A stretch of DNA of 48,629 bases from Nitrosospira multiformis. GTDB lineage: Bacteria > Pseudomonadota > Gammaproteobacteria > Burkholderiales > Nitrosomonadaceae. The notes under the pieces are model-generated. The model was not told the origin of the DNA and made no database searches. It saw only the letters and a program-made list of their open reading frames with translations. Where the stretch lies: positions 1 through 48,629 of the forward strand of contig JAFKJB010000022.1 of assembly GCA_017306155.1 (NCBI GenBank). The letters run 5' to 3'. Both the position numbers and the translations under genes were made by a program. Shown piece after piece: positions 1 through 48,629 of this stretch. Within the stretch, counting starts at the first letter, position 1; each line of letters opens with the position of its first letter.

Positions 1-288
1 ATGCCGCCTGCCCAGCGCTGCGAAGCTCCAACGCAGCGCCTCAATGTCCAGCCTCCCCGTCAGCCGCAATCCTCCACTCAAATGATAAGCTGTGCTCAAC
101 GGCTCCAGTTGCCATAAAAACCAGTGGCGCTGCTGCGCGTAAGAAAGTGGCGCTCCCGTGGAAGTGTGGCGGCGGGGAATACTCGATTGGGGTGCCGGAG
201 CATGGGCTCGGGCCAGCCGCTGCGCCAGTCTCTCCCGTTGCTCGGAAGTCAGGCGGGCGCGTCTTTGCGCTAGATTGCTGCTATGCAT
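1..288 (-). CDS. Non-ribosomal peptide synthetase, N-terminal fragment (condensation domain start); runs off the left edge
   Basis: An open frame of 96 codons reads leftwards from an ATG at 288 and leaves the window at base 1 without a stop. A basic leader (LTSEQRERLAQRL) is followed by PLSYAQQRHWFLWQL, which is the first core motif (C1, SxAQxRxW) of an NRPS condensation domain, and then by LRLTGRLDIEALRWSF, typical of the next helix. The fragment therefore continues the assembly line after the polyketide synthase, whose TGA stop lies 75 bases upstream. The frame is open up to that stop, so an ATG at 327 or a GTG at 348 are possible alternative starts; none has a good ribosome binding site. 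The C domain should accept the beta-hydroxyacyl chain from the PKS carrier protein and join it to the next amino acid. Amino acid specificity and the number of modules cannot be seen. Confidence 0.85.
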   Translation of the reverse strand, partial: MHSSNLAQRRARLTSEQRERLAQRLARAHAPAPQSSIPRRHTSTGAPLSYAQQRHWFLWQLEPLSTAYHLSGGLRLTGRLDIEALRWSFAALGRRH

Positions 289-363
289 GATGATGCGGAT
301 AAAAATGATGGGATAAATGAGGAAGCATCAGGAGACAGAATGACTTCACCTCGCAAGGATCGA

Positions 364-3300
364 TCATGAGCATTCGATCTCGTCCAGCAATTTCGTTTCA
401 ACCAATTCGGCCAAACCTGCAACGGTGGGAGACCGGAAAAAGTCCGCAGGACGCATATCGATCCCGAAAACTGCCCGCACTCTCGAGAGCAGTTGAATAC
501 CCAGCAGGGAATCTCCCCCCAGTTCAAACAGGTTGTCATGAATGCCGACAGCATCCATGCCCAGTAGACCCTGCCAGATCTCTGCGATGCTCTGCTCCAG
601 CTCGCTCTCGGGAGCGACAAAGGCCGTACCCAGGGTAGGTCGTGGATAACGTTGCTGGCGTTCCTGCTCAGGCTGCCGGCTCTCGGCGAACGCGGAAGGC
701 TGCCCGACAAGGTCTACCAAGTCCTCCTGCGTCTGGTTGAGCCGGCCATGCAAATCGAGGGTGGAGACGATCACCTGGGGTCCAGTCGCGTTATTGACGA
801 TGTGCACGAAAGCCTCAGCGCCTTCTTTCGGCGGAATTCCCATCCCCTCGGGCATTGCCATATTGGCTGCCATCCCCACGTCCCGCCAGCTATCCCAGTT
901 AACGGATATGACGGGAAAGGTGAAGCCGCCCTGGGCAGAGCGGGTGGCTCTGCGGGCGACAGCGTCGAGGTAGGCATTGGCGGCACAATAATCAACCTTG
1001 CTGAGGCCACCTGCAATGGCTGCCAGCGATGAGCACAACAGCATGAAATCCAGGGAGGTATCCCTGAATACGGCTTGCAATGCCTGCGTTCCCTGTATCT
1101 TGGGCGCAAATACTTTCGCCACCATCTCCTCGGTCTTTACCGAAATGAGGCCGGTGCCGACTTCCCCCGCGGAATGTATAACGCCGTTGATGGCCCCAAA
1201 GTGCCCACAGGCCTGCGCCGCCGCCGCCTTCAACTCCACCTGGTTCGTCACGTCGGCCTGCAAGACCAGCACTTTTGCACCCAGCGCCTCCAGGTGCATG
1301 ACCTGCTCGATCCTGCTGCGGGTGGAATCCCCTTTTTCCGCCCCCGAAATCAGATCAGGCCACTGCTCCCTGGCAGGGAAACGTGAACGGCCCAGCAGTA
1401 CCAGCTTTGCGCAATAGTGCTGCGCCAGATGCTCGGCCAGCGCCAGTCCAATGCCTCCCAGCCCACCGGTAATCAGATAGACGCCCTCATCCCGCAGGCA
1501 GGGGCGTGCTTTCCCGGGCACTCGGCCTTGGATGGGTTCGAAGGTCTGAATCCAGCGGTGTGGCCCCCGGTAAGCGATCATCGAGGAAACGGGTTCTGCT
1601 TGAGACTCGGCTACAAGCTGACGGACGAGCCGGTTTTTTGCAATACCGTCGCCTGCTGGCAGCTCGACATCAACCAGCCGGCAGGTCAGGTAGGCATATT
1701 CCTGGGGAATGACCTTGCAGGGCCCGAGCAACAGTGCTTTTTCTGGGCGAAGGGATTCGCTGCCGGTAACATCTTCAAGCTGGTCGGTGATGACCGTAAT
1801 TTCGACCTTTGCGTTGCTCGGGATCACCTGTTTGGTGCTCTCCAGCGCCTGCGCGAGATAAAACAGACTGAAGAAATTCCTGGCCTCGATTTCTACTCCA
1901 TTTTCGACCTGGCTTTCCCTGTCAATCTGCGTGCCGTCATTTCCGGTCAGGCTCCACAAGTGAAAGATATGTCCGAGGGTCCTGCCATCCTCGCCGATGT
2001 TGCGCAACAGAAGATCGTAATCCCGCTGTTCTCCTGGGCGGACAATATAGTGGTCCTTGTCCTGACGGTGAAAGGCCGGGCCCGCGGAAACGACGACAGG
2101 CTTTATCCCCAGCGTAAGCAAATACTCTATCAGGGCCAGCCCGAGGGAATGGTCATCCTTGAAGAGGATGAATGATCTTCCCGGGTCCCGGACGCTCCCT
2201 TGTTCAATGCTGTCCGAGCGGCGCCACGAAGGGGTGTAGAACCATTCATCGAACGGTCGGGCTGCGGGGCGGCCATTATCCGTCACCTGCTGGCGTGCAC
2301 CTGGCTCAAGGCCAGCAATGAGTCGAGGCATGTCTTCTTCCCCCGCTGCCTTTGCAGTCCTCGCGGTGTTCCCGCTCTTCTGGCTGCCGGGCTTGATCCA
2401 GTATGACTGGCGCTCGAATGGGTAGGTCGGCAAGGAGATGCGACGGCGGCGTTCGTCAGCGTAAAAACTCCCCCAGTCGATATCGACCCCGGCAAGCCAT
2501 AGTTTCCCGAGGCAAAGATAAAAATGTGCTTGAGACTGATTCGCTCTGCCAGGATGAGGCAAGGATGGAAGAATAAGATGCTCCGGTTTTGCCTCGGAAT
2601 GGCGCCGCGCAAGGGTAGTCAATGTTTCGCCCGGCCCCACCTCCAGCAGGATGCGATCTGGATTGCCCAACAGCTCGCGCAGCCCATCGTCGAAGCGTAC
2701 CGTGCCGCGCACATGCCGTCTCCAATAGCCGGGGTCGGTGGCTTCCTGATGGGTAATCCAGTCGCCGCTGAGATTGGAAAGAAAGGGAATCCGCGGCGAG
2801 TGCAATTCCATTGCGGAAACCAGCCCCATGAAAGCCGGCAACATCGGCTCGACCAGAGCGGAGTGAAATGCACGGGAGACGTGAAGGCGCCGCACCCCAA
2901 TCCCTTTATTGTGCAGATCAGCTTCCAATGCTTCAATGGCGGAGACCGGCCCTGAAAGGACGCACAACTCAGGTCCGTTGACAGCGGCGAGGTCGCAACC
3001 TTCCGACCTTTCCGACAAATAAGGCGTTATTTCCGCTTCGGGCAACATGACCGCAAGCATGGCGCCCGTCTCCGTCTGCTGGAGCAAGCGTCCACGCAGG
3101 GCTACCAGGCGCAGCGCGTCTTCGAGCGAAAATACACCCGCAAGACATGCCGCAACGTATTCGCCCACACTATGGCCGATCATAGCCGCCGGTTGGATGC
3201 CCCAGGACATCCATAGCTGTGCGAGGGCATATTCGACGACAAAGAGTGCGGGCTGGGTGACTTCCGTCTGTTCGAGGCGTGCGGACAACTCCTTCTTCCG

Positions 3301-5103
3301 TGCCTCATCCCCACCTTCAAGGTTGGGGTCAAGGTTGGGATATAAGGCGGCGCGCAGGTCGAAATTCAGGTGGGGTTCCAGCAATTTGACGCAACGATCG
3401 AATTCCCGCCGAAAAACTGCCTCCCCGTCGTAAAGCGCCCGCGCCATATTGATATGCTGGGCACCCTGACCGGGGAAAAGAAAGACTATGGGACGATTTT
3501 CCGACGCCACCTGTCCGCTAACAAAGCGATCCGCAGACTTCCTTTCCAAAACGCCGAGTGCCTCATCCCTGTCCTGGCACAGCACTACTGCACGGCAGGC
3601 GAAACTTTTTCTTCCCGTTTGAAGGGTATACGCGGCATCGGCAAGTGGTAAACCGGGATGCGCGCGCAGATGTTCGTGCAATCCGGCAATCACCGTTTCC
3701 AGCGCCGTGGGAGTACGGGCCGAGAGTGTGAGCAGCTGACAGGCGCGCGAAGAATTCACGGGCTCTACGGGCGGAGCTTCTTCGAGCACCACGTGCACGT
3801 TGGTCCCCCCGATACCGAAGGAACTCACCCCGGCGCGTCGCGGGGTCGATTCATTCGACCAATGCCTGCTCTCGGTGTTGACGTAAAAAGGGCTCGAGGA
3901 AAAATCGATTTGTGGATTGGGCTGCTCGAAATTCAGGCTGGACGGAAGGGTTCGATGCTTCATTGCCAGGACGGTTTTGATCAGACCCGCGACACCTGCT
4001 GCTGCATCCAGGTGACCTACATTCGTCTTGACCGATCCGATAGCGCAGAATCCACGCCTGTTCGTGCTTTCGCGGAAGGCTTGCGTGAGCGCCGCGATCT
4101 CGATCGGGTCGCCGATCGTCGTTCCCGTGCCATGCGTCTCCACGTAGCCGATCGTGTCGGCTTCCACGCCGGCGATCGCCTGAGCAGCCAGAATCACTTC
4201 CGCCTGGCCTTCCACGCTCGGTGCAGTGTAGCCCACCTTGGCCGAACCATCGTTGTTGATTGCGGACCCTTTGATTACAGCATGAATCGTATCACCGTCA
4301 GCGAGTGCGTCCGATAGCCGCTTGAGCACGACGATCCCCACCCCGCTGCCGATCACCGTGCCGGCCGCCTTTGCATCGAACGCGCGGCAGTGGCCATCCG
4401 GCGACAGGATCGCTCCAGGCTCGTATCGATAACCGCCCTCGTGCAACAGATTGACCCAGACACCCCCAGCCATTGCCATGTCCGCTTCGTGATTGAGCAA
4501 GCCACGGCAGGCGACGTGCACGGCCGCGAGTGAGGTGGAACAGGCCGTCTGCACAGTGATCCCCGGTCCGCGCAGATTGAGCTTGTAGGAGACGGTCGTC
4601 GTCATGGAATCCTTGTTGTTTCCATTCATCAACCCTTGCAGGGAAGAAATGTCGTGCATATCGGAAAACCGCCCGCTGGAAAACAGATTTAGCAGCAGGT
4701 AGGTGTTAACCCCACAGCCGGCATAAACCCCGACGGGGACGCTGCAATTCGACGCGTCATAGCCGGCATCTTCCAGCGCCTGCCAGGCCACCTCCAGGAA
4801 CAACCGGTGCTGCGGGTCCGTTTCCGCTGCCTCGCGCGGGGTATAGCCAAAGAAAGAGGCATCGAAAAGGTCGACGCCGGGCAGTTCGGCACTCGCCTTG
4901 ATATAGTGCGGATCTTCCAGGGTCTTGCGTGAAATCCCTCGCGCCAGGAGTTCCTCGTCGGTAAAGAAAGTAATGGACTCGACTCCATCCCGCAAATTGC
5001 GCCAGAATGCCTCCACGTTATCCGCGCCCGGAAAACGGCCTGCCATACCGATAATTGCGATATCGATATCGTCTCTCTCCGAAAACTCTTCCGTATGATC
5101 CAT
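364..5103 (-). CDS. Type I polyketide synthase module, KS-AT-KR-ACP
   Basis: A single 1579-residue polyketide extension module. Residues about 12-440 are the ketosynthase with the complete triad Cys188 (in TACSTS), His324 (in ETHGTGT) and His364 (in KTNVGHL). Residues about 540-850 are the acyltransferase with nucleophile Ser645 (GHSVGE) and AFHS at 745-748, the form expected for malonyl-CoA selection. Residues about 950-1400 are the ketoreductase including its structural half, with the NADPH loop at 1212-1217 (GGLGGIG) and catalytic Ser1359, Tyr1372 and Asn1376. The acyl carrier protein ends the chain with phosphopantetheine Ser1532 (GGDSL). There is no dehydratase, enoylreductase or room for a methyltransferase, so the unit added should be a beta-hydroxy acyl group. 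Its ATG overlaps the stop of the upstream synthetase (TAATG), implying translational coupling. It follows an A-PCP module, so it should extend an aminoacyl chain to a 4-amino-3-hydroxy acid. Confidence 0.96.
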   Translation of the reverse strand: MDHTEEFSERDDIDIAIIGMAGRFPGADNVEAFWRNLRDGVESITFFTDEELLARGISRKTLEDPHYIKASAELPGVDLFDASFFGYTPREAAETDPQHRLFLEVAWQALEDAGYDASNCSVPVGVYAGCGVNTYLLLNLFSSGRFSDMHDISSLQGLMNGNNKDSMTTTVSYKLNLRGPGITVQTACSTSLAAVHVACRGLLNHEADMAMAGGVWVNLLHEGGYRYEPGAILSPDGHCRAFDAKAAGTVIGSGVGIVVLKRLSDALADGDTIHAVIKGSAINNDGSAKVGYTAPSVEGQAEVILAAQAIAGVEADTIGYVETHGTGTTIGDPIEIAALTQAFRESTNRRGFCAIGSVKTNVGHLDAAAGVAGLIKTVLAMKHRTLPSSLNFEQPNPQIDFSSSPFYVNTESRHWSNESTPRRAGVSSFGIGGTNVHVVLEEAPPVEPVNSSRACQLLTLSARTPTALETVIAGLHEHLRAHPGLPLADAAYTLQTGRKSFACRAVVLCQDRDEALGVLERKSADRFVSGQVASENRPIVFLFPGQGAQHINMARALYDGEAVFRREFDRCVKLLEPHLNFDLRAALYPNLDPNLEGGDEARKKELSARLEQTEVTQPALFVVEYALAQLWMSWGIQPAAMIGHSVGEYVAACLAGVFSLEDALRLVALRGRLLQQTETGAMLAVMLPEAEITPYLSERSEGCDLAAVNGPELCVLSGPVSAIEALEADLHNKGIGVRRLHVSRAFHSALVEPMLPAFMGLVSAMELHSPRIPFLSNLSGDWITHQEATDPGYWRRHVRGTVRFDDGLRELLGNPDRILLEVGPGETLTTLARRHSEAKPEHLILPSLPHPGRANQSQAHFYLCLGKLWLAGVDIDWGSFYADERRRRISLPTYPFERQSYWIKPGSQKSGNTARTAKAAGEEDMPRLIAGLEPGARQQVTDNGRPAARPFDEWFYTPSWRRSDSIEQGSVRDPGRSFILFKDDHSLGLALIEYLLTLGIKPVVVSAGPAFHRQDKDHYIVRPGEQRDYDLLLRNIGEDGRTLGHIFHLWSLTGNDGTQIDRESQVENGVEIEARNFFSLFYLAQALESTKQVIPSNAKVEITVITDQLEDVTGSESLRPEKALLLGPCKVIPQEYAYLTCRLVDVELPAGDGIAKNRLVRQLVAESQAEPVSSMIAYRGPHRWIQTFEPIQGRVPGKARPCLRDEGVYLITGGLGGIGLALAEHLAQHYCAKLVLLGRSRFPAREQWPDLISGAEKGDSTRSRIEQVMHLEALGAKVLVLQADVTNQVELKAAAAQACGHFGAINGVIHSAGEVGTGLISVKTEEMVAKVFAPKIQGTQALQAVFRDTSLDFMLLCSSLAAIAGGLSKVDYCAANAYLDAVARRATRSAQGGFTFPVISVNWDSWRDVGMAANMAMPEGMGIPPKEGAEAFVHIVNNATGPQVIVSTLDLHGRLNQTQEDLVDLVGQPSAFAESRQPEQERQQRYPRPTLGTAFVAPESELEQSIAEIWQGLLGMDAVGIHDNLFELGGDSLLGIQLLSRVRAVFGIDMRPADFFRSPTVAGLAELVETKLLDEIECS

Positions 5104-8100
5104 TAATGCGTCCTCCCTGCTCTCAGCTTGCGTTGTATGAACGTCGCTCTCTGCCGCTGCGCCCGTTCCTGGTGGCGCGGCAACGGCAGGCGCTCCTTAT
5201 CCGCCTGCCTGTCCTCCTGGCCGAGGAATCTGGCCAGGCTCGCGACAGTGGTATATCTGAAAAGGTCGATAATGGCGATGCGGGTTTTCAGCCGCTCTTC
5301 CAGCTTGCATTGCACCTTGATGAGCAGCAGCGAATGCCCGCCCAGATCGAAAAAATTGTTGTGCAGCCCCACTCGGGGTAGCTCCAGGACTTCCGCCCAG
5401 ATCTCCGAAATCATCGTTTCCACGGCATTGACGGGCGCCTGATAGGCCGCCTCGTCGATCTGCTCCGGCAGGGGCAAGGGCAACGCCTGGCGGTCGACTT
5501 TGCCATTGGGGTTGAGCGGCAGCCTATCGAGCAGCACAAACGAACCAGGCAGCATGTAATCCGGAAGCACGCCGGCAAGTGCAGCCTTGAGCATGGATGC
5601 GTTGAGTGTTACCCCCTGACGCGAGGCGACGCAGGCGATGAGGCGCGTTCCATTGGGGCCTTCCTGTGCCACTACCGCCGCCTCGCGAACTCCGGGCTGC
5701 GCCAGCAACTGACCCTCGATTTCGCCCAATTCAACCCGGAAACCGCGAAGCTTGACCTGATGATCGAGCCGGCCCAGATATTCGAGTTGGCCGCCATTGC
5801 CCTCATTGCGCCAGCGGACCCGATCTCCAGTGCGGTAAAGGCGGCTCCCGTCCGGCACGAAAGGATCGGCAATGAACCGGTCCGCGGTGAGACCGGGACG
5901 ATCGAGGTATCCGCGGGCCAGCCCAGTTCCGCCAATATAGAGTTCTCCGGCGCATCCCGGAGGCACGACATTCAAGTCCTCGTCGAGCACGTACAACCTG
6001 CGATCTCCAACGGCACGGCCGATAGGCGCGAACTCGCCGATGAAGCCGGCCTCAGCAGCTTCAGACGCATGGGCTACCCAGGCGGCTGGGGTGATGACCG
6101 TTTCAGTCGGCCCGTAGGCGTTGACCAGCCGGGCATGCGGGAAAGCCGCCTGTGTGGCGGCCAGGTCGGCTGCGAACCATGCTTCGCCGCCTGCTATGCA
6201 AGTGTGCACCGACGTGGCACTACCCTGCATCAAGGGAAGCAGCATTCGCAGATAAGCGGGCGGCAAGTGCAGGGTGGTTATGTTGTGCTTTCCGATCCGG
6301 TCGACGAAACCGTCGCCGGCAAGGTCGCGTGTCGATGAAAGGACAAGCGTCGCGCCTTCGCACAGGGGCGTGATCCACTGTTCCGCAGCCGCGTCGAAAT
6401 TCATCGAGAAAAACATGAGTTCGCGATCACCGGGGCGTACGCCGTAGATTTCCCTGATCGCTGCCAGATGCATCGCCAGGGGACCATGGCTTACTCCTAC
6501 CCCTTTCGGTCTGCCGGTCGACCCGGACGTGTAGATGACATAAGCGAGATTATCGGGATGCAGAGCAATCTCCGGGTTAGTCTCGGCTGTCCCATTCATA
6601 CCGGAGCCATCCAGTTCCAGCACGGAAAGCTTTTCCGGATCGGGGATGCGATTCCTGATATGAGATTGCGTCAACAGCAACCGGATGCCGCTGTCCTCAA
6701 CCAGATAGCTGAGGCGCTCGCGCGGATAGTCGGGATCGAGCGGTACATACGCCCCTCCTGCCTTGAGTATGCCCAGCAGGCCGACGATCATCTCGATGGA
6801 ACGCTCTACCGTAATGCCGACCCTTACGTCCGCCTTGACTCCCAGGGTGATTAAATGGTGTGCGAGCCGGTTGGAGCGGCGATTCAGTTCTTGGTAGGTT
6901 ATTTCGGTATCGTTGAAAACCAGGGCGCAGACATTCGGACGTTCTTCCGCCCGGCGCTCTATGCGCCGGTGCACAGCTTCATGAACGGCTTGATGGGCAG
7001 CTTCATGCGCGACTGGATGAGCGGATTGATGGAACATCCCGCTACCTGAACCGCGCCCTACAGCATTCGTTCCCCATGCTCCCCATGCTCCGAGCTGCGC
7101 CATATCGCTTTCGCTCAACAGAGGCACATCGCCGATGAGCGTTTCCGGCTGCCCCGCCATTGCGCGCAGCAGGGTCACATAATGGCGTGCCAGGCGCTCG
7201 ATCGTACGGGTATCGAAGAGCTCCGACGCATAGATGAAGCTTGCATGCACGCTTCCATCAGGTGACTCGATCGTTTCCACCGTCAGCTCGAACTGTGCAG
7301 CCTGCTCGCCCAGCGGATAATCAACGATCTTCAGTCCCTTGATTCGATCGAACTTGCGCCGATCGCTTACCAGGTGATTAAGGGTCACCTGGAAGAGTGG
7401 CGTCCGGCTCAGGCTTCTTTCCGGCTGCAATGCTTCAACCAGTTGCTCGAAGGGCAAGTCCTGATGTGCCTGAGCGTCGATTGCCGCTTCCCTGACCTGC
7501 GCGAGCAGAGCTGATAATGTCATGCGGCCTTCGATCTTTGCGCGTAAGACCTGCGTGTTCACGAAAAAACCGACCAAATCCCGGGTTTCAACCCGGTTGC
7601 GATTGGCCACCGGCACGCCTATACGGATGTCCTTTTGTCCCGTGTAACGGTAGAGCAAAGCCTGAAAACCCGCCATCAGCGCCATGAAAAGGGTTGCGCT
7701 GTGGCTATCGGGACGCTGGACAAGGCTTCGCAGACTGCCCAGCACATCCGGTGGCAGGTCGAAAGAATGACGTGCTGCCTGATAATTTGCCACCGGCGGC
7801 CGTGGATGGTCGGCCGGTAGTTCCAATACCGGATGGTCGGTACCCAGGTAATCACGCCAGTAGGCCAATTGCCTGTCTTTCTCGCCTGCTTCCAGCCAGC
7901 TGCGCTGCCATTCGGCGTAGTCCGCGTAGCGGATGGGTAACGGGTCGAACTGCGGCAACTGCCCCTGGGCATGAGCCAGGTACCCGACGGCGAACTCGTC
8001 AAGCAACACCTGCGCCGACGCCCCGTCGGAGATGATGTGATGCATGGCTATGACCAGGATATGCTCATCCTGCGCCAGCCGGATCAAGACTACTCGCAGC

Positions 8101-10511
8101 AATGGACCCTGCGTCAGATCGAAGGGAGCGGAAATGATCTGGTCGGCCTCCTCTTTCGCACGCGCTTCACGCTCCGATGGGGGGCCGCTATTCAGGTCGA
8201 TATGCGAAATATCCACCCTCGACGCCGGCTTCAGTACCTGCTCGGCGGAACCCTCCCCTCCCGGTCGGAAAACGGTGCGCAAGGATTCATGCCGTGCGAC
8301 CAGCCCATCAAGGATGGTCTGCAGCGCTTGCGCGTCCAGGGAACCCGACAGTCGCAGCGCCTGCTTGATATGATACGCGGTAGACGTCCGGTCCATTTGC
8401 CACAGAAACCAGAGACGTTGCTGGCCAAACGAAAGCGGCACCGGTGCGTTGATTCTGGCCGGCGTGGGGAACAGGCTAATGCTCGCAGTACGCCTGGGAG
8501 CACCGGCAGATAGAATGCGCCTGATTTCCTCCGCACACGCGTTCATTTTGGGATGCTCGAACAGGCTGCGGAGCGTGAAATCGATCTGCCAATGCTCAGC
8601 AATACGCGCCACAGCCTGAACTGCGGAGAGTGAATTTCCGCCGCTGGCAAAAAAATGCTCCTCGCGCCCCACCCCACGGCGATTCAGCACGGTTTCCCAG
8701 ATACCCGCGAGCGAAATTTCGACGTCATCCGTCAACGTGGCTGCAGACGTAGACGCAGGCCGACTGCCACCCAGCACGAAATTGCCAAACTCATAGATGG
8801 CATACGCATCGAGTGTGCGCTCGCGCCAGCCCTGCCGGCAGGCGGCGCGCTGCAATTTTCCGCTGGAAGTCTTTGGCAAGCCTCCCGGATTCAGTAATAC
8901 CGCTACCGAGAGCGGCTCATGACAGCTTCCGCTCACGGCCTCGCTCAATACCTGCACCAGGGTTTCGACAGCGATAAGCTTCTGCATGCCGCGAGATATT
9001 TCCACGGCCATCCCGATTCCTTCCCCGTTTTCGGTTTCTACGGAGAACGCGGCCACTCTTCCCTTCCGTGCCGCCTCGACCTCGTCTTCGACCATCTGCT
9101 CGAGGTCCTGCGGGTAGACGTTCTGCCCCCTTATGATGATGAGATCCTTATGGCGGCCAGCGATGTAAATTTGCCCGCCGTAAAAGAATCCCAGATCGCC
9201 CGTGCGCAACCAGCGTTCGCCCTCATGAGTAACGAAAGTGTCTGCCGTTTCCCTGGCGCGCCGCCAGTAACCATGGGTCAAGCTTGCCCCGGCTATCCAG
9301 ATCTCACCCACGTGACCGTCCGGCAACGCGGCGAATGTTTCGGCATTGGTGATCCTGACAGTGTGACCTGGTACGGCAGCGCCGCAGGCGACCAGCCAGA
9401 TGCCTTCCTCCGCCACCTCGGCGCGGCCTTGTGCCAGCGTCTCAGTCGAGAAGCAACGCGCCTCTACCCCGTCTCCGGACGTGCCACCGGTCATCATCAG
9501 TGTTGCTTCCGCCAGTCCATAACAGGGATAAATGGTCCCAGTGGAGAATCCGACGGGCGCGAAGCGCTTCATGAACGCGCTCATTGCGCTGTAACGTACG
9601 GGTTCCGCTCCGCAAAAAGCGACGCGCCACGTCGATAAGTCCAGTCCTTGCAATTGCGCATCCCTCACACGCTCCACACACAGTTGAAAAGCGAAGTTTG
9701 GCGCGCCGCTGATCGTCGCCCGGTGGCGCGAGACGGTCTCAAGCCAGCGTACCGGTCGCTCGATAAAAAACTTGGGTGTCATCAGGACGCCGGGGATGCC
9801 GCGATGGATCGGCTGCAGCAAGCCGGCAATCAGGCCCAGGTCGTGGTAAAGAGGCAACCAACTGACGAATACGTCGCCTTCGCTGATGGACAAGCTCTGC
9901 TCGTAAGCCTGTGCATGCGCCATCAGGTTTCCATGGCTCACCATGACTCCCTTGGGCGTGGAGGTAGACCCGGAGGTATATTGCAAAAACGCGATATCTC
10001 CCTCTTCGGGAAAATATTCGCGCCATGCGGAGGCGTTATCGCGTTTCACCGTATCCACAGTCAGCACGGTCGCATAAGAAAACTGCTCCACTGAGGCACG
10101 GGCAATCAATGGCAAGATTTCGCTCGTGGTCAATATGCAGCGGGCCTCAGCATCGGCTGCAATGGCAAGCAGGCGCGCGAGGTGCCGTTCGCGCACCATC
10201 TCCGGCGGAAAAACGGGCACGGCGATAAGGCCTGCGTAAAGACAGGCGAAGAAGCCGATTACGTAATGCTCATCATTTTCCATGAGCAGCAGGGCGCGCT
10301 CGCCTGCCGAAAAGCGATCCTGCAAAATGGCCGCGAGTGCGCGGACATGCTGATCCAATGTAGCGTAGTCGAACGCTTTTTCCACGATTCCCTCGCTTTC
10401 CTGGTGCACTGCTGTCAAGGCGAGGTTTGTGGGACGTGCCGACGCGAGACTACGAAGATGCGTAACCAGGTTTTGCGGATAAATGCGGTGAGAACTTGAC
10501 CTTGGCGTCAT
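5103..10511 (-). CDS. Lipopeptide-initiating synthetase: fatty acyl-AMP ligase-ACP-C-A-PCP
   Basis: This 1802-residue protein starts a lipopeptide. Residues about 10-580 are a fatty acyl-AMP ligase (YTSGSTSTPKG near 178, GAPNFAFQLC near 270, CYGLAEATLM near 330). An acyl carrier protein follows with Ser627 (GGNSL). Then comes a condensation domain with intact HHIISDG at 824-830, an adenylation domain (YTSGSTGRPKG near 1327, NAYGPTE near 1465, YRTGD near 1559) and a peptidyl carrier with Ser1727 (GGHSL). Specificity-pocket residues read off by motif alignment to GrsA are D-A-E-H-I-G-A-I-T; I do not recognise this code with certainty. The chosen ATG at 10511 has GAAAGG six bases upstream; the longer frame from 10583 opens with TTG and adds 24 residues lacking homology. 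A His/Ala-rich 12-base repeat lies between the C and A domains. The stop overlaps the PKS start. Confidence 0.96.
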   Translation of the reverse strand: MTPRSSSHRIYPQNLVTHLRSLASARPTNLALTAVHQESEGIVEKAFDYATLDQHVRALAAILQDRFSAGERALLLMENDEHYVIGFFACLYAGLIAVPVFPPEMVRERHLARLLAIAADAEARCILTTSEILPLIARASVEQFSYATVLTVDTVKRDNASAWREYFPEEGDIAFLQYTSGSTSTPKGVMVSHGNLMAHAQAYEQSLSISEGDVFVSWLPLYHDLGLIAGLLQPIHRGIPGVLMTPKFFIERPVRWLETVSRHRATISGAPNFAFQLCVERVRDAQLQGLDLSTWRVAFCGAEPVRYSAMSAFMKRFAPVGFSTGTIYPCYGLAEATLMMTGGTSGDGVEARCFSTETLAQGRAEVAEEGIWLVACGAAVPGHTVRITNAETFAALPDGHVGEIWIAGASLTHGYWRRARETADTFVTHEGERWLRTGDLGFFYGGQIYIAGRHKDLIIIRGQNVYPQDLEQMVEDEVEAARKGRVAAFSVETENGEGIGMAVEISRGMQKLIAVETLVQVLSEAVSGSCHEPLSVAVLLNPGGLPKTSSGKLQRAACRQGWRERTLDAYAIYEFGNFVLGGSRPASTSAATLTDDVEISLAGIWETVLNRRGVGREEHFFASGGNSLSAVQAVARIAEHWQIDFTLRSLFEHPKMNACAEEIRRILSAGAPRRTASISLFPTPARINAPVPLSFGQQRLWFLWQMDRTSTAYHIKQALRLSGSLDAQALQTILDGLVARHESLRTVFRPGGEGSAEQVLKPASRVDISHIDLNSGPPSEREARAKEEADQIISAPFDLTQGPLLRVVLIRLAQDEHILVIAMHHIISDGASAQVLLDEFAVGYLAHAQGQLPQFDPLPIRYADYAEWQRSWLEAGEKDRQLAYWRDYLGTDHPVLELPADHPRPPVANYQAARHSFDLPPDVLGSLRSLVQRPDSHSATLFMALMAGFQALLYRYTGQKDIRIGVPVANRNRVETRDLVGFFVNTQVLRAKIEGRMTLSALLAQVREAAIDAQAHQDLPFEQLVEALQPERSLSRTPLFQVTLNHLVSDRRKFDRIKGLKIVDYPLGEQAAQFELTVETIESPDGSVHASFIYASELFDTRTIERLARHYVTLLRAMAGQPETLIGDVPLLSESDMAQLGAWGAWGTNAVGRGSGSGMFHQSAHPVAHEAAHQAVHEAVHRRIERRAEERPNVCALVFNDTEITYQELNRRSNRLAHHLITLGVKADVRVGITVERSIEMIVGLLGILKAGGAYVPLDPDYPRERLSYLVEDSGIRLLLTQSHIRNRIPDPEKLSVLELDGSGMNGTAETNPEIALHPDNLAYVIYTSGSTGRPKGVGVSHGPLAMHLAAIREIYGVRPGDRELMFFSMNFDAAAEQWITPLCEGATLVLSSTRDLAGDGFVDRIGKHNITTLHLPPAYLRMLLPLMQGSATSVHTCIAGGEAWFAADLAATQAAFPHARLVNAYGPTETVITPAAWVAHASEAAEAGFIGEFAPIGRAVGDRRLYVLDEDLNVVPPGCAGELYIGGTGLARGYLDRPGLTADRFIADPFVPDGSRLYRTGDRVRWRNEGNGGQLEYLGRLDHQVKLRGFRVELGEIEGQLLAQPGVREAAVVAQEGPNGTRLIACVASRQGVTLNASMLKAALAGVLPDYMLPGSFVLLDRLPLNPNGKVDRQALPLPLPEQIDEAAYQAPVNAVETMISEIWAEVLELPRVGLHNNFFDLGGHSLLLIKVQCKLEERLKTRIAIIDLFRYTTVASLARFLGQEDRQADKERLPLPRHQERAQRQRATFIQRKLRAGRTH
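6965..7036 (-). repeat. Degenerate 12-base tandem repeat inside the synthetase gene
   Basis: Five to six imperfect 12-base units (for example cttcatgaacgg, cttgatgggcag, cttcatgcgcga, ctggatgagcgg) encode a four-residue protein period such as AHEA, AHQA, VHEA. The repeat lies in the linker between condensation and adenylation domains, where length changes are normally tolerated. Confidence 0.75.
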
Positions 10512-10687
10512 AGTGAACCTTTCAATGGACTGACTTTGAAACCTTTTCAGGCGTGATCTATCTGGCGAACGAACTGATCGCAAACCCGCGGATATGCAGC
10601 CCGACCTGGCAGCGACCCGATCCTGACAGAGGAAGTCGGAATGTCAGTTGCCACACCTTGCGGCTTTTCCCTTGAGCTGAAGGCCAG

Positions 10688-11473
10688 TCATGGGTTTGGA
10701 ATGCCAGGGCCGCTGCATAGCCAGCGGGTACTAGGAGGCGCCAAGCCTGTATTCCCTTGGTATGCGTCCGGATCGTGCAGCGCCATCCGCTGCGCGAGCA
10801 CGTGGAGAAAAGCCTCTTCGTGCTGCCGGAGAAAGAAATGCCCTCCTTCAAACAGGTCCAGCGAGAAATCTTCTGTAGTTTCGGATCGCCACGCTTCCAG
10901 CTTCGACTCATGAATTTCGTCGTCACGGCCCCCGAAAACATGAATTGGCAGCGGCAAGGGCAGGGATTGTATATGGCGGAAACTTGCGCAGACGCGGTAG
11001 TCGGCGCGCAGCAGGCTGAGCGTCATGGACAACAATTCGGGGCTCTCGAACACTTCTTCCGGCGTCCCCTTCTGCTTGCGCAGATCGGTGATGAGCGACG
11101 CGTCGGTATTCTTGTCCGCATAGCGCCGCCAGTCCTGCCGGGAGGGTGCGGCACAGGCCGACATGAACAGGGCAAGAGGCAAGGCTTTTTCTCTCTTGCG
11201 CAGGGAATGGGTAATTCCAAAAGCGAGCAGCGCCCCCATGCTGTGTCCGAAGAATGCGTATCGCCGGGGCGGATACGCCTCGAGCTCATCCGCAAGGCGC
11301 TCGACCAGTAAAGGGAAGCTTCTCTCGAATGTTTCATCCAGGCGGCCTCCACGACCGGGCAACTCGACTGGCTCCACGTGCACCCAGGAAGGCAGCCTGC
11401 ACCGCCAGCGCAAATACATGACCGAGCTCGCGCCCGCGCAAGGCAGTGTGAAAAGCGTCAAAGGTGCAGGCAT
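10688..11473 (-). CDS. Type II thioesterase of the NRPS/PKS operon
   Basis: A 261-residue alpha/beta hydrolase of the GrsT/external thioesterase family, which clears misprimed or stalled acyl groups from carrier proteins. The nucleophile is Ser78 in GHSMG, the acid is Asp184 or Asp185 in GGRDDE, and the catalytic histidine is His212 in EGGHFFL. The amino end FTLPCAGASS matches the usual strand and oxyanion region of the family. Its ATG overlaps the stop of the MbtH-like gene (TAATG). It is followed after 176 bases by the FAAL-NRPS gene. A C-terminal tail of about 25 residues beyond the usual fold is present. As a stand-alone protein it is more likely to edit than to release the final product; a release domain is probably on the synthetase beyond the left edge. 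Confidence 0.93.
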   Translation of the reverse strand: MPAPLTLFTLPCAGASSVMYLRWRCRLPSWVHVEPVELPGRGGRLDETFERSFPLLVERLADELEAYPPRRYAFFGHSMGALLAFGITHSLRKREKALPLALFMSACAAPSRQDWRRYADKNTDASLITDLRKQKGTPEEVFESPELLSMTLSLLRADYRVCASFRHIQSLPLPLPIHVFGGRDDEIHESKLEAWRSETTEDFSLDLFEGGHFFLRQHEEAFLHVLAQRMALHDPDAYQGNTGLAPPSTRWLCSGPGIPNP

Positions 11474-11703
11474 TACCTGGCTTCAACTGAACATTGTTCA
11501 TCCATGAAGCGCCTCAGGCTGAGGGGACGCATATCCGTCCAGACTTCCTCTACATGTTCGAGGCAGGTTTTCTTGTCTCCCTGCACGCCGGTGTCACGCC
11601 ATCCTCCCGGAATGGCCTTCCACTCCGGCCAGATGGAGTATTGCTCTTCATGATTGACCAGCACGCGAAACGTCCCGTCTTCGCGGTCGAAACAACTTGT
11701 CAT
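11473..11703 (-). CDS. MbtH-like protein, adenylation-domain chaperone
   Basis: This 76-residue protein carries the family signature: [12 protein letters not shown] near the start, PGGW in the middle and [10 protein letters not shown] near the end. MbtH-like proteins bind adenylation domains and are often needed for their solubility or activity, so the partner is probably the A domain of the synthetase downstream. The ATG at 11703 has AAGGGG about eight bases upstream. It is the first gene of the operon, and its stop overlaps the thioesterase start. The promoter candidate lies about 108 bases upstream. Confidence 0.96.
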
Positions 11704-11810
11704 GCTTGTTCCCCTTATGTCTGCAAATAATAGATGGCGCTCCAGATTCCCTGGACGAATTCCAAGGAATGGAAATGCGTCTTAATCTTATTTGGAATCT
11801 TGTTAGCTAG

Positions 11811-11834
11811 ACGAATAAGGATTCGAAGAATTTA
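11811..11834 (-). promoter_or_regulatory. Iron-starvation sigma promoter candidate (PvdS/OrbS-type box) for the NRPS/PKS operon
   Basis: On the minus strand the sequence is TAAAT, 16 bases, then CGTC. This is the spacing and both elements of the PvdS iron-starvation box (TAAAT-N16-CGT), and is close to the related OrbS promoter. It points toward the MbtH-like gene, whose ATG is about 108 bases downstream. The matching type of sigma factor is encoded at 13111-13620. No convincing sigma-70 promoter was found here on this strand. That it is used is an inference. Confidence 0.6.
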
Positions 11835-11992
11835 GGAAAATGACTGATAGCCTGGAGGGATTTTTGATCAAAGCCAGCTATAATCCAACAGGACGAAATT
11901 TTTTCGCAGCCTGTTCATCGCAAAGATGCTGCGATAAAACCCCTTCCGCCAGCCGGCAGTAGTAATATGAGTAGTGCATCCAGGTACGAGCA

Positions 11993-12571
11993 ATGGCATT
12001 GAATGAACTGAAATCTGATACCCATCGGCAGTACGGACAATTCAGCTGGAGCCACCTAGTCAAGGGGGCGATCACCAGCAGAACGTTTCGGGTGGTCGTA
12101 ACGATGAGGCTGTGCCAGGCGGCGGCGGCGGAGCCAGGCCTCCTGCGCCTTACGCTCTTCCCTTTGAAAATTATGCATCGTTTGTCGACGCACCTGGCAG
12201 CTGTGGACTTTTCCTGGCGGACCAGGGTTGGTGCCGGCATAGCCATAACGCATGGCTGGGGCCTGGTTGTGAATGCAGGCGCAAGGATTGGTAATAACGT
12301 AACCCTTTTTCATGGGGTTACCCTTGGGCGTCGTGATCGCATTTCCTCTGACGGAAATCGTCAAACTGAATACCCCGTCATTGAGGACGAAGTCTGGATC
12401 GGACCCCACGCCATCATCGTCGGAGGAATAACCGTAGGTCGCGGAAGCAGAATCGCAGGAGGCGCATTTGTTACAGAGAGCGTTCCTCCTTATTCAATTG
12501 TATCGGGAAATCCCTCTGCGATTGTTAAAGCGAATTGTACGCCGGATGTAATGAATCCCGCTCCCCTGTGA
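11993..12571 (+). CDS. Left-handed beta-helix acyltransferase, serine O-acetyltransferase-like
   Basis: A 192-residue protein whose second half (about 78-175) is built of hexapeptide repeats and contains HGWGLVVNAG followed by NVTLFHGVTLG, the histidine-bearing active-site segment of the CysE/serine acetyltransferase family. The final hexapeptide coils end with GNPSAIVK, as in many sugar and serine O-acetyltransferases. The amino part is shorter than that of true CysE (about 270 residues) and resembles the short SAT-like proteins found in polysaccharide and secondary-metabolite clusters. It points the opposite way from the synthetase operon, 290 bases from the MbtH-like gene. It may acylate a building block or the finished product, or serve cysteine synthesis. 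The start is an ATG with only a weak AGGT upstream. Confidence 0.8.
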   Translation: MALNELKSDTHRQYGQFSWSHLVKGAITSRTFRVVVTMRLCQAAAAEPGLLRLTLFPLKIMHRLSTHLAAVDFSWRTRVGAGIAITHGWGLVVNAGARIGNNVTLFHGVTLGRRDRISSDGNRQTEYPVIEDEVWIGPHAIIVGGITVGRGSRIAGGAFVTESVPPYSIVSGNPSAIVKANCTPDVMNPAPL

Positions 12572-12746
12572 TGAAACGTGCAGGTCATTCAGAGATATCC
12601 AGTATGGGTGCCGTTTTGCTGACGCACGTCTGAAAACCATTCTGTGCTGTAAGCACGGATAAACCAACTCGACCGCGAACAACTCGATGTGATGTAGCAG
12701 AGAGAACATTACGCAATCTACCGACCACAGTATTATCTCTTCTTCA

Positions 12747-12962
12747 TCAATCCTCGGCAGGCGGTTCAAGGGGCGGAACAAGGCCGGTGAGGAGCCAGAG
12801 ACGGGAAGCCTCGTCGTAAGCCTTTCTATGTGCAGGATTCATGTTCAGCCAATCTATCAGTTCTTCCCGTTCAGCGGGGCTGAATGACTCATGCTCACGT
12901 ATCACCCACTCGACTGCCGTATGCCACACCTGATCCGAATCCTGGTCCTCTGAATTCGCCAC
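12747..12962 (-). CDS. Short FecR-type anti-sigma protein (DUF4880 domain only)
   Basis: The protein is essentially one FecR N-terminal domain: AVEWVIREHESFSPAEREELIDWL followed by NPAHRKAYDEASRLW, the DUF4880 signature that binds ECF sigma factors in the cytoplasm. Full-length FecR/FpvR proteins are over 300 residues and add a membrane helix and periplasmic sensor; here the frame stops soon after the domain and no membrane segment is visible. I chose the GTG at 12962 (71 residues), which has AGGTGAG just upstream; the frame is open to a TTG at 13070 (107 residues). It lies directly downstream of the sigma gene on the same strand, so it is probably co-transcribed and acts as a soluble anti-sigma factor. 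How it would sense a signal is unclear. Confidence 0.8.
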   Translation of the reverse strand: MANSEDQDSDQVWHTAVEWVIREHESFSPAEREELIDWLNMNPAHRKAYDEASRLWLLTGLVPPLEPPAED

Positions 12963-13110
12963 GGTCTCACCTTGATGCTCCCCCGATGAATCTTCGAATT
13001 CATCAATTTTTCGCAGTTTTAAACTTACCCGAAACAAGTATAACGGATACCGCTGTACACGTGCTTCCAACGACAGGAGCGATCAAGCCGGGAGTGGTTA
13101 AGCGTGAAAA

Positions 13111-13620
13111 CTAGGGGGATTGGAGAGCGGCGCGGCAATGGTCTATTGCCTCGTGGATCAGGATATTCACCAGCGATGTCGAAATAGCCAGCTCGGCAGC
13201 AATTGCACGGTGCGTCTGCCCTTCCAGACGATGGAGTTCAAAAGCGCGCCTCGTCCGCTCCGGAAGCTCCGATATTGCTTTTGCAACCAGTTTCAGATGC
13301 TGGCGGCCGATGACCGTCGCTTCGGGCATTCCGATGGGGGATGGCACATGCAGCCCGTCGTCTTCTCCCTCGAAAAGATTCAATTCGAATGAAATGCGCC
13401 GGTGATGATCGATGGCAAGATTGCGAACTATCTGGAACAGGTATGCCACAGGCTGCTTGACATGGAATACTGCCGCTGCTTCCGATACTTTGAGATAGGC
13501 ATCCTGCACCACATCCTCCGCCCGCTCGGGATTACCGAGAATCTTGAGTGCCGCCCAGCGCAACTGGGATCGATGGGCCATGAAAACTTCGCTCAATTCA
13601 ACCTGCTCTTCCACAATCAT
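13111..13620 (-). CDS. ECF sigma-70 factor, iron-starvation (FecI/PvdS-like) type
   Basis: A 169-residue ECF sigma factor. Region 2 lies near residues 12-80 (QLRWAALKILGNPERAEDVVQDAYLKV, then PVAYLFQIVRNLAIDHHR), and region 4 near 115-165 (LPERTRRAFELHRLEGQTHRAIAAELAIS). No extra C-terminal domain is present. The ATG at 13620 has GGAG nine bases upstream; the open frame extends to a TTG at 13653 but this lies close to the mapped promoter. Its promoter overlaps a strong Fur-box match, a DUF4880 anti-sigma gene follows on the same strand, and a matching promoter box lies upstream of the NRPS/PKS operon. These place it as the likely activator of siderophore genes in low iron. Confidence 0.92.
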   Translation of the reverse strand: MIVEEQVELSEVFMAHRSQLRWAALKILGNPERAEDVVQDAYLKVSEAAAVFHVKQPVAYLFQIVRNLAIDHHRRISFELNLFEGEDDGLHVPSPIGMPEATVIGRQHLKLVAKAISELPERTRRAFELHRLEGQTHRAIAAELAISTSLVNILIHEAIDHCRAALQSP

Positions 13621-13657
13621 CACCGCATCTCCACAGAAAGCATATAATAACAATAAC

Positions 13658-13676
13658 GATAACTATTCTTATTATC
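13658..13676. promoter_or_regulatory. Fur box between the sigma-factor gene and the RND pump operon
   Basis: Read on the minus strand the site is GATAATAAGAATAGTTATC, which agrees with the 19-base consensus GATAATGATAATCATTATC at 15 positions (14 when read on the plus strand). Its outer arms GATAA/TTATC are perfectly symmetric. It covers the -10 element of the sigma-factor promoter and the -35 element of a divergent promoter, so iron-loaded Fur should block both. Confidence 0.75.
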
Positions 13677-13699
13677 ATATAGCGATTTCTATTTTACAA
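13671..13699 (-). promoter_or_regulatory. Sigma-70 promoter of the ECF sigma-factor gene
   Basis: TTGTAA, a 17-base spacer and GATAAT on the minus strand, about 50 bases upstream of the ATG at 13620. The -10 hexamer is part of the Fur box. Confidence 0.6.
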
Positions 13700-13700
13700 T
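13672..13700 (+). promoter_or_regulatory. Candidate divergent promoter of the RND pump operon
   Basis: TTATCA, a 17-base spacer and TACAAT on the plus strand, about 67 bases before the outer-membrane factor ATG. It overlaps the sigma-factor promoter almost base for base, and its -35 element lies in the Fur box. Each hexamer departs from consensus, so the call is tentative. Confidence 0.4.
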
Positions 13701-13767
13701 ATGGATCAACTTCCGGCCCCGAAGGATATTGCGAATATCCTCATTTTTGGGATTGGCTTGAACCTAA

Positions 13768-15156
13768 ATGTCCAGAATATTTGCGATAATAATTGTCTCG
13801 ATTTCCCTCGGCGGAATTGGCGGTTGCAAAACATCTCCACTGAGAAATCCTGGAGATGCGGGCGCAGCAGTCCCAGCCGGATGGACGGCGGATAAAGGGA
13901 CTCCACAACCGACTCCGGAAAACTGGATAGAAATTTTTGGCGACCCTAATCTGAGCGCCCTGGTTAACAGCGCCCTGGCGGATAATTATCAACTGAAGGC
14001 CTTGGCGGCGCGGGTAAAAGCGGCGGTGGCCCAGGCACGCATAGATGGTGCAGGCCGATGGCCGCAACTGCTCTTTGCCCCCGATTACCAATATACGCAA
14101 ATCCGCGAGGAGGGATTCGGTGCGGCCCGATTCAGTGTGTTTGAAGCATTGTTCAGCCTGAGCTGGGAGCTGGATGTGTGGGGACGGATAAGCGACTTCC
14201 AGCAGGCGGCAATAAGGGAGGCGGATGCAACCGCAGCCGATTTTCAGGGCGCGCGCTTGTCTCTGGCCGCAAGGGTGGCGCAGAGTTATTTTGAGCTTGC
14301 CGAAGCCAGGCTGCAAGCAGCAGTGGGGGAACGATCAGTAAAGGACCGAAGCATTATTGTCGACCTGGTGCGTGGACGCTTTGCCCGCGGCTTGACGAAA
14401 GCGCTCGACGTGCGCCTGGCTCTCACCGACCTTGCCAATGCGGAGGCTGAGCTTACCCAGGCGCGCAACCAGGTTCAGATCATTGCACGCCGGCTGCAAG
14501 TGCTGCTGGGGCGCTATCCGGAAGCCGTGCTGACGGCAACTGCGGAACTGCCCGAGCTTCCACCCGATATGCCAGCCGGGTTGCCCTCGGAATTGCTGGA
14601 AAGACGACCGGACCTCGTCGCTGCCTATGATCGTTTGCTGGCTGCCGACTCCCGTCTGCAAAGCACAAGAAAATTACTGCTGCCGCGTGTTGCCCTGACT
14701 GCCGCCGGAGGAACGCGCAGTCCAGCACTGACTGAATTGGTGGATCCCAGGGCACTCGCATGGAACGTGCTCATCGGGCTGGCGCAACCGATATTCACGG
14801 GAGGACGCATCCGGGGCGAGATCGAACTTGACAAGGCGCAGACCGAACAGGCCCTTAATCTGTACAAGGACACGGCACTCAATGCTTTCCGGGAAGTGGA
14901 GCAGACGCTGGCGGCCGACGAATGGCTACGGAAGGAAGAAAAAGCCTTGAGAAATGCGGTTGAGCAAACTGAAGCCAGCCGTAAACTGGCAGTCTATTCC
15001 TATCAGCATGGGTATATCGAAATTCTTACACTGCTGGATAGCTACCGCAGCACCCTCAATGCCCAGAGCGCCCATCTTTCTGTCAAGCGCCAGCTTCTGA
15101 GCAATCGAATCAATCTTTATCTGGCACTAGGAGGCAGCATTTGCGAGGCGTGCTGA
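13768..15156 (+). CDS. Outer membrane efflux lipoprotein, NodT/TolC family
   Basis: A 462-residue outer-membrane factor. It opens with a lipoprotein signal peptide ending in the lipobox GGIGGC (Cys20), so the mature protein should be lipid-anchored in the outer membrane, as in OprM/NodT proteins. Two repeats of the OEP domain follow: the first around PNLSALVNSALADNYQLKA and FSLSWELDVWGRI, the second around LLERRPDLVAAYDRLLAADS and GLAQPIFTGGRI. Both are standard marks of the NodT family trimeric channel. Its last 16 bases overlap the membrane fusion gene. It would provide the exit duct of the tripartite pump. The ATG has only a weak ribosome binding site. Confidence 0.95.
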   Translation: MSRIFAIIIVSISLGGIGGCKTSPLRNPGDAGAAVPAGWTADKGTPQPTPENWIEIFGDPNLSALVNSALADNYQLKALAARVKAAVAQARIDGAGRWPQLLFAPDYQYTQIREEGFGAARFSVFEALFSLSWELDVWGRISDFQQAAIREADATAADFQGARLSLAARVAQSYFELAEARLQAAVGERSVKDRSIIVDLVRGRFARGLTKALDVRLALTDLANAEAELTQARNQVQIIARRLQVLLGRYPEAVLTATAELPELPPDMPAGLPSELLERRPDLVAAYDRLLAADSRLQSTRKLLLPRVALTAAGGTRSPALTELVDPRALAWNVLIGLAQPIFTGGRIRGEIELDKAQTEQALNLYKDTALNAFREVEQTLAADEWLRKEEKALRNAVEQTEASRKLAVYSYQHGYIEILTLLDSYRSTLNAQSAHLSVKRQLLSNRINLYLALGGSICEAC

Positions 15157-16382
15157 AACAAGTGGCAAACAAGAGCATGCTCAAAATCATCATTCCCGTT
15201 CTTGTCGTGCTGGCAGGCATCAGTATTTCGTGGGCGATTGCTGTTCATCGACCATCACTGAAATCCGAATTGCCGGATAGCGGAATACCAGTGGTACGGG
15301 TAATCGAGGCAACTCCACAAACAATCAGGCTCAATATCCGCTCACAGGGTGTGGTCGTGCCCCGTACCGAGATCGATCTCGTCCCCGAGGTAGCGGGTCA
15401 AATCGTCCGCCTTCATCCCAGCTTGGCCGCCGGGGGATTTTTTGAGGCGGGCGATACCCTGATGATGATCGATACCCGCGACTATGATCACGCGATTGCC
15501 GAGGCGCACGCGCGCATTGCCGAGGCGGAGCGCCAGGTTGCGATGGAAGAGGCGCAGGCGGAACAGGCGCGCCATGAATGGCGGGTTCTGGGAGAGGGAA
15601 TGCCTTCGCCTTTGACCATGCGCGAACCGCAACTGGCGGAGGCACGTGCAAAACTGAAGGCAGCGCAGGCAGACATGGTAAAAGCCCGCCTGCAGCGAAG
15701 CCGCTGCGAGTGGCGCTCGCCGTTTGCCGGACGTGTGCGCAACATGCACATTGGTCTTGGTCAGTACGTTCAGCCTGGGGAAAAACTGGCCCGCCTTTAT
15801 GCGACCGATGTTGCCCAGATACGCTTGCCTTTGGCGATCGACCAATTCGCGTACCTCGATCTCCTGCTCGATCACAGGAACAACAAGGCAGAAAGAGGGC
15901 CGAGGGTCATCCTGAGCGGAGAGTTTGCCGGTGTCACTCACCGCTGGGAGGGGCACGTTATCCGGACGGAGGGCGCGCTGGATGAGGAAACAGGACTCCT
16001 CCACGCCGTTGCCGAAGTACGGAATCCTTATAAGGTCGAGCCAGGCCAGCCCCCGCTCATGCCCGGCTTGTTTGTAAAGGCCGAGATCGAAGGGCGGGAA
16101 CAGGCCAATGTGTTTGTATTGCCGCCCGGTGCCGTCAATGCCTCCCAGGAAGTGTTACTGGTCGACGCGGACAACCGTCTATATATCCGCCGTGTAGAAA
16201 TATTGCGGCGTGAGCCCGATCGCATTCTCGCAAAAAGCGGGTTGAACGCAGGAGACAGACTGGTCATCTCAAGAATCGAGATTCCGGTGGAAGGAATGAA
16301 GGTCAACGCCGAGATTGCGACCCCGGAGCCGAAGCTCAAAAAAGCTGGCCTCGAAGCGCCAATACAGGGCAACCCCCTATGA
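15141..16382 (+). CDS. RND efflux membrane fusion (periplasmic adaptor) protein
   Basis: A 413-residue HlyD/AcrA-family adaptor. An N-terminal membrane segment (KIIIPVLVVLAGISISWAI, near residues 15-33) anchors it in the inner membrane. A lipoyl-like half-motif (VPEVAGQIVRLHPSL), a long alpha-helical hairpin (about 110-180) and the second lipoyl half (SPFAGRVRNMHIGLGQYVQPG) follow in order, then beta-barrel and membrane-proximal domains. The TTG start at 15141 is supported by a perfect AGGAGG six bases upstream and overlaps the end of the outer-membrane factor gene; an ATG at 15177 is a later alternative with no such site. It should join the RND permease to the outer-membrane channel. Confidence 0.93.
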   Translation: MRGVLKQVANKSMLKIIIPVLVVLAGISISWAIAVHRPSLKSELPDSGIPVVRVIEATPQTIRLNIRSQGVVVPRTEIDLVPEVAGQIVRLHPSLAAGGFFEAGDTLMMIDTRDYDHAIAEAHARIAEAERQVAMEEAQAEQARHEWRVLGEGMPSPLTMREPQLAEARAKLKAAQADMVKARLQRSRCEWRSPFAGRVRNMHIGLGQYVQPGEKLARLYATDVAQIRLPLAIDQFAYLDLLLDHRNNKAERGPRVILSGEFAGVTHRWEGHVIRTEGALDEETGLLHAVAEVRNPYKVEPGQPPLMPGLFVKAEIEGREQANVFVLPPGAVNASQEVLLVDADNRLYIRRVEILRREPDRILAKSGLNAGDRLVISRIEIPVEGMKVNAEIATPEPKLKKAGLEAPIQGNPL

Positions 16383-16455
16383 GCGGCGCTTTTATACCCC
16401 ACTGTTCTGCGTTCCACCCGCTATGTCAACCGCTTGACCGGGGGAGGATCCGTTT

Positions 16456-16473
16456 GTGAGTTTTTTTGAATGA
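16456..16473 (+). CDS. Five-codon leader frame coupled to the RND permease start (candidate)
   Basis: GTG AGT TTT TTT GAA TGA. The strong ribosome binding site GGGGGAGGA lies eight bases before this GTG, while the RND permease ATG at 16470 has no site of its own at a proper distance. The leader stop TGA overlaps that ATG (ATGA). Ribosomes that translate the leader could restart at the permease. Whether the peptide is made is unknown. Confidence 0.35.
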   Translation: MSFFE

Positions 16474-19400
16474 AGGGCATCTTCCCTTCTTCCCTTCCCT
16501 CCGGACCGATCGCGTGGTTCGCGGCCAATCCGATCGCTGCCAACCTCCTCATGCTGCTCATTCTGCTTGGAGGTGCGAGCAGCCTGCTGCTGATGGACAA
16601 GGAAGTATTCCCCCGCTTCATGCCCCATCAGATCGAGATCAAGGCGGTCTATCCCGGAGCGGGTCCTCTGGAGATCGAAGAATCCGTTTGCGTCCGCATC
16701 GAAGAGGCAATCTACAACTTGCCCGGCATTAAAAGGCTGAACTCGGAAATTGTGGAGGGGGAATGCACAGTCAAGCTGACCGCCCTGCCCACCTACGACA
16801 GGGATCAGGTGATGAATGCGGCGCGTGGAAGGGTGCAAGCGATTCAGCGCTTGCCGAAAGGCCTGGAGAAGATTGACGTGCAGCCGGCAAACCGCATCGG
16901 AGACGATGGCGTTATCTGGGTCGCGCTATATGGCCCTACCGACCCGCTTACTCTCAGGCGTCTGGGGGACGAGGTTCATGCCGAGCTCTCTCGCATACCT
17001 GGGGTAACGCGGGCGCACAACTATTACGAGTTGCCGTACGAGATTGCAATCGAGGTCTCCACGGAGAAACTGCGCCAGTATGGCGTGTCGCTCAACGAGG
17101 TGACGGAAACCATTCGACGCGCTTCGGTGGATCTGCCCGGAGGGGTAATGAAGAATCCGGCAGGCGAGCTGCTGCTCAGGGTCAAGGGCAAAGCCCAGGA
17201 TGACGTATCGGTTGGAAATCTGGTGGTGAGTACCCGCTTGGACGGAAGCCGTGTGCTGCTTCGTGAGGTAGCAGTCATCAAGGACGGCCTGGAAGAGCGG
17301 TTGTCAGAGTGGCACCATAATGGGGAAACCGCTCAAGGCTGGGAAATTCATGCCGAAAAAGATTCAGTGGCAGTGGCGCGCCGTGTCAAGGCTTACGTAG
17401 CGGAAAAAAAAGCGGAACTTCCCCAGGGAGTGGGTCTGACCACCTGGTGGGATGATTCGCAGGCTTACGAAGAGCGCATTGGCACCCTGCTTGAGGATGG
17501 ACTCACGGGATTCGTACTGGTCTGCCTCATCCTGACGCTGTTCCTTCAGTTCAAAGTGGCTATATGGGCCGGAGCGGGGATCCTGACGTCGATATTCGGT
17601 GCGTTCTGGCTGATGCCAGCGCTGGATATTTCCCTCAACATGCTGTCACTGTTCGGCTTCCTGCTGGCGATGGGAATTCTTGTAGATGATGCAATTATCA
17701 TAGGAGAAGCCATCTATGCCCGCCAGGAAGAGGCGAACGCAGGAGCCGCTGCCGCGACGGATGAAGGGAACGGCTCATCGGCTGAAAAATTCCGCTGGAT
17801 GCAAAGAAACCTGCAGGCAGCCATCCTTGGCGCGCGCGAAGTCGCGCTGCCGGTTACTCTCGCCGTCATGATCGCGCTCGTCGCGTTTCTGCCCGGCCTT
17901 TTCCTGCCGGGCTGGGCGGGCCAGATGATGAAACCCATCTGTCTGGTAATGGTTCTCACGCTGGTATTTTCGCTGGTTGAAGCGCTGCTGATCCTGCCCT
18001 CTCATCTGGCGACACCGTCCAGGAGCACATGGGCCTATCCGCCCTTGCTGCGTCTGCGCGCCGCACTCAATCATGGATTGCAGCAGTTCGTCCACCGTGT
18101 TTACGAACCATTGCTACAGAAAGCGCTCGCCTGGCGTTATCTCACGATCGCCATTTTCGCTGTCCTGCTGATGCTGGCTGTGGCATTGGTGGCCGGAGGT
18201 CATGTGCGGATGACCTTGCAGGCGGACGTGACAAAAGAGAGCTTCTGGGTCTATCTGAAATTGCCCGAAGACACACCCTATAGCGAAACGCGGAGAATAG
18301 CGGAAAAAGTGGAACAGGCGCTGCTGCAACTGCGGGAAGACCTGGATAGAGAGACAGCAGGCAATGATCCTGATATCGGCGGGAGCGTCATCGTCGGCAT
18401 GGAAACAATCATCGCGGAACATAGTGCGGGTTTCTGGACCGAACTCTCTCCCACTGGCCGCCAGCACATCGTGGTAGAGGACTTCATCCGGGAATGGCGC
18501 AAGCGTATTGGTGACATCGGCCGGGCCAAAATCGACTTTCTGTATAAGGAGGGAGATCTCCCCTACGATATCGAATTTGATCTCGGCCACCCCGATCCGG
18601 GAACCCTGGCGGCCGCCGTGGCGGTATTCAAACAGAAACTGGCGGATTATATCGGGGTATACGATGTGGTGGATTCCGCCGAGGCCGGCAAACCCGAAGT
18701 CCGCCTGCGCCTCAAACCCGAGGCGGAACGGCTGGGTATCCGGCTGGAAGATATTGCCGAGCAAATGCGCTATGCCTACTATGGTGACGAGGTGCATCGG
18801 CTGCAACGAGGACGCAATGAGGTCAAAGTCATGGTACGCCTGCCGCGTAGCGAAAGGCAATCACTCGACGATCTGCAAAACCTTCCAGTTCGTTTGCCCA
18901 GCGGAGCCCAGGCCCCCTTGGGAGTCCTTGCGGAAATCGAACTGATGCCCGGCCAGGCAAAACTGCTTCGCCAGGACCGGCAGCGCATCCTCAAGGTACA
19001 AGCCCAGACCGATCCCAAACTTGCTGATGTGAACCAGATTTACGCCGGTTTTGCAGCGCATGAAATACCTGAAATAAAACGCCAGTTTCCAGGGTTGGAT
19101 ATCGATATTGGCGAAGAGCGCCAGGAACAGGAACAGACGATCCAGAAACTGGTGCTTTTTACCGGAGCCGCCCTGGCCGTTATCTATGCCCTGATTGCCA
19201 TCCCCTTTCGCTCGTATACCAAGCCGCTGATCTTTCTTCTGGCAGCTCCGGTGGCCTGGAGCGGCGCGGTGTGGGCGCACTGGCTGATCGGTCTTCCGCT
19301 ATCCATGGAGTCGCTGGTGGGCATGATCGCCGCGAGCGGGGTGGTAATAAACGATAGCCTGGTGCTGCTGGATTACGTACAAAAACGGGGAGACAGCGGC

Positions 19401-19661
19401 CGGCCCGTCTCGGCGCTTATCCTGGAGGCGTGCAGCGCCCGCTTCAGGCCAATTCTGCTCGCATTTCTCACCAACTTTGTCGGGTTTCTTCCCATCCTGC
19501 TCGAAAGGAGCGAGCAGGCACAGTTCCTGGTCCCCATGACGCTCTCCCTGACCGTGGGGCTGCTGGTGGGCATGGCCGCAAGCCTCATACTGACGCCCGT
19601 GTGCTATGCTGTCACCGAGCCTTCCAGCAGGCAACCGGTGCTGGCGGAAATGGCTCACTGA
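16470..19661 (+). CDS. RND-family efflux permease (AcrB-like)
   Basis: A 1063-residue inner-membrane proton-driven pump with the usual duplicated plan: one membrane helix near residues 15-40, a large periplasmic domain, six helices, then the same again. Helix 4 keeps the two proton-relay aspartates (MGILVDDAIIIGEAI), equivalent to AcrB Asp407/408. In helix 10 the segment SGVVINDSLVLLDYV has a hydrophobic residue where AcrB has Lys940, a feature of a distinct RND subgroup with this signature. A poorly conserved linker rich in Ala, Glu and Gly (about 415-432) follows helix 4. It completes the pump encoded by the two preceding genes, 87 bases after the adaptor gene. Next to a siderophore-type synthetase and a Fur box, export of that product is a reasonable guess, but drug or fatty acid efflux is not excluded. 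Confidence 0.93.
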   Translation: MKGIFPSSLPSGPIAWFAANPIAANLLMLLILLGGASSLLLMDKEVFPRFMPHQIEIKAVYPGAGPLEIEESVCVRIEEAIYNLPGIKRLNSEIVEGECTVKLTALPTYDRDQVMNAARGRVQAIQRLPKGLEKIDVQPANRIGDDGVIWVALYGPTDPLTLRRLGDEVHAELSRIPGVTRAHNYYELPYEIAIEVSTEKLRQYGVSLNEVTETIRRASVDLPGGVMKNPAGELLLRVKGKAQDDVSVGNLVVSTRLDGSRVLLREVAVIKDGLEERLSEWHHNGETAQGWEIHAEKDSVAVARRVKAYVAEKKAELPQGVGLTTWWDDSQAYEERIGTLLEDGLTGFVLVCLILTLFLQFKVAIWAGAGILTSIFGAFWLMPALDISLNMLSLFGFLLAMGILVDDAIIIGEAIYARQEEANAGAAAATDEGNGSSAEKFRWMQRNLQAAILGAREVALPVTLAVMIALVAFLPGLFLPGWAGQMMKPICLVMVLTLVFSLVEALLILPSHLATPSRSTWAYPPLLRLRAALNHGLQQFVHRVYEPLLQKALAWRYLTIAIFAVLLMLAVALVAGGHVRMTLQADVTKESFWVYLKLPEDTPYSETRRIAEKVEQALLQLREDLDRETAGNDPDIGGSVIVGMETIIAEHSAGFWTELSPTGRQHIVVEDFIREWRKRIGDIGRAKIDFLYKEGDLPYDIEFDLGHPDPGTLAAAVAVFKQKLADYIGVYDVVDSAEAGKPEVRLRLKPEAERLGIRLEDIAEQMRYAYYGDEVHRLQRGRNEVKVMVRLPRSERQSLDDLQNLPVRLPSGAQAPLGVLAEIELMPGQAKLLRQDRQRILKVQAQTDPKLADVNQIYAGFAAHEIPEIKRQFPGLDIDIGEERQEQEQTIQKLVLFTGAALAVIYALIAIPFRSYTKPLIFLLAAPVAWSGAVWAHWLIGLPLSMESLVGMIAASGVVINDSLVLLDYVQKRGDSGRPVSALILEACSARFRPILLAFLTNFVGFLPILLERSEQAQFLVPMTLSLTVGLLVGMAASLILTPVCYAVTEPSSRQPVLAEMAH

Positions 19662-19758
19662 AGGTTCGAAATTTGATTTTTTTCAGTACTTGGAATAAAT
19701 ACCCGGTATTGAAAACCGGAATACGGGCAACTGCCCATTCAATTGTAAAGCGTCAGAT

Positions 19759-20877
19759 ATGGAATCCGTTTTGAAGCAGTCGCGGCGCATCGTGGTCAAG
19801 GTCGGCAGCAGCCTGGTAACGAACCAGGGGCAAGGGCTTGACCATGCGGCGCTCGCGCACTGGGCCGGGCAAATCGTTAAACTCAAGAAGATCGGCAAGG
19901 AAGTGGTGCTCGTTTCTTCGGGGGCCATAGCGGAGGGGATGCAGCGCCTGAAATGGAAAAAGCGCCCGCACGCCGTCCACGAGTTGCAGGCGGCGGCAGC
20001 GGTAGGACAGATGGGCCTGGTGCAGGCCTATGAAACCTGCTTCCGCAAGCACGAATTGCACTCAGCCCAAGTTTTGCTCACCCACGAAGACTTGTCCGAC
20101 CGCAAGCGCTATCTGAACGCGCGCTCCACGCTGGCCACCCTCTTGAATCTGAACGTCATTCCAATCATCAATGAAAATGATACGGTAGCGACCGATGAAA
20201 TCCGCTTCGGCGATAACGATACGCTCGCCGCGCTGGTCACCAACCTGATCGAAGCGGATGTGCTGGTAATTCTGACTGATCAGCGAGGGTTATTCACGGC
20301 CGATCCGCGAAAGGATGCCCAGGCGAAACTGGTGGAGCAGGCGAAAGCCGGAGATCCGGACATCGAACGGATGGCGGGGGGCGCAGGCAGCGAAATAGGA
20401 CGGGGCGGCATGTTGACCAAAGTGCTGGCGGCCAGACGCGCAGCGAGAAGCGGCGCGCACACGGTGATCGCGTCGGGGCGCGAAGCGGATGTCCTGATTC
20501 GTCTCGCCCGGGGGGAAGCGATCGGCACCCAGTTGCTCGCGGAAACCATGATGCTCGCCGCCCGCAAGCAGTGGCTGGCGGACCATCTGCAAATCAGGGG
20601 AAATGTCACACTGGATGAAGGAGCGGTGGAAGCGCTCGCCATTGGCGGCAAAAGCCTTCTGCCGGTCGGCGTAACCGATGTGCGTGGCAACTTCGAGCGT
20701 GGCGAAGTCGTAGGCTGCCTCGATCCACAAGGAAGGGAAATCGCCCGCGGGCTGGCCAATTACAACGCTGTGGAAACCCGGCGCATTCTCCGCCGGGGAA
20801 GCGACGAGATCGAAAGCCTTCTCGGCTATATAGGCGAACCGGAACTCATCCACAGGGATAACCTGGTTCTGCTTTAA
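19759..20877 (+). CDS. proB: Glutamate 5-kinase
   Basis: A 372-residue protein catalysing ATP-dependent phosphorylation of glutamate, the first step of proline synthesis. The amino-acid kinase domain (about 8-255) shows [43 protein letters not shown] and the ATP-site region [15 protein letters not shown]-terminal PUA domain (about 275-360) begins near [14 protein letters not shown]. The length equals that of E. coli-type ProB with PUA. It starts 97 bases after the RND permease and ends convergent with the CNP1-like gene. In many betaproteobacteria proB directly follows obgE and is followed by the CNP1-like gene; here its upstream neighbour is the pump. Confidence 0.97.
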
Positions 20878-20892
20878 CGCTCTTCGTCTCCC

Positions 20893-20920
20893 GTTCGCCC
20901 TGGGCCTGTCGAAGGGCAAA
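20893..20920. repeat. REP-like palindromic element, copy 1
   Basis: Lies in the 63-base gap between the convergent proB and CNP1-like genes. Its core pairs GCCCT with AGGGC around GGCCTGTCGA. The CCTGTCGAAGGG theme recurs in altered form near 31528-31590 and inside dnaX near 33225-33263. It may also help transcription end between the two genes. Confidence 0.5.
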
Positions 20921-20940
20921 CCGGAAATCACGATTTCATT

Positions 20941-21471
20941 CTAATATCTGACTGCCCGTGGATGGATACCCGCTTTCAATGCGGCAACAGCCTCATCCGT
21001 ATCCTTCACTGTCTGAAGTCCGAGAGGACAGAAAAAATACCGGTAAAGCGCGCGCTGAGGATAGTTCTGGACGATACCTTCGAGATCGACCCATTTCGAC
21101 AATCCTGCCCGTGCCCAGGTTTTATCGCTGCGCCCATAGGCGTAGGTTCTTTTCTCTTCGGTCTGGCAGCGTATTCCCTCGTAGCTCACATTCATCGCAC
21201 CCGTGGGGGACTTGATGACGAGGGTGTAACGCACGACGCCATCTTCTCCCACTGTAATAGACGCACCGTCGACGTAATGCATATTCGAACTTGCGGGACC
21301 GGCATCGAATTGCAGCAGATTTTCCTGCTCGGGATAAGGGGGTAATTCCGTCTGCAGTTCAACCCACGGCCGTTCATGATCGAACTCATATTCGAATTTT
21401 TGTTGCTGGGCGGAAGCTGAAATCGATACGCTCGAAAGCAGCAACCAGAATATGAGCAGGCAAGTTCTCAT
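20941..21471 (-). CDS. CNP1-like family exported protein
   Basis: A 176-residue protein with an N-terminal signal peptide (about 1-22, hydrophobic FWLLLSSVSISASA then AQQ), so it is probably periplasmic. The remainder matches the plan of the CNP1-like family, of unknown function and common next to proB in betaproteobacteria: ERPWVELQTELPPYP near the start, then a central segment with GIRCQTEEKRTYAYG, and a C-terminal RALYRYFFCP. The ATG at 21471 shares bases with the TGA of the DUF3501 gene (TGATG); a GTG one codon earlier is also possible. This overlap suggests translation coupled to the redox gene group upstream. No function can be assigned. Confidence 0.85.
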   Translation of the reverse strand: MRTCLLIFWLLLSSVSISASAQQQKFEYEFDHERPWVELQTELPPYPEQENLLQFDAGPASSNMHYVDGASITVGEDGVVRYTLVIKSPTGAMNVSYEGIRCQTEEKRTYAYGRSDKTWARAGLSKWVDLEGIVQNYPQRALYRYFFCPLGLQTVKDTDEAVAALKAGIHPRAVRY

Positions 21472-22070
21472 CACCCCGCGAGATCCGCGGTCAGGTCATC
21501 CATCAAAGCATTCCGCACTGCTGCATCCACTTCCTGCCCCGGCACTTTATACGCAGAATGATCGATGCCCATGCTCAAAGAGGCGCCTTCACGCAATGTC
21601 TTTATCATTTCCAGCTCCAGTTCGAATCGCAGAAAATGGACGGAAGCAGTCTTTTTTTCATTCTCCCGGTTCAGGTCTTCATCCGCAATGGCATAGACCG
21701 GATCGAAGCCATTCACTTTTACCCACACCTTGTCCTCTACACCTATCAATTCGGCCAGTCTGGCTATGCGCTCGACAGGATCCGGGTACTCGATCATCAT
21801 CGTTGCCTTCCAGTTGGCTCCATCCGGCACCAGCGGATTGTAGGCTTCCAGTTCCTCCTGGATGCCCGCTTCCTCAAAAATCTTTTCTACCCGCAGCATC
21901 TCCTGGATCTGATACCGCATTGTCAACTCATCCTCGAAAATGAGTGTCACGTTCGTGCCGAGATGTACCTTGCGGTTACGTTTATGCGCCATTACGCGCG
22001 CACGGAATTCCTGCCGTGACTTTGTGTAATCTTCCAGGGTCATCAGGCTGCTGCGTGTGATCTGAGGCAT
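21471..22070 (-). CDS. DUF3501 family protein
   Basis: A 199-residue cytoplasmic protein that begins in the way usual for DUF3501 (MPQITRSSLMTLEDYTKSR) and contains AHKRNRKVHLGTNVTLIFED, QIQEMLRVEKIFE and YNPLVPDGANWKATMMIEYPD. The frame is open 54 codons further upstream, but the family start and lack of similarity argue for the ATG at 22070. Function is unknown; the gene is often found beside rubrerythrin and a heterodisulfide-reductase-like Fe-S protein, as here, which suggests a role in peroxide or redox handling. It begins 59 bases downstream of the Fe-S protein gene and overlaps the CNP1-like start by one base. Confidence 0.88.
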   Translation of the reverse strand: MPQITRSSLMTLEDYTKSRQEFRARVMAHKRNRKVHLGTNVTLIFEDELTMRYQIQEMLRVEKIFEEAGIQEELEAYNPLVPDGANWKATMMIEYPDPVERIARLAELIGVEDKVWVKVNGFDPVYAIADEDLNRENEKKTASVHFLRFELELEMIKTLREGASLSMGIDHSAYKVPGQEVDAAVRNALMDDLTADLAG

Positions 22071-22129
22071 AATTATTATTTGATCATGATAATGAATGGA
22101 GGCAACGCCAGCTGAACATCGGCAGCCGT

Positions 22130-23461
22130 TCAGGGCAGCCCGTATGCGATGCGCATGAGAGTCAGGGGATGCGCTTTCTGCGCACTTGTCTCGCCCATGC
22201 CCTGCTCGATATGGCGGCCAGCGATCGCGCAATCGGAGCTGATGTACTCAGGATCATGCTGGGCCATTTGCCTGAACACAGGCCTGCCGATTTTCATGGA
22301 GTCGGCAAAGTATTCGCTTTTTACACCCCAGGTGCCGTCATGCCCGGAGCAGCGCTCCACCACGGTCACCTTCGTGTCCGGCACCATCTGCAACAAATCT
22401 TTCGTCTTCTGCCCGATATTCTGCACGCGCAAGTGGCAGGGGATATGGTACGAAACCTTGCCTAGAGATTTTTTGAAATCTGTTTTCAACAGGCCATCAC
22501 GGTTTCGCATCGCCAGATACTCGAAGGGATCGAGCATGGCTTTGGCTACCGCCTGCACATCCTCGTCGTTCGGGAACATGAGCGGCAATTCCTGTTTGTA
22601 CATCAGTGTGCAGGACGGCACCGCGGTGAGTATTGCATAACCTTCCCTGGCCAGTTTCGCCAGCGGGGGAATATTTTTGTCCTTGAGTTCTTTCACCGCG
22701 TGCAAATCGCCCAATTCCAGCTTCGGCATTCCACAACAGGCTTCTTTCTCCACCAGTCGCGCTGGAATCCCGTTATGGTCCAGTACCTTCAATAAATCGT
22801 GCCCTATTCCAGGCTCGTTATAGTTGATATAACAGGTGGAATAAATTGCCACTTTCCCGGATGTTCGCTCGCCGTTGCGCACTTCGTGGTCCGCGTTCGG
22901 GTGTGCGGTTTTGCGAAACCTGTGACTGTCGTACTCCGGCAGCCTGCGTTCTGCATGAATGCCAAGCATGCTGTCCATCAGCTTGCGGGCAGGAGGCGCC
23001 TTGTTGATCGCATTGACTGCCTGGACCACGACGGGAATGCTGGCAAGCTTGCCCACCGCGTCGGTGCTGGACAACAGCTTGTCACGGAAACGCGCGCCGC
23101 CTTTTTCGTGCTTGATTGCCTTGGCACGCAGCATCAGGTGTGGAAAATCGACATTCCAGGGATGAGGCGGCACATACGGGCATTTCGTCATGGAGCACAT
23201 ATCGCAGAGATAGCAGCGATCCACTACTTCCCAATATCTCGATTTCTCCACTGCGTCCAGTTCGCCGGTCGGTCCCTCATCTATGAGATCGAACAAGCGC
23301 GGAAACGCAGTGCACAGATTTACGCAGCGGCGGCAGCCGTGACATATGTCGAAGACACGCTCCATCTCCGCCAACAACTTCGGCTCGTCATAATATTCCG
23401 GGTTTTCCCAATCAATGGGAAGGCGCTTTGGCGCCTCCAGGCTGCCTTCGCGAGTGGTCAT
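22130..23461 (-). CDS. Heterodisulfide reductase/GlpC-like Fe-S oxidoreductase
   Basis: A 443-residue protein with two ferredoxin-type [4Fe-4S] motifs near the N-terminus (CHGCRRCVNLC near residue 40, CYLCDMCSMTKCP near residue 84) and two CCG-type cysteine clusters in the C-terminal half (ACCGMPK, then IPCHLRVQNIG and CSGHDGTWG). This layout is shared with GlpC, glycolate oxidase iron-sulfur subunits and HdrD. No flavoprotein partner lies beside it; instead it sits between rubrerythrin and DUF3501, an arrangement seen in several proteobacteria. It probably passes electrons to rubrerythrin or a related oxidant sink, which is an inference. The ATG at 23461 starts the conserved part; the frame extends to a TTG at 23533. 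Confidence 0.9.
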   Translation of the reverse strand: MTTREGSLEAPKRLPIDWENPEYYDEPKLLAEMERVFDICHGCRRCVNLCTAFPRLFDLIDEGPTGELDAVEKSRYWEVVDRCYLCDMCSMTKCPYVPPHPWNVDFPHLMLRAKAIKHEKGGARFRDKLLSSTDAVGKLASIPVVVQAVNAINKAPPARKLMDSMLGIHAERRLPEYDSHRFRKTAHPNADHEVRNGERTSGKVAIYSTCYINYNEPGIGHDLLKVLDHNGIPARLVEKEACCGMPKLELGDLHAVKELKDKNIPPLAKLAREGYAILTAVPSCTLMYKQELPLMFPNDEDVQAVAKAMLDPFEYLAMRNRDGLLKTDFKKSLGKVSYHIPCHLRVQNIGQKTKDLLQMVPDTKVTVVERCSGHDGTWGVKSEYFADSMKIGRPVFRQMAQHDPEYISSDCAIAGRHIEQGMGETSAQKAHPLTLMRIAYGLP

Positions 23462-23614
23462 GCGTGAAAATGAACGGGGAAATAAAACAGATGGAAATTC
23501 AGATGGAAATTCCGGGATAGTACTCCGGGGCAATACAAACGGAAGGAGCGGGATTCAAACCCGATCCCTTCCGCTTGCTGTCTATAGTCGCCTGTCGAGC
23601 TACTTGTCGAATCG

Positions 23615-24034
23615 TCAGTCGCCGAGACTGTCCAGAGCCTTTTGAAAGCGGTTGGCATGAGAGCGCTCGGCCTTGCCGAGTGTCTCAAACCATTCGGCGA
23701 TTTCATCGAAACCTTCATCACGCGCGGTTTTAGCCATTCCGGGATACATATCCGTATATTCATGCGTCTCTCCCGCGATGGCTGTTTCAAGGTTGGCGCG
23801 GGTCGGACCGAACGGCAGGCCGGTGGCGGGATCTCCGCTCGCCTCCAGGTATTCCAGATGGCCGTGCGCATGCCCGGTTTCGCCTTCAGCGGTGGATCGG
23901 AAAACCACTGCAACGTCGTTTTGCCCTTCCACATCCGCCTTGTTTGCGAAGTAGAGGTAACGCCGGTTTGCCTGCGATTCTCCGGCAAAAGCCGCTTTCA
24001 AATTACCTTCCGTTTTCGTTCCTTTGAGTTCCAT
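23615..24034 (-). CDS. Rubrerythrin-type diiron protein lacking rubredoxin domain
   Basis: A 139-residue ferritin-like four-helix protein. The diiron ligands are visible in the two paired motifs: [10 protein letters not shown] and [10 protein letters not shown] in the first half, [12 protein letters not shown] and [10 protein letters not shown] in the second. Rubrerythrins reduce hydrogen peroxide at this centre. The C-terminal rubredoxin domain of classical rubrerythrin (about 190 residues) is absent, so it needs an external electron donor; the Fe-S oxidoreductase downstream is the obvious candidate. The ATG is supported by AGGAGGGG five bases upstream, the strongest ribosome binding site in this group, in keeping with an abundant protective protein. 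Confidence 0.93.
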
Positions 24035-24241
24035 CGTTCCCCTCCTGTATCAAATTACCAATAAACAGAGCTTTCCGCCAATGTCACGGGATATGCGATT
24101 CAAATGAAACCGGGATCAACCGGAACCATACGCATCAGCTCGCTAAACTCTATGAGCCTATCGAAGGCTACTTGAGTTGTCAACCGTCTATATGCGTTCT
24201 TTATATTCCGCCTTTCTCCCGATGCGAACCGGACTGGAAAT

Positions 24242-25192
24242 TCAGGTAAGCACGTTTTGCGGCTTGCCTGCCACCCAGGCTTCGATATTGTCGATCAGCT
24301 GATCGGCAAGAAAACGCATGGCCTCGGTAGAGGCCCAGGCGATGTGGGGTGTCAGAATAAAGTTGGGACGGCGCAAGTCGAGCAATGGATTTCCGTCTCG
24401 GGGAGGTTCTGCCGTCAGCACATCGAAACCGGCACCGGCAATAGTGCCATCATCCAGGGCCTGTACCAGCGCCGCTTCATCCACCAATCCTCCCCGCGCC
24501 GTGTTGATGAGCAATGCGTTGCGCTTCATCTTGCGCAATTCGTTCATGCCAATCAGGTTTCGGGTGGCGGGCGTCAGCGGGCAATGCAGTGAGAGAATGT
24601 CGGATTCCGCAAGTACCTGATCGAATGGGGTGAGAACCACGTCCTTCTTCTTCCGCGATTCATGATAGGCAAACAGCACCCGCATGCCGAATCCCTGTGC
24701 AATGGCGGCAGTGCCGCGCCCAATCGTGCCCTCCCCGACAATACCGATGGTGGCGCCAAACAACTCGCTGATCTCATGGGTAAACAGGCAGAACTGTTCC
24801 GATTTCTGCCACCTTCCCTGCTCGATCTCCTGCCGGTAAGCAAAAAGATTTCTGCGTAGCGCGAGCACCAGGGCGAACACATGCTCCGGTACAGTATGAA
24901 TTGCATAATTGCGGATATTCGCCACGGCAATGCCGTGTCTGCGGCAAGCGCCGATATCGACAGCGTCATATCCGGTGGCCGCAATGGCAGCCATTTTCAG
25001 CTTTGGCAATTGCGCCAGGATTTCCTCGCTCAACCCCACTTTGTTGATGATTGCGATAGTCGCACGCTGCAAGTGCGACACCACTTGATCCTGCGTTGTT
25101 TTGGCGTATTCCTCATACGTGTGCTCGAAGTTTGGCTGGCGCACCTCTACCTGCAGGGAATCCCTTTCCAGAAAAACGACGTGATGATTCAT
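24242..25192 (-). CDS. hprA: D-2-hydroxyacid dehydrogenase, probably glycerate dehydrogenase/hydroxypyruvate reductase
   Basis: A 316-residue NAD(P)-dependent enzyme. The Rossmann motif is GIVGEGTIG near residue 145; the catalytic set is Arg in NTARGG, Glu in LTAEPP and His in LTPHIAW, as expected for D-isomer-specific 2-hydroxyacid dehydrogenases. Overall pattern and length fit HprA, which interconverts hydroxypyruvate or glyoxylate with glycerate or glycolate. A sequence AGGAGG lies nine bases before the ATG at 25192 and three bases before an ATG two codons earlier, so I prefer 25192; the longer frame to 25348 adds unrelated residues. It stands alone between rubrerythrin and a transporter gene. 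A different D-hydroxyacid substrate is possible. Confidence 0.88.
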   Translation of the reverse strand: MNHHVVFLERDSLQVEVRQPNFEHTYEEYAKTTQDQVVSHLQRATIAIINKVGLSEEILAQLPKLKMAAIAATGYDAVDIGACRRHGIAVANIRNYAIHTVPEHVFALVLALRRNLFAYRQEIEQGRWQKSEQFCLFTHEISELFGATIGIVGEGTIGRGTAAIAQGFGMRVLFAYHESRKKKDVVLTPFDQVLAESDILSLHCPLTPATRNLIGMNELRKMKRNALLINTARGGLVDEAALVQALDDGTIAGAGFDVLTAEPPRDGNPLLDLRRPNFILTPHIAWASTEAMRFLADQLIDNIEAWVAGKPQNVLT

Positions 25193-25284
25193 GTTCATTT
25201 CCCTCCTGTGTGAAATTTGTACAGGAAACCGGAATTGGAAAACGGAATTCCGGCGTAAAACCGGCAAAATCGGCACGGATGGTA

Positions 25285-26202
25285 TTATTCCCGGTTCATT
25301 CTCGCTGAAAAAAGGCTGGCCGAAACGATCATTGCTCCGCCGGCCCATTCTCTCAGCGTCATGGCTTCGTCGGTCAGGAAAAAAGCCGCAACCGCCGCCA
25401 CCACCAACTCGAACAGCATAATCACGATGGCCTGGTTGGCAGGGGTATGGGTAAGCCCGTATTGCACGACCAGGCTCAGGGCAAATACCGTCAACCCCAC
25501 CAGCAGCAGGAGCAGGAACGTGTAAGTGGAAACATCGACCGATACAGGCAGATCAGACAGAAGCAGACTGTAACCGGATGCCACCAGGGCAACTCCCGCC
25601 CATACCGCAACCGATTTTAACTGCACATCATGATACTGGTCTTTTCTGCTCAGCACGTTCGCCAGAGCGAACATGAAACCGGCGGACATTCCCATCCAGT
25701 CTGCATAGGAGGAAGGCAGCAGGCTGCCTTCCGGTTGCCATAACATGATTATCGCACCTCCCAGAGAAAAAACGATAACCAGGTAGCCATGCACGCTTAA
25801 CACCTCGCCCAGCAGGAAACGCGCGAACACGATAGTCCATAGCGGCGAGAGGTAAAATAACAGCATGACCCGCATGATTTCGCCATGGAGCACACCAAGA
25901 ACGTAAGCAAGATTCGCCCAGCCCGCGGACAATCCTATTCCGGCGAGCAGCCAGGTTTCCGTGTCAAGTATGCGGACGGTGCGCAATTCATGACGGAACA
26001 CAGCCAGGCCGGTCAGCAGGGCCACAAGGTAGGTAATAACGGTTGCAGTCGGCCCGCTTATCCCGGCCTGTTCCAATAATCGGTAGGGATACCATAACAG
26101 ACCCCAGATCGTGGCGCCCACGAGCAGGGCAACAATCGGGAAAGCACTTTGCCCGCCGCGTTGTCCGCCTTTGATATATTGCTTATTTTGCTTTGTGAGC
26201 AA
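25285..26202 (-). CDS. EamA/DMT-superfamily transporter
   Basis: A 305-residue membrane protein with about ten hydrophobic segments arranged as two EamA halves (for example IVALLVGATIWGLLWYPYR at the start and ALSLVVQYGLTHTPANQAIVIMLFELVVAA in the second half). DMT-family carriers export or import amino acids, nucleotides and other small metabolites; the substrate cannot be read from sequence. It starts with TTG, preceded by AGAGGGAG at a suitable distance, and its upstream region is shared with the divergent dapC gene. Confidence 0.88.
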   Translation of the reverse strand: MLTKQNKQYIKGGQRGGQSAFPIVALLVGATIWGLLWYPYRLLEQAGISGPTATVITYLVALLTGLAVFRHELRTVRILDTETWLLAGIGLSAGWANLAYVLGVLHGEIMRVMLLFYLSPLWTIVFARFLLGEVLSVHGYLVIVFSLGGAIIMLWQPEGSLLPSSYADWMGMSAGFMFALANVLSRKDQYHDVQLKSVAVWAGVALVASGYSLLLSDLPVSVDVSTYTFLLLLLVGLTVFALSLVVQYGLTHTPANQAIVIMLFELVVAAVAAFFLTDEAMTLREWAGGAMIVSASLFSARMNRE

Positions 26203-26278
26203 GAGAGCTCCCTCTTATAATCCTGCTTCGATCAATCACTCAATCCGGGAAATAGAGCTTTCTTCCCGCCACCTTAAA

Positions 26279-27472
26279 TTGAATCCCAATCTGAACCGCC
26301 TGCAACCATACCCTTTCGAGAAGCTCACCCAGCTGTTCGCAGGAATCGAGCCTGCATCGGCTTTTACACCGATCAATCTCCACATCGGGGAACCCAAGCA
26401 TTCGACTCCGGATTTCATTCGCCAGGCCTTGATGGAAAACCTGGCGAAGATGGCGCACTATCCGGCAACTCTCGGGGCACGATCCCTGCGCGCCAGCATC
26501 GGTAAATGGCTGATGCAGCGCTATGGCCTGCCGGCAATCGATCCCGATACCGAAATCCTGCCGGTCAACGGCAGCCGCGAAGCACTGTTTTCATTTGCGC
26601 AGGCAATGGTCGATTCTTCCCGGTCCGATGCAATTGTAATTTGTCCGAACCCGTTTTATCAGATATACGAAGGCGCTGCCTTGCTTGCGGGCGCAACACC
26701 CTGTTTCCTCAATACCCTGCCCGAGAATGATTTTGCACTCGATTATGCCCAGTTACCGGATGAAATATGGGCGCGCACCCAACTCGTGTATGTCTGTTCG
26801 CCCGGCAATCCCACCGGGCGGGTAATGTCGATGGACGAATGGCGCCATCTGTTCGAGCTTTCGGACCGTTATGGCTTTGTCATTGCATCGGATGAGTGCT
26901 ATTCTGAAATCTATTTTGATGAAGCCTCTCCCCCCTTGGGCGCACTCCAGGCAGCCCACCGTCTGGGCCGGGAACGCTTTCCCCGGCTGGTCGTATTCAG
27001 CAGCCTTTCCAAAAGATCGAACGTTCCCGGCATGCGTTCCGGATTCGTTGCCGGAGAGGCGGCGATCCTGAAAAAATTCCTGCTCTACCGCACCTACCAC
27101 GGCAGCGCGATGAATCCGGCAGTGCAGGCAGCAAGCGAGGAGGCGTGGAGCGACGAGATTCATGTTATCGAAAACCGCCGCCTCTATCGTGAAAAATTCA
27201 AGGCAGTCATCAAATTACTTCAGGTCACGCTACCGGTTTCGCTGCCCGACGCGGCTTTCTACCTGTGGTTGAAAATACCGATGAATGACGTCGAGTTCGC
27301 CCGGCAGCTCTATCGCGATTATAATGTCACGGTTTTGCCCGGCAGCTACCTGGCACGGCATGCAAATGGGATCAACCCCGGTGAAAATTTCGTCCGGATT
27401 GCCTTGGTGGCATCCGTAATGGAATGCGCTGCCGCTACCGAGCGGATAAAGAAACTGGTATCCAGCCTGTAG
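26279..27472 (+). CDS. dapC: N-succinyldiaminopimelate aminotransferase
   Basis: A fold-type I, PLP-dependent aminotransferase of about 397 residues. Visible family motifs are PVNGSREALFSFAQA, CPNPFYQIYEGAA, CSPGNPTGRVM, the aspartate in ASDECYSEIYFDE, the PLP lysine in SSLSKRSNVPGMRSGFVAG, and a C-terminal Arg in ENFVRIALV. It converts N-succinyl-2-amino-6-oxopimelate to succinyl-diaminopimelate in lysine and peptidoglycan precursor synthesis. I place the start at the TTG at 26279 (LNPNLNRLQPYPFEKL), where DapC proteins usually begin; the frame is open upstream but that part reads as the opposite strand of the EamA gene. dapD follows 50 bases later, making a dapC-dapD-dapE operon. Confidence 0.92.
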   Translation: MNPNLNRLQPYPFEKLTQLFAGIEPASAFTPINLHIGEPKHSTPDFIRQALMENLAKMAHYPATLGARSLRASIGKWLMQRYGLPAIDPDTEILPVNGSREALFSFAQAMVDSSRSDAIVICPNPFYQIYEGAALLAGATPCFLNTLPENDFALDYAQLPDEIWARTQLVYVCSPGNPTGRVMSMDEWRHLFELSDRYGFVIASDECYSEIYFDEASPPLGALQAAHRLGRERFPRLVVFSSLSKRSNVPGMRSGFVAGEAAILKKFLLYRTYHGSAMNPAVQAASEEAWSDEIHVIENRRLYREKFKAVIKLLQVTLPVSLPDAAFYLWLKIPMNDVEFARQLYRDYNVTVLPGSYLARHANGINPGENFVRIALVASVMECAAATERIKKLVSSL

Positions 27473-27522
27473 CAGGGAGGCTGTAGAGCAGCGATATATC
27501 AACAAGAAATAGAAGGAAGACC

Positions 27523-29563
<2,041 letters not shown>

Positions 29564-29567
29564 CTTG

Positions 29568-30476
29568 ATGTTCATTGAAGCCAAAACCCGGTTCCAGACT
29601 ATCCGCGACGTACTGCGTTTCGCCGTAAGCCGCTTTAACGATGCAGGGCTTCATTTTGGCCATGGCTCTGCCTCGGCGTATGACGAAGCAGCCTATCTCA
29701 TTCTCCACACGCTGCATCTTCCACTTGACCAGCTGGAACCGTTCCTGGACGCCCGCCTCCTCCCGGCCGAGCTGGAGCTGGTCTTGAAAACGATCGAGCG
29801 GCGCACAACAGAAAAAATTCCGGCCGCCTACCTGACCAAGGAAGCCTGGCTGGGAGATTTCCGTTTTTACGTGGATGAACGCGTGATCGTGCCGCGCTCC
29901 TTCATTGCGGAATTGCTGCGGGAACAGCTTGTGCCCTGGATAGAAGAGGCGGAAGAAGTTTATTCCGCATTGGATCTGTGCACCGGCTCCGGATGTCTGG
30001 CAATACTGCTGGCGCAGGCGTTTCCCAATGCAGCGATCGACGCGACAGATATTTCGACTGATGCCTTGCAGGTTGCTGGAAAGAATGTGGCGGAGTATGG
30101 CCTGGAAGATCGTATCGATCTTATTCAGTCGGACCTATTCGCGGCATTGGCAGACCGCCGCTACGATCTTATTGTCAGCAATCCACCCTATGTCAACGCG
30201 GAAGCAATGGCAGCATTGCCGGAGGAATATCGCCATGAGCCGCAAAATGCACTTGCCAGCGGCGAGGATGGACTGAATGCGACTAAGGCAATACTACGGG
30301 ATGCATCAAACCATTTGACCGATGATGGACTGCTCATTGTCGAAATCGGCCATAACAGGGAAACCCTGCAGCATGCCTTTCCCGATACACCTTTTACCTG
30401 GCTGGAAACCAGTGCGGGTGACGAATCTGTTTTCCTACTGAAACGGGATCAGCTTCCCGGCCATCAGGTTTTTTAA
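29568..30476 (+). CDS. prmB: Ribosomal protein uL3 N5-glutamine methyltransferase
   Basis: A 302-residue SAM-dependent methyltransferase of the HemK/PrmB group. The SAM loop LDLCTGSGCLAILLAQAF and the glutamine-binding motif SNPPYV are both seen; the N-terminal helical domain and VPRSFIAELL match PrmB rather than PrmC. It methylates Gln150 of L3 in E. coli. The ATG at 29568 is the second codon of a TTG-ATG pair and lies four bases after dapE, so it is probably the last gene of that operon. Its stop TAA and the TAA of the convergent rluB are formed by the same TTAA palindrome. Confidence 0.92.
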   Translation: MFIEAKTRFQTIRDVLRFAVSRFNDAGLHFGHGSASAYDEAAYLILHTLHLPLDQLEPFLDARLLPAELELVLKTIERRTTEKIPAAYLTKEAWLGDFRFYVDERVIVPRSFIAELLREQLVPWIEEAEEVYSALDLCTGSGCLAILLAQAFPNAAIDATDISTDALQVAGKNVAEYGLEDRIDLIQSDLFAALADRRYDLIVSNPPYVNAEAMAALPEEYRHEPQNALASGEDGLNATKAILRDASNHLTDDGLLIVEIGHNRETLQHAFPDTPFTWLETSAGDESVFLLKRDQLPGHQVF

Positions 30477-31411
30477 CCGACCAGTTCCAGCAGTCGCCCG
30501 ATCTCCGCCTCGTTCAATTCCATCGACTTTCCCCGTTTCAAACGGGAGGGCAGATTGATGGGGCCAAAACGAACCCGCATCAGGCGGCTCACCGTCATTC
30601 CCGCCGCTTCAAACATTCGGCGCACTTCGCGATTCCTGCCTTCCTTCAATATCACGCGATACCAGTGGTTGGAGCCTTCACCCCCTTCATCCGACAGGTA
30701 ATCGAACTTGGCCACGCCATCCTCCAGCGCAACACCCGAGGTCAGCAATGCTGCCTGCTCCGGCGTCAGCCGCCCAATGATCCGCACCGCGTACTCGCGC
30801 TCGACTTCGAAGCGGGGATGCATCAGTCGGTTTGCCAATTCCCCATCCGTGGTAAAAACCAGCAGCCCGCTGGTGTTGTAATCCAGCCTGCCAATCGCGA
30901 TCCATTTGGATGACCTCAACTGCGGCAGTTTGTCGAAGACTGACGGGCGGCCTTGAGGATCATCGCGACTGACGATTTCCCCCTCCGGCTTGTGATAGAG
31001 CATGATGCGGGGCAGACGCCGGGCAGATCTGAAGTGAATGACGCGCTTCCCTACCCTCACGACATCCCGAACGTCGATACGGTCTCCCACCTGGGCAGTC
31101 TTTCCATTGACCGTCACCTGCCCGCTGGCAATCAATTCCTCCATTTCGCGCCTCGAACCCAATCCTGCCTGCGCCAGAATCTTGTGCAATTTTTGCGTAA
31201 CAGATTGAGCGGAGGAGGAACCAGCCTCAGAGTGAGCTGTCAAGGCTGGTTTTATCGATCCCTTTAGCCCCGATCCTCTCAGCCGGCTTCGTACAGGCGC
31301 CTGGAGTGATTTGGGTGAGCCCGCCGGAGTTGGCAAAGCAGGGGACTTTGCGATCTTCACGGAGCGGCGTTGTGTGGCCCCATTGGATGATTGCGATGAT
31401 CTGGTTTTCAT
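30473..31411 (-). CDS. rluB: 23S rRNA pseudouridine(2605) synthase
   Basis: A 312-residue RsuA/RluB-family enzyme. After a basic, Ser/Ala-rich tail of about 70 residues comes an S4 RNA-binding domain (KLHKILAQAGLGSRREMEELI) and then the synthase domain with catalytic Asp in GRLDYNTSGLL and the family motifs KPEGEIVSRDDPQGRP and KEGRNREVRRMFEA. RluB is favoured over RsuA by the long N-terminal part and S4 match; RluE/RluF cannot be fully excluded. The ATG at 31411 is chosen; the frame extends 23 codons further without homology. It is convergent with prmB, overlapping by two codon bases. Confidence 0.9.
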   Translation of the reverse strand: MKTRSSQSSNGATQRRSVKIAKSPALPTPAGSPKSLQAPVRSRLRGSGLKGSIKPALTAHSEAGSSSAQSVTQKLHKILAQAGLGSRREMEELIASGQVTVNGKTAQVGDRIDVRDVVRVGKRVIHFRSARRLPRIMLYHKPEGEIVSRDDPQGRPSVFDKLPQLRSSKWIAIGRLDYNTSGLLVFTTDGELANRLMHPRFEVEREYAVRIIGRLTPEQAALLTSGVALEDGVAKFDYLSDEGGEGSNHWYRVILKEGRNREVRRMFEAAGMTVSRLMRVRFGPINLPSRLKRGKSMELNEAEIGRLLELVG

Positions 31412-31527
31412 CGCAATCCCAATTTCAGGCTTTCTGCCAATTTCCAGTTTTCCGCACTGACGAGCGCCCGGATGGCACAAGAAAAACCTGTACTGTTTGT
31501 ACTGAATCCTTCGTCTTCCCGTTTATT

Positions 31528-31557
31528 CTGAGCCTGCCGAAAGTCGAACAGGCTCAG
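31528..31557. repeat. REP-like palindromic element, copy 2
   Basis: CTGAGCCTG and CAGGCTCAG form a perfect nine-base inverted repeat around CCGAAAGTCGAA, in the 249-base gap between recR and rluB. A second related stretch (GGACAGGTTTGTCGAAG) follows at 31580-31596. No T-run follows, so this is a repeat rather than a clear terminator. Confidence 0.6.
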
Positions 31558-31660
31558 GAGATATCCCCCGGCAGGCTTAGGACAGGTTTGTCGAAGAGTG
31601 AACCGATAAAAAGGCAACATGAGAGACAAAGGACAGAATGAACATTTCCCGAAATAAACC

Positions 31661-32260
31661 CTACTTGACTTCCCTGCGCTCGAGAACCGCCTGGGCGAGG
31701 GTACCGCTATCCACATGCTCCAGTTCCCCGCCCACTGGTAGTCCCCGGGCGATACGCGTGATTTTCAAGCCCTCGTTCTGCAGCATCTCGCCGATATAAT
31801 GCGCGGTCGCTTCGCCTTCCACGGTAAAATTGGTAGCAAGAATGACTTCCCTCACCCTATTATCCTGGGTGCGCTTCAACAGGCGATCAAGATTGATTTC
31901 CCGAGGGCCGATGCCATCCAGGGGTGAGAGCCGCCCCATCAGCACGAAGTACATGCCCTTGTAGCAATGTGCCTGCTCCATCATCAGCAGATCGGCAGGC
32001 ATCTCCACCACGCACAACAAGGCAGAATCCCGCTGTTGAGAACTGCATAATTCGCATACGACCTCTTCGGTAAAGTTATTGCATTTTTCGCAATGCCTGA
32101 CATGTTGCAGGGCGTAGTCGAGTGAATCGGCGAGGCGGCGAGCAGCCTCCTGGTCGCGCTGCAGCAAATGATACGCCATGCGCTGTGCTGACCGGGGACC
32201 GACACCGGGCAAGCAGCGTAACGCATTGATCAGTTCATCGAGACTACGCGGGGCGTTCAC
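31661..32260 (-). CDS. recR: Recombination mediator protein RecR
   Basis: A 199-residue protein of standard length. A helix-hairpin-helix ([20 protein letters not shown]) is followed by a C4 zinc motif ([16 protein letters not shown]) and a Toprim domain ([26 protein letters not shown] ... [11 protein letters not shown]), and the C-terminal Walker-like segment [18 protein letters not shown]. RecR works with RecF and RecO to load RecA at single-strand gaps. It starts with GTG, preceded by TAGG at about six bases, 62 bases after ybaB, and forms the conserved dnaX-ybaB-recR operon. Confidence 0.97.
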
Positions 32261-32322
32261 TCAAGCCTAGAATTACTCAACAGGATCAGGAATTGCAGAA
32301 TCGCGTCAACCCGGAATTCACG

Positions 32323-32649
32323 TTAGAATGGCAGTTTCATCCCCGGGGGCAGGCCCAAACCGGAGGTAAATCCCGCCATTTTTTCCTGTGTGGTCGACTC
32401 CACACGCCGCACCGCGTCGTTCACCGCTGCCGCAAGCAAATCTTCCAGCATTTCCTTATCATCTCCCATGAGACTGCTGTCAATGCTGACGCGCCTGACA
32501 TCGTAACGGCACGTCATCACGACCTTCACCATTCCTGCGCCGGATTGGCCCTCAACTTCTATCGAAGCCAGTTTCTCCTGCATGGCTTTCATGTTCTCCT
32601 GCATCTGCTGAGCCTGTTTCATCAGGTTGCTCAAGCCACCTTTCATCAT
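32323..32649 (-). CDS. ybaB: YbaB/EbfC nucleoid-associated protein
   Basis: A 108-residue small DNA-binding protein. It opens with the family sequence [20 protein letters not shown] and has the central [24 protein letters not shown] lies five bases before the ATG at 32649 (eight before a second ATG one codon later); the frame is open to an overlapping GTG in the end of dnaX. It lies 11 bases after dnaX and is followed by recR, the usual order. Confidence 0.96.
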
Positions 32650-32660
32650 TTTTACCTCCA

Positions 32661-34436
32661 CTATTGAATAGGTTTGATCGATGAAACGATCAGTTTTGCA
32701 TCGAAATTTTCAACGAGTTCACGCACGAACGGATCGGACTCGATAGCCGCGATGGCCCGCGATTGCTTCTCCTGCTTTTCACGATTCTCCTGCTCGGCCG
32801 GACTCATGCCGTTAACGATTCCCACTGAAAACGTCAGCCGCACCGGCTTACCAAGATACCCCCTCACGGCGGCTTGCAGTCTGTCCTGATAGGTCTTGTC
32901 CAGCAGATGCTTATGCAGTTCCGGTACGCAAAATTCTATTTCATCCGCGGAAAAACTCTTCACTTCGCAATATTGAGCCAGCATCCTGGTTAACCCGCTC
33001 ACCTTCAATTGACCGACTATCGTAATCCAGCCATGACTGAAAGACTCTGTGGAACCCGGCTTTTCCGGCATCGGATCGCCCCCCGGCGAATCCGACGCCG
33101 ACCCTGCCGACCGCCTGGAATCACCAGCGGAAGCATTCCTGGCCGCCCTCTCTTCCCTGGGACGCCCTTCCTTTTCCATCTCTGTTCGGCCTGAGTCTTT
33201 CGTCTCTGTTCGGCCTTTCGTCTCCTTTCGACCTGAGTCCCGGGCCTGTCCAAGGGTCGAAAGATATTCGCCGCTCCCTGACTTTGCATACGAAGAACCT
33301 GACGTTCCTCTATCCCTGCCTGCCCCCTCTCCTCCCGACAGGAAATCCTCCGGAATGAAAGCCAGCATGCGCAGCAAAGTCATGGTGAAACCTGCATACT
33401 CATCCGGTGCCCGGCCCAGGTCCTCGCGCCCGTGTATGGCAATCTGATAAAACAGTTGAATATCTTCTGGCGCGAATGTTTTCGCCAACTCGAAAACCCG
33501 CTCCCGCTCAGGCTCATCGTCACCAATCGCCGCCGGCACGAGTTGCGCGAGAGTCAGACGGTGCAGCAGTGTCGCCAGGTCCTGCAAGGCGGTGTCAAAC
33601 GAGAGACTGCGGGTTTCCATTGCATCGGCAATCGCAAGCATTCGTGTGCCGTCTCGTTGCGCCAACGCCTCCAGCAGATCAAGCAGGTACCCCTGATCGA
33701 CTGCGCCAAGCATATCGCGCACACCTGCTTCTTCGATCTTTCCCTCACCGAAGGCGATGGCCTGATCCAGAATGCTCAAGGCATCGCGCATGCTGCCCTG
33801 CGCCGCACGCGCCAATAACTGCAGGGAAGTTGCATCACAGTTTATATGCTCCTCCTCAAGAACATGTCTGAGGCGCGAGACGATCAGCGGAAACGGAATC
33901 TGCTTGAGATTGAATTGCAGGCAGCGAGACAAAACCGTTACTGGAATCTTCTGCGGATCAGTGGTCGCAAGTATGAATTTGACGTGCTCCGGTGGCTCTT
34001 CCAGCGTTTTCAGCATGGCGTTGAAAGCCGACTTGGAAAGCATGTGCACTTCATCGATGATGTATACCTTGTAACGTGCGACCGTAGGAGCATACAGCGC
34101 GTTCTCCAGCAGTTCGCGCATTTTTTCCACCTGCGTATTGGAGGCGGCATCGACTTCGATCAGATCAACAAAACGCCCGCCGTCAATTTCTATACAGGCA
34201 GAACAGATTCCGCAAGGTTCGGCGGTAACCCCGGCCTGGCAGTTGAACGCTTTTGCCAGGATGCGCGCAATAGTCGTCTTGCCGATACCGCGCGTGCCCG
34301 TGAACAGATAAGCATGATGTAAACGCTTCTGTTCGAGCGCATTGGTAAGTGCACGAACAACATGATCCTGTCCGGTCAGTTCGGAAAAACGTCGAGGACG
34401 CCATTTGCGGGCAAGAACTTGAGTCGGGGAGGACAC
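32661..34436 (-). CDS. dnaX: DNA polymerase III subunits gamma and tau
   Basis: A 591-residue clamp-loader ATPase. Domain I has Walker A at 47-54 (GTRGIGKT), a zinc site Cys66/75/78/81, Walker B IIDEVHM near residue 128 and the sensor [17 protein letters not shown]; the lid and collar domains follow to about residue 365. Residues about 370-470 are a charged low-complexity linker, partly built from imperfect repeats ([13 protein letters not shown]) with a palindromic REP-like sequence in the DNA. The last about 120 residues are the tau-type C-terminal domain that binds the polymerase. A GTG at 34436 starts it. No clear slippery sequence for gamma production was recognised. The 4.5S RNA gene is directly upstream. 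Confidence 0.97.
33176..33263. repeat. Imperfect tandem repeat and REP-like palindrome in the dnaX linker
   Basis: About three imperfect copies of a 20-22-base unit (TCTCTGTTCGGCCTGAGT type) run from 33181 to 33240, followed by CTTTCGACC and GGTCGAAAG, a perfect nine-base inverted repeat at 33225-33263 whose loop contains GGGCCTGTCCAAG. The theme is shared with the intergenic elements at 20893 and 31528. It remains in frame with dnaX. Confidence 0.6.
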
Positions 34437-34572
34437 GCTATGTCGAGAATCGAATCAGCGAAACGGTTATTTCAGATTTTCAGGCTGAGGCCGTAACTGA
34501 CGGTATGAATCATTGAAGCATGCAGTTGGGGGAAGACGGTACTCGTCCGATTCACCCAACTGCACAAAAAGG

Positions 34573-34672
34573 GTGGCGAGCCCGACCCCCGGCACTTGCA
34601 AAAAATAGCTGTGGCTGCTTCCTTCCGGACCTGACCAGGTTCACTACCATGCAATGCGGGGAGGCCCGCCAT
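34573..34672 (-). ncRNA. ffs: Signal recognition particle 4.5S RNA
   Basis: The minus strand contains the invariant SRP RNA core GGTCAGGTCCGGAAGGAAGC with the GGAA tetraloop and the symmetric and asymmetric internal loops that bind Ffh. The ends pair (GGCGGGCCTCCCCG with CGGGGGTCGGGCTCGCC), giving a hairpin of about 100 nucleotides. A T5 run at 34566-34570 follows the 3' end and could end transcription. Position upstream of dnaX is common in betaproteobacteria. End points are accurate to a few bases. Confidence 0.95.
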
Positions 34673-34894
34673 AAAGCTAAAAGAGCTAAAAGAAAAAATT
34701 AAAAAAGCACAATCCCCGCAAACTGAGAAATTGTGCGTATCCGTAATTTCGATATTTTGCCCGGACTCGAAGCCCGCGTCTACTACCGTTCTTTCCAAAC
34801 GACGAGTATCAGCTCAATGAAGGCCGCATCTGGACAATATGCATCGGAATAGCAGTTACGAAGGTAGTCTACCCGGATTGCCGCCGCTCGGATT

Positions 34895-35005
34895 TTAATT
34901 TTGCACGCTCGCTGCAATCTCTCTGGCAACCATCGTCAGGGTCTCTGACGGAGACACCCTTACCGTTCCAAACAGGATAAGCGGTGATAGCAAGACGCGG
35001 ATCAT
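34895..35005 (-). CDS. Small ORF with hydrophobic N-terminus (candidate)
   Basis: Thirty-six codons from an ATG at 35005. The peptide starts MIRVLLSPLILFGTVRVS, resembling a short membrane or signal segment, and ends AREIAASVQN. GGAAGGA lies about eight bases upstream of the ATG. It sits between the antitoxin terminator and the 4.5S RNA gene, in a stretch (34673-35061) that otherwise shows no gene. No family is recognised; it may be chance. Confidence 0.3.
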   Translation of the reverse strand: MIRVLLSPLILFGTVRVSPSETLTMVAREIAASVQN

Positions 35006-35061
35006 GATCTGATCCTTCCTCTACGCCACCCCGGGAATTTCGCAACAGAAAGGCTGATAAG

Positions 35062-35082
35062 AAAAAACCCGCCGAAGCGGGC
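35062..35082 (-). terminator. Intrinsic terminator of the antitoxin gene
   Basis: On the minus strand GCCCGC-TTCG-GCGGG is followed by TTTTTT, starting five bases after the stop of the antitoxin-like gene. The UUCG tetraloop and G/C stem make it strong. Confidence 0.85.
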
Positions 35083-35086
35083 TGGA

Positions 35087-35485
35087 TCAAGCTACTTTTC
35101 TTTGTTTTGCAGCCAATTGACGCAGATTTTTTGCCGCTTCTTTCCCCATCGACTTCATCTTTGAAGCGGCCTCTCTTAATGCTTCCCGCCTCATTGACTT
35201 CATCTTTGAAGCAGCCTCTCTCAATATCTGTTTCTTCTCCGAATCTGCAAATCGTTTCAAAATATGACGCATCAGAGGCTGGTAGCCAATTCCATACATC
35301 GAGGCAATAAGTTTAAAATCCTCAATCAAAGATTTCTCAAGTCGTATTGAGACAGGTTGCAAATAATGCTTGTCCGTCAATGCCTGCACATCCTCCGGCG
35401 AGATTGTGACAAGCTCTTCTGCTGCGCCAAACTCTCTTGAATCCTGCTCCTCTTTCGTGCTCTCGATTGTCTCCCGATAATTCAT
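35087..35485 (-). CDS. Orphan CopG/BrnA-like antitoxin with duplicated basic C-terminus
   Basis: A 132-residue protein. The central part (about 44-75), PVSIRLEKSLIEDFKLIASMYGIGYQPLMRHIL, resembles the ribbon-helix-helix region of CopG/BrnA-type antitoxins (strand, two helices, then a conserved Gly-Tyr-x-x-Leu). The acidic N-terminus could be the toxin-binding part. The C-terminus consists of two copies of a 17-residue unit (LREAASKMKSM followed by R/G-rich linkers), visible as a direct repeat of about 45 bases at 35136-35225. AAGGAG lies about seven bases before the ATG. No toxin-sized frame is adjacent upstream, and a terminator follows, so it appears to be a single-gene unit. It may be a free transcription regulator or the remnant of a toxin-antitoxin pair. 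Confidence 0.72.
   Translation of the reverse strand: MNYRETIESTKEEQDSREFGAAEELVTISPEDVQALTDKHYLQPVSIRLEKSLIEDFKLIASMYGIGYQPLMRHILKRFADSEKKQILREAASKMKSMRREALREAASKMKSMGKEAAKNLRQLAAKQRKVA
35136..35225 (-). repeat. Tandem duplication inside the antitoxin-like gene
   Basis: Two copies of a segment containing GACTTCATCTTTGAAGC(G/A)GCCTCTCT, about 51 bases apart, encode the repeated peptide REAASKMKSM. The close similarity at DNA level suggests a recent event. Confidence 0.7.
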
Positions 35486-35513
35486 GGCCCTCTCCTTTCC
35501 AGTTAATCAACAG

Positions 35514-35540
35514 GTTGCGATACTTTCGTATATACGCAAC
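35514..35540. promoter_or_regulatory. Inverted repeat in the antitoxin leader, operator candidate
   Basis: GTTGCG at 35514-35519 and CGCAAC at 35535-35540 are inverted, and the interval contains the perfect palindrome CGTATATACG (35527-35536). It lies about 30-55 bases upstream of the antitoxin ATG, where such proteins commonly bind to control their own gene. Confidence 0.4.
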
Positions 35541-35593
35541 TCTTCAGTACCAGGATCGTATGCCGATTTAATCGCCAGCTCCTTCTGTGTTGG

Positions 35594-35636
35594 CAATTAA
35601 TTGGCATATTGTTTATACAAAACGCACCAAAGTCAA
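35594..35636 (-). promoter_or_regulatory. Promoter of the antitoxin-like gene with palindrome at the start site
   Basis: On the minus strand TTGACT (35631-35636), 17 bases, then AACAAT (35608-35613). The perfect palindrome CAATTAATTG (35594-35603) lies just downstream, at the expected transcription start, and could be a second operator half. Confidence 0.45.
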
Positions 35637-35679
35637 CCCTAATTAACCATTGCGAACCCGGGTCTTTTCTCTTTCCCCC

Positions 35680-35702
35680 AACCCGCCCCGAGCAGGTTTT
35701 TT
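35680..35702 (+). terminator. Weak intrinsic terminator candidate, plus strand
   Basis: AACCCGC-CCCGA-GCAGGTT with one mismatch, followed by a T-run (35697-35702). No plus-strand gene lies upstream; it would end transcription antisense to the antitoxin promoter region or of an unseen short RNA. Confidence 0.35.
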
Positions 35703-35749
35703 ATTTCCATACGTTAAGTATTTAACGGTAAAAGCTTTCTTGTATTGTT

Positions 35750-35835
35750 AATCTGCCTGCTCGCTTCTTTCCTCCCTGAAGGAGAAGCGAGTGCAATAAA
35801 CTCCCTTCCTGGCCCGGCGTTCGTCGGGCCTTTTT
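35750..35835 (+). ncRNA. Candidate small RNA with two stem-loops and intrinsic terminator
   Basis: The first stem pairs CTCGCTTCT (35760-35768) with AGAAGCGAG (35783-35791) around a loop that contains CCTCCC, an anti-Shine-Dalgarno sequence. A single-stranded stretch GTGCAATAAACTCCCTTCCT follows. The second stem GGCCCGGC-GTTC-GTCGGGCC (35811-35830) with TTTTT is a near-ideal intrinsic terminator. No reading frame or known gene precedes it on this strand. A weak -10 (TATTGT, 35743-35748) lies just upstream, but its -35 is poor. The layout is that of a base-pairing small RNA; no known family was recognised. Confidence 0.45.
35811..35835 (+). terminator. Strong intrinsic terminator, plus strand
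   Basis: An eight-pair G/C-rich stem with a four-base loop followed by five T. It ends the candidate small RNA; the neighbouring coding genes all read the other way or start further downstream. Confidence 0.8.
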
Positions 35836-35842
35836 AGTGGTC

Positions 35843-36323
35843 TAGTAATTTTGGAGAGGTGAAGATACCGGAACCGATGTATCGGACACTCATTGCACAG
35901 AAGCAACACACTTTCTGATCCGAAACGAGGTATTTCAGACTCCAGGCACGCTGAGGCGCTGGAAGAGAAACGAGACAATGTGTGAAAAGCTATTGGAAAT
36001 CTGACGTGGACAGGGCAGGACTGAGGTATCGACGCCTTTGCTTGTCAGACGCGATACATTTACACATCTATGATGCTCTCTGCAGAGGAGTTACCCATAT
36101 GGGTACTTCAGCAGATGGTGCATTTTGACTGGGGATGATCTGGCAGATATAGAATCGGTTATAGATTCGGTTTATGCCAGATACTGTACCGAAGCTGAGA
36201 AAAAGTGTGAAAAGCTTCTCGGAAAAACTGTGATCAAGCTGTAATTCCAATGCTAAAACACACTATTTAGTACTTATTTAATCTACCGCTTTTTAGAAAA
36301 TTCCGCTTAAATCAATAGCTCGT
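35843..36323. other. Unassigned stretch with palindromes
   Basis: No convincing gene in 480 bases. It holds a perfect 14-base palindrome TACCCATATGGGTA (36092-36105), and an element at 36139-36181 in which TCTGGCA and TGCCAGA flank two copies of ATAGAWTCGGTT. A short direct repeat GTGTGAAAAGCT occurs near 35980 and 36205. Broken frames on both strands give no recognisable protein. It may be a decayed mobile or regulatory region next to the tRNA gene. Confidence 0.5.
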
Positions 36324-36400
<77 letters not shown>

Positions 36401-36413
36401 CCAGAGAGCCAAG

Positions 36414-36443
36414 ATTATAACAAGCCGGGTTTATAAAGGTCAA
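36414..36443 (-). promoter_or_regulatory. Promoter of tRNA-fMet
   Basis: On the minus strand TTGACC, 18 bases, then a perfect TATAAT, ending about 14 bases upstream of the mature tRNA 5' end. Near-consensus strength suits a stable RNA gene. Confidence 0.8.
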
Positions 36444-36782
36444 ATCTCTTTTATTATAATTATTATGGATTATGGGGCTTGCTCGCCTTGATCTGAAACG
36501 CCTTTCGGACATTTCAGGAAGATGAAGAGGATCTCCCGAAAGAGAAGAGAACGACTTCCTCTTTTTATACATACTATCATTAATTCCCGTTTTCTTATGA
36601 GAGTTAGCGCACAGAGAGAGGGGTAAAATAGGGACAATATTCGACCTTGCGATTCTGAGCACGTCAAGTTCTGCTTACTTGCTGCCCTCAGCCGGTTGTG
36701 CCCGGATAAGCAGAAAGGGGACAGGCCGCCTGAAGTTAGCGAGTTTAGAAAGGCGATAAGTCCTTATGAAGGTATAGGCAAT
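36444..36782. other. Intergenic, no gene recognised
   Basis: AT-rich 5' part, then GC-average DNA up to the response-regulator start. The downstream frame is open to a GTG/ATG-less region from 36696 but the first 29 codons show no homology. No riboswitch, terminator or strong promoter was identified. Confidence 0.5.
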
Positions 36783-37721
36783 ATGATTACCGAAGTTGAT
36801 ATTCATACAGCAAGGATTCTGATTGTTGATGATCAGGAAGCAAATGTCCAGTTGCTGGAAAGCATGCTAGCTGCCGCAAACTACACATCTGTCACCTCGA
36901 CGACCGATCCGTTCAAGGTGTATGAGCTGCACCGGAAAAACCGCTACGATCTGATTTTGCTCGATTTGAAAATGGCCGGCATGGATGGTTTTCAGGTACT
37001 CGAAGCCCTGAAAGAAATCGAAGCAGATGGATATCTCCCTGTACTGGTTGTCACCGCCAATCCGGATTCCAAGCTGCGGGCGCTCCAGTCCGGCGCCAAG
37101 GATTTTGTCAGCAAACCTTTTGACATGAGTGAAGTGCTCGCCCGCGTGCATAATCTGCTCGAAGTGCGGCTGCTACATCAGCAGGCGCGCAATTACGCAA
37201 AATCGCAGGAATTCATGGCGCTGCATGATCCGTTGACGGGACTGGCCAACAGGCGGCTTCTGGTGGAAAGGGTATCCCAGGCTATCATCCATGCAAAGCG
37301 TAACAATAGCGTGATGGCAGTCTTGTATCTGGATCTGGATGGGTTCGGGCAGATCAATAACACGATGGGTCACGATATAGGAGATCTGCTTCTGAGGCTG
37401 GTCGCGGCCCGCCTGATTGCCGCAGTTCGCCAGGAAGATACCGTGGCACGGCTCGGTGGCGATGAGTTTGTGATTTCGATGCCGCACATGAGCAATCTCG
37501 ATGGCGTAAGTCGTGCAGCGGAAAAAGTAATAAAAGCACTGTCGCAACCTTACGGCATTCAGGGAAACACCATCACCCTGACCGCAAGTGCTGGTGTCGG
37601 GATTTTTCCTGATAATGGCAAAGATGCGAAAACCCTTTTGAAGAATGCCGATGCTGCCCTGCTGGAAGCAAAGCAGGCGAACAAAAATACTTATCGAATT
37701 TCAGAACGAGTAAGCGCCTAG
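36783..37721 (+). CDS. Response regulator with GGDEF domain, putative diguanylate cyclase
   Basis: A 312-residue protein: a receiver domain (about 10-125) with Asp16-Asp17, phospho-acceptor Asp61 and Lys110, then a GGDEF domain (about 145-310). The active-site loop is intact (GGDEF 224-228) and an inhibitory c-di-GMP site RQED lies five residues before it. Upstream, the usual DLDxFKxIND reads DLDGFGQINN, losing the Lys and Asp of the common form, so cyclase activity is likely but not certain. The ATG at 36783 has AGG elements nearby; the frame is open to 36696. Its receiver is closely similar to that of the next gene, 226 bases downstream, pointing to duplication. It should link a histidine kinase signal to c-di-GMP. 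Confidence 0.9.
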   Translation: MITEVDIHTARILIVDDQEANVQLLESMLAAANYTSVTSTTDPFKVYELHRKNRYDLILLDLKMAGMDGFQVLEALKEIEADGYLPVLVVTANPDSKLRALQSGAKDFVSKPFDMSEVLARVHNLLEVRLLHQQARNYAKSQEFMALHDPLTGLANRRLLVERVSQAIIHAKRNNSVMAVLYLDLDGFGQINNTMGHDIGDLLLRLVAARLIAAVRQEDTVARLGGDEFVISMPHMSNLDGVSRAAEKVIKALSQPYGIQGNTITLTASAGVGIFPDNGKDAKTLLKNADAALLEAKQANKNTYRISERVSA

Positions 37722-37947
37722 CGTTCAGCCCCTTTCCGCCATTATTGCTGTGTCGCCGCAAATCTCCCATATTTTGCTGAAATCAGGACATTTATCGGAA
37801 ACAACGTTCTGTTTCTGCTGGCTGGGAAAATATAATAATGACTGGCTCAAAAAAAGAAGAATCAGTTTTTTCGTACTCTCTATAAGACGGGCTACGAGTG
37901 GGGGAAAATGATGAAACCGGTTAACGGGAACAAACAGGATAAAAATA

Positions 37948-38790
37948 ATGATCAACAGACCTGACACTCTGAACGCTAAAATCCTGATCGTGGATGATCA
38001 GGAGGCCAACGTCCGGCTACTTGAACAGATGCTGGGCGACGCGGGTTATAAAAACATTACCTCGACGATGGAGCCGCGCGAGGTCAGCGATCTCTATCGG
38101 CAGAATCGTTACGATCTCATTCTTCTTGATCTGTATATGCCTGGAATGGATGGTTTTCAGGTACTGGAAGCGCTAAAGAAAGTTGAACGGGAAGGTTATC
38201 TTCCGGTACTCGTAATCACTGCGCAGCCGGGTCATAAGTTACGGGCGCTGCAAGCAGGAGCAAAGGATTTCGTCAGCAAGCCGTTCGACCTGATTGAAGT
38301 TCAGACCCGTATTCAAAATATGCTGGAAGTGCGCCTGCTGTATAAGCAGTTGGAGGATTACAATAAAAGGCTGGAACAAACGGTAGCGGAGCGAACCGCG
38401 GAACTGCGCGAGAGTGAAGTCAGATTTCGCCGCCTCACGGAACTGGCTTCCGACTGGTACTGGGAACAGGATGAAAAGGGAAATTTCACCAAAGTTTACG
38501 GTCCCGTCCTGGAGATGCTGGGGATCAGGGTCGATCACTTGATGGGGGAATCCAAGGGGCATAATGGAACGCGCTGGAATGAAGCGGAGTATTCAGTTTT
38601 CAAGGCAAATATCGCGGCAAGACGGCCTTTTATCGATTTTATCTACAGACGGACCAAGCCGGATGGGTCGACTCAATACCTGATGGTCAGCGGTGAACCC
38701 ATGTTCGATTCTTCCGGCCGCTTCACTGGCTATCGCGGTATTGGCAAGGACGTCACCGACAGCATGCATGGAAGCCAAATTTCACAATGA
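37948..38790 (+). CDS. Response regulator with PAS domain
   Basis: A 280-residue protein: receiver domain (about 10-125; Asp16-Asp17, Asp61, Lys110 equivalent in DFVSKPFD), a coiled segment (YNKRLEQTVAERTAELRESE, about 130-160), and a PAS/PAC domain (about 160-275, FRRLTELASDWYWEQDEKGNF to GRFTGYRGIGKDVTD). No kinase, GGDEF or other output domain follows; such hybrids usually end in one, so the protein may work through partner binding or be shortened. The receiver matches that of the preceding GGDEF protein over most positions (ILIVDDQEANV, NRYDLILLDL, GMDGFQVLEALK, GAKDFVSKPFD). Its last nine bases overlap the convergent truB stop. Confidence 0.88.
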   Translation: MINRPDTLNAKILIVDDQEANVRLLEQMLGDAGYKNITSTMEPREVSDLYRQNRYDLILLDLYMPGMDGFQVLEALKKVEREGYLPVLVITAQPGHKLRALQAGAKDFVSKPFDLIEVQTRIQNMLEVRLLYKQLEDYNKRLEQTVAERTAELRESEVRFRRLTELASDWYWEQDEKGNFTKVYGPVLEMLGIRVDHLMGESKGHNGTRWNEAEYSVFKANIAARRPFIDFIYRRTKPDGSTQYLMVSGEPMFDSSGRFTGYRGIGKDVTDSMHGSQISQ

Positions 38791-39720
38791 CTGCTCAGCC
38801 TTTATGAGCCTTTTCGGTGAGACGTAACCTTCCGTTGAAATTTCTCCCAGCCCAAGGAATCGCTGTCTTTTGTCATACAACCGCACCTGTCTTCCTGGTG
38901 AGAGACTTTCCCCTGCCGGATGACCGGAGATTGCGCGTCCCTGGAGCAGAGATAAAGCCGCAGCGGAATCCACAATCACCGCGGGAAAAGACCTCAGGAG
39001 ACTATCGGCTGGCAGCAGGCAGGAATCCCGTTGAGAGGACGACATCGCTTCGAGTGCAGTCAGTGTATGCGCCTGTGGCAAATCAAAACCGCCCAGCGCG
39101 CTTCGGCACAATGCGGTAAGATAAGCACCGCCGCATCCCAGCGCCCGTCCCAGGTCTTCTGCCAGCGTACGAACGTAGGTACCGCTCCCGCATGTCACCC
39201 GCATGCGTATTTCATCGCCTTGATACGCCTCGATACTCAAGTCGTGGATCGTTATCTCACGCGGCCGTCGTTTGATTTCCACTCCTGCCCTGGCAAAGGT
39301 ATACATGGGTTTCCCGCGGTGCTTGATCGCGCTGTACATGGGCGGCACTTGCGTAATTACGCCGATAAAGCTTTTGCATACTGTCTCGATCTTCTCCCAT
39401 GGCAGATCCATGCATTGGCGGTCCGCACCGGCAGCAATTGAAATCTCCCCCTCTGCATCCCCGGTCGTACTCATATAGCCAAGTCTCAGCGTGGCTTCAT
39501 ATGTCTTGTCCGCGCGGAGCAGCGCCGATGAAAATTTGGTGGCTTCTCCGAAGCAGATGGGCAACAAGCCTGTCGCCATCGGGTCGAGCGTGCCGCTATG
39601 GCCGGCCTTATGAGCAGAAAAAATGCGCTTGGCGGTCTGCAGGGCCTGGTTGGAAGAAAAGCCACCCGCTTTATCGAGCAGCAGCACACCGCTGATATGC
39701 CGCTTGGTACCTGCGGACAT
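38782..39720 (-). CDS. truB: tRNA pseudouridine(55) synthase
   Basis: A 312-residue enzyme that forms pseudouridine 55 in the T loop of tRNAs. The catalytic Asp is in GHSGTLDPMATG; other family motifs are GVLLLDKAGGFSSNQ, QVPPMYSAIKHRGKPMY and CGSGTYVRTLAEDLG. The C-terminal small domain is present. I chose the ATG at 39720, giving the length of E. coli TruB; an ATG at 39810 would add 30 residues that look non-homologous. Last gene of the rimP-nusA-infB-rbfA-truB group, 184 bases after rbfA, a wider gap than elsewhere in the operon. Confidence 0.95.
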   Translation of the reverse strand: MSAGTKRHISGVLLLDKAGGFSSNQALQTAKRIFSAHKAGHSGTLDPMATGLLPICFGEATKFSSALLRADKTYEATLRLGYMSTTGDAEGEISIAAGADRQCMDLPWEKIETVCKSFIGVITQVPPMYSAIKHRGKPMYTFARAGVEIKRRPREITIHDLSIEAYQGDEIRMRVTCGSGTYVRTLAEDLGRALGCGGAYLTALCRSALGGFDLPQAHTLTALEAMSSSQRDSCLLPADSLLRSFPAVIVDSAAALSLLQGRAISGHPAGESLSPGRQVRLYDKRQRFLGLGEISTEGYVSPKRLIKAEQSL

Positions 39721-39904
39721 TTGAGCTATGGGGTCTTGGAGCCAGCCTGAATCCCGGCAGTTGCTATCGAAAGCAAGGCGGGATTTACAGATGATGCTGG
39801 AAACTGCCATCGATCATGATGGGCCTCGTGATCTCCAGTTCCGGTCATGCAACGTGCGGGGAGTAACTGCATGAATTCAACCGGATATAAGCTTGATAAA
39901 CAAT

Positions 39905-40285
39905 TCAGGTGTTGCCAGCTTCTTTTCCAGAACGGTCGGAAGCCACAGCTTCATCTATCAGTTGCGACAGGCGGACTCCACGTTCGATGGATTCGTCATA
40001 AATGAAATGCAGTTGCGGTATGACGCGCAGCTTCAACCGATGCAGCAATTGGCTGCGCAAAAAGCCCGCGGCATTTTCCAGCCCGTTCTGGACGAGAAAG
40101 TTGTCGCTTTCACTATGCAGCGTGGTATAGAAAACTTTCGCATGGGCATAATCCTGACTTACCTCGACACCGGTCAAGGTAATCATGCCTATGCGCGGAT
40201 CCTTGAGTTCATTACTTATCAGATCGGCCAACTCACGCTGAATCTGATCGGCAATCCGCAACGTGCGGGAATAATCTTTGGGCAT
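39905..40285 (-). CDS. rbfA: Ribosome-binding factor A
   Basis: A 126-residue KH-type protein that helps mature the 30S subunit. It starts RTLRIADQIQRELADLISNELKDPRIG, followed by ITLTGVEVSQDYAHAKVFY and the C-terminal IPQLHFIYDESIERGVRLSQLI, all diagnostic. It begins 29 bases after infB, in the usual place. Confidence 0.96.
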   Translation of the reverse strand: MPKDYSRTLRIADQIQRELADLISNELKDPRIGMITLTGVEVSQDYAHAKVFYTTLHSESDNFLVQNGLENAAGFLRSQLLHRLKLRVIPQLHFIYDESIERGVRLSQLIDEAVASDRSGKEAGNT

Positions 40286-40314
40286 AAAACCTCAACGCGG
40301 AGCTTTCGCCCCGC

Positions 40315-42987
40315 TTACAGAGTCCGCGCGATTACCTGGATTTCGTAGGCTTCCAGCTGGTCGCCTACCTGGATGTCGTTAAAGTTCTTGAGTGACAGGC
40401 CGCACTCGAAACCTGCCCTCACCTCTTTCACATCATCCTTGAAGCGCTTCAAAGAATCCAATTCTCCGGTATGGATCACCTGGCCATTGCGTATCACTCT
40501 CACGAGCGAACCACGCCTGACAAACCCCTCCTGCACAAGGCAGCCCGCCACCGCGCCCACTTTGGAAATACGGAATACTTCGCGAATCTCCAGCAGGCCA
40601 GTGATATTCTCTTTGCGCTCGGGCGCCATCATGCCGGAAAGTGCAGCCTTGATCTCATCCACAGCTTCGTAAATGATGCTGTAATAGCGCACATCCACTC
40701 CGGCAGAGTTGATGAGCTTGCGCGCAACCGCATCCGCACGGCTGTTGAAGCCAATGACAACTGCTTTGGAAGCCAATGCGAGATTGATGTCCGATTCTGT
40801 AATCGCGCCCACCCCGCTATGAATGATGTTGACCTTCACTTCGTCAGTGGAAAGTTGTTGCAACGCGTGCGCCAGGGCCTCGTAAGAACCTTGTACATCG
40901 GCCTTGATAATAAGTGAAAGGACTTTTACCTCTCCCCTCTGCTCGAACACATTCTCCAGTTTGGCTGCCTGCTGCTTTGCAAGCTTTACATCGCGGAACT
41001 TGCCCTGGCGGAAGAGGGCAATTTCACGCGCCTTGCGCTCATCCGTCAGCGCCACCACCGATTCGCCGGCTACAGGAACCTCCGATAAACCCTGGATTTC
41101 AACCGGAATGGAAGGTCCCGCCTGTTCCACCTGTTTCCCGTTCTCATCCAGCATGGCCCGCACCCGGCCATAAGCCGCGCCCGCCAGCAATACATCCCCG
41201 CGCTTCAAGGTACCGGATTGAACAAGCATGGTTGCGACCGGACCTCGCCCTTTATCCAGCCGTGATTCGATCACGATTCCTTTTGCCGGCGCATCCTTCG
41301 GTGCCTTGAGTTCCAGAACTTCAGCCTGGAGCAATACGCTTTCCAGCAGATCATCGATACCTTGACCGGTCTTCGCCGAAACTTCGACAAACATGGTTTC
41401 ACCGCCCCAATCTTCCGGCACCACTTCCTGTGTCACGAGTTCCTGGCGAATCCGCTCGGGATTGGCTTCCGGTTTGTCGATTTTCGTCATTGCCACTATG
41501 ATTGGCACCTTTCCCGCCTTGGCATGATGTATTGCTTCAGCCGTCTGCGGCATTACTCCGTCATCCGCCGCCACAACCAGTATGACCAGGTCGGTAACCT
41601 TGGCTCCCCGTGCACGCATGGCCGTAAATGCCTCATGTCCCGGTGTATCCAGGAACGTGACCATGCCCCTTTCAGTCTCGACGTGGTAGGCGCCGATATG
41701 CTGGGTAATGCCCCCTGCTTCGCCGCTTGCCACTCGTGTGCGGCGAATGTAATCCAGAAGCGAAGTCTTGCCATGGTCCACATGGCCCATTACTGTCACG
41801 ACCGGTGCACGCGCCTCCATTTTCAATTCGGAAGGCGCGATCTCGGTATCGGCCAGGAAGGCTTCAGGACTATCGATCGCGGCGTATTTGGCGACGTGAC
41901 CCAGCTCCTCCACCACGATCATGGCAGTTTCCTGGTCCAGCATCTGGTTGATGGTCACCATGTTGCCCATTTTCATCAGAGCCTTGATGACCTCAGCCGC
42001 CTTGATGGACATTTTCTGCGCGAGCGCCCCGACGGAGATGGTTTCAGGCACCAGCACCTCATGAACTACCGGCTCGGTCGGCGCTGAAAAAGCATGAAGG
42101 GCAGGTTCCTCGGAAGTTCTGCCATGTTTATCCTTGCGCGCGCGCCAGCCGCCCTTTGCTCCGGTCAGATCACCCCTGGTTTTGAGAGCTCGCTTCTCAA
42201 CCTTTTCTTCCTTCCAGACAACCTGCTTTGCCGGTTTCTTTTTCTTATCCACCTTCTCTTCCGGCTTCACTACCGGCTTGTGCAAGGTACCTTCGGTAGA
42301 GGCAGGCTGCGACGCAGCCGCTTCCGCTTCCCCAGGCGCCATCGTTGCCGCCGGAACTGCCGGGGTTGACGAAGGAGTTTCAGTCGCAACCGGGGCCGCC
42401 TCAGGCCCGGATGCGGGAGTAGCAGCCGGCACGGAGGGCGTTGCAAGTTCTTCGGATTCTTTGATTTCCACAACCGGAGGCCTTTCACGCAGCCTTTTTT
42501 CCCGCAACTCGGCAGCCTGCCGCGCCATCAGTTCAGCCTGCCGCCTTGCCTCCTCCTGCCGCAATGCCTGTTGCGCCGCATCGATGACAGGGGTTCGCAC
42601 CGGAGAAGCAGAAGGAGTAGAGGGAGCAGAAGAAGAAGCAGAAGGCACAGCGGCTTCTGCGGTTTCAACCGTTTTCCGTTCGGTTGTCAAATCGCCTTTT
42701 ACAAATACGCGCTTCTTGCGCACTTCCACCTGGATGCTGCGTGGCTTGCCGGTGCTATCTGCCTTCTTGATTTCCGAAGTCTGTCTACGCGGCAGGGAAA
42801 TCTTGCCCTTCTCCTCCTTGGCGCCATGAATCTTGCGCAGATACTCGAGAAGCTGCGTTTTGTCCTTCTCCGTCAGGCTATCCTCGGTCATGTGCTTGCG
42901 TACACCGGCAGCCTGCAACTGCTCCAGCAGCACGGTGGGAAGTACGCCAAGTTCACTCGCAAATTGCTCTACATTCATTTGAGACAT
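40315..42987 (-). CDS. infB: Translation initiation factor IF-2
   Basis: An 890-residue GTPase that brings initiator tRNA to the 30S subunit. An N-terminal domain (about 1-55), a long Ala/Glu/Lys/Pro-rich linker (about 60-300) and the IF2_N domain (about 305-360) precede the G domain, with G1 GHVDHGKT at 401-408, G3 DTPGH at 447-451 and G4 TKID at 501-504. The G4 motif is usually NKID in IF2; Thr in place of Asn is a known but less common variant of NKxD. Domains II, III and the tRNA-binding IV follow to the C-terminus. It lies 17 bases after nusA. Confidence 0.97.
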
Positions 42988-43004
42988 TAATTACCTTCAG
43001 TCGG

Positions 43005-44492
43005 CTATGCTCTATCGGCCTGGGCAAACCATGGGGCACGTGCCGCCATGATCAACTGCCTGGCCCGTTCAGTATCCATCTCGACCATTTCCACAAGATC
43101 ATCCACAGCCAGGTCGGCCAGGTCTTCCTGAGTGCTTACTCCCTTGGCCGCAAGTTCACGGGCGGTCTGGCTGTCCATGCCTTCCAGCGCGAGCAGGTCT
43201 TCCGCGATATGTTCCACCTTTTCCTCGCTCACAATGGCCTCGGTCAACAACGCGTTGCGGGCCCGATTGCGAAGCTCGTTGATGGTCTGTTCGTCAAATG
43301 TCTCGATCTCCAGCATTTCGCTGAGCGGCACATAAGCCACTTCTTCCAGAGTAGTAAAACCTTCCTGCGCCAGAATATCTGCCACTTCCTCATCCACATC
43401 CAGTTTTTCCATGAAGAGCTGGCGTAAAACCGAAAACTCCTCTTCATTTTTTGCCTGCGACTCTTCCATCGTCATGATGTTGAGCTCCCAGCCCGTCAAT
43501 TCCGAGGCCAGCCGGACATTCTGACCTCCACGCCCGATTGCCTGGGCAAGGTTGCCTTCGTCCACGACAATGTCCATGCTGTGTTTCTCTTCATCCACCA
43601 GAATACTGCTGATCTCGGCAGGAGCCAGCGCATTGATCACGAATGTGGCGGGATCATCCGACCAAAGGATGATATCCACCCTTTCACCCGCCAGTTCGCC
43701 GGTCACGGCCTGAACTCTGGAACCTCGCATGCCTACGCAGGTGCCAATCGGATCCACCCGCGGATCATTCGACTTCACTGCGATCTTCGCACGCGAACCA
43801 GGGTCACGCGCTGCCACCCTGATCTCCAGCAAGCCCTCCTCGATCTCGGGCACTTCCAGCTCAAACAGCTTTATCAGAAATTCCGGCACGATTCTTGACA
43901 GGATCAGCTGCGGGCCTCTCGTGGTACGGTCGATCCTGTGCAAGTAAGCGCGCACTCTATCCCCGACACGCAGATTTTCCTTGGGGATCATCTGGTCACG
44001 CGGTAATATGGCCTCCACCCTGCCGGATTCGATAATCGCGTTTCCGCGTTCCATGCGCTTGATGGTCCCCGTAACCATGTATTCCTTGCGCTCGAGAAAA
44101 TCGTTCAGGATCTGCTCGCGTTCGGCATCGCGGATTTTCTGGAATATCACCTGTTTCGCCGCCTGGGCGCCGATGCGACCGAATTCCACCGGTTCCAGGA
44201 GTTCTTCGATATATTCGTCAAGCTTGATTCCAGGATCTTGCTGCAATGCCTCACTCAGCGATATCTGACGAGCAGGATCCTCCACCGCATCGTCTGCCAT
44301 CACCTGCCAGCGACGTAAGGATTGATAGTCTCCTGTCTGGTGGTCGATCGATACGCGCACGTCAGCGTCCTCGTTAAAACGCTTTTTCGTGGCGGACGCC
44401 AATGCAAGTTCAAGTGCCGCAAAAACAATGTTCTTCTCGACATTCTTTTCGCGCGCCAGTGCATCCACCAATAGCAAAACCTCGCGGCTCAT
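43005..44492 (-). CDS. nusA: Transcription termination/antitermination factor NusA
   Basis: A 495-residue RNA-polymerase-binding protein: N-terminal domain (about 1-130), S1 domain (about 135-200, [24 protein letters not shown]), KH1 and KH2 (about 230-345, including [22 protein letters not shown]), and two C-terminal acidic repeats of the kind found in beta- and gammaproteobacteria (around 365-425 and 440-490). Length equals E. coli NusA (495). It lies 26 bases after rimP. Confidence 0.97.
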
Positions 44493-44518
44493 GTTATCTC
44501 CAGCCAGTTACTAATAAA

Positions 44519-44947
44519 TTACAGTTTCGGAACGAGGCGAACCTTCTCAAGGTTATTGAGCTCAAGGTCCAGCATTTTTCCCTCTACTTCCAGTTTTAAA
44601 ATACCGTCCTTCACTTCGCGCAAAATACCGACAAAATTTCTTTGCCCCTGTAACGCCACCCGCAGCCTGAGTTTAACGGACTCTCCCGCAAAGCGGATAA
44701 AATCCGCTGTCTTTTTCAGCGGCCGGTCGAGTCCCGGCGAGGATACTTCCAGCCTGTCATAATCCACGTTCTCGACGGCGAGAAGCCGGCTCAGATGATT
44801 GCTGACAGTCACGCAGTCATCCACATTCACGCCCTCGGGCTTGTCGATGAATACCCGCAACAGCTTTCCTCCTGGCGACCGCTCCAGGTCAACCAGTTCA
44901 TAGCCCAGTCCTGCAAGGGTCGGTTCGAGCAATTCGTACAGATCCAT
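44519..44947 (-). CDS. rimP: Ribosome maturation factor RimP
   Basis: A 142-residue protein needed for 30S assembly. The N-terminal domain has [35 protein letters not shown] and the junction [14 protein letters not shown]; a C-terminal Sm-like barrel follows. First coding gene of the operon. Two hairpin/T-run structures precede it within 200 bases. Confidence 0.95.
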
Positions 44948-44962
44948 AGTGCCGATACAAAC

Positions 44963-44987
44963 AAAAAATGGGCTGAAAGAAGCCCAT
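44963..44987 (-). terminator. Intrinsic terminator/attenuator in the rimP leader, proximal
   Basis: On the minus strand ATGGGCT-TCTTTC-AGCCCAT followed by TTTTTT, 16 bases before the rimP ATG. In the leader it would stop part of the transcripts heading into rimP. Confidence 0.6.
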
Positions 44988-45107
44988 CGTTATTATTCTA
45001 TTTTAACAAACATTTATGATCGGGGAAATAGGAACCGGATTCCTCGTTCACGATCATGATCAACTGACAAGAAATCTGTCAAAAAGTTTTTTCTGCCAAC
45101 ATGTTAT

Positions 45108-45142
45108 AAAAAAAAAACGACAGGTCCGCAAGAGCGGACTGT
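45108..45142 (-). terminator. Intrinsic terminator/attenuator in the rimP leader, distal
   Basis: On the minus strand ACAGTCCGC-TCTT-GCGGACCTGT (one bulged base) followed after two bases by ten T. No minus-strand gene lies between here and acs, so it would end a short leader RNA starting in the 45143-45260 interval. The 313-base gap between rimP and acs otherwise holds an inverted TGACA-N7-TGTCA near 45065-45081. Confidence 0.6.
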
Positions 45143-45260
45143 AGTGCGCGGATTTGCCATCGGCATGCATAAATGGCGGATCGGTATGAAAAAATTTATT
45201 ACGAAAAGCGCCGAATGATACAATTTACCAGCCGAAACAAAAATATTCAGGGAGGTAGCT

Positions 45261-47228
45261 GTGGCGACGATTCAATCCATCCTCAATGAAACACGCACCT
45301 TTACACCCTCCACTTCGTTCATGGAACAGGCGAATGTATCCGGGATGGAGGAATACGATGCCCTTTGCGCAGAGGCTGAAAAGGATGAGGCAGCGTTCTG
45401 GTCCAGACTGGCGCGGGATCATATTTCCTGGCACAAACCATTTACCCGTGTGCTGGATGAAACCAACCATCCGTTCCTCACCTGGTTCGATGACGGAGAA
45501 CTGAATGTTTCATACAATTGTCTCGATCGACACCAGGCCACCCAGCCGGACAAGGTCGCGCTTATTTTCGAAGCGGACGACGGCGTCGTTACGTCCTGCA
45601 CCTACCAGGATCTCTACCGCCGCGTATGCCGGTTTGCAAATGGTCTCAAGTCACTGAATATCAGGAAAGGTGATCGCGTCGTCATCTATATGCCGATGAG
45701 TATCGAAGCGGTAGTGGCAATGCAGGCCTGCGCGCGCATAGGTGCGATTCATTCAGTCGTGTTCGGCGGCTTCTCCGCCAAAAGCCTGCATGAGCGGATT
45801 ATTGACACAGGTGCGGTAGCCGTGATCACTGCGGACGAGCAATGGCGCGGCGGCAAGATCAACTATCTGAAAGCCGTTGTCGAAGATGCGCTTGGCAGAG
45901 ATGGAACGGACTCGGTGAAATCCGTCGTGATCTACCAGCGGGGCAGCGGGGATCTGCAGCTGCGCGCCAATCGCGACATCTGGTGGCATGATCTCATCCG
46001 GGATCAGAGCGAGACCTGCGAGCCCGAATGGGTGAACGCCGAACATCCGCTATTTACGCTCTACACCTCCGGTTCCACAGGCAAGCCAAAAGGCGTGCAA
46101 CACTCTTCCGCAGGCTTTCTGCTGGGCGCCATCACGAGCATGCAATGGATTTTCGACTACAAACCCTCCGATATCTTCTGGTGCACGGCCGACGTAGGCT
46201 GGGTAACGGGGCACACCTATGTGACTTATGGCCCCCTAGCCGTCGGCGCGACCCAGATCATATTCGAAGGCGTTCCTACTTATCCTGACGCCGGCCGTTT
46301 CTGGAAAATGATCCAGGATCACAAGGTGACCACGTTTTATACAGCACCCACTGCCATCCGCTCGCTTATAAAACTCGGGCCTGACCTGCCGAAACAATAT
46401 GATCTTTCCTCGTTGCGCCTGCTCGGTTCAGTGGGCGAACCGATCAACCCGGAAGCCTGGATGTGGTATTACACGACTGTCGGCCAATCCCGCTGTCCGC
46501 TGGTGGATACCTGGTGGCAAACCGAAACAGGCGCTCACATGATCGCTCCCACGCCTGGAGCAGTAACGCTCAAACCCGGTTCCTGCACTTTGCCGCTTCC
46601 TGGTATCAAGGCCGGTATCGTGGATGAAGCGGGGCATGAGGTACCGGTCGGCAAAGGCGGCTTTCTCGTGATCAAGCGCCCGTTTCCTTCCCTGGCCCGC
46701 ACATTGTGGGGCGATCCGGAACGCTTCAGAAACACCTATTTTCCAGAGGAGCTTGGCGGCAAATATTATCTCGCGGGAGACTCAGCCCACCGCGACGCGG
46801 ACGGCTATTTCTGGATCATGGGACGCATCGACGATGTGCTGACTGTTTCCGGCCACCGCTTAGGGACAATGGAAATCGAATCGGCACTGGTAGCAAGCCC
46901 CCTGGTGGCCGAGGCCGCGGTGGTGGGCAAGCCGGACGAAATCAAAACCGAGGCTATCGTGGCTTTCGTGGTATTGAAAGGCGCGCGCCCGAATGCGGAA
47001 GACGCTCATCGCATTGTCCAGGAATTGCGCAATTGGGTATCGCAGGAGATCGGTCCCATCGCCAGGCCTGATGAAATCCGGTTTGGGGATAATCTGCCGA
47101 AAACCAGATCCGGCAAAATCATGCGCCGGTTGCTGCGTACGCTCGCAAGGGATGAGGAAATAACCCAGGATGTATCCACTCTGGAAAACCCGGCGATACT
47201 TGAACAATTGAAACAGGTGGTAGCATAG
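45261..47228 (+). CDS. acs: Acetyl-CoA synthetase
   Basis: A 655-residue enzyme activating acetate to acetyl-CoA through acetyl-AMP. Adenylate-forming motifs are [14 protein letters not shown], the acetate-pocket [37 protein letters not shown], and the regulatory lysine Lys619 in TRSGKIMRR, which is acetylated in Acs proteins to switch them off. The length fits the bacterial Acs (about 650). It starts with GTG, with GGAGG about six bases upstream. It is followed directly by a metallo-beta-lactamase-fold gene on the same strand. Confidence 0.97.
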
Positions 47229-47294
47229 TTGGGGAATCTGCGTCTCGGCCAATTGCATGATGGCGCGCGATCTTCATCGGACGCCGAGCCTGGA

Positions 47295-48287
47295 ATGACT
47301 TCATCGCTCTCTATTTTGCCTCCGCACATTTCCCATCTTCCCGGCCTCGCTGATTATGAAAATGGCATCAGCGCCATTGATGCCGATTATTTGCGCCCCG
47401 GCCTGGCTGCAATTCATCTGATTGTGGAAAACGGCAAAGCTGCGCTGGTGGACACCGGAACTTCATCTTCCGTTCCCGGTGTACTGGAAGTGCTGCGGAA
47501 AAAGAATCTGGCTCCCGCAGATGTGGCGTACGTATTTGTTACGCATATCCATCTCGATCATGCGGGGGGTGCGGGAGAATTCATGCGTCATCTTCCCAAC
47601 GCCAAACTGGTGGTGCATCCGCGTGGCGCTCGCCATATGGCAGACCCGGCGCGTCTTGTCGCCAGCGCCATGACCGTCTACGGCGCAGCGGAATTCAAGC
47701 GCATGTACGGGGATATCCACCCGATAGATGCAAGCAGGATCATTGAGGCGCCGGATGAATTCAGGCTGGATTTCAACGGCAGGCTACTGCTGTTTCTCGA
47801 TACGCCGGGACACGCGCGTCACCACTACTGCATCTTCGACGAGCAAAGCCATTCCTTTTTCACCGGCGATACATTCGGCCTTTCCTATCGGGAATTCGAT
47901 GTCGACGACATGGAATTCGTGTTTCCGACGACTACTCCCGTGCAGTTCGACCCCGTCGCAGCACATGCCTCACTGGATCGGCTCATGAGCTACCACCCGT
48001 CTTACGCCTTTCTCACGCATTATGGCCGCATCGCGCATCTCGCGCGCCATGCGGACGAACTGCATGGCCTGATTGACGCGCACGTGTCGATTGCCAGAAA
48101 GCTGCGCAATGTGCCTGACAGGCATGCAGCGTTGGTGGAGGAACTAGACGGGCTGTTGTTGCGCCGGATAGTCGCGCATGGCTGTAAATTAACCGAGGAA
48201 AGGATTCGCAGCCTGCTGAGGCTTGATGTCGAGCTCAATGCGCAGGGCTTGGAAAACTGGCTGGATCAGTCGAGTGGAAGCAGTTGA
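47295..48287 (+). CDS. Metallo-beta-lactamase-fold hydrolase
   Basis: A 330-residue protein with the metal site HIHLDH in VTHIHLDHAGG, a downstream His in PGHARHH, Asp in FTGDTFGLSYREFD, and His in THYGRIAHL, enough for two metals. The layout is like glyoxalase II/flavoredoxin-type and putative lactonase members, not the class B lactamases. A C-terminal helical extension (about 240-330) is unusual. The frame is open back to a TTG one base after the acs stop (352 residues); the ATG at 47295 begins the conserved part. It is probably transcribed with acs. The substrate is unknown. Confidence 0.85.
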   Translation: MTSSLSILPPHISHLPGLADYENGISAIDADYLRPGLAAIHLIVENGKAALVDTGTSSSVPGVLEVLRKKNLAPADVAYVFVTHIHLDHAGGAGEFMRHLPNAKLVVHPRGARHMADPARLVASAMTVYGAAEFKRMYGDIHPIDASRIIEAPDEFRLDFNGRLLLFLDTPGHARHHYCIFDEQSHSFFTGDTFGLSYREFDVDDMEFVFPTTTPVQFDPVAAHASLDRLMSYHPSYAFLTHYGRIAHLARHADELHGLIDAHVSIARKLRNVPDRHAALVEELDGLLLRRIVAHGCKLTEERIRSLLRLDVELNAQGLENWLDQSSGSS

Positions 48288-48629
48288 AAAATATTCAAGT
48301 TGAGCAGTTATCGAGAAATACCATGAATCTCGTTATTCCGGACCTCGATCCGGAATCCGTTCTGAGTCAGAAATAACATACCAATAACGTACCCCCAGGG
48401 TCGTACCCCCAGGCGCTTCTGGATACCAGGTTCGCAGGTTTACCCTTATATATTTGACTTGCCACTGCCGAATTTATAATTAGTCATCCCTGAATAATTT
48501 GATTTTCAGGAACAGGCTGCTATAAGCTGGTGCCCATCTCTGTCATCATTCGCTGTTTGCGCCTGCAGCCGAACGAGAATCAGGGCGAGAAGAAGCTGCA
48601 GCTTCCTCAGAATCATGCGCAGGTTGTGT
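48288..48629. other. Gene-poor right end with repeats
   Basis: It holds a perfect inverted repeat ATTCCGGA-CCTCGA-TCCGGAAT (48335-48356), of a type recurrent in proteobacterial genomes, and a 12-base direct repeat CGTACCCCCAGG (48388-48399 and 48402-48413). The hairpin has no T-run and is not a clear terminator for the upstream gene. Confidence 0.6.
48506..48616 (-). CDS. Small secreted-peptide-like ORF (candidate)
   Basis: Thirty-six codons from an ATG at 48616. The N-terminus LRKLQLLLALILVRLQAQ resembles a signal peptide and the end is DGHQLIAACS. The latter recalls the mature start of Rap1a/Tai-type immunity proteins, but the frame stops at once and no continuation was found in the other frames, so it may be a broken gene or chance. 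Confidence 0.25.
   Translation of the reverse strand: MILRKLQLLLALILVRLQAQTANDDRDGHQLIAACS

Follow-up and report, generated by a model that had tools for sequence, protein, structure and literature searches.

A conserved TAAAT-N16-CGTC box upstream of mbtH in Nitrosospira multiformis is the probable promoter of an OrbS/PvdS-like siderophore regulon

An NRPS/PKS operon of Nitrosospira multiformis is preceded by a short box that matches the consensus of the Pseudomonas iron-starvation sigma factor PvdS, TAAAT-N16/17-CGT, which raises the question of whether this box is the operon's promoter and, if so, which sigma factor reads it. The stretch of DNA analyzed here (hereafter, the window) is 48,629 nucleotides long and represents the whole contig. 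On its minus strand, positions 11834 to 11810 read TAAAT-TCTTCGAATCCTTATT-CGTC, i.e., TAAAT and CGTC separated by 16 bases, with the first C of CGTC lying 110 nt from the ATG of mbtH. The original prediction had located the two elements upstream of the first operon gene and on the operon's strand, and both points were borne out; the site itself was correct, but the interval that had been given (11811 to 11834) stops one base short of the final C, and the pattern fixes nine bases rather than eight. The box falls within a 289-base gap (11704 to 11992) between mbtH and a hexapeptide acetyltransferase gene on the plus strand. From the comparisons described below, we consider it very probable that the box is a siderophore-operon promoter read by the neighboring extracytoplasmic function (ECF) sigma factor, within a three-promoter regulon under the control of Fur and iron. 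The features of the locus are listed in Table 1.

Table 1. Features of the mbtH locus, by position in the window
Feature	Positions	Strand	Evidence and remarks
Type I PKS (KS, AT, KR, carrier)	364..5103	-	Domain matches
NRPS: N-terminal fatty-acyl-AMP-ligase (FAAL)-like domain, then condensation, adenylation, carrier	5103..10583	-	Pfam and NCBIfam
Thioesterase	10688..11473	-	Pfam PF00975, E 3.6e-47
mbtH, first gene of the operon	11473..11703	-	Pfam PF03621, E 1.8e-24
-10 element CGTC	11810..11813	-	CGTCT in 38/38 motif-bearing loci, usually inside ATTCGTCTA (11816..11808)
16-base spacer of the mbtH promoter	11814..11829	-	Constant spacing across loci
-35 element TAAAT of the mbtH-operon promoter	11830..11834	-	Alignment of family loci; TGTAT or TGAAT in 22/38
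Hexapeptide (CysE/EpsC-like) acetyltransferase gene	11993..12571	+	Lies between the DUF4880 gene and mbtH, divergent from the latter
Free-standing DUF4880 protein, FecR N-terminal-domain-like	12747..13055	-	Pfam PF16220, E 3.3e-10; start uncertain
ECF sigma factor, iron-starvation kind	13111..13620	-	PF04542, PF08281; PRK07037, 230 bits (cut-off 190)
Predicted Fur box GATAATAAGAATAGTTATC	13658..13676	-	15/19 to the E. coli consensus; overlaps a GATAAT -10

The start of the NRPS gene is uncertain, with an in-frame ATG at 10511; its best homologues align from residues 3-26 onwards, and the four closest relatives carry one in-frame stop. The operon reaches the end of the contig after the PKS gene. 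In a relative (G026), two more NRPS genes lie downstream of the PKS gene, and the neighborhood holds an ornithine N-monooxygenase, a GNAT acetyltransferase, a TonB-dependent receptor and an ABC transporter. Given the gene content of this relative, the product of the operon is most likely a hydroxamate siderophore. The hexapeptide acetyltransferase gene was found only in the window and in three loci (L074-L076) of the 41 sequences compared, and appears to have been inserted directly upstream of the promoter, as the close relative L073 lacks it.

As a bare motif, the box does not stand out. The exact pattern occurs once in the window, compared with an expectation of 0.24, and a match turned up in 19 of 100 shuffles; nor is it enriched in the genome of origin, which contains 12 matches as opposed to 20 for a reversed control. 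Seven of the 11 other genomic matches overlap open reading frames of at least 90 codons. Within the 289-base gap and on the right strand, however, the pattern arose in just 14 of 20,000 dinucleotide shuffles, so that the claim that such a match is unlikely by chance holds for the gap but not for the motif match alone. Similarly, a looser pattern, TnnATT-N13-TTCGTCTA, was not enriched over 100 genomes, with 51 among the matches listed as against approximately 65 reversed ones (the sum over the control columns). Of these 51 listed matches, 31 were mbtH promoters, whereas a shifted control with a spacer one base longer gave no mbtH promoter among the 36 matches listed. It would thus appear that only the placement of the motif, not its frequency, is enriched.

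We then compared the window with 40 stretches from the same family. Of the resulting 41 sequences, 39 hold the mbtH start, and in 38 of these a single CGTCT is found 58 to 178 bases before the ATG. The 38 motif-bearing loci fall into 27 clusters at 80% identity; T[A/G]nAn stands at the 16-base spacing in 26 of them, the remaining cluster having TGTTA, whereas all other spacers from 10 to 24 together produced one T[A/G]nAn fit. Weighted information was low in the flanks and peaked at T-G-n-A-T-T-C and at ATTCGTCTA, with a weaker conserved stretch downstream of the -10 element. Between the window and L073, the upstream DNA diverges almost to the -35 element, and the core is identical. Chance can be set aside as the source of the pattern, since two elements at one spacing are conserved across divergent loci of the family. 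In the exception, L089 from genome G054, 64 bases separate the end of the sigma gene from mbtH, with no such promoter in between. The cluster of G054 is rearranged, with L089 (contig C32) near the acetyltransferase gene, and the thioesterase and FAAL matches on another contig (L090, C16).

The spacing and CGTC of the predicted box therefore hold across the family, but TAAAT as a conserved -35 element does not. Among the 38 loci, the -35 form is TGTAT in 16, TGAAT in six, TAAAT in five and another in 11; the five with TAAAT are the window and L073-L076, so TAAAT represents a local form. The mbtH promoter is also kept where the sigma gene is split into two pieces (L097, G062:C61), where it is inverted relative to mbtH (G077, L105), and in two genomes (G072 and G082; L099, L104 and L112) in which it lies approximately 14 kb away or on another contig.

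Two further promoters of the T[A/G]nA-N16-CGTC type were identified, one before the acetyltransferase/ornithine-monooxygenase/TonB-receptor genes and the other before a divergent ABC-transporter gene; neither was visible to the original prediction, as both are located on another contig. Of 100 family genomes, 45 had a match to the acetyltransferase; 38 of these matches were close orthologues, and 30 were fetched as loci. In all 30, T[A/G]nAn-N16-CGTCTT lies upstream of the acetyltransferase gene, the site having been chosen by best score; around it the sequence hardly varies, L317 excepted. A profile built from the mbtH and acetyltransferase sites, and without the ABC-transporter sites, revealed, in at least 13 genomes, the third site, which shares this intergenic region and is directed towards the ABC-transporter gene. 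This site was present in 27 of 29 testable loci (absent in L317 and L320; L305 was left out of the count because its sequence ends too early), with a score reached by 0.28% of shuffled regions. The -35 element at the two sister promoters is as a rule TAAA followed by A, T or C. The three sites of the genome of origin read TAAAT (C31), TAAAA (C33:10720-10696) and TGAAT (C33:10837-10861), and only the mbtH site fits the exact TAAAT pattern.

Other candidate targets were considered and rejected. The RND export genes (from 13768 on) were discarded because the profile is strong in the window only at mbtH (1.8e-05; next best, 0.26), and a second target in G035 (L204) because the site sits inside a coding frame. 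Paired divergent sites with no match to the acetyltransferase were observed in G050:C2 (approximately 788040-789589) and G058:C6 (approximately 836395-837941), where another enzyme may have replaced it. An identical TAAAT-N17-CGTCTA was seen at G047:C6:54005 and G092:C1:607110, approximately 7 kb from other NRPS matches; these two genomes showed no match to a sigma gene of the neighboring type.

The original prediction also held that the window carries a sigma factor of the general PvdS type, in line with both sigma70 domains and a PRK07037 match (the best NCBIfam model) above cut-off. Its likely start is the ATG at 13620, preceded by GGAG, and not the TTG at 13653. In 37 of 39 loci, the fetched stretch contains both the sigma gene and mbtH, which lie on the same strand in 36, with the DUF4880 gene and, in the window, the hexapeptide acetyltransferase gene in between. 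Sigma matches were found in 43 of 100 genomes, of which 40 were retained after dropping partial or weak ones (G011, G081 and G083). The best profile site reached E<=0.003 in 36 of these 40 genomes as against one of the 60 others; the former fraction is in part a consequence of building the profile on these sites, unlike the latter. At E<=0.01 the counts were 37 and four, and at E<=0.1 they were 38 and 14. The single sigma-less genome with a strong site (G060) is an 80% complete draft holding parts of the cluster. Of the sigma-bearing genomes above 0.003, G057 and G080 have sites with weak scores, G054 is the rearranged case, and G088 has a different NRPS and, in the profile search, no strong promoter site.

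Similar findings were obtained outside the family. Among 83 loci of distant relatives, mbtH lies near a sigma gene in eight. Six of these are from Burkholderiales (Eleftheria, three Rhizobacter, Roseateles and Variovorax) and share the order sigma - DUF4880 - mbtH, with TGAAC-N16-CGTC before mbtH in five and TAAAC-N17-CGTC in Eleftheria; the 16-base form was absent before mbtH in Azotobacter (L115) and Methylocaldum (L187). In a tree of sigma factors from the fetched relatives, the six Burkholderiales proteins group with 14 family sigma factors at 100/96, with L115 and L187 outside. The comparison supports the proposed assignment of the box to the promoter class of PvdS-type sigma factors, and suggests that the neighboring sigma factor is the one that recognizes it.

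The sigma gene itself is preceded by a predicted Fur box, as had been claimed. The box overlaps the -10 element (GATAAT) of a sigma70-like promoter, and one of 2,000 shuffles gave as good a box. By the E. coli consensus, the sigma-gene boxes scored 13-15/19 in seven loci of group g1, window included, and 11-14/19 in seven loci of group g3, several of the latter not being significant.

Next to the sigma gene lies the gene for the DUF4880 protein, of approximately 100 residues and with no other Pfam domain at E<=0.001. DUF4880 is the sigma-binding N-terminal domain of FecR-like proteins. The gene is present in 16 of 18 g1 loci with mbtH, the window included (missing in L086 and L089), and was not detected in 22 g3 stretches. 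An AlphaFold model (102 residues, from ten sequences) had a mean pLDDT of 70, with block values of 84-92 over residues 41-90. Its top PDB match was the cytoplasmic domain of the anti-sigma factor PupR (5cos_C; rmsd 1.5 over 52 columns, TM 0.77 by target length), at an E of 1.5. Judging from its domain, the DUF4880 protein probably binds the sigma factor in the cytoplasm. According to passages of PMC9249621, FecR N-terminal fragments of approximately 50 residues act as pro-sigma factors, and that of FpvR inhibits PvdS and FpvI. Nor is the pairing of sigma factor and DUF4880 new, as the listing for an NRPS cluster of Halomonas in PMC10291192 includes a sigma factor and a DUF4880 protein as well as one resembling MbtH, and an ECF-DUF4880 module is described for Stutzerimonas in PMC13037486. 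More tentatively, the protein might be a soluble, membrane-free FecR/PupR sigma-binding domain that sets sigma activity from inside the cell, such that this lineage would keep an OrbS-like regulon with a cytoplasmic partner in place of the membrane anti-sigma factor of Pseudomonas or the built-in cysteine iron sensor of Burkholderia; the second genus would have no such partner and instead a Fur-like operator just downstream of the mbtH -10 element.

The box thus combines two elements at a constant spacing, is conserved, and co-occurs with the sigma gene and a hydroxamate-type NRPS cluster. We infer from these features that RNA polymerase carrying the ECF sigma factor (13620..13111) reads the box, that transcription starts near 11801, and that the system answers to iron. 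With ample iron, Fur would repress the sigma gene; under iron limitation, the sigma factor would be made and would turn on three T[A/G]nA-N16-CGTC promoters, i.e., those of the mbtH operon, of the acetyltransferase/ornithine-N-monooxygenase/TonB-receptor genes and of the divergent ABC-transporter gene. The box would accordingly drive the siderophore assembly operon, comprising mbtH, the thioesterase, the FAAL/NRPS and the PKS, plus further NRPS genes as in G026.

An alternative is that a different sigma factor, another ECF or sigma70, reads the box and that the neighboring sigma gene has some other role. A -10 element of the CGTC type is a common feature of ECF promoters, and the genome of origin has two other weak matches to the sigma model (36.6 and 28.1 bits; cut-off 190). 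Strong sites nevertheless track the neighboring sigma gene across genomes, the gene shares a stretch with mbtH in nearly all family loci and in the six Burkholderiales loci, and no sigma70-like promoter was listed for the mbtH gap when 11400..14000 was scanned with the consensus, all of which makes this alternative unlikely. We regard as slightly less probable again the idea that Fur is the main direct regulator of the siderophore operons, with the conserved bases forming part of Fur operators. In its favor, the acetyltransferase promoter has a conserved sequence resembling a Fur site, AATGAGAAnnATTATT (reverse strand), within its spacer, and in the second genus most loci carry the dyad AATAAGAAGCATTCTTATT directly after the mbtH -10 element. 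A core is common to these two sequences and the first-genus sigma-gene boxes, a fit that is only suggestive because the core was chosen with the sites already in view. By the plain 19-base consensus, however, the operon boxes are not significant (9-12/19 over the mbtH regions scored), and the dyad was rejected as a Fur box on that measure. It is broken in the window's clade, and the mbtH region of the window has no such box, with eight of 11 core bases, a value reached by 25% of random 90-base windows. At the ABC-transporter promoter, 10 of 11 core bases were found in one of nine loci scored and seven to nine in the rest, yet the sigma elements are present there.

Least credible by far is a chance match, or a stretch conserved for another reason such as an RNA leader. 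The single match in the window and the unenriched genome would fit such an explanation, but not the retention of both elements at one spacing in 26 of 27 divergent clusters, nor their recurrence at two other promoters of the same gene cluster. Recognition by the neighboring sigma factor therefore remains the reading that we favor.

AMO subunit A is encoded in seven of eight family genomes searched, on which basis the family is taken to consist of ammonia oxidizers; three equally scoring copies were present in each of the seven relatives, and the draft genome of origin gave no match, its AMO probably having been lost in assembly. A 2022 review states, in the part drawn on here, that siderophore production by ammonia oxidizers has not been investigated in vitro, and notes iron-related sigma/anti-sigma/TonB-receptor sets in Nitrosomonas europaea (PMC9693385); siderophore synthesis genes are reported for N. 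communis in a passage of PMC4714114. In the portions of the literature covered, including PMC3050691, PMC4714114, PMC4786657 and PMC9693385, we met no account of ammonia oxidizers having a regulon of the PvdS/OrbS type. Iron scavenging in the family seems to be regulated along much the same lines as in Burkholderia and Pseudomonas, and a three-promoter regulon with a named sigma gene makes iron scavenging by ammonia oxidizers directly testable. The locus also offers a natural series of differing -35 elements that a single sigma factor apparently reads at a fixed spacing, and a case of the FecR sigma-binding domain as a separate small protein.

With regard to known systems, the window shows the following features of the OrbS/PvdS class (ECF09, now in ECF243): sigma70 regions 2 and 4 of the ECF type, a sigma gene close to mbtH of an NRPS siderophore cluster and under a predicted Fur box, and target promoters of the form TAAA(T)-N16/17-CGT(C), exact in the window and T[A/G]nAn-N16-CGTC at three promoters. 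In the relevant passages, ECF09 sigma genes are described as lacking an anti-sigma gene and as often adjacent to mbtH (PMC8908255). OrbS is described as being repressed by Fur, as acting at three promoters, one of them PorbH, and as sensing iron through cysteines at its C-terminus (PMC9023288); PMC4786211 covers the consensus for OrbS and how it was used in B. xenovorans. Like the OrbS system of Burkholderia cenocepacia (ornibactin) and its MbaS/MbaF relatives, the present one has an ECF sigma gene that is preceded by a predicted Fur box and located with mbtH in an NRPS hydroxamate siderophore cluster, and a few dedicated promoters of the TAAA...CGTC type. It differs in that the window sigma factor, ending in HCRAALQSP, has no C-terminal four-cysteine cluster (one or at most two Cys in the C-termini compared), in the free-standing DUF4880 gene of most g1 loci, in the TGTAT or TGAAT -35 element of mbtH in most family loci, in the Fur-like stretch inside the spacer of the acetyltransferase promoter, and in an assembly line that starts with a FAAL-like domain and includes a PKS.

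The iron-starvation sigma class and the promoter layout are shared with the PvdS system of Pseudomonas (pyoverdine), in which PvdS is held by the anti-sigma factor FpvR and signaled by FpvA, as described in part of PMC9249621. Unlike in that system, the gene after the window sigma gene encodes a DUF4880 domain alone, and the TonB receptor of G026 shows no signaling (STN) domain at E<=0.001. DUF4880 and the PupR match of its model (E 1.5) are reminiscent of FecI/FecR-type cell-surface signaling, but here the domain stands alone and the promoters are of the TAAAT/CGTC class. Taken together, the system is best read from its sequence as the regulon of an OrbS/PvdS-like iron-starvation sigma factor that serves a hydroxamate NRPS siderophore.
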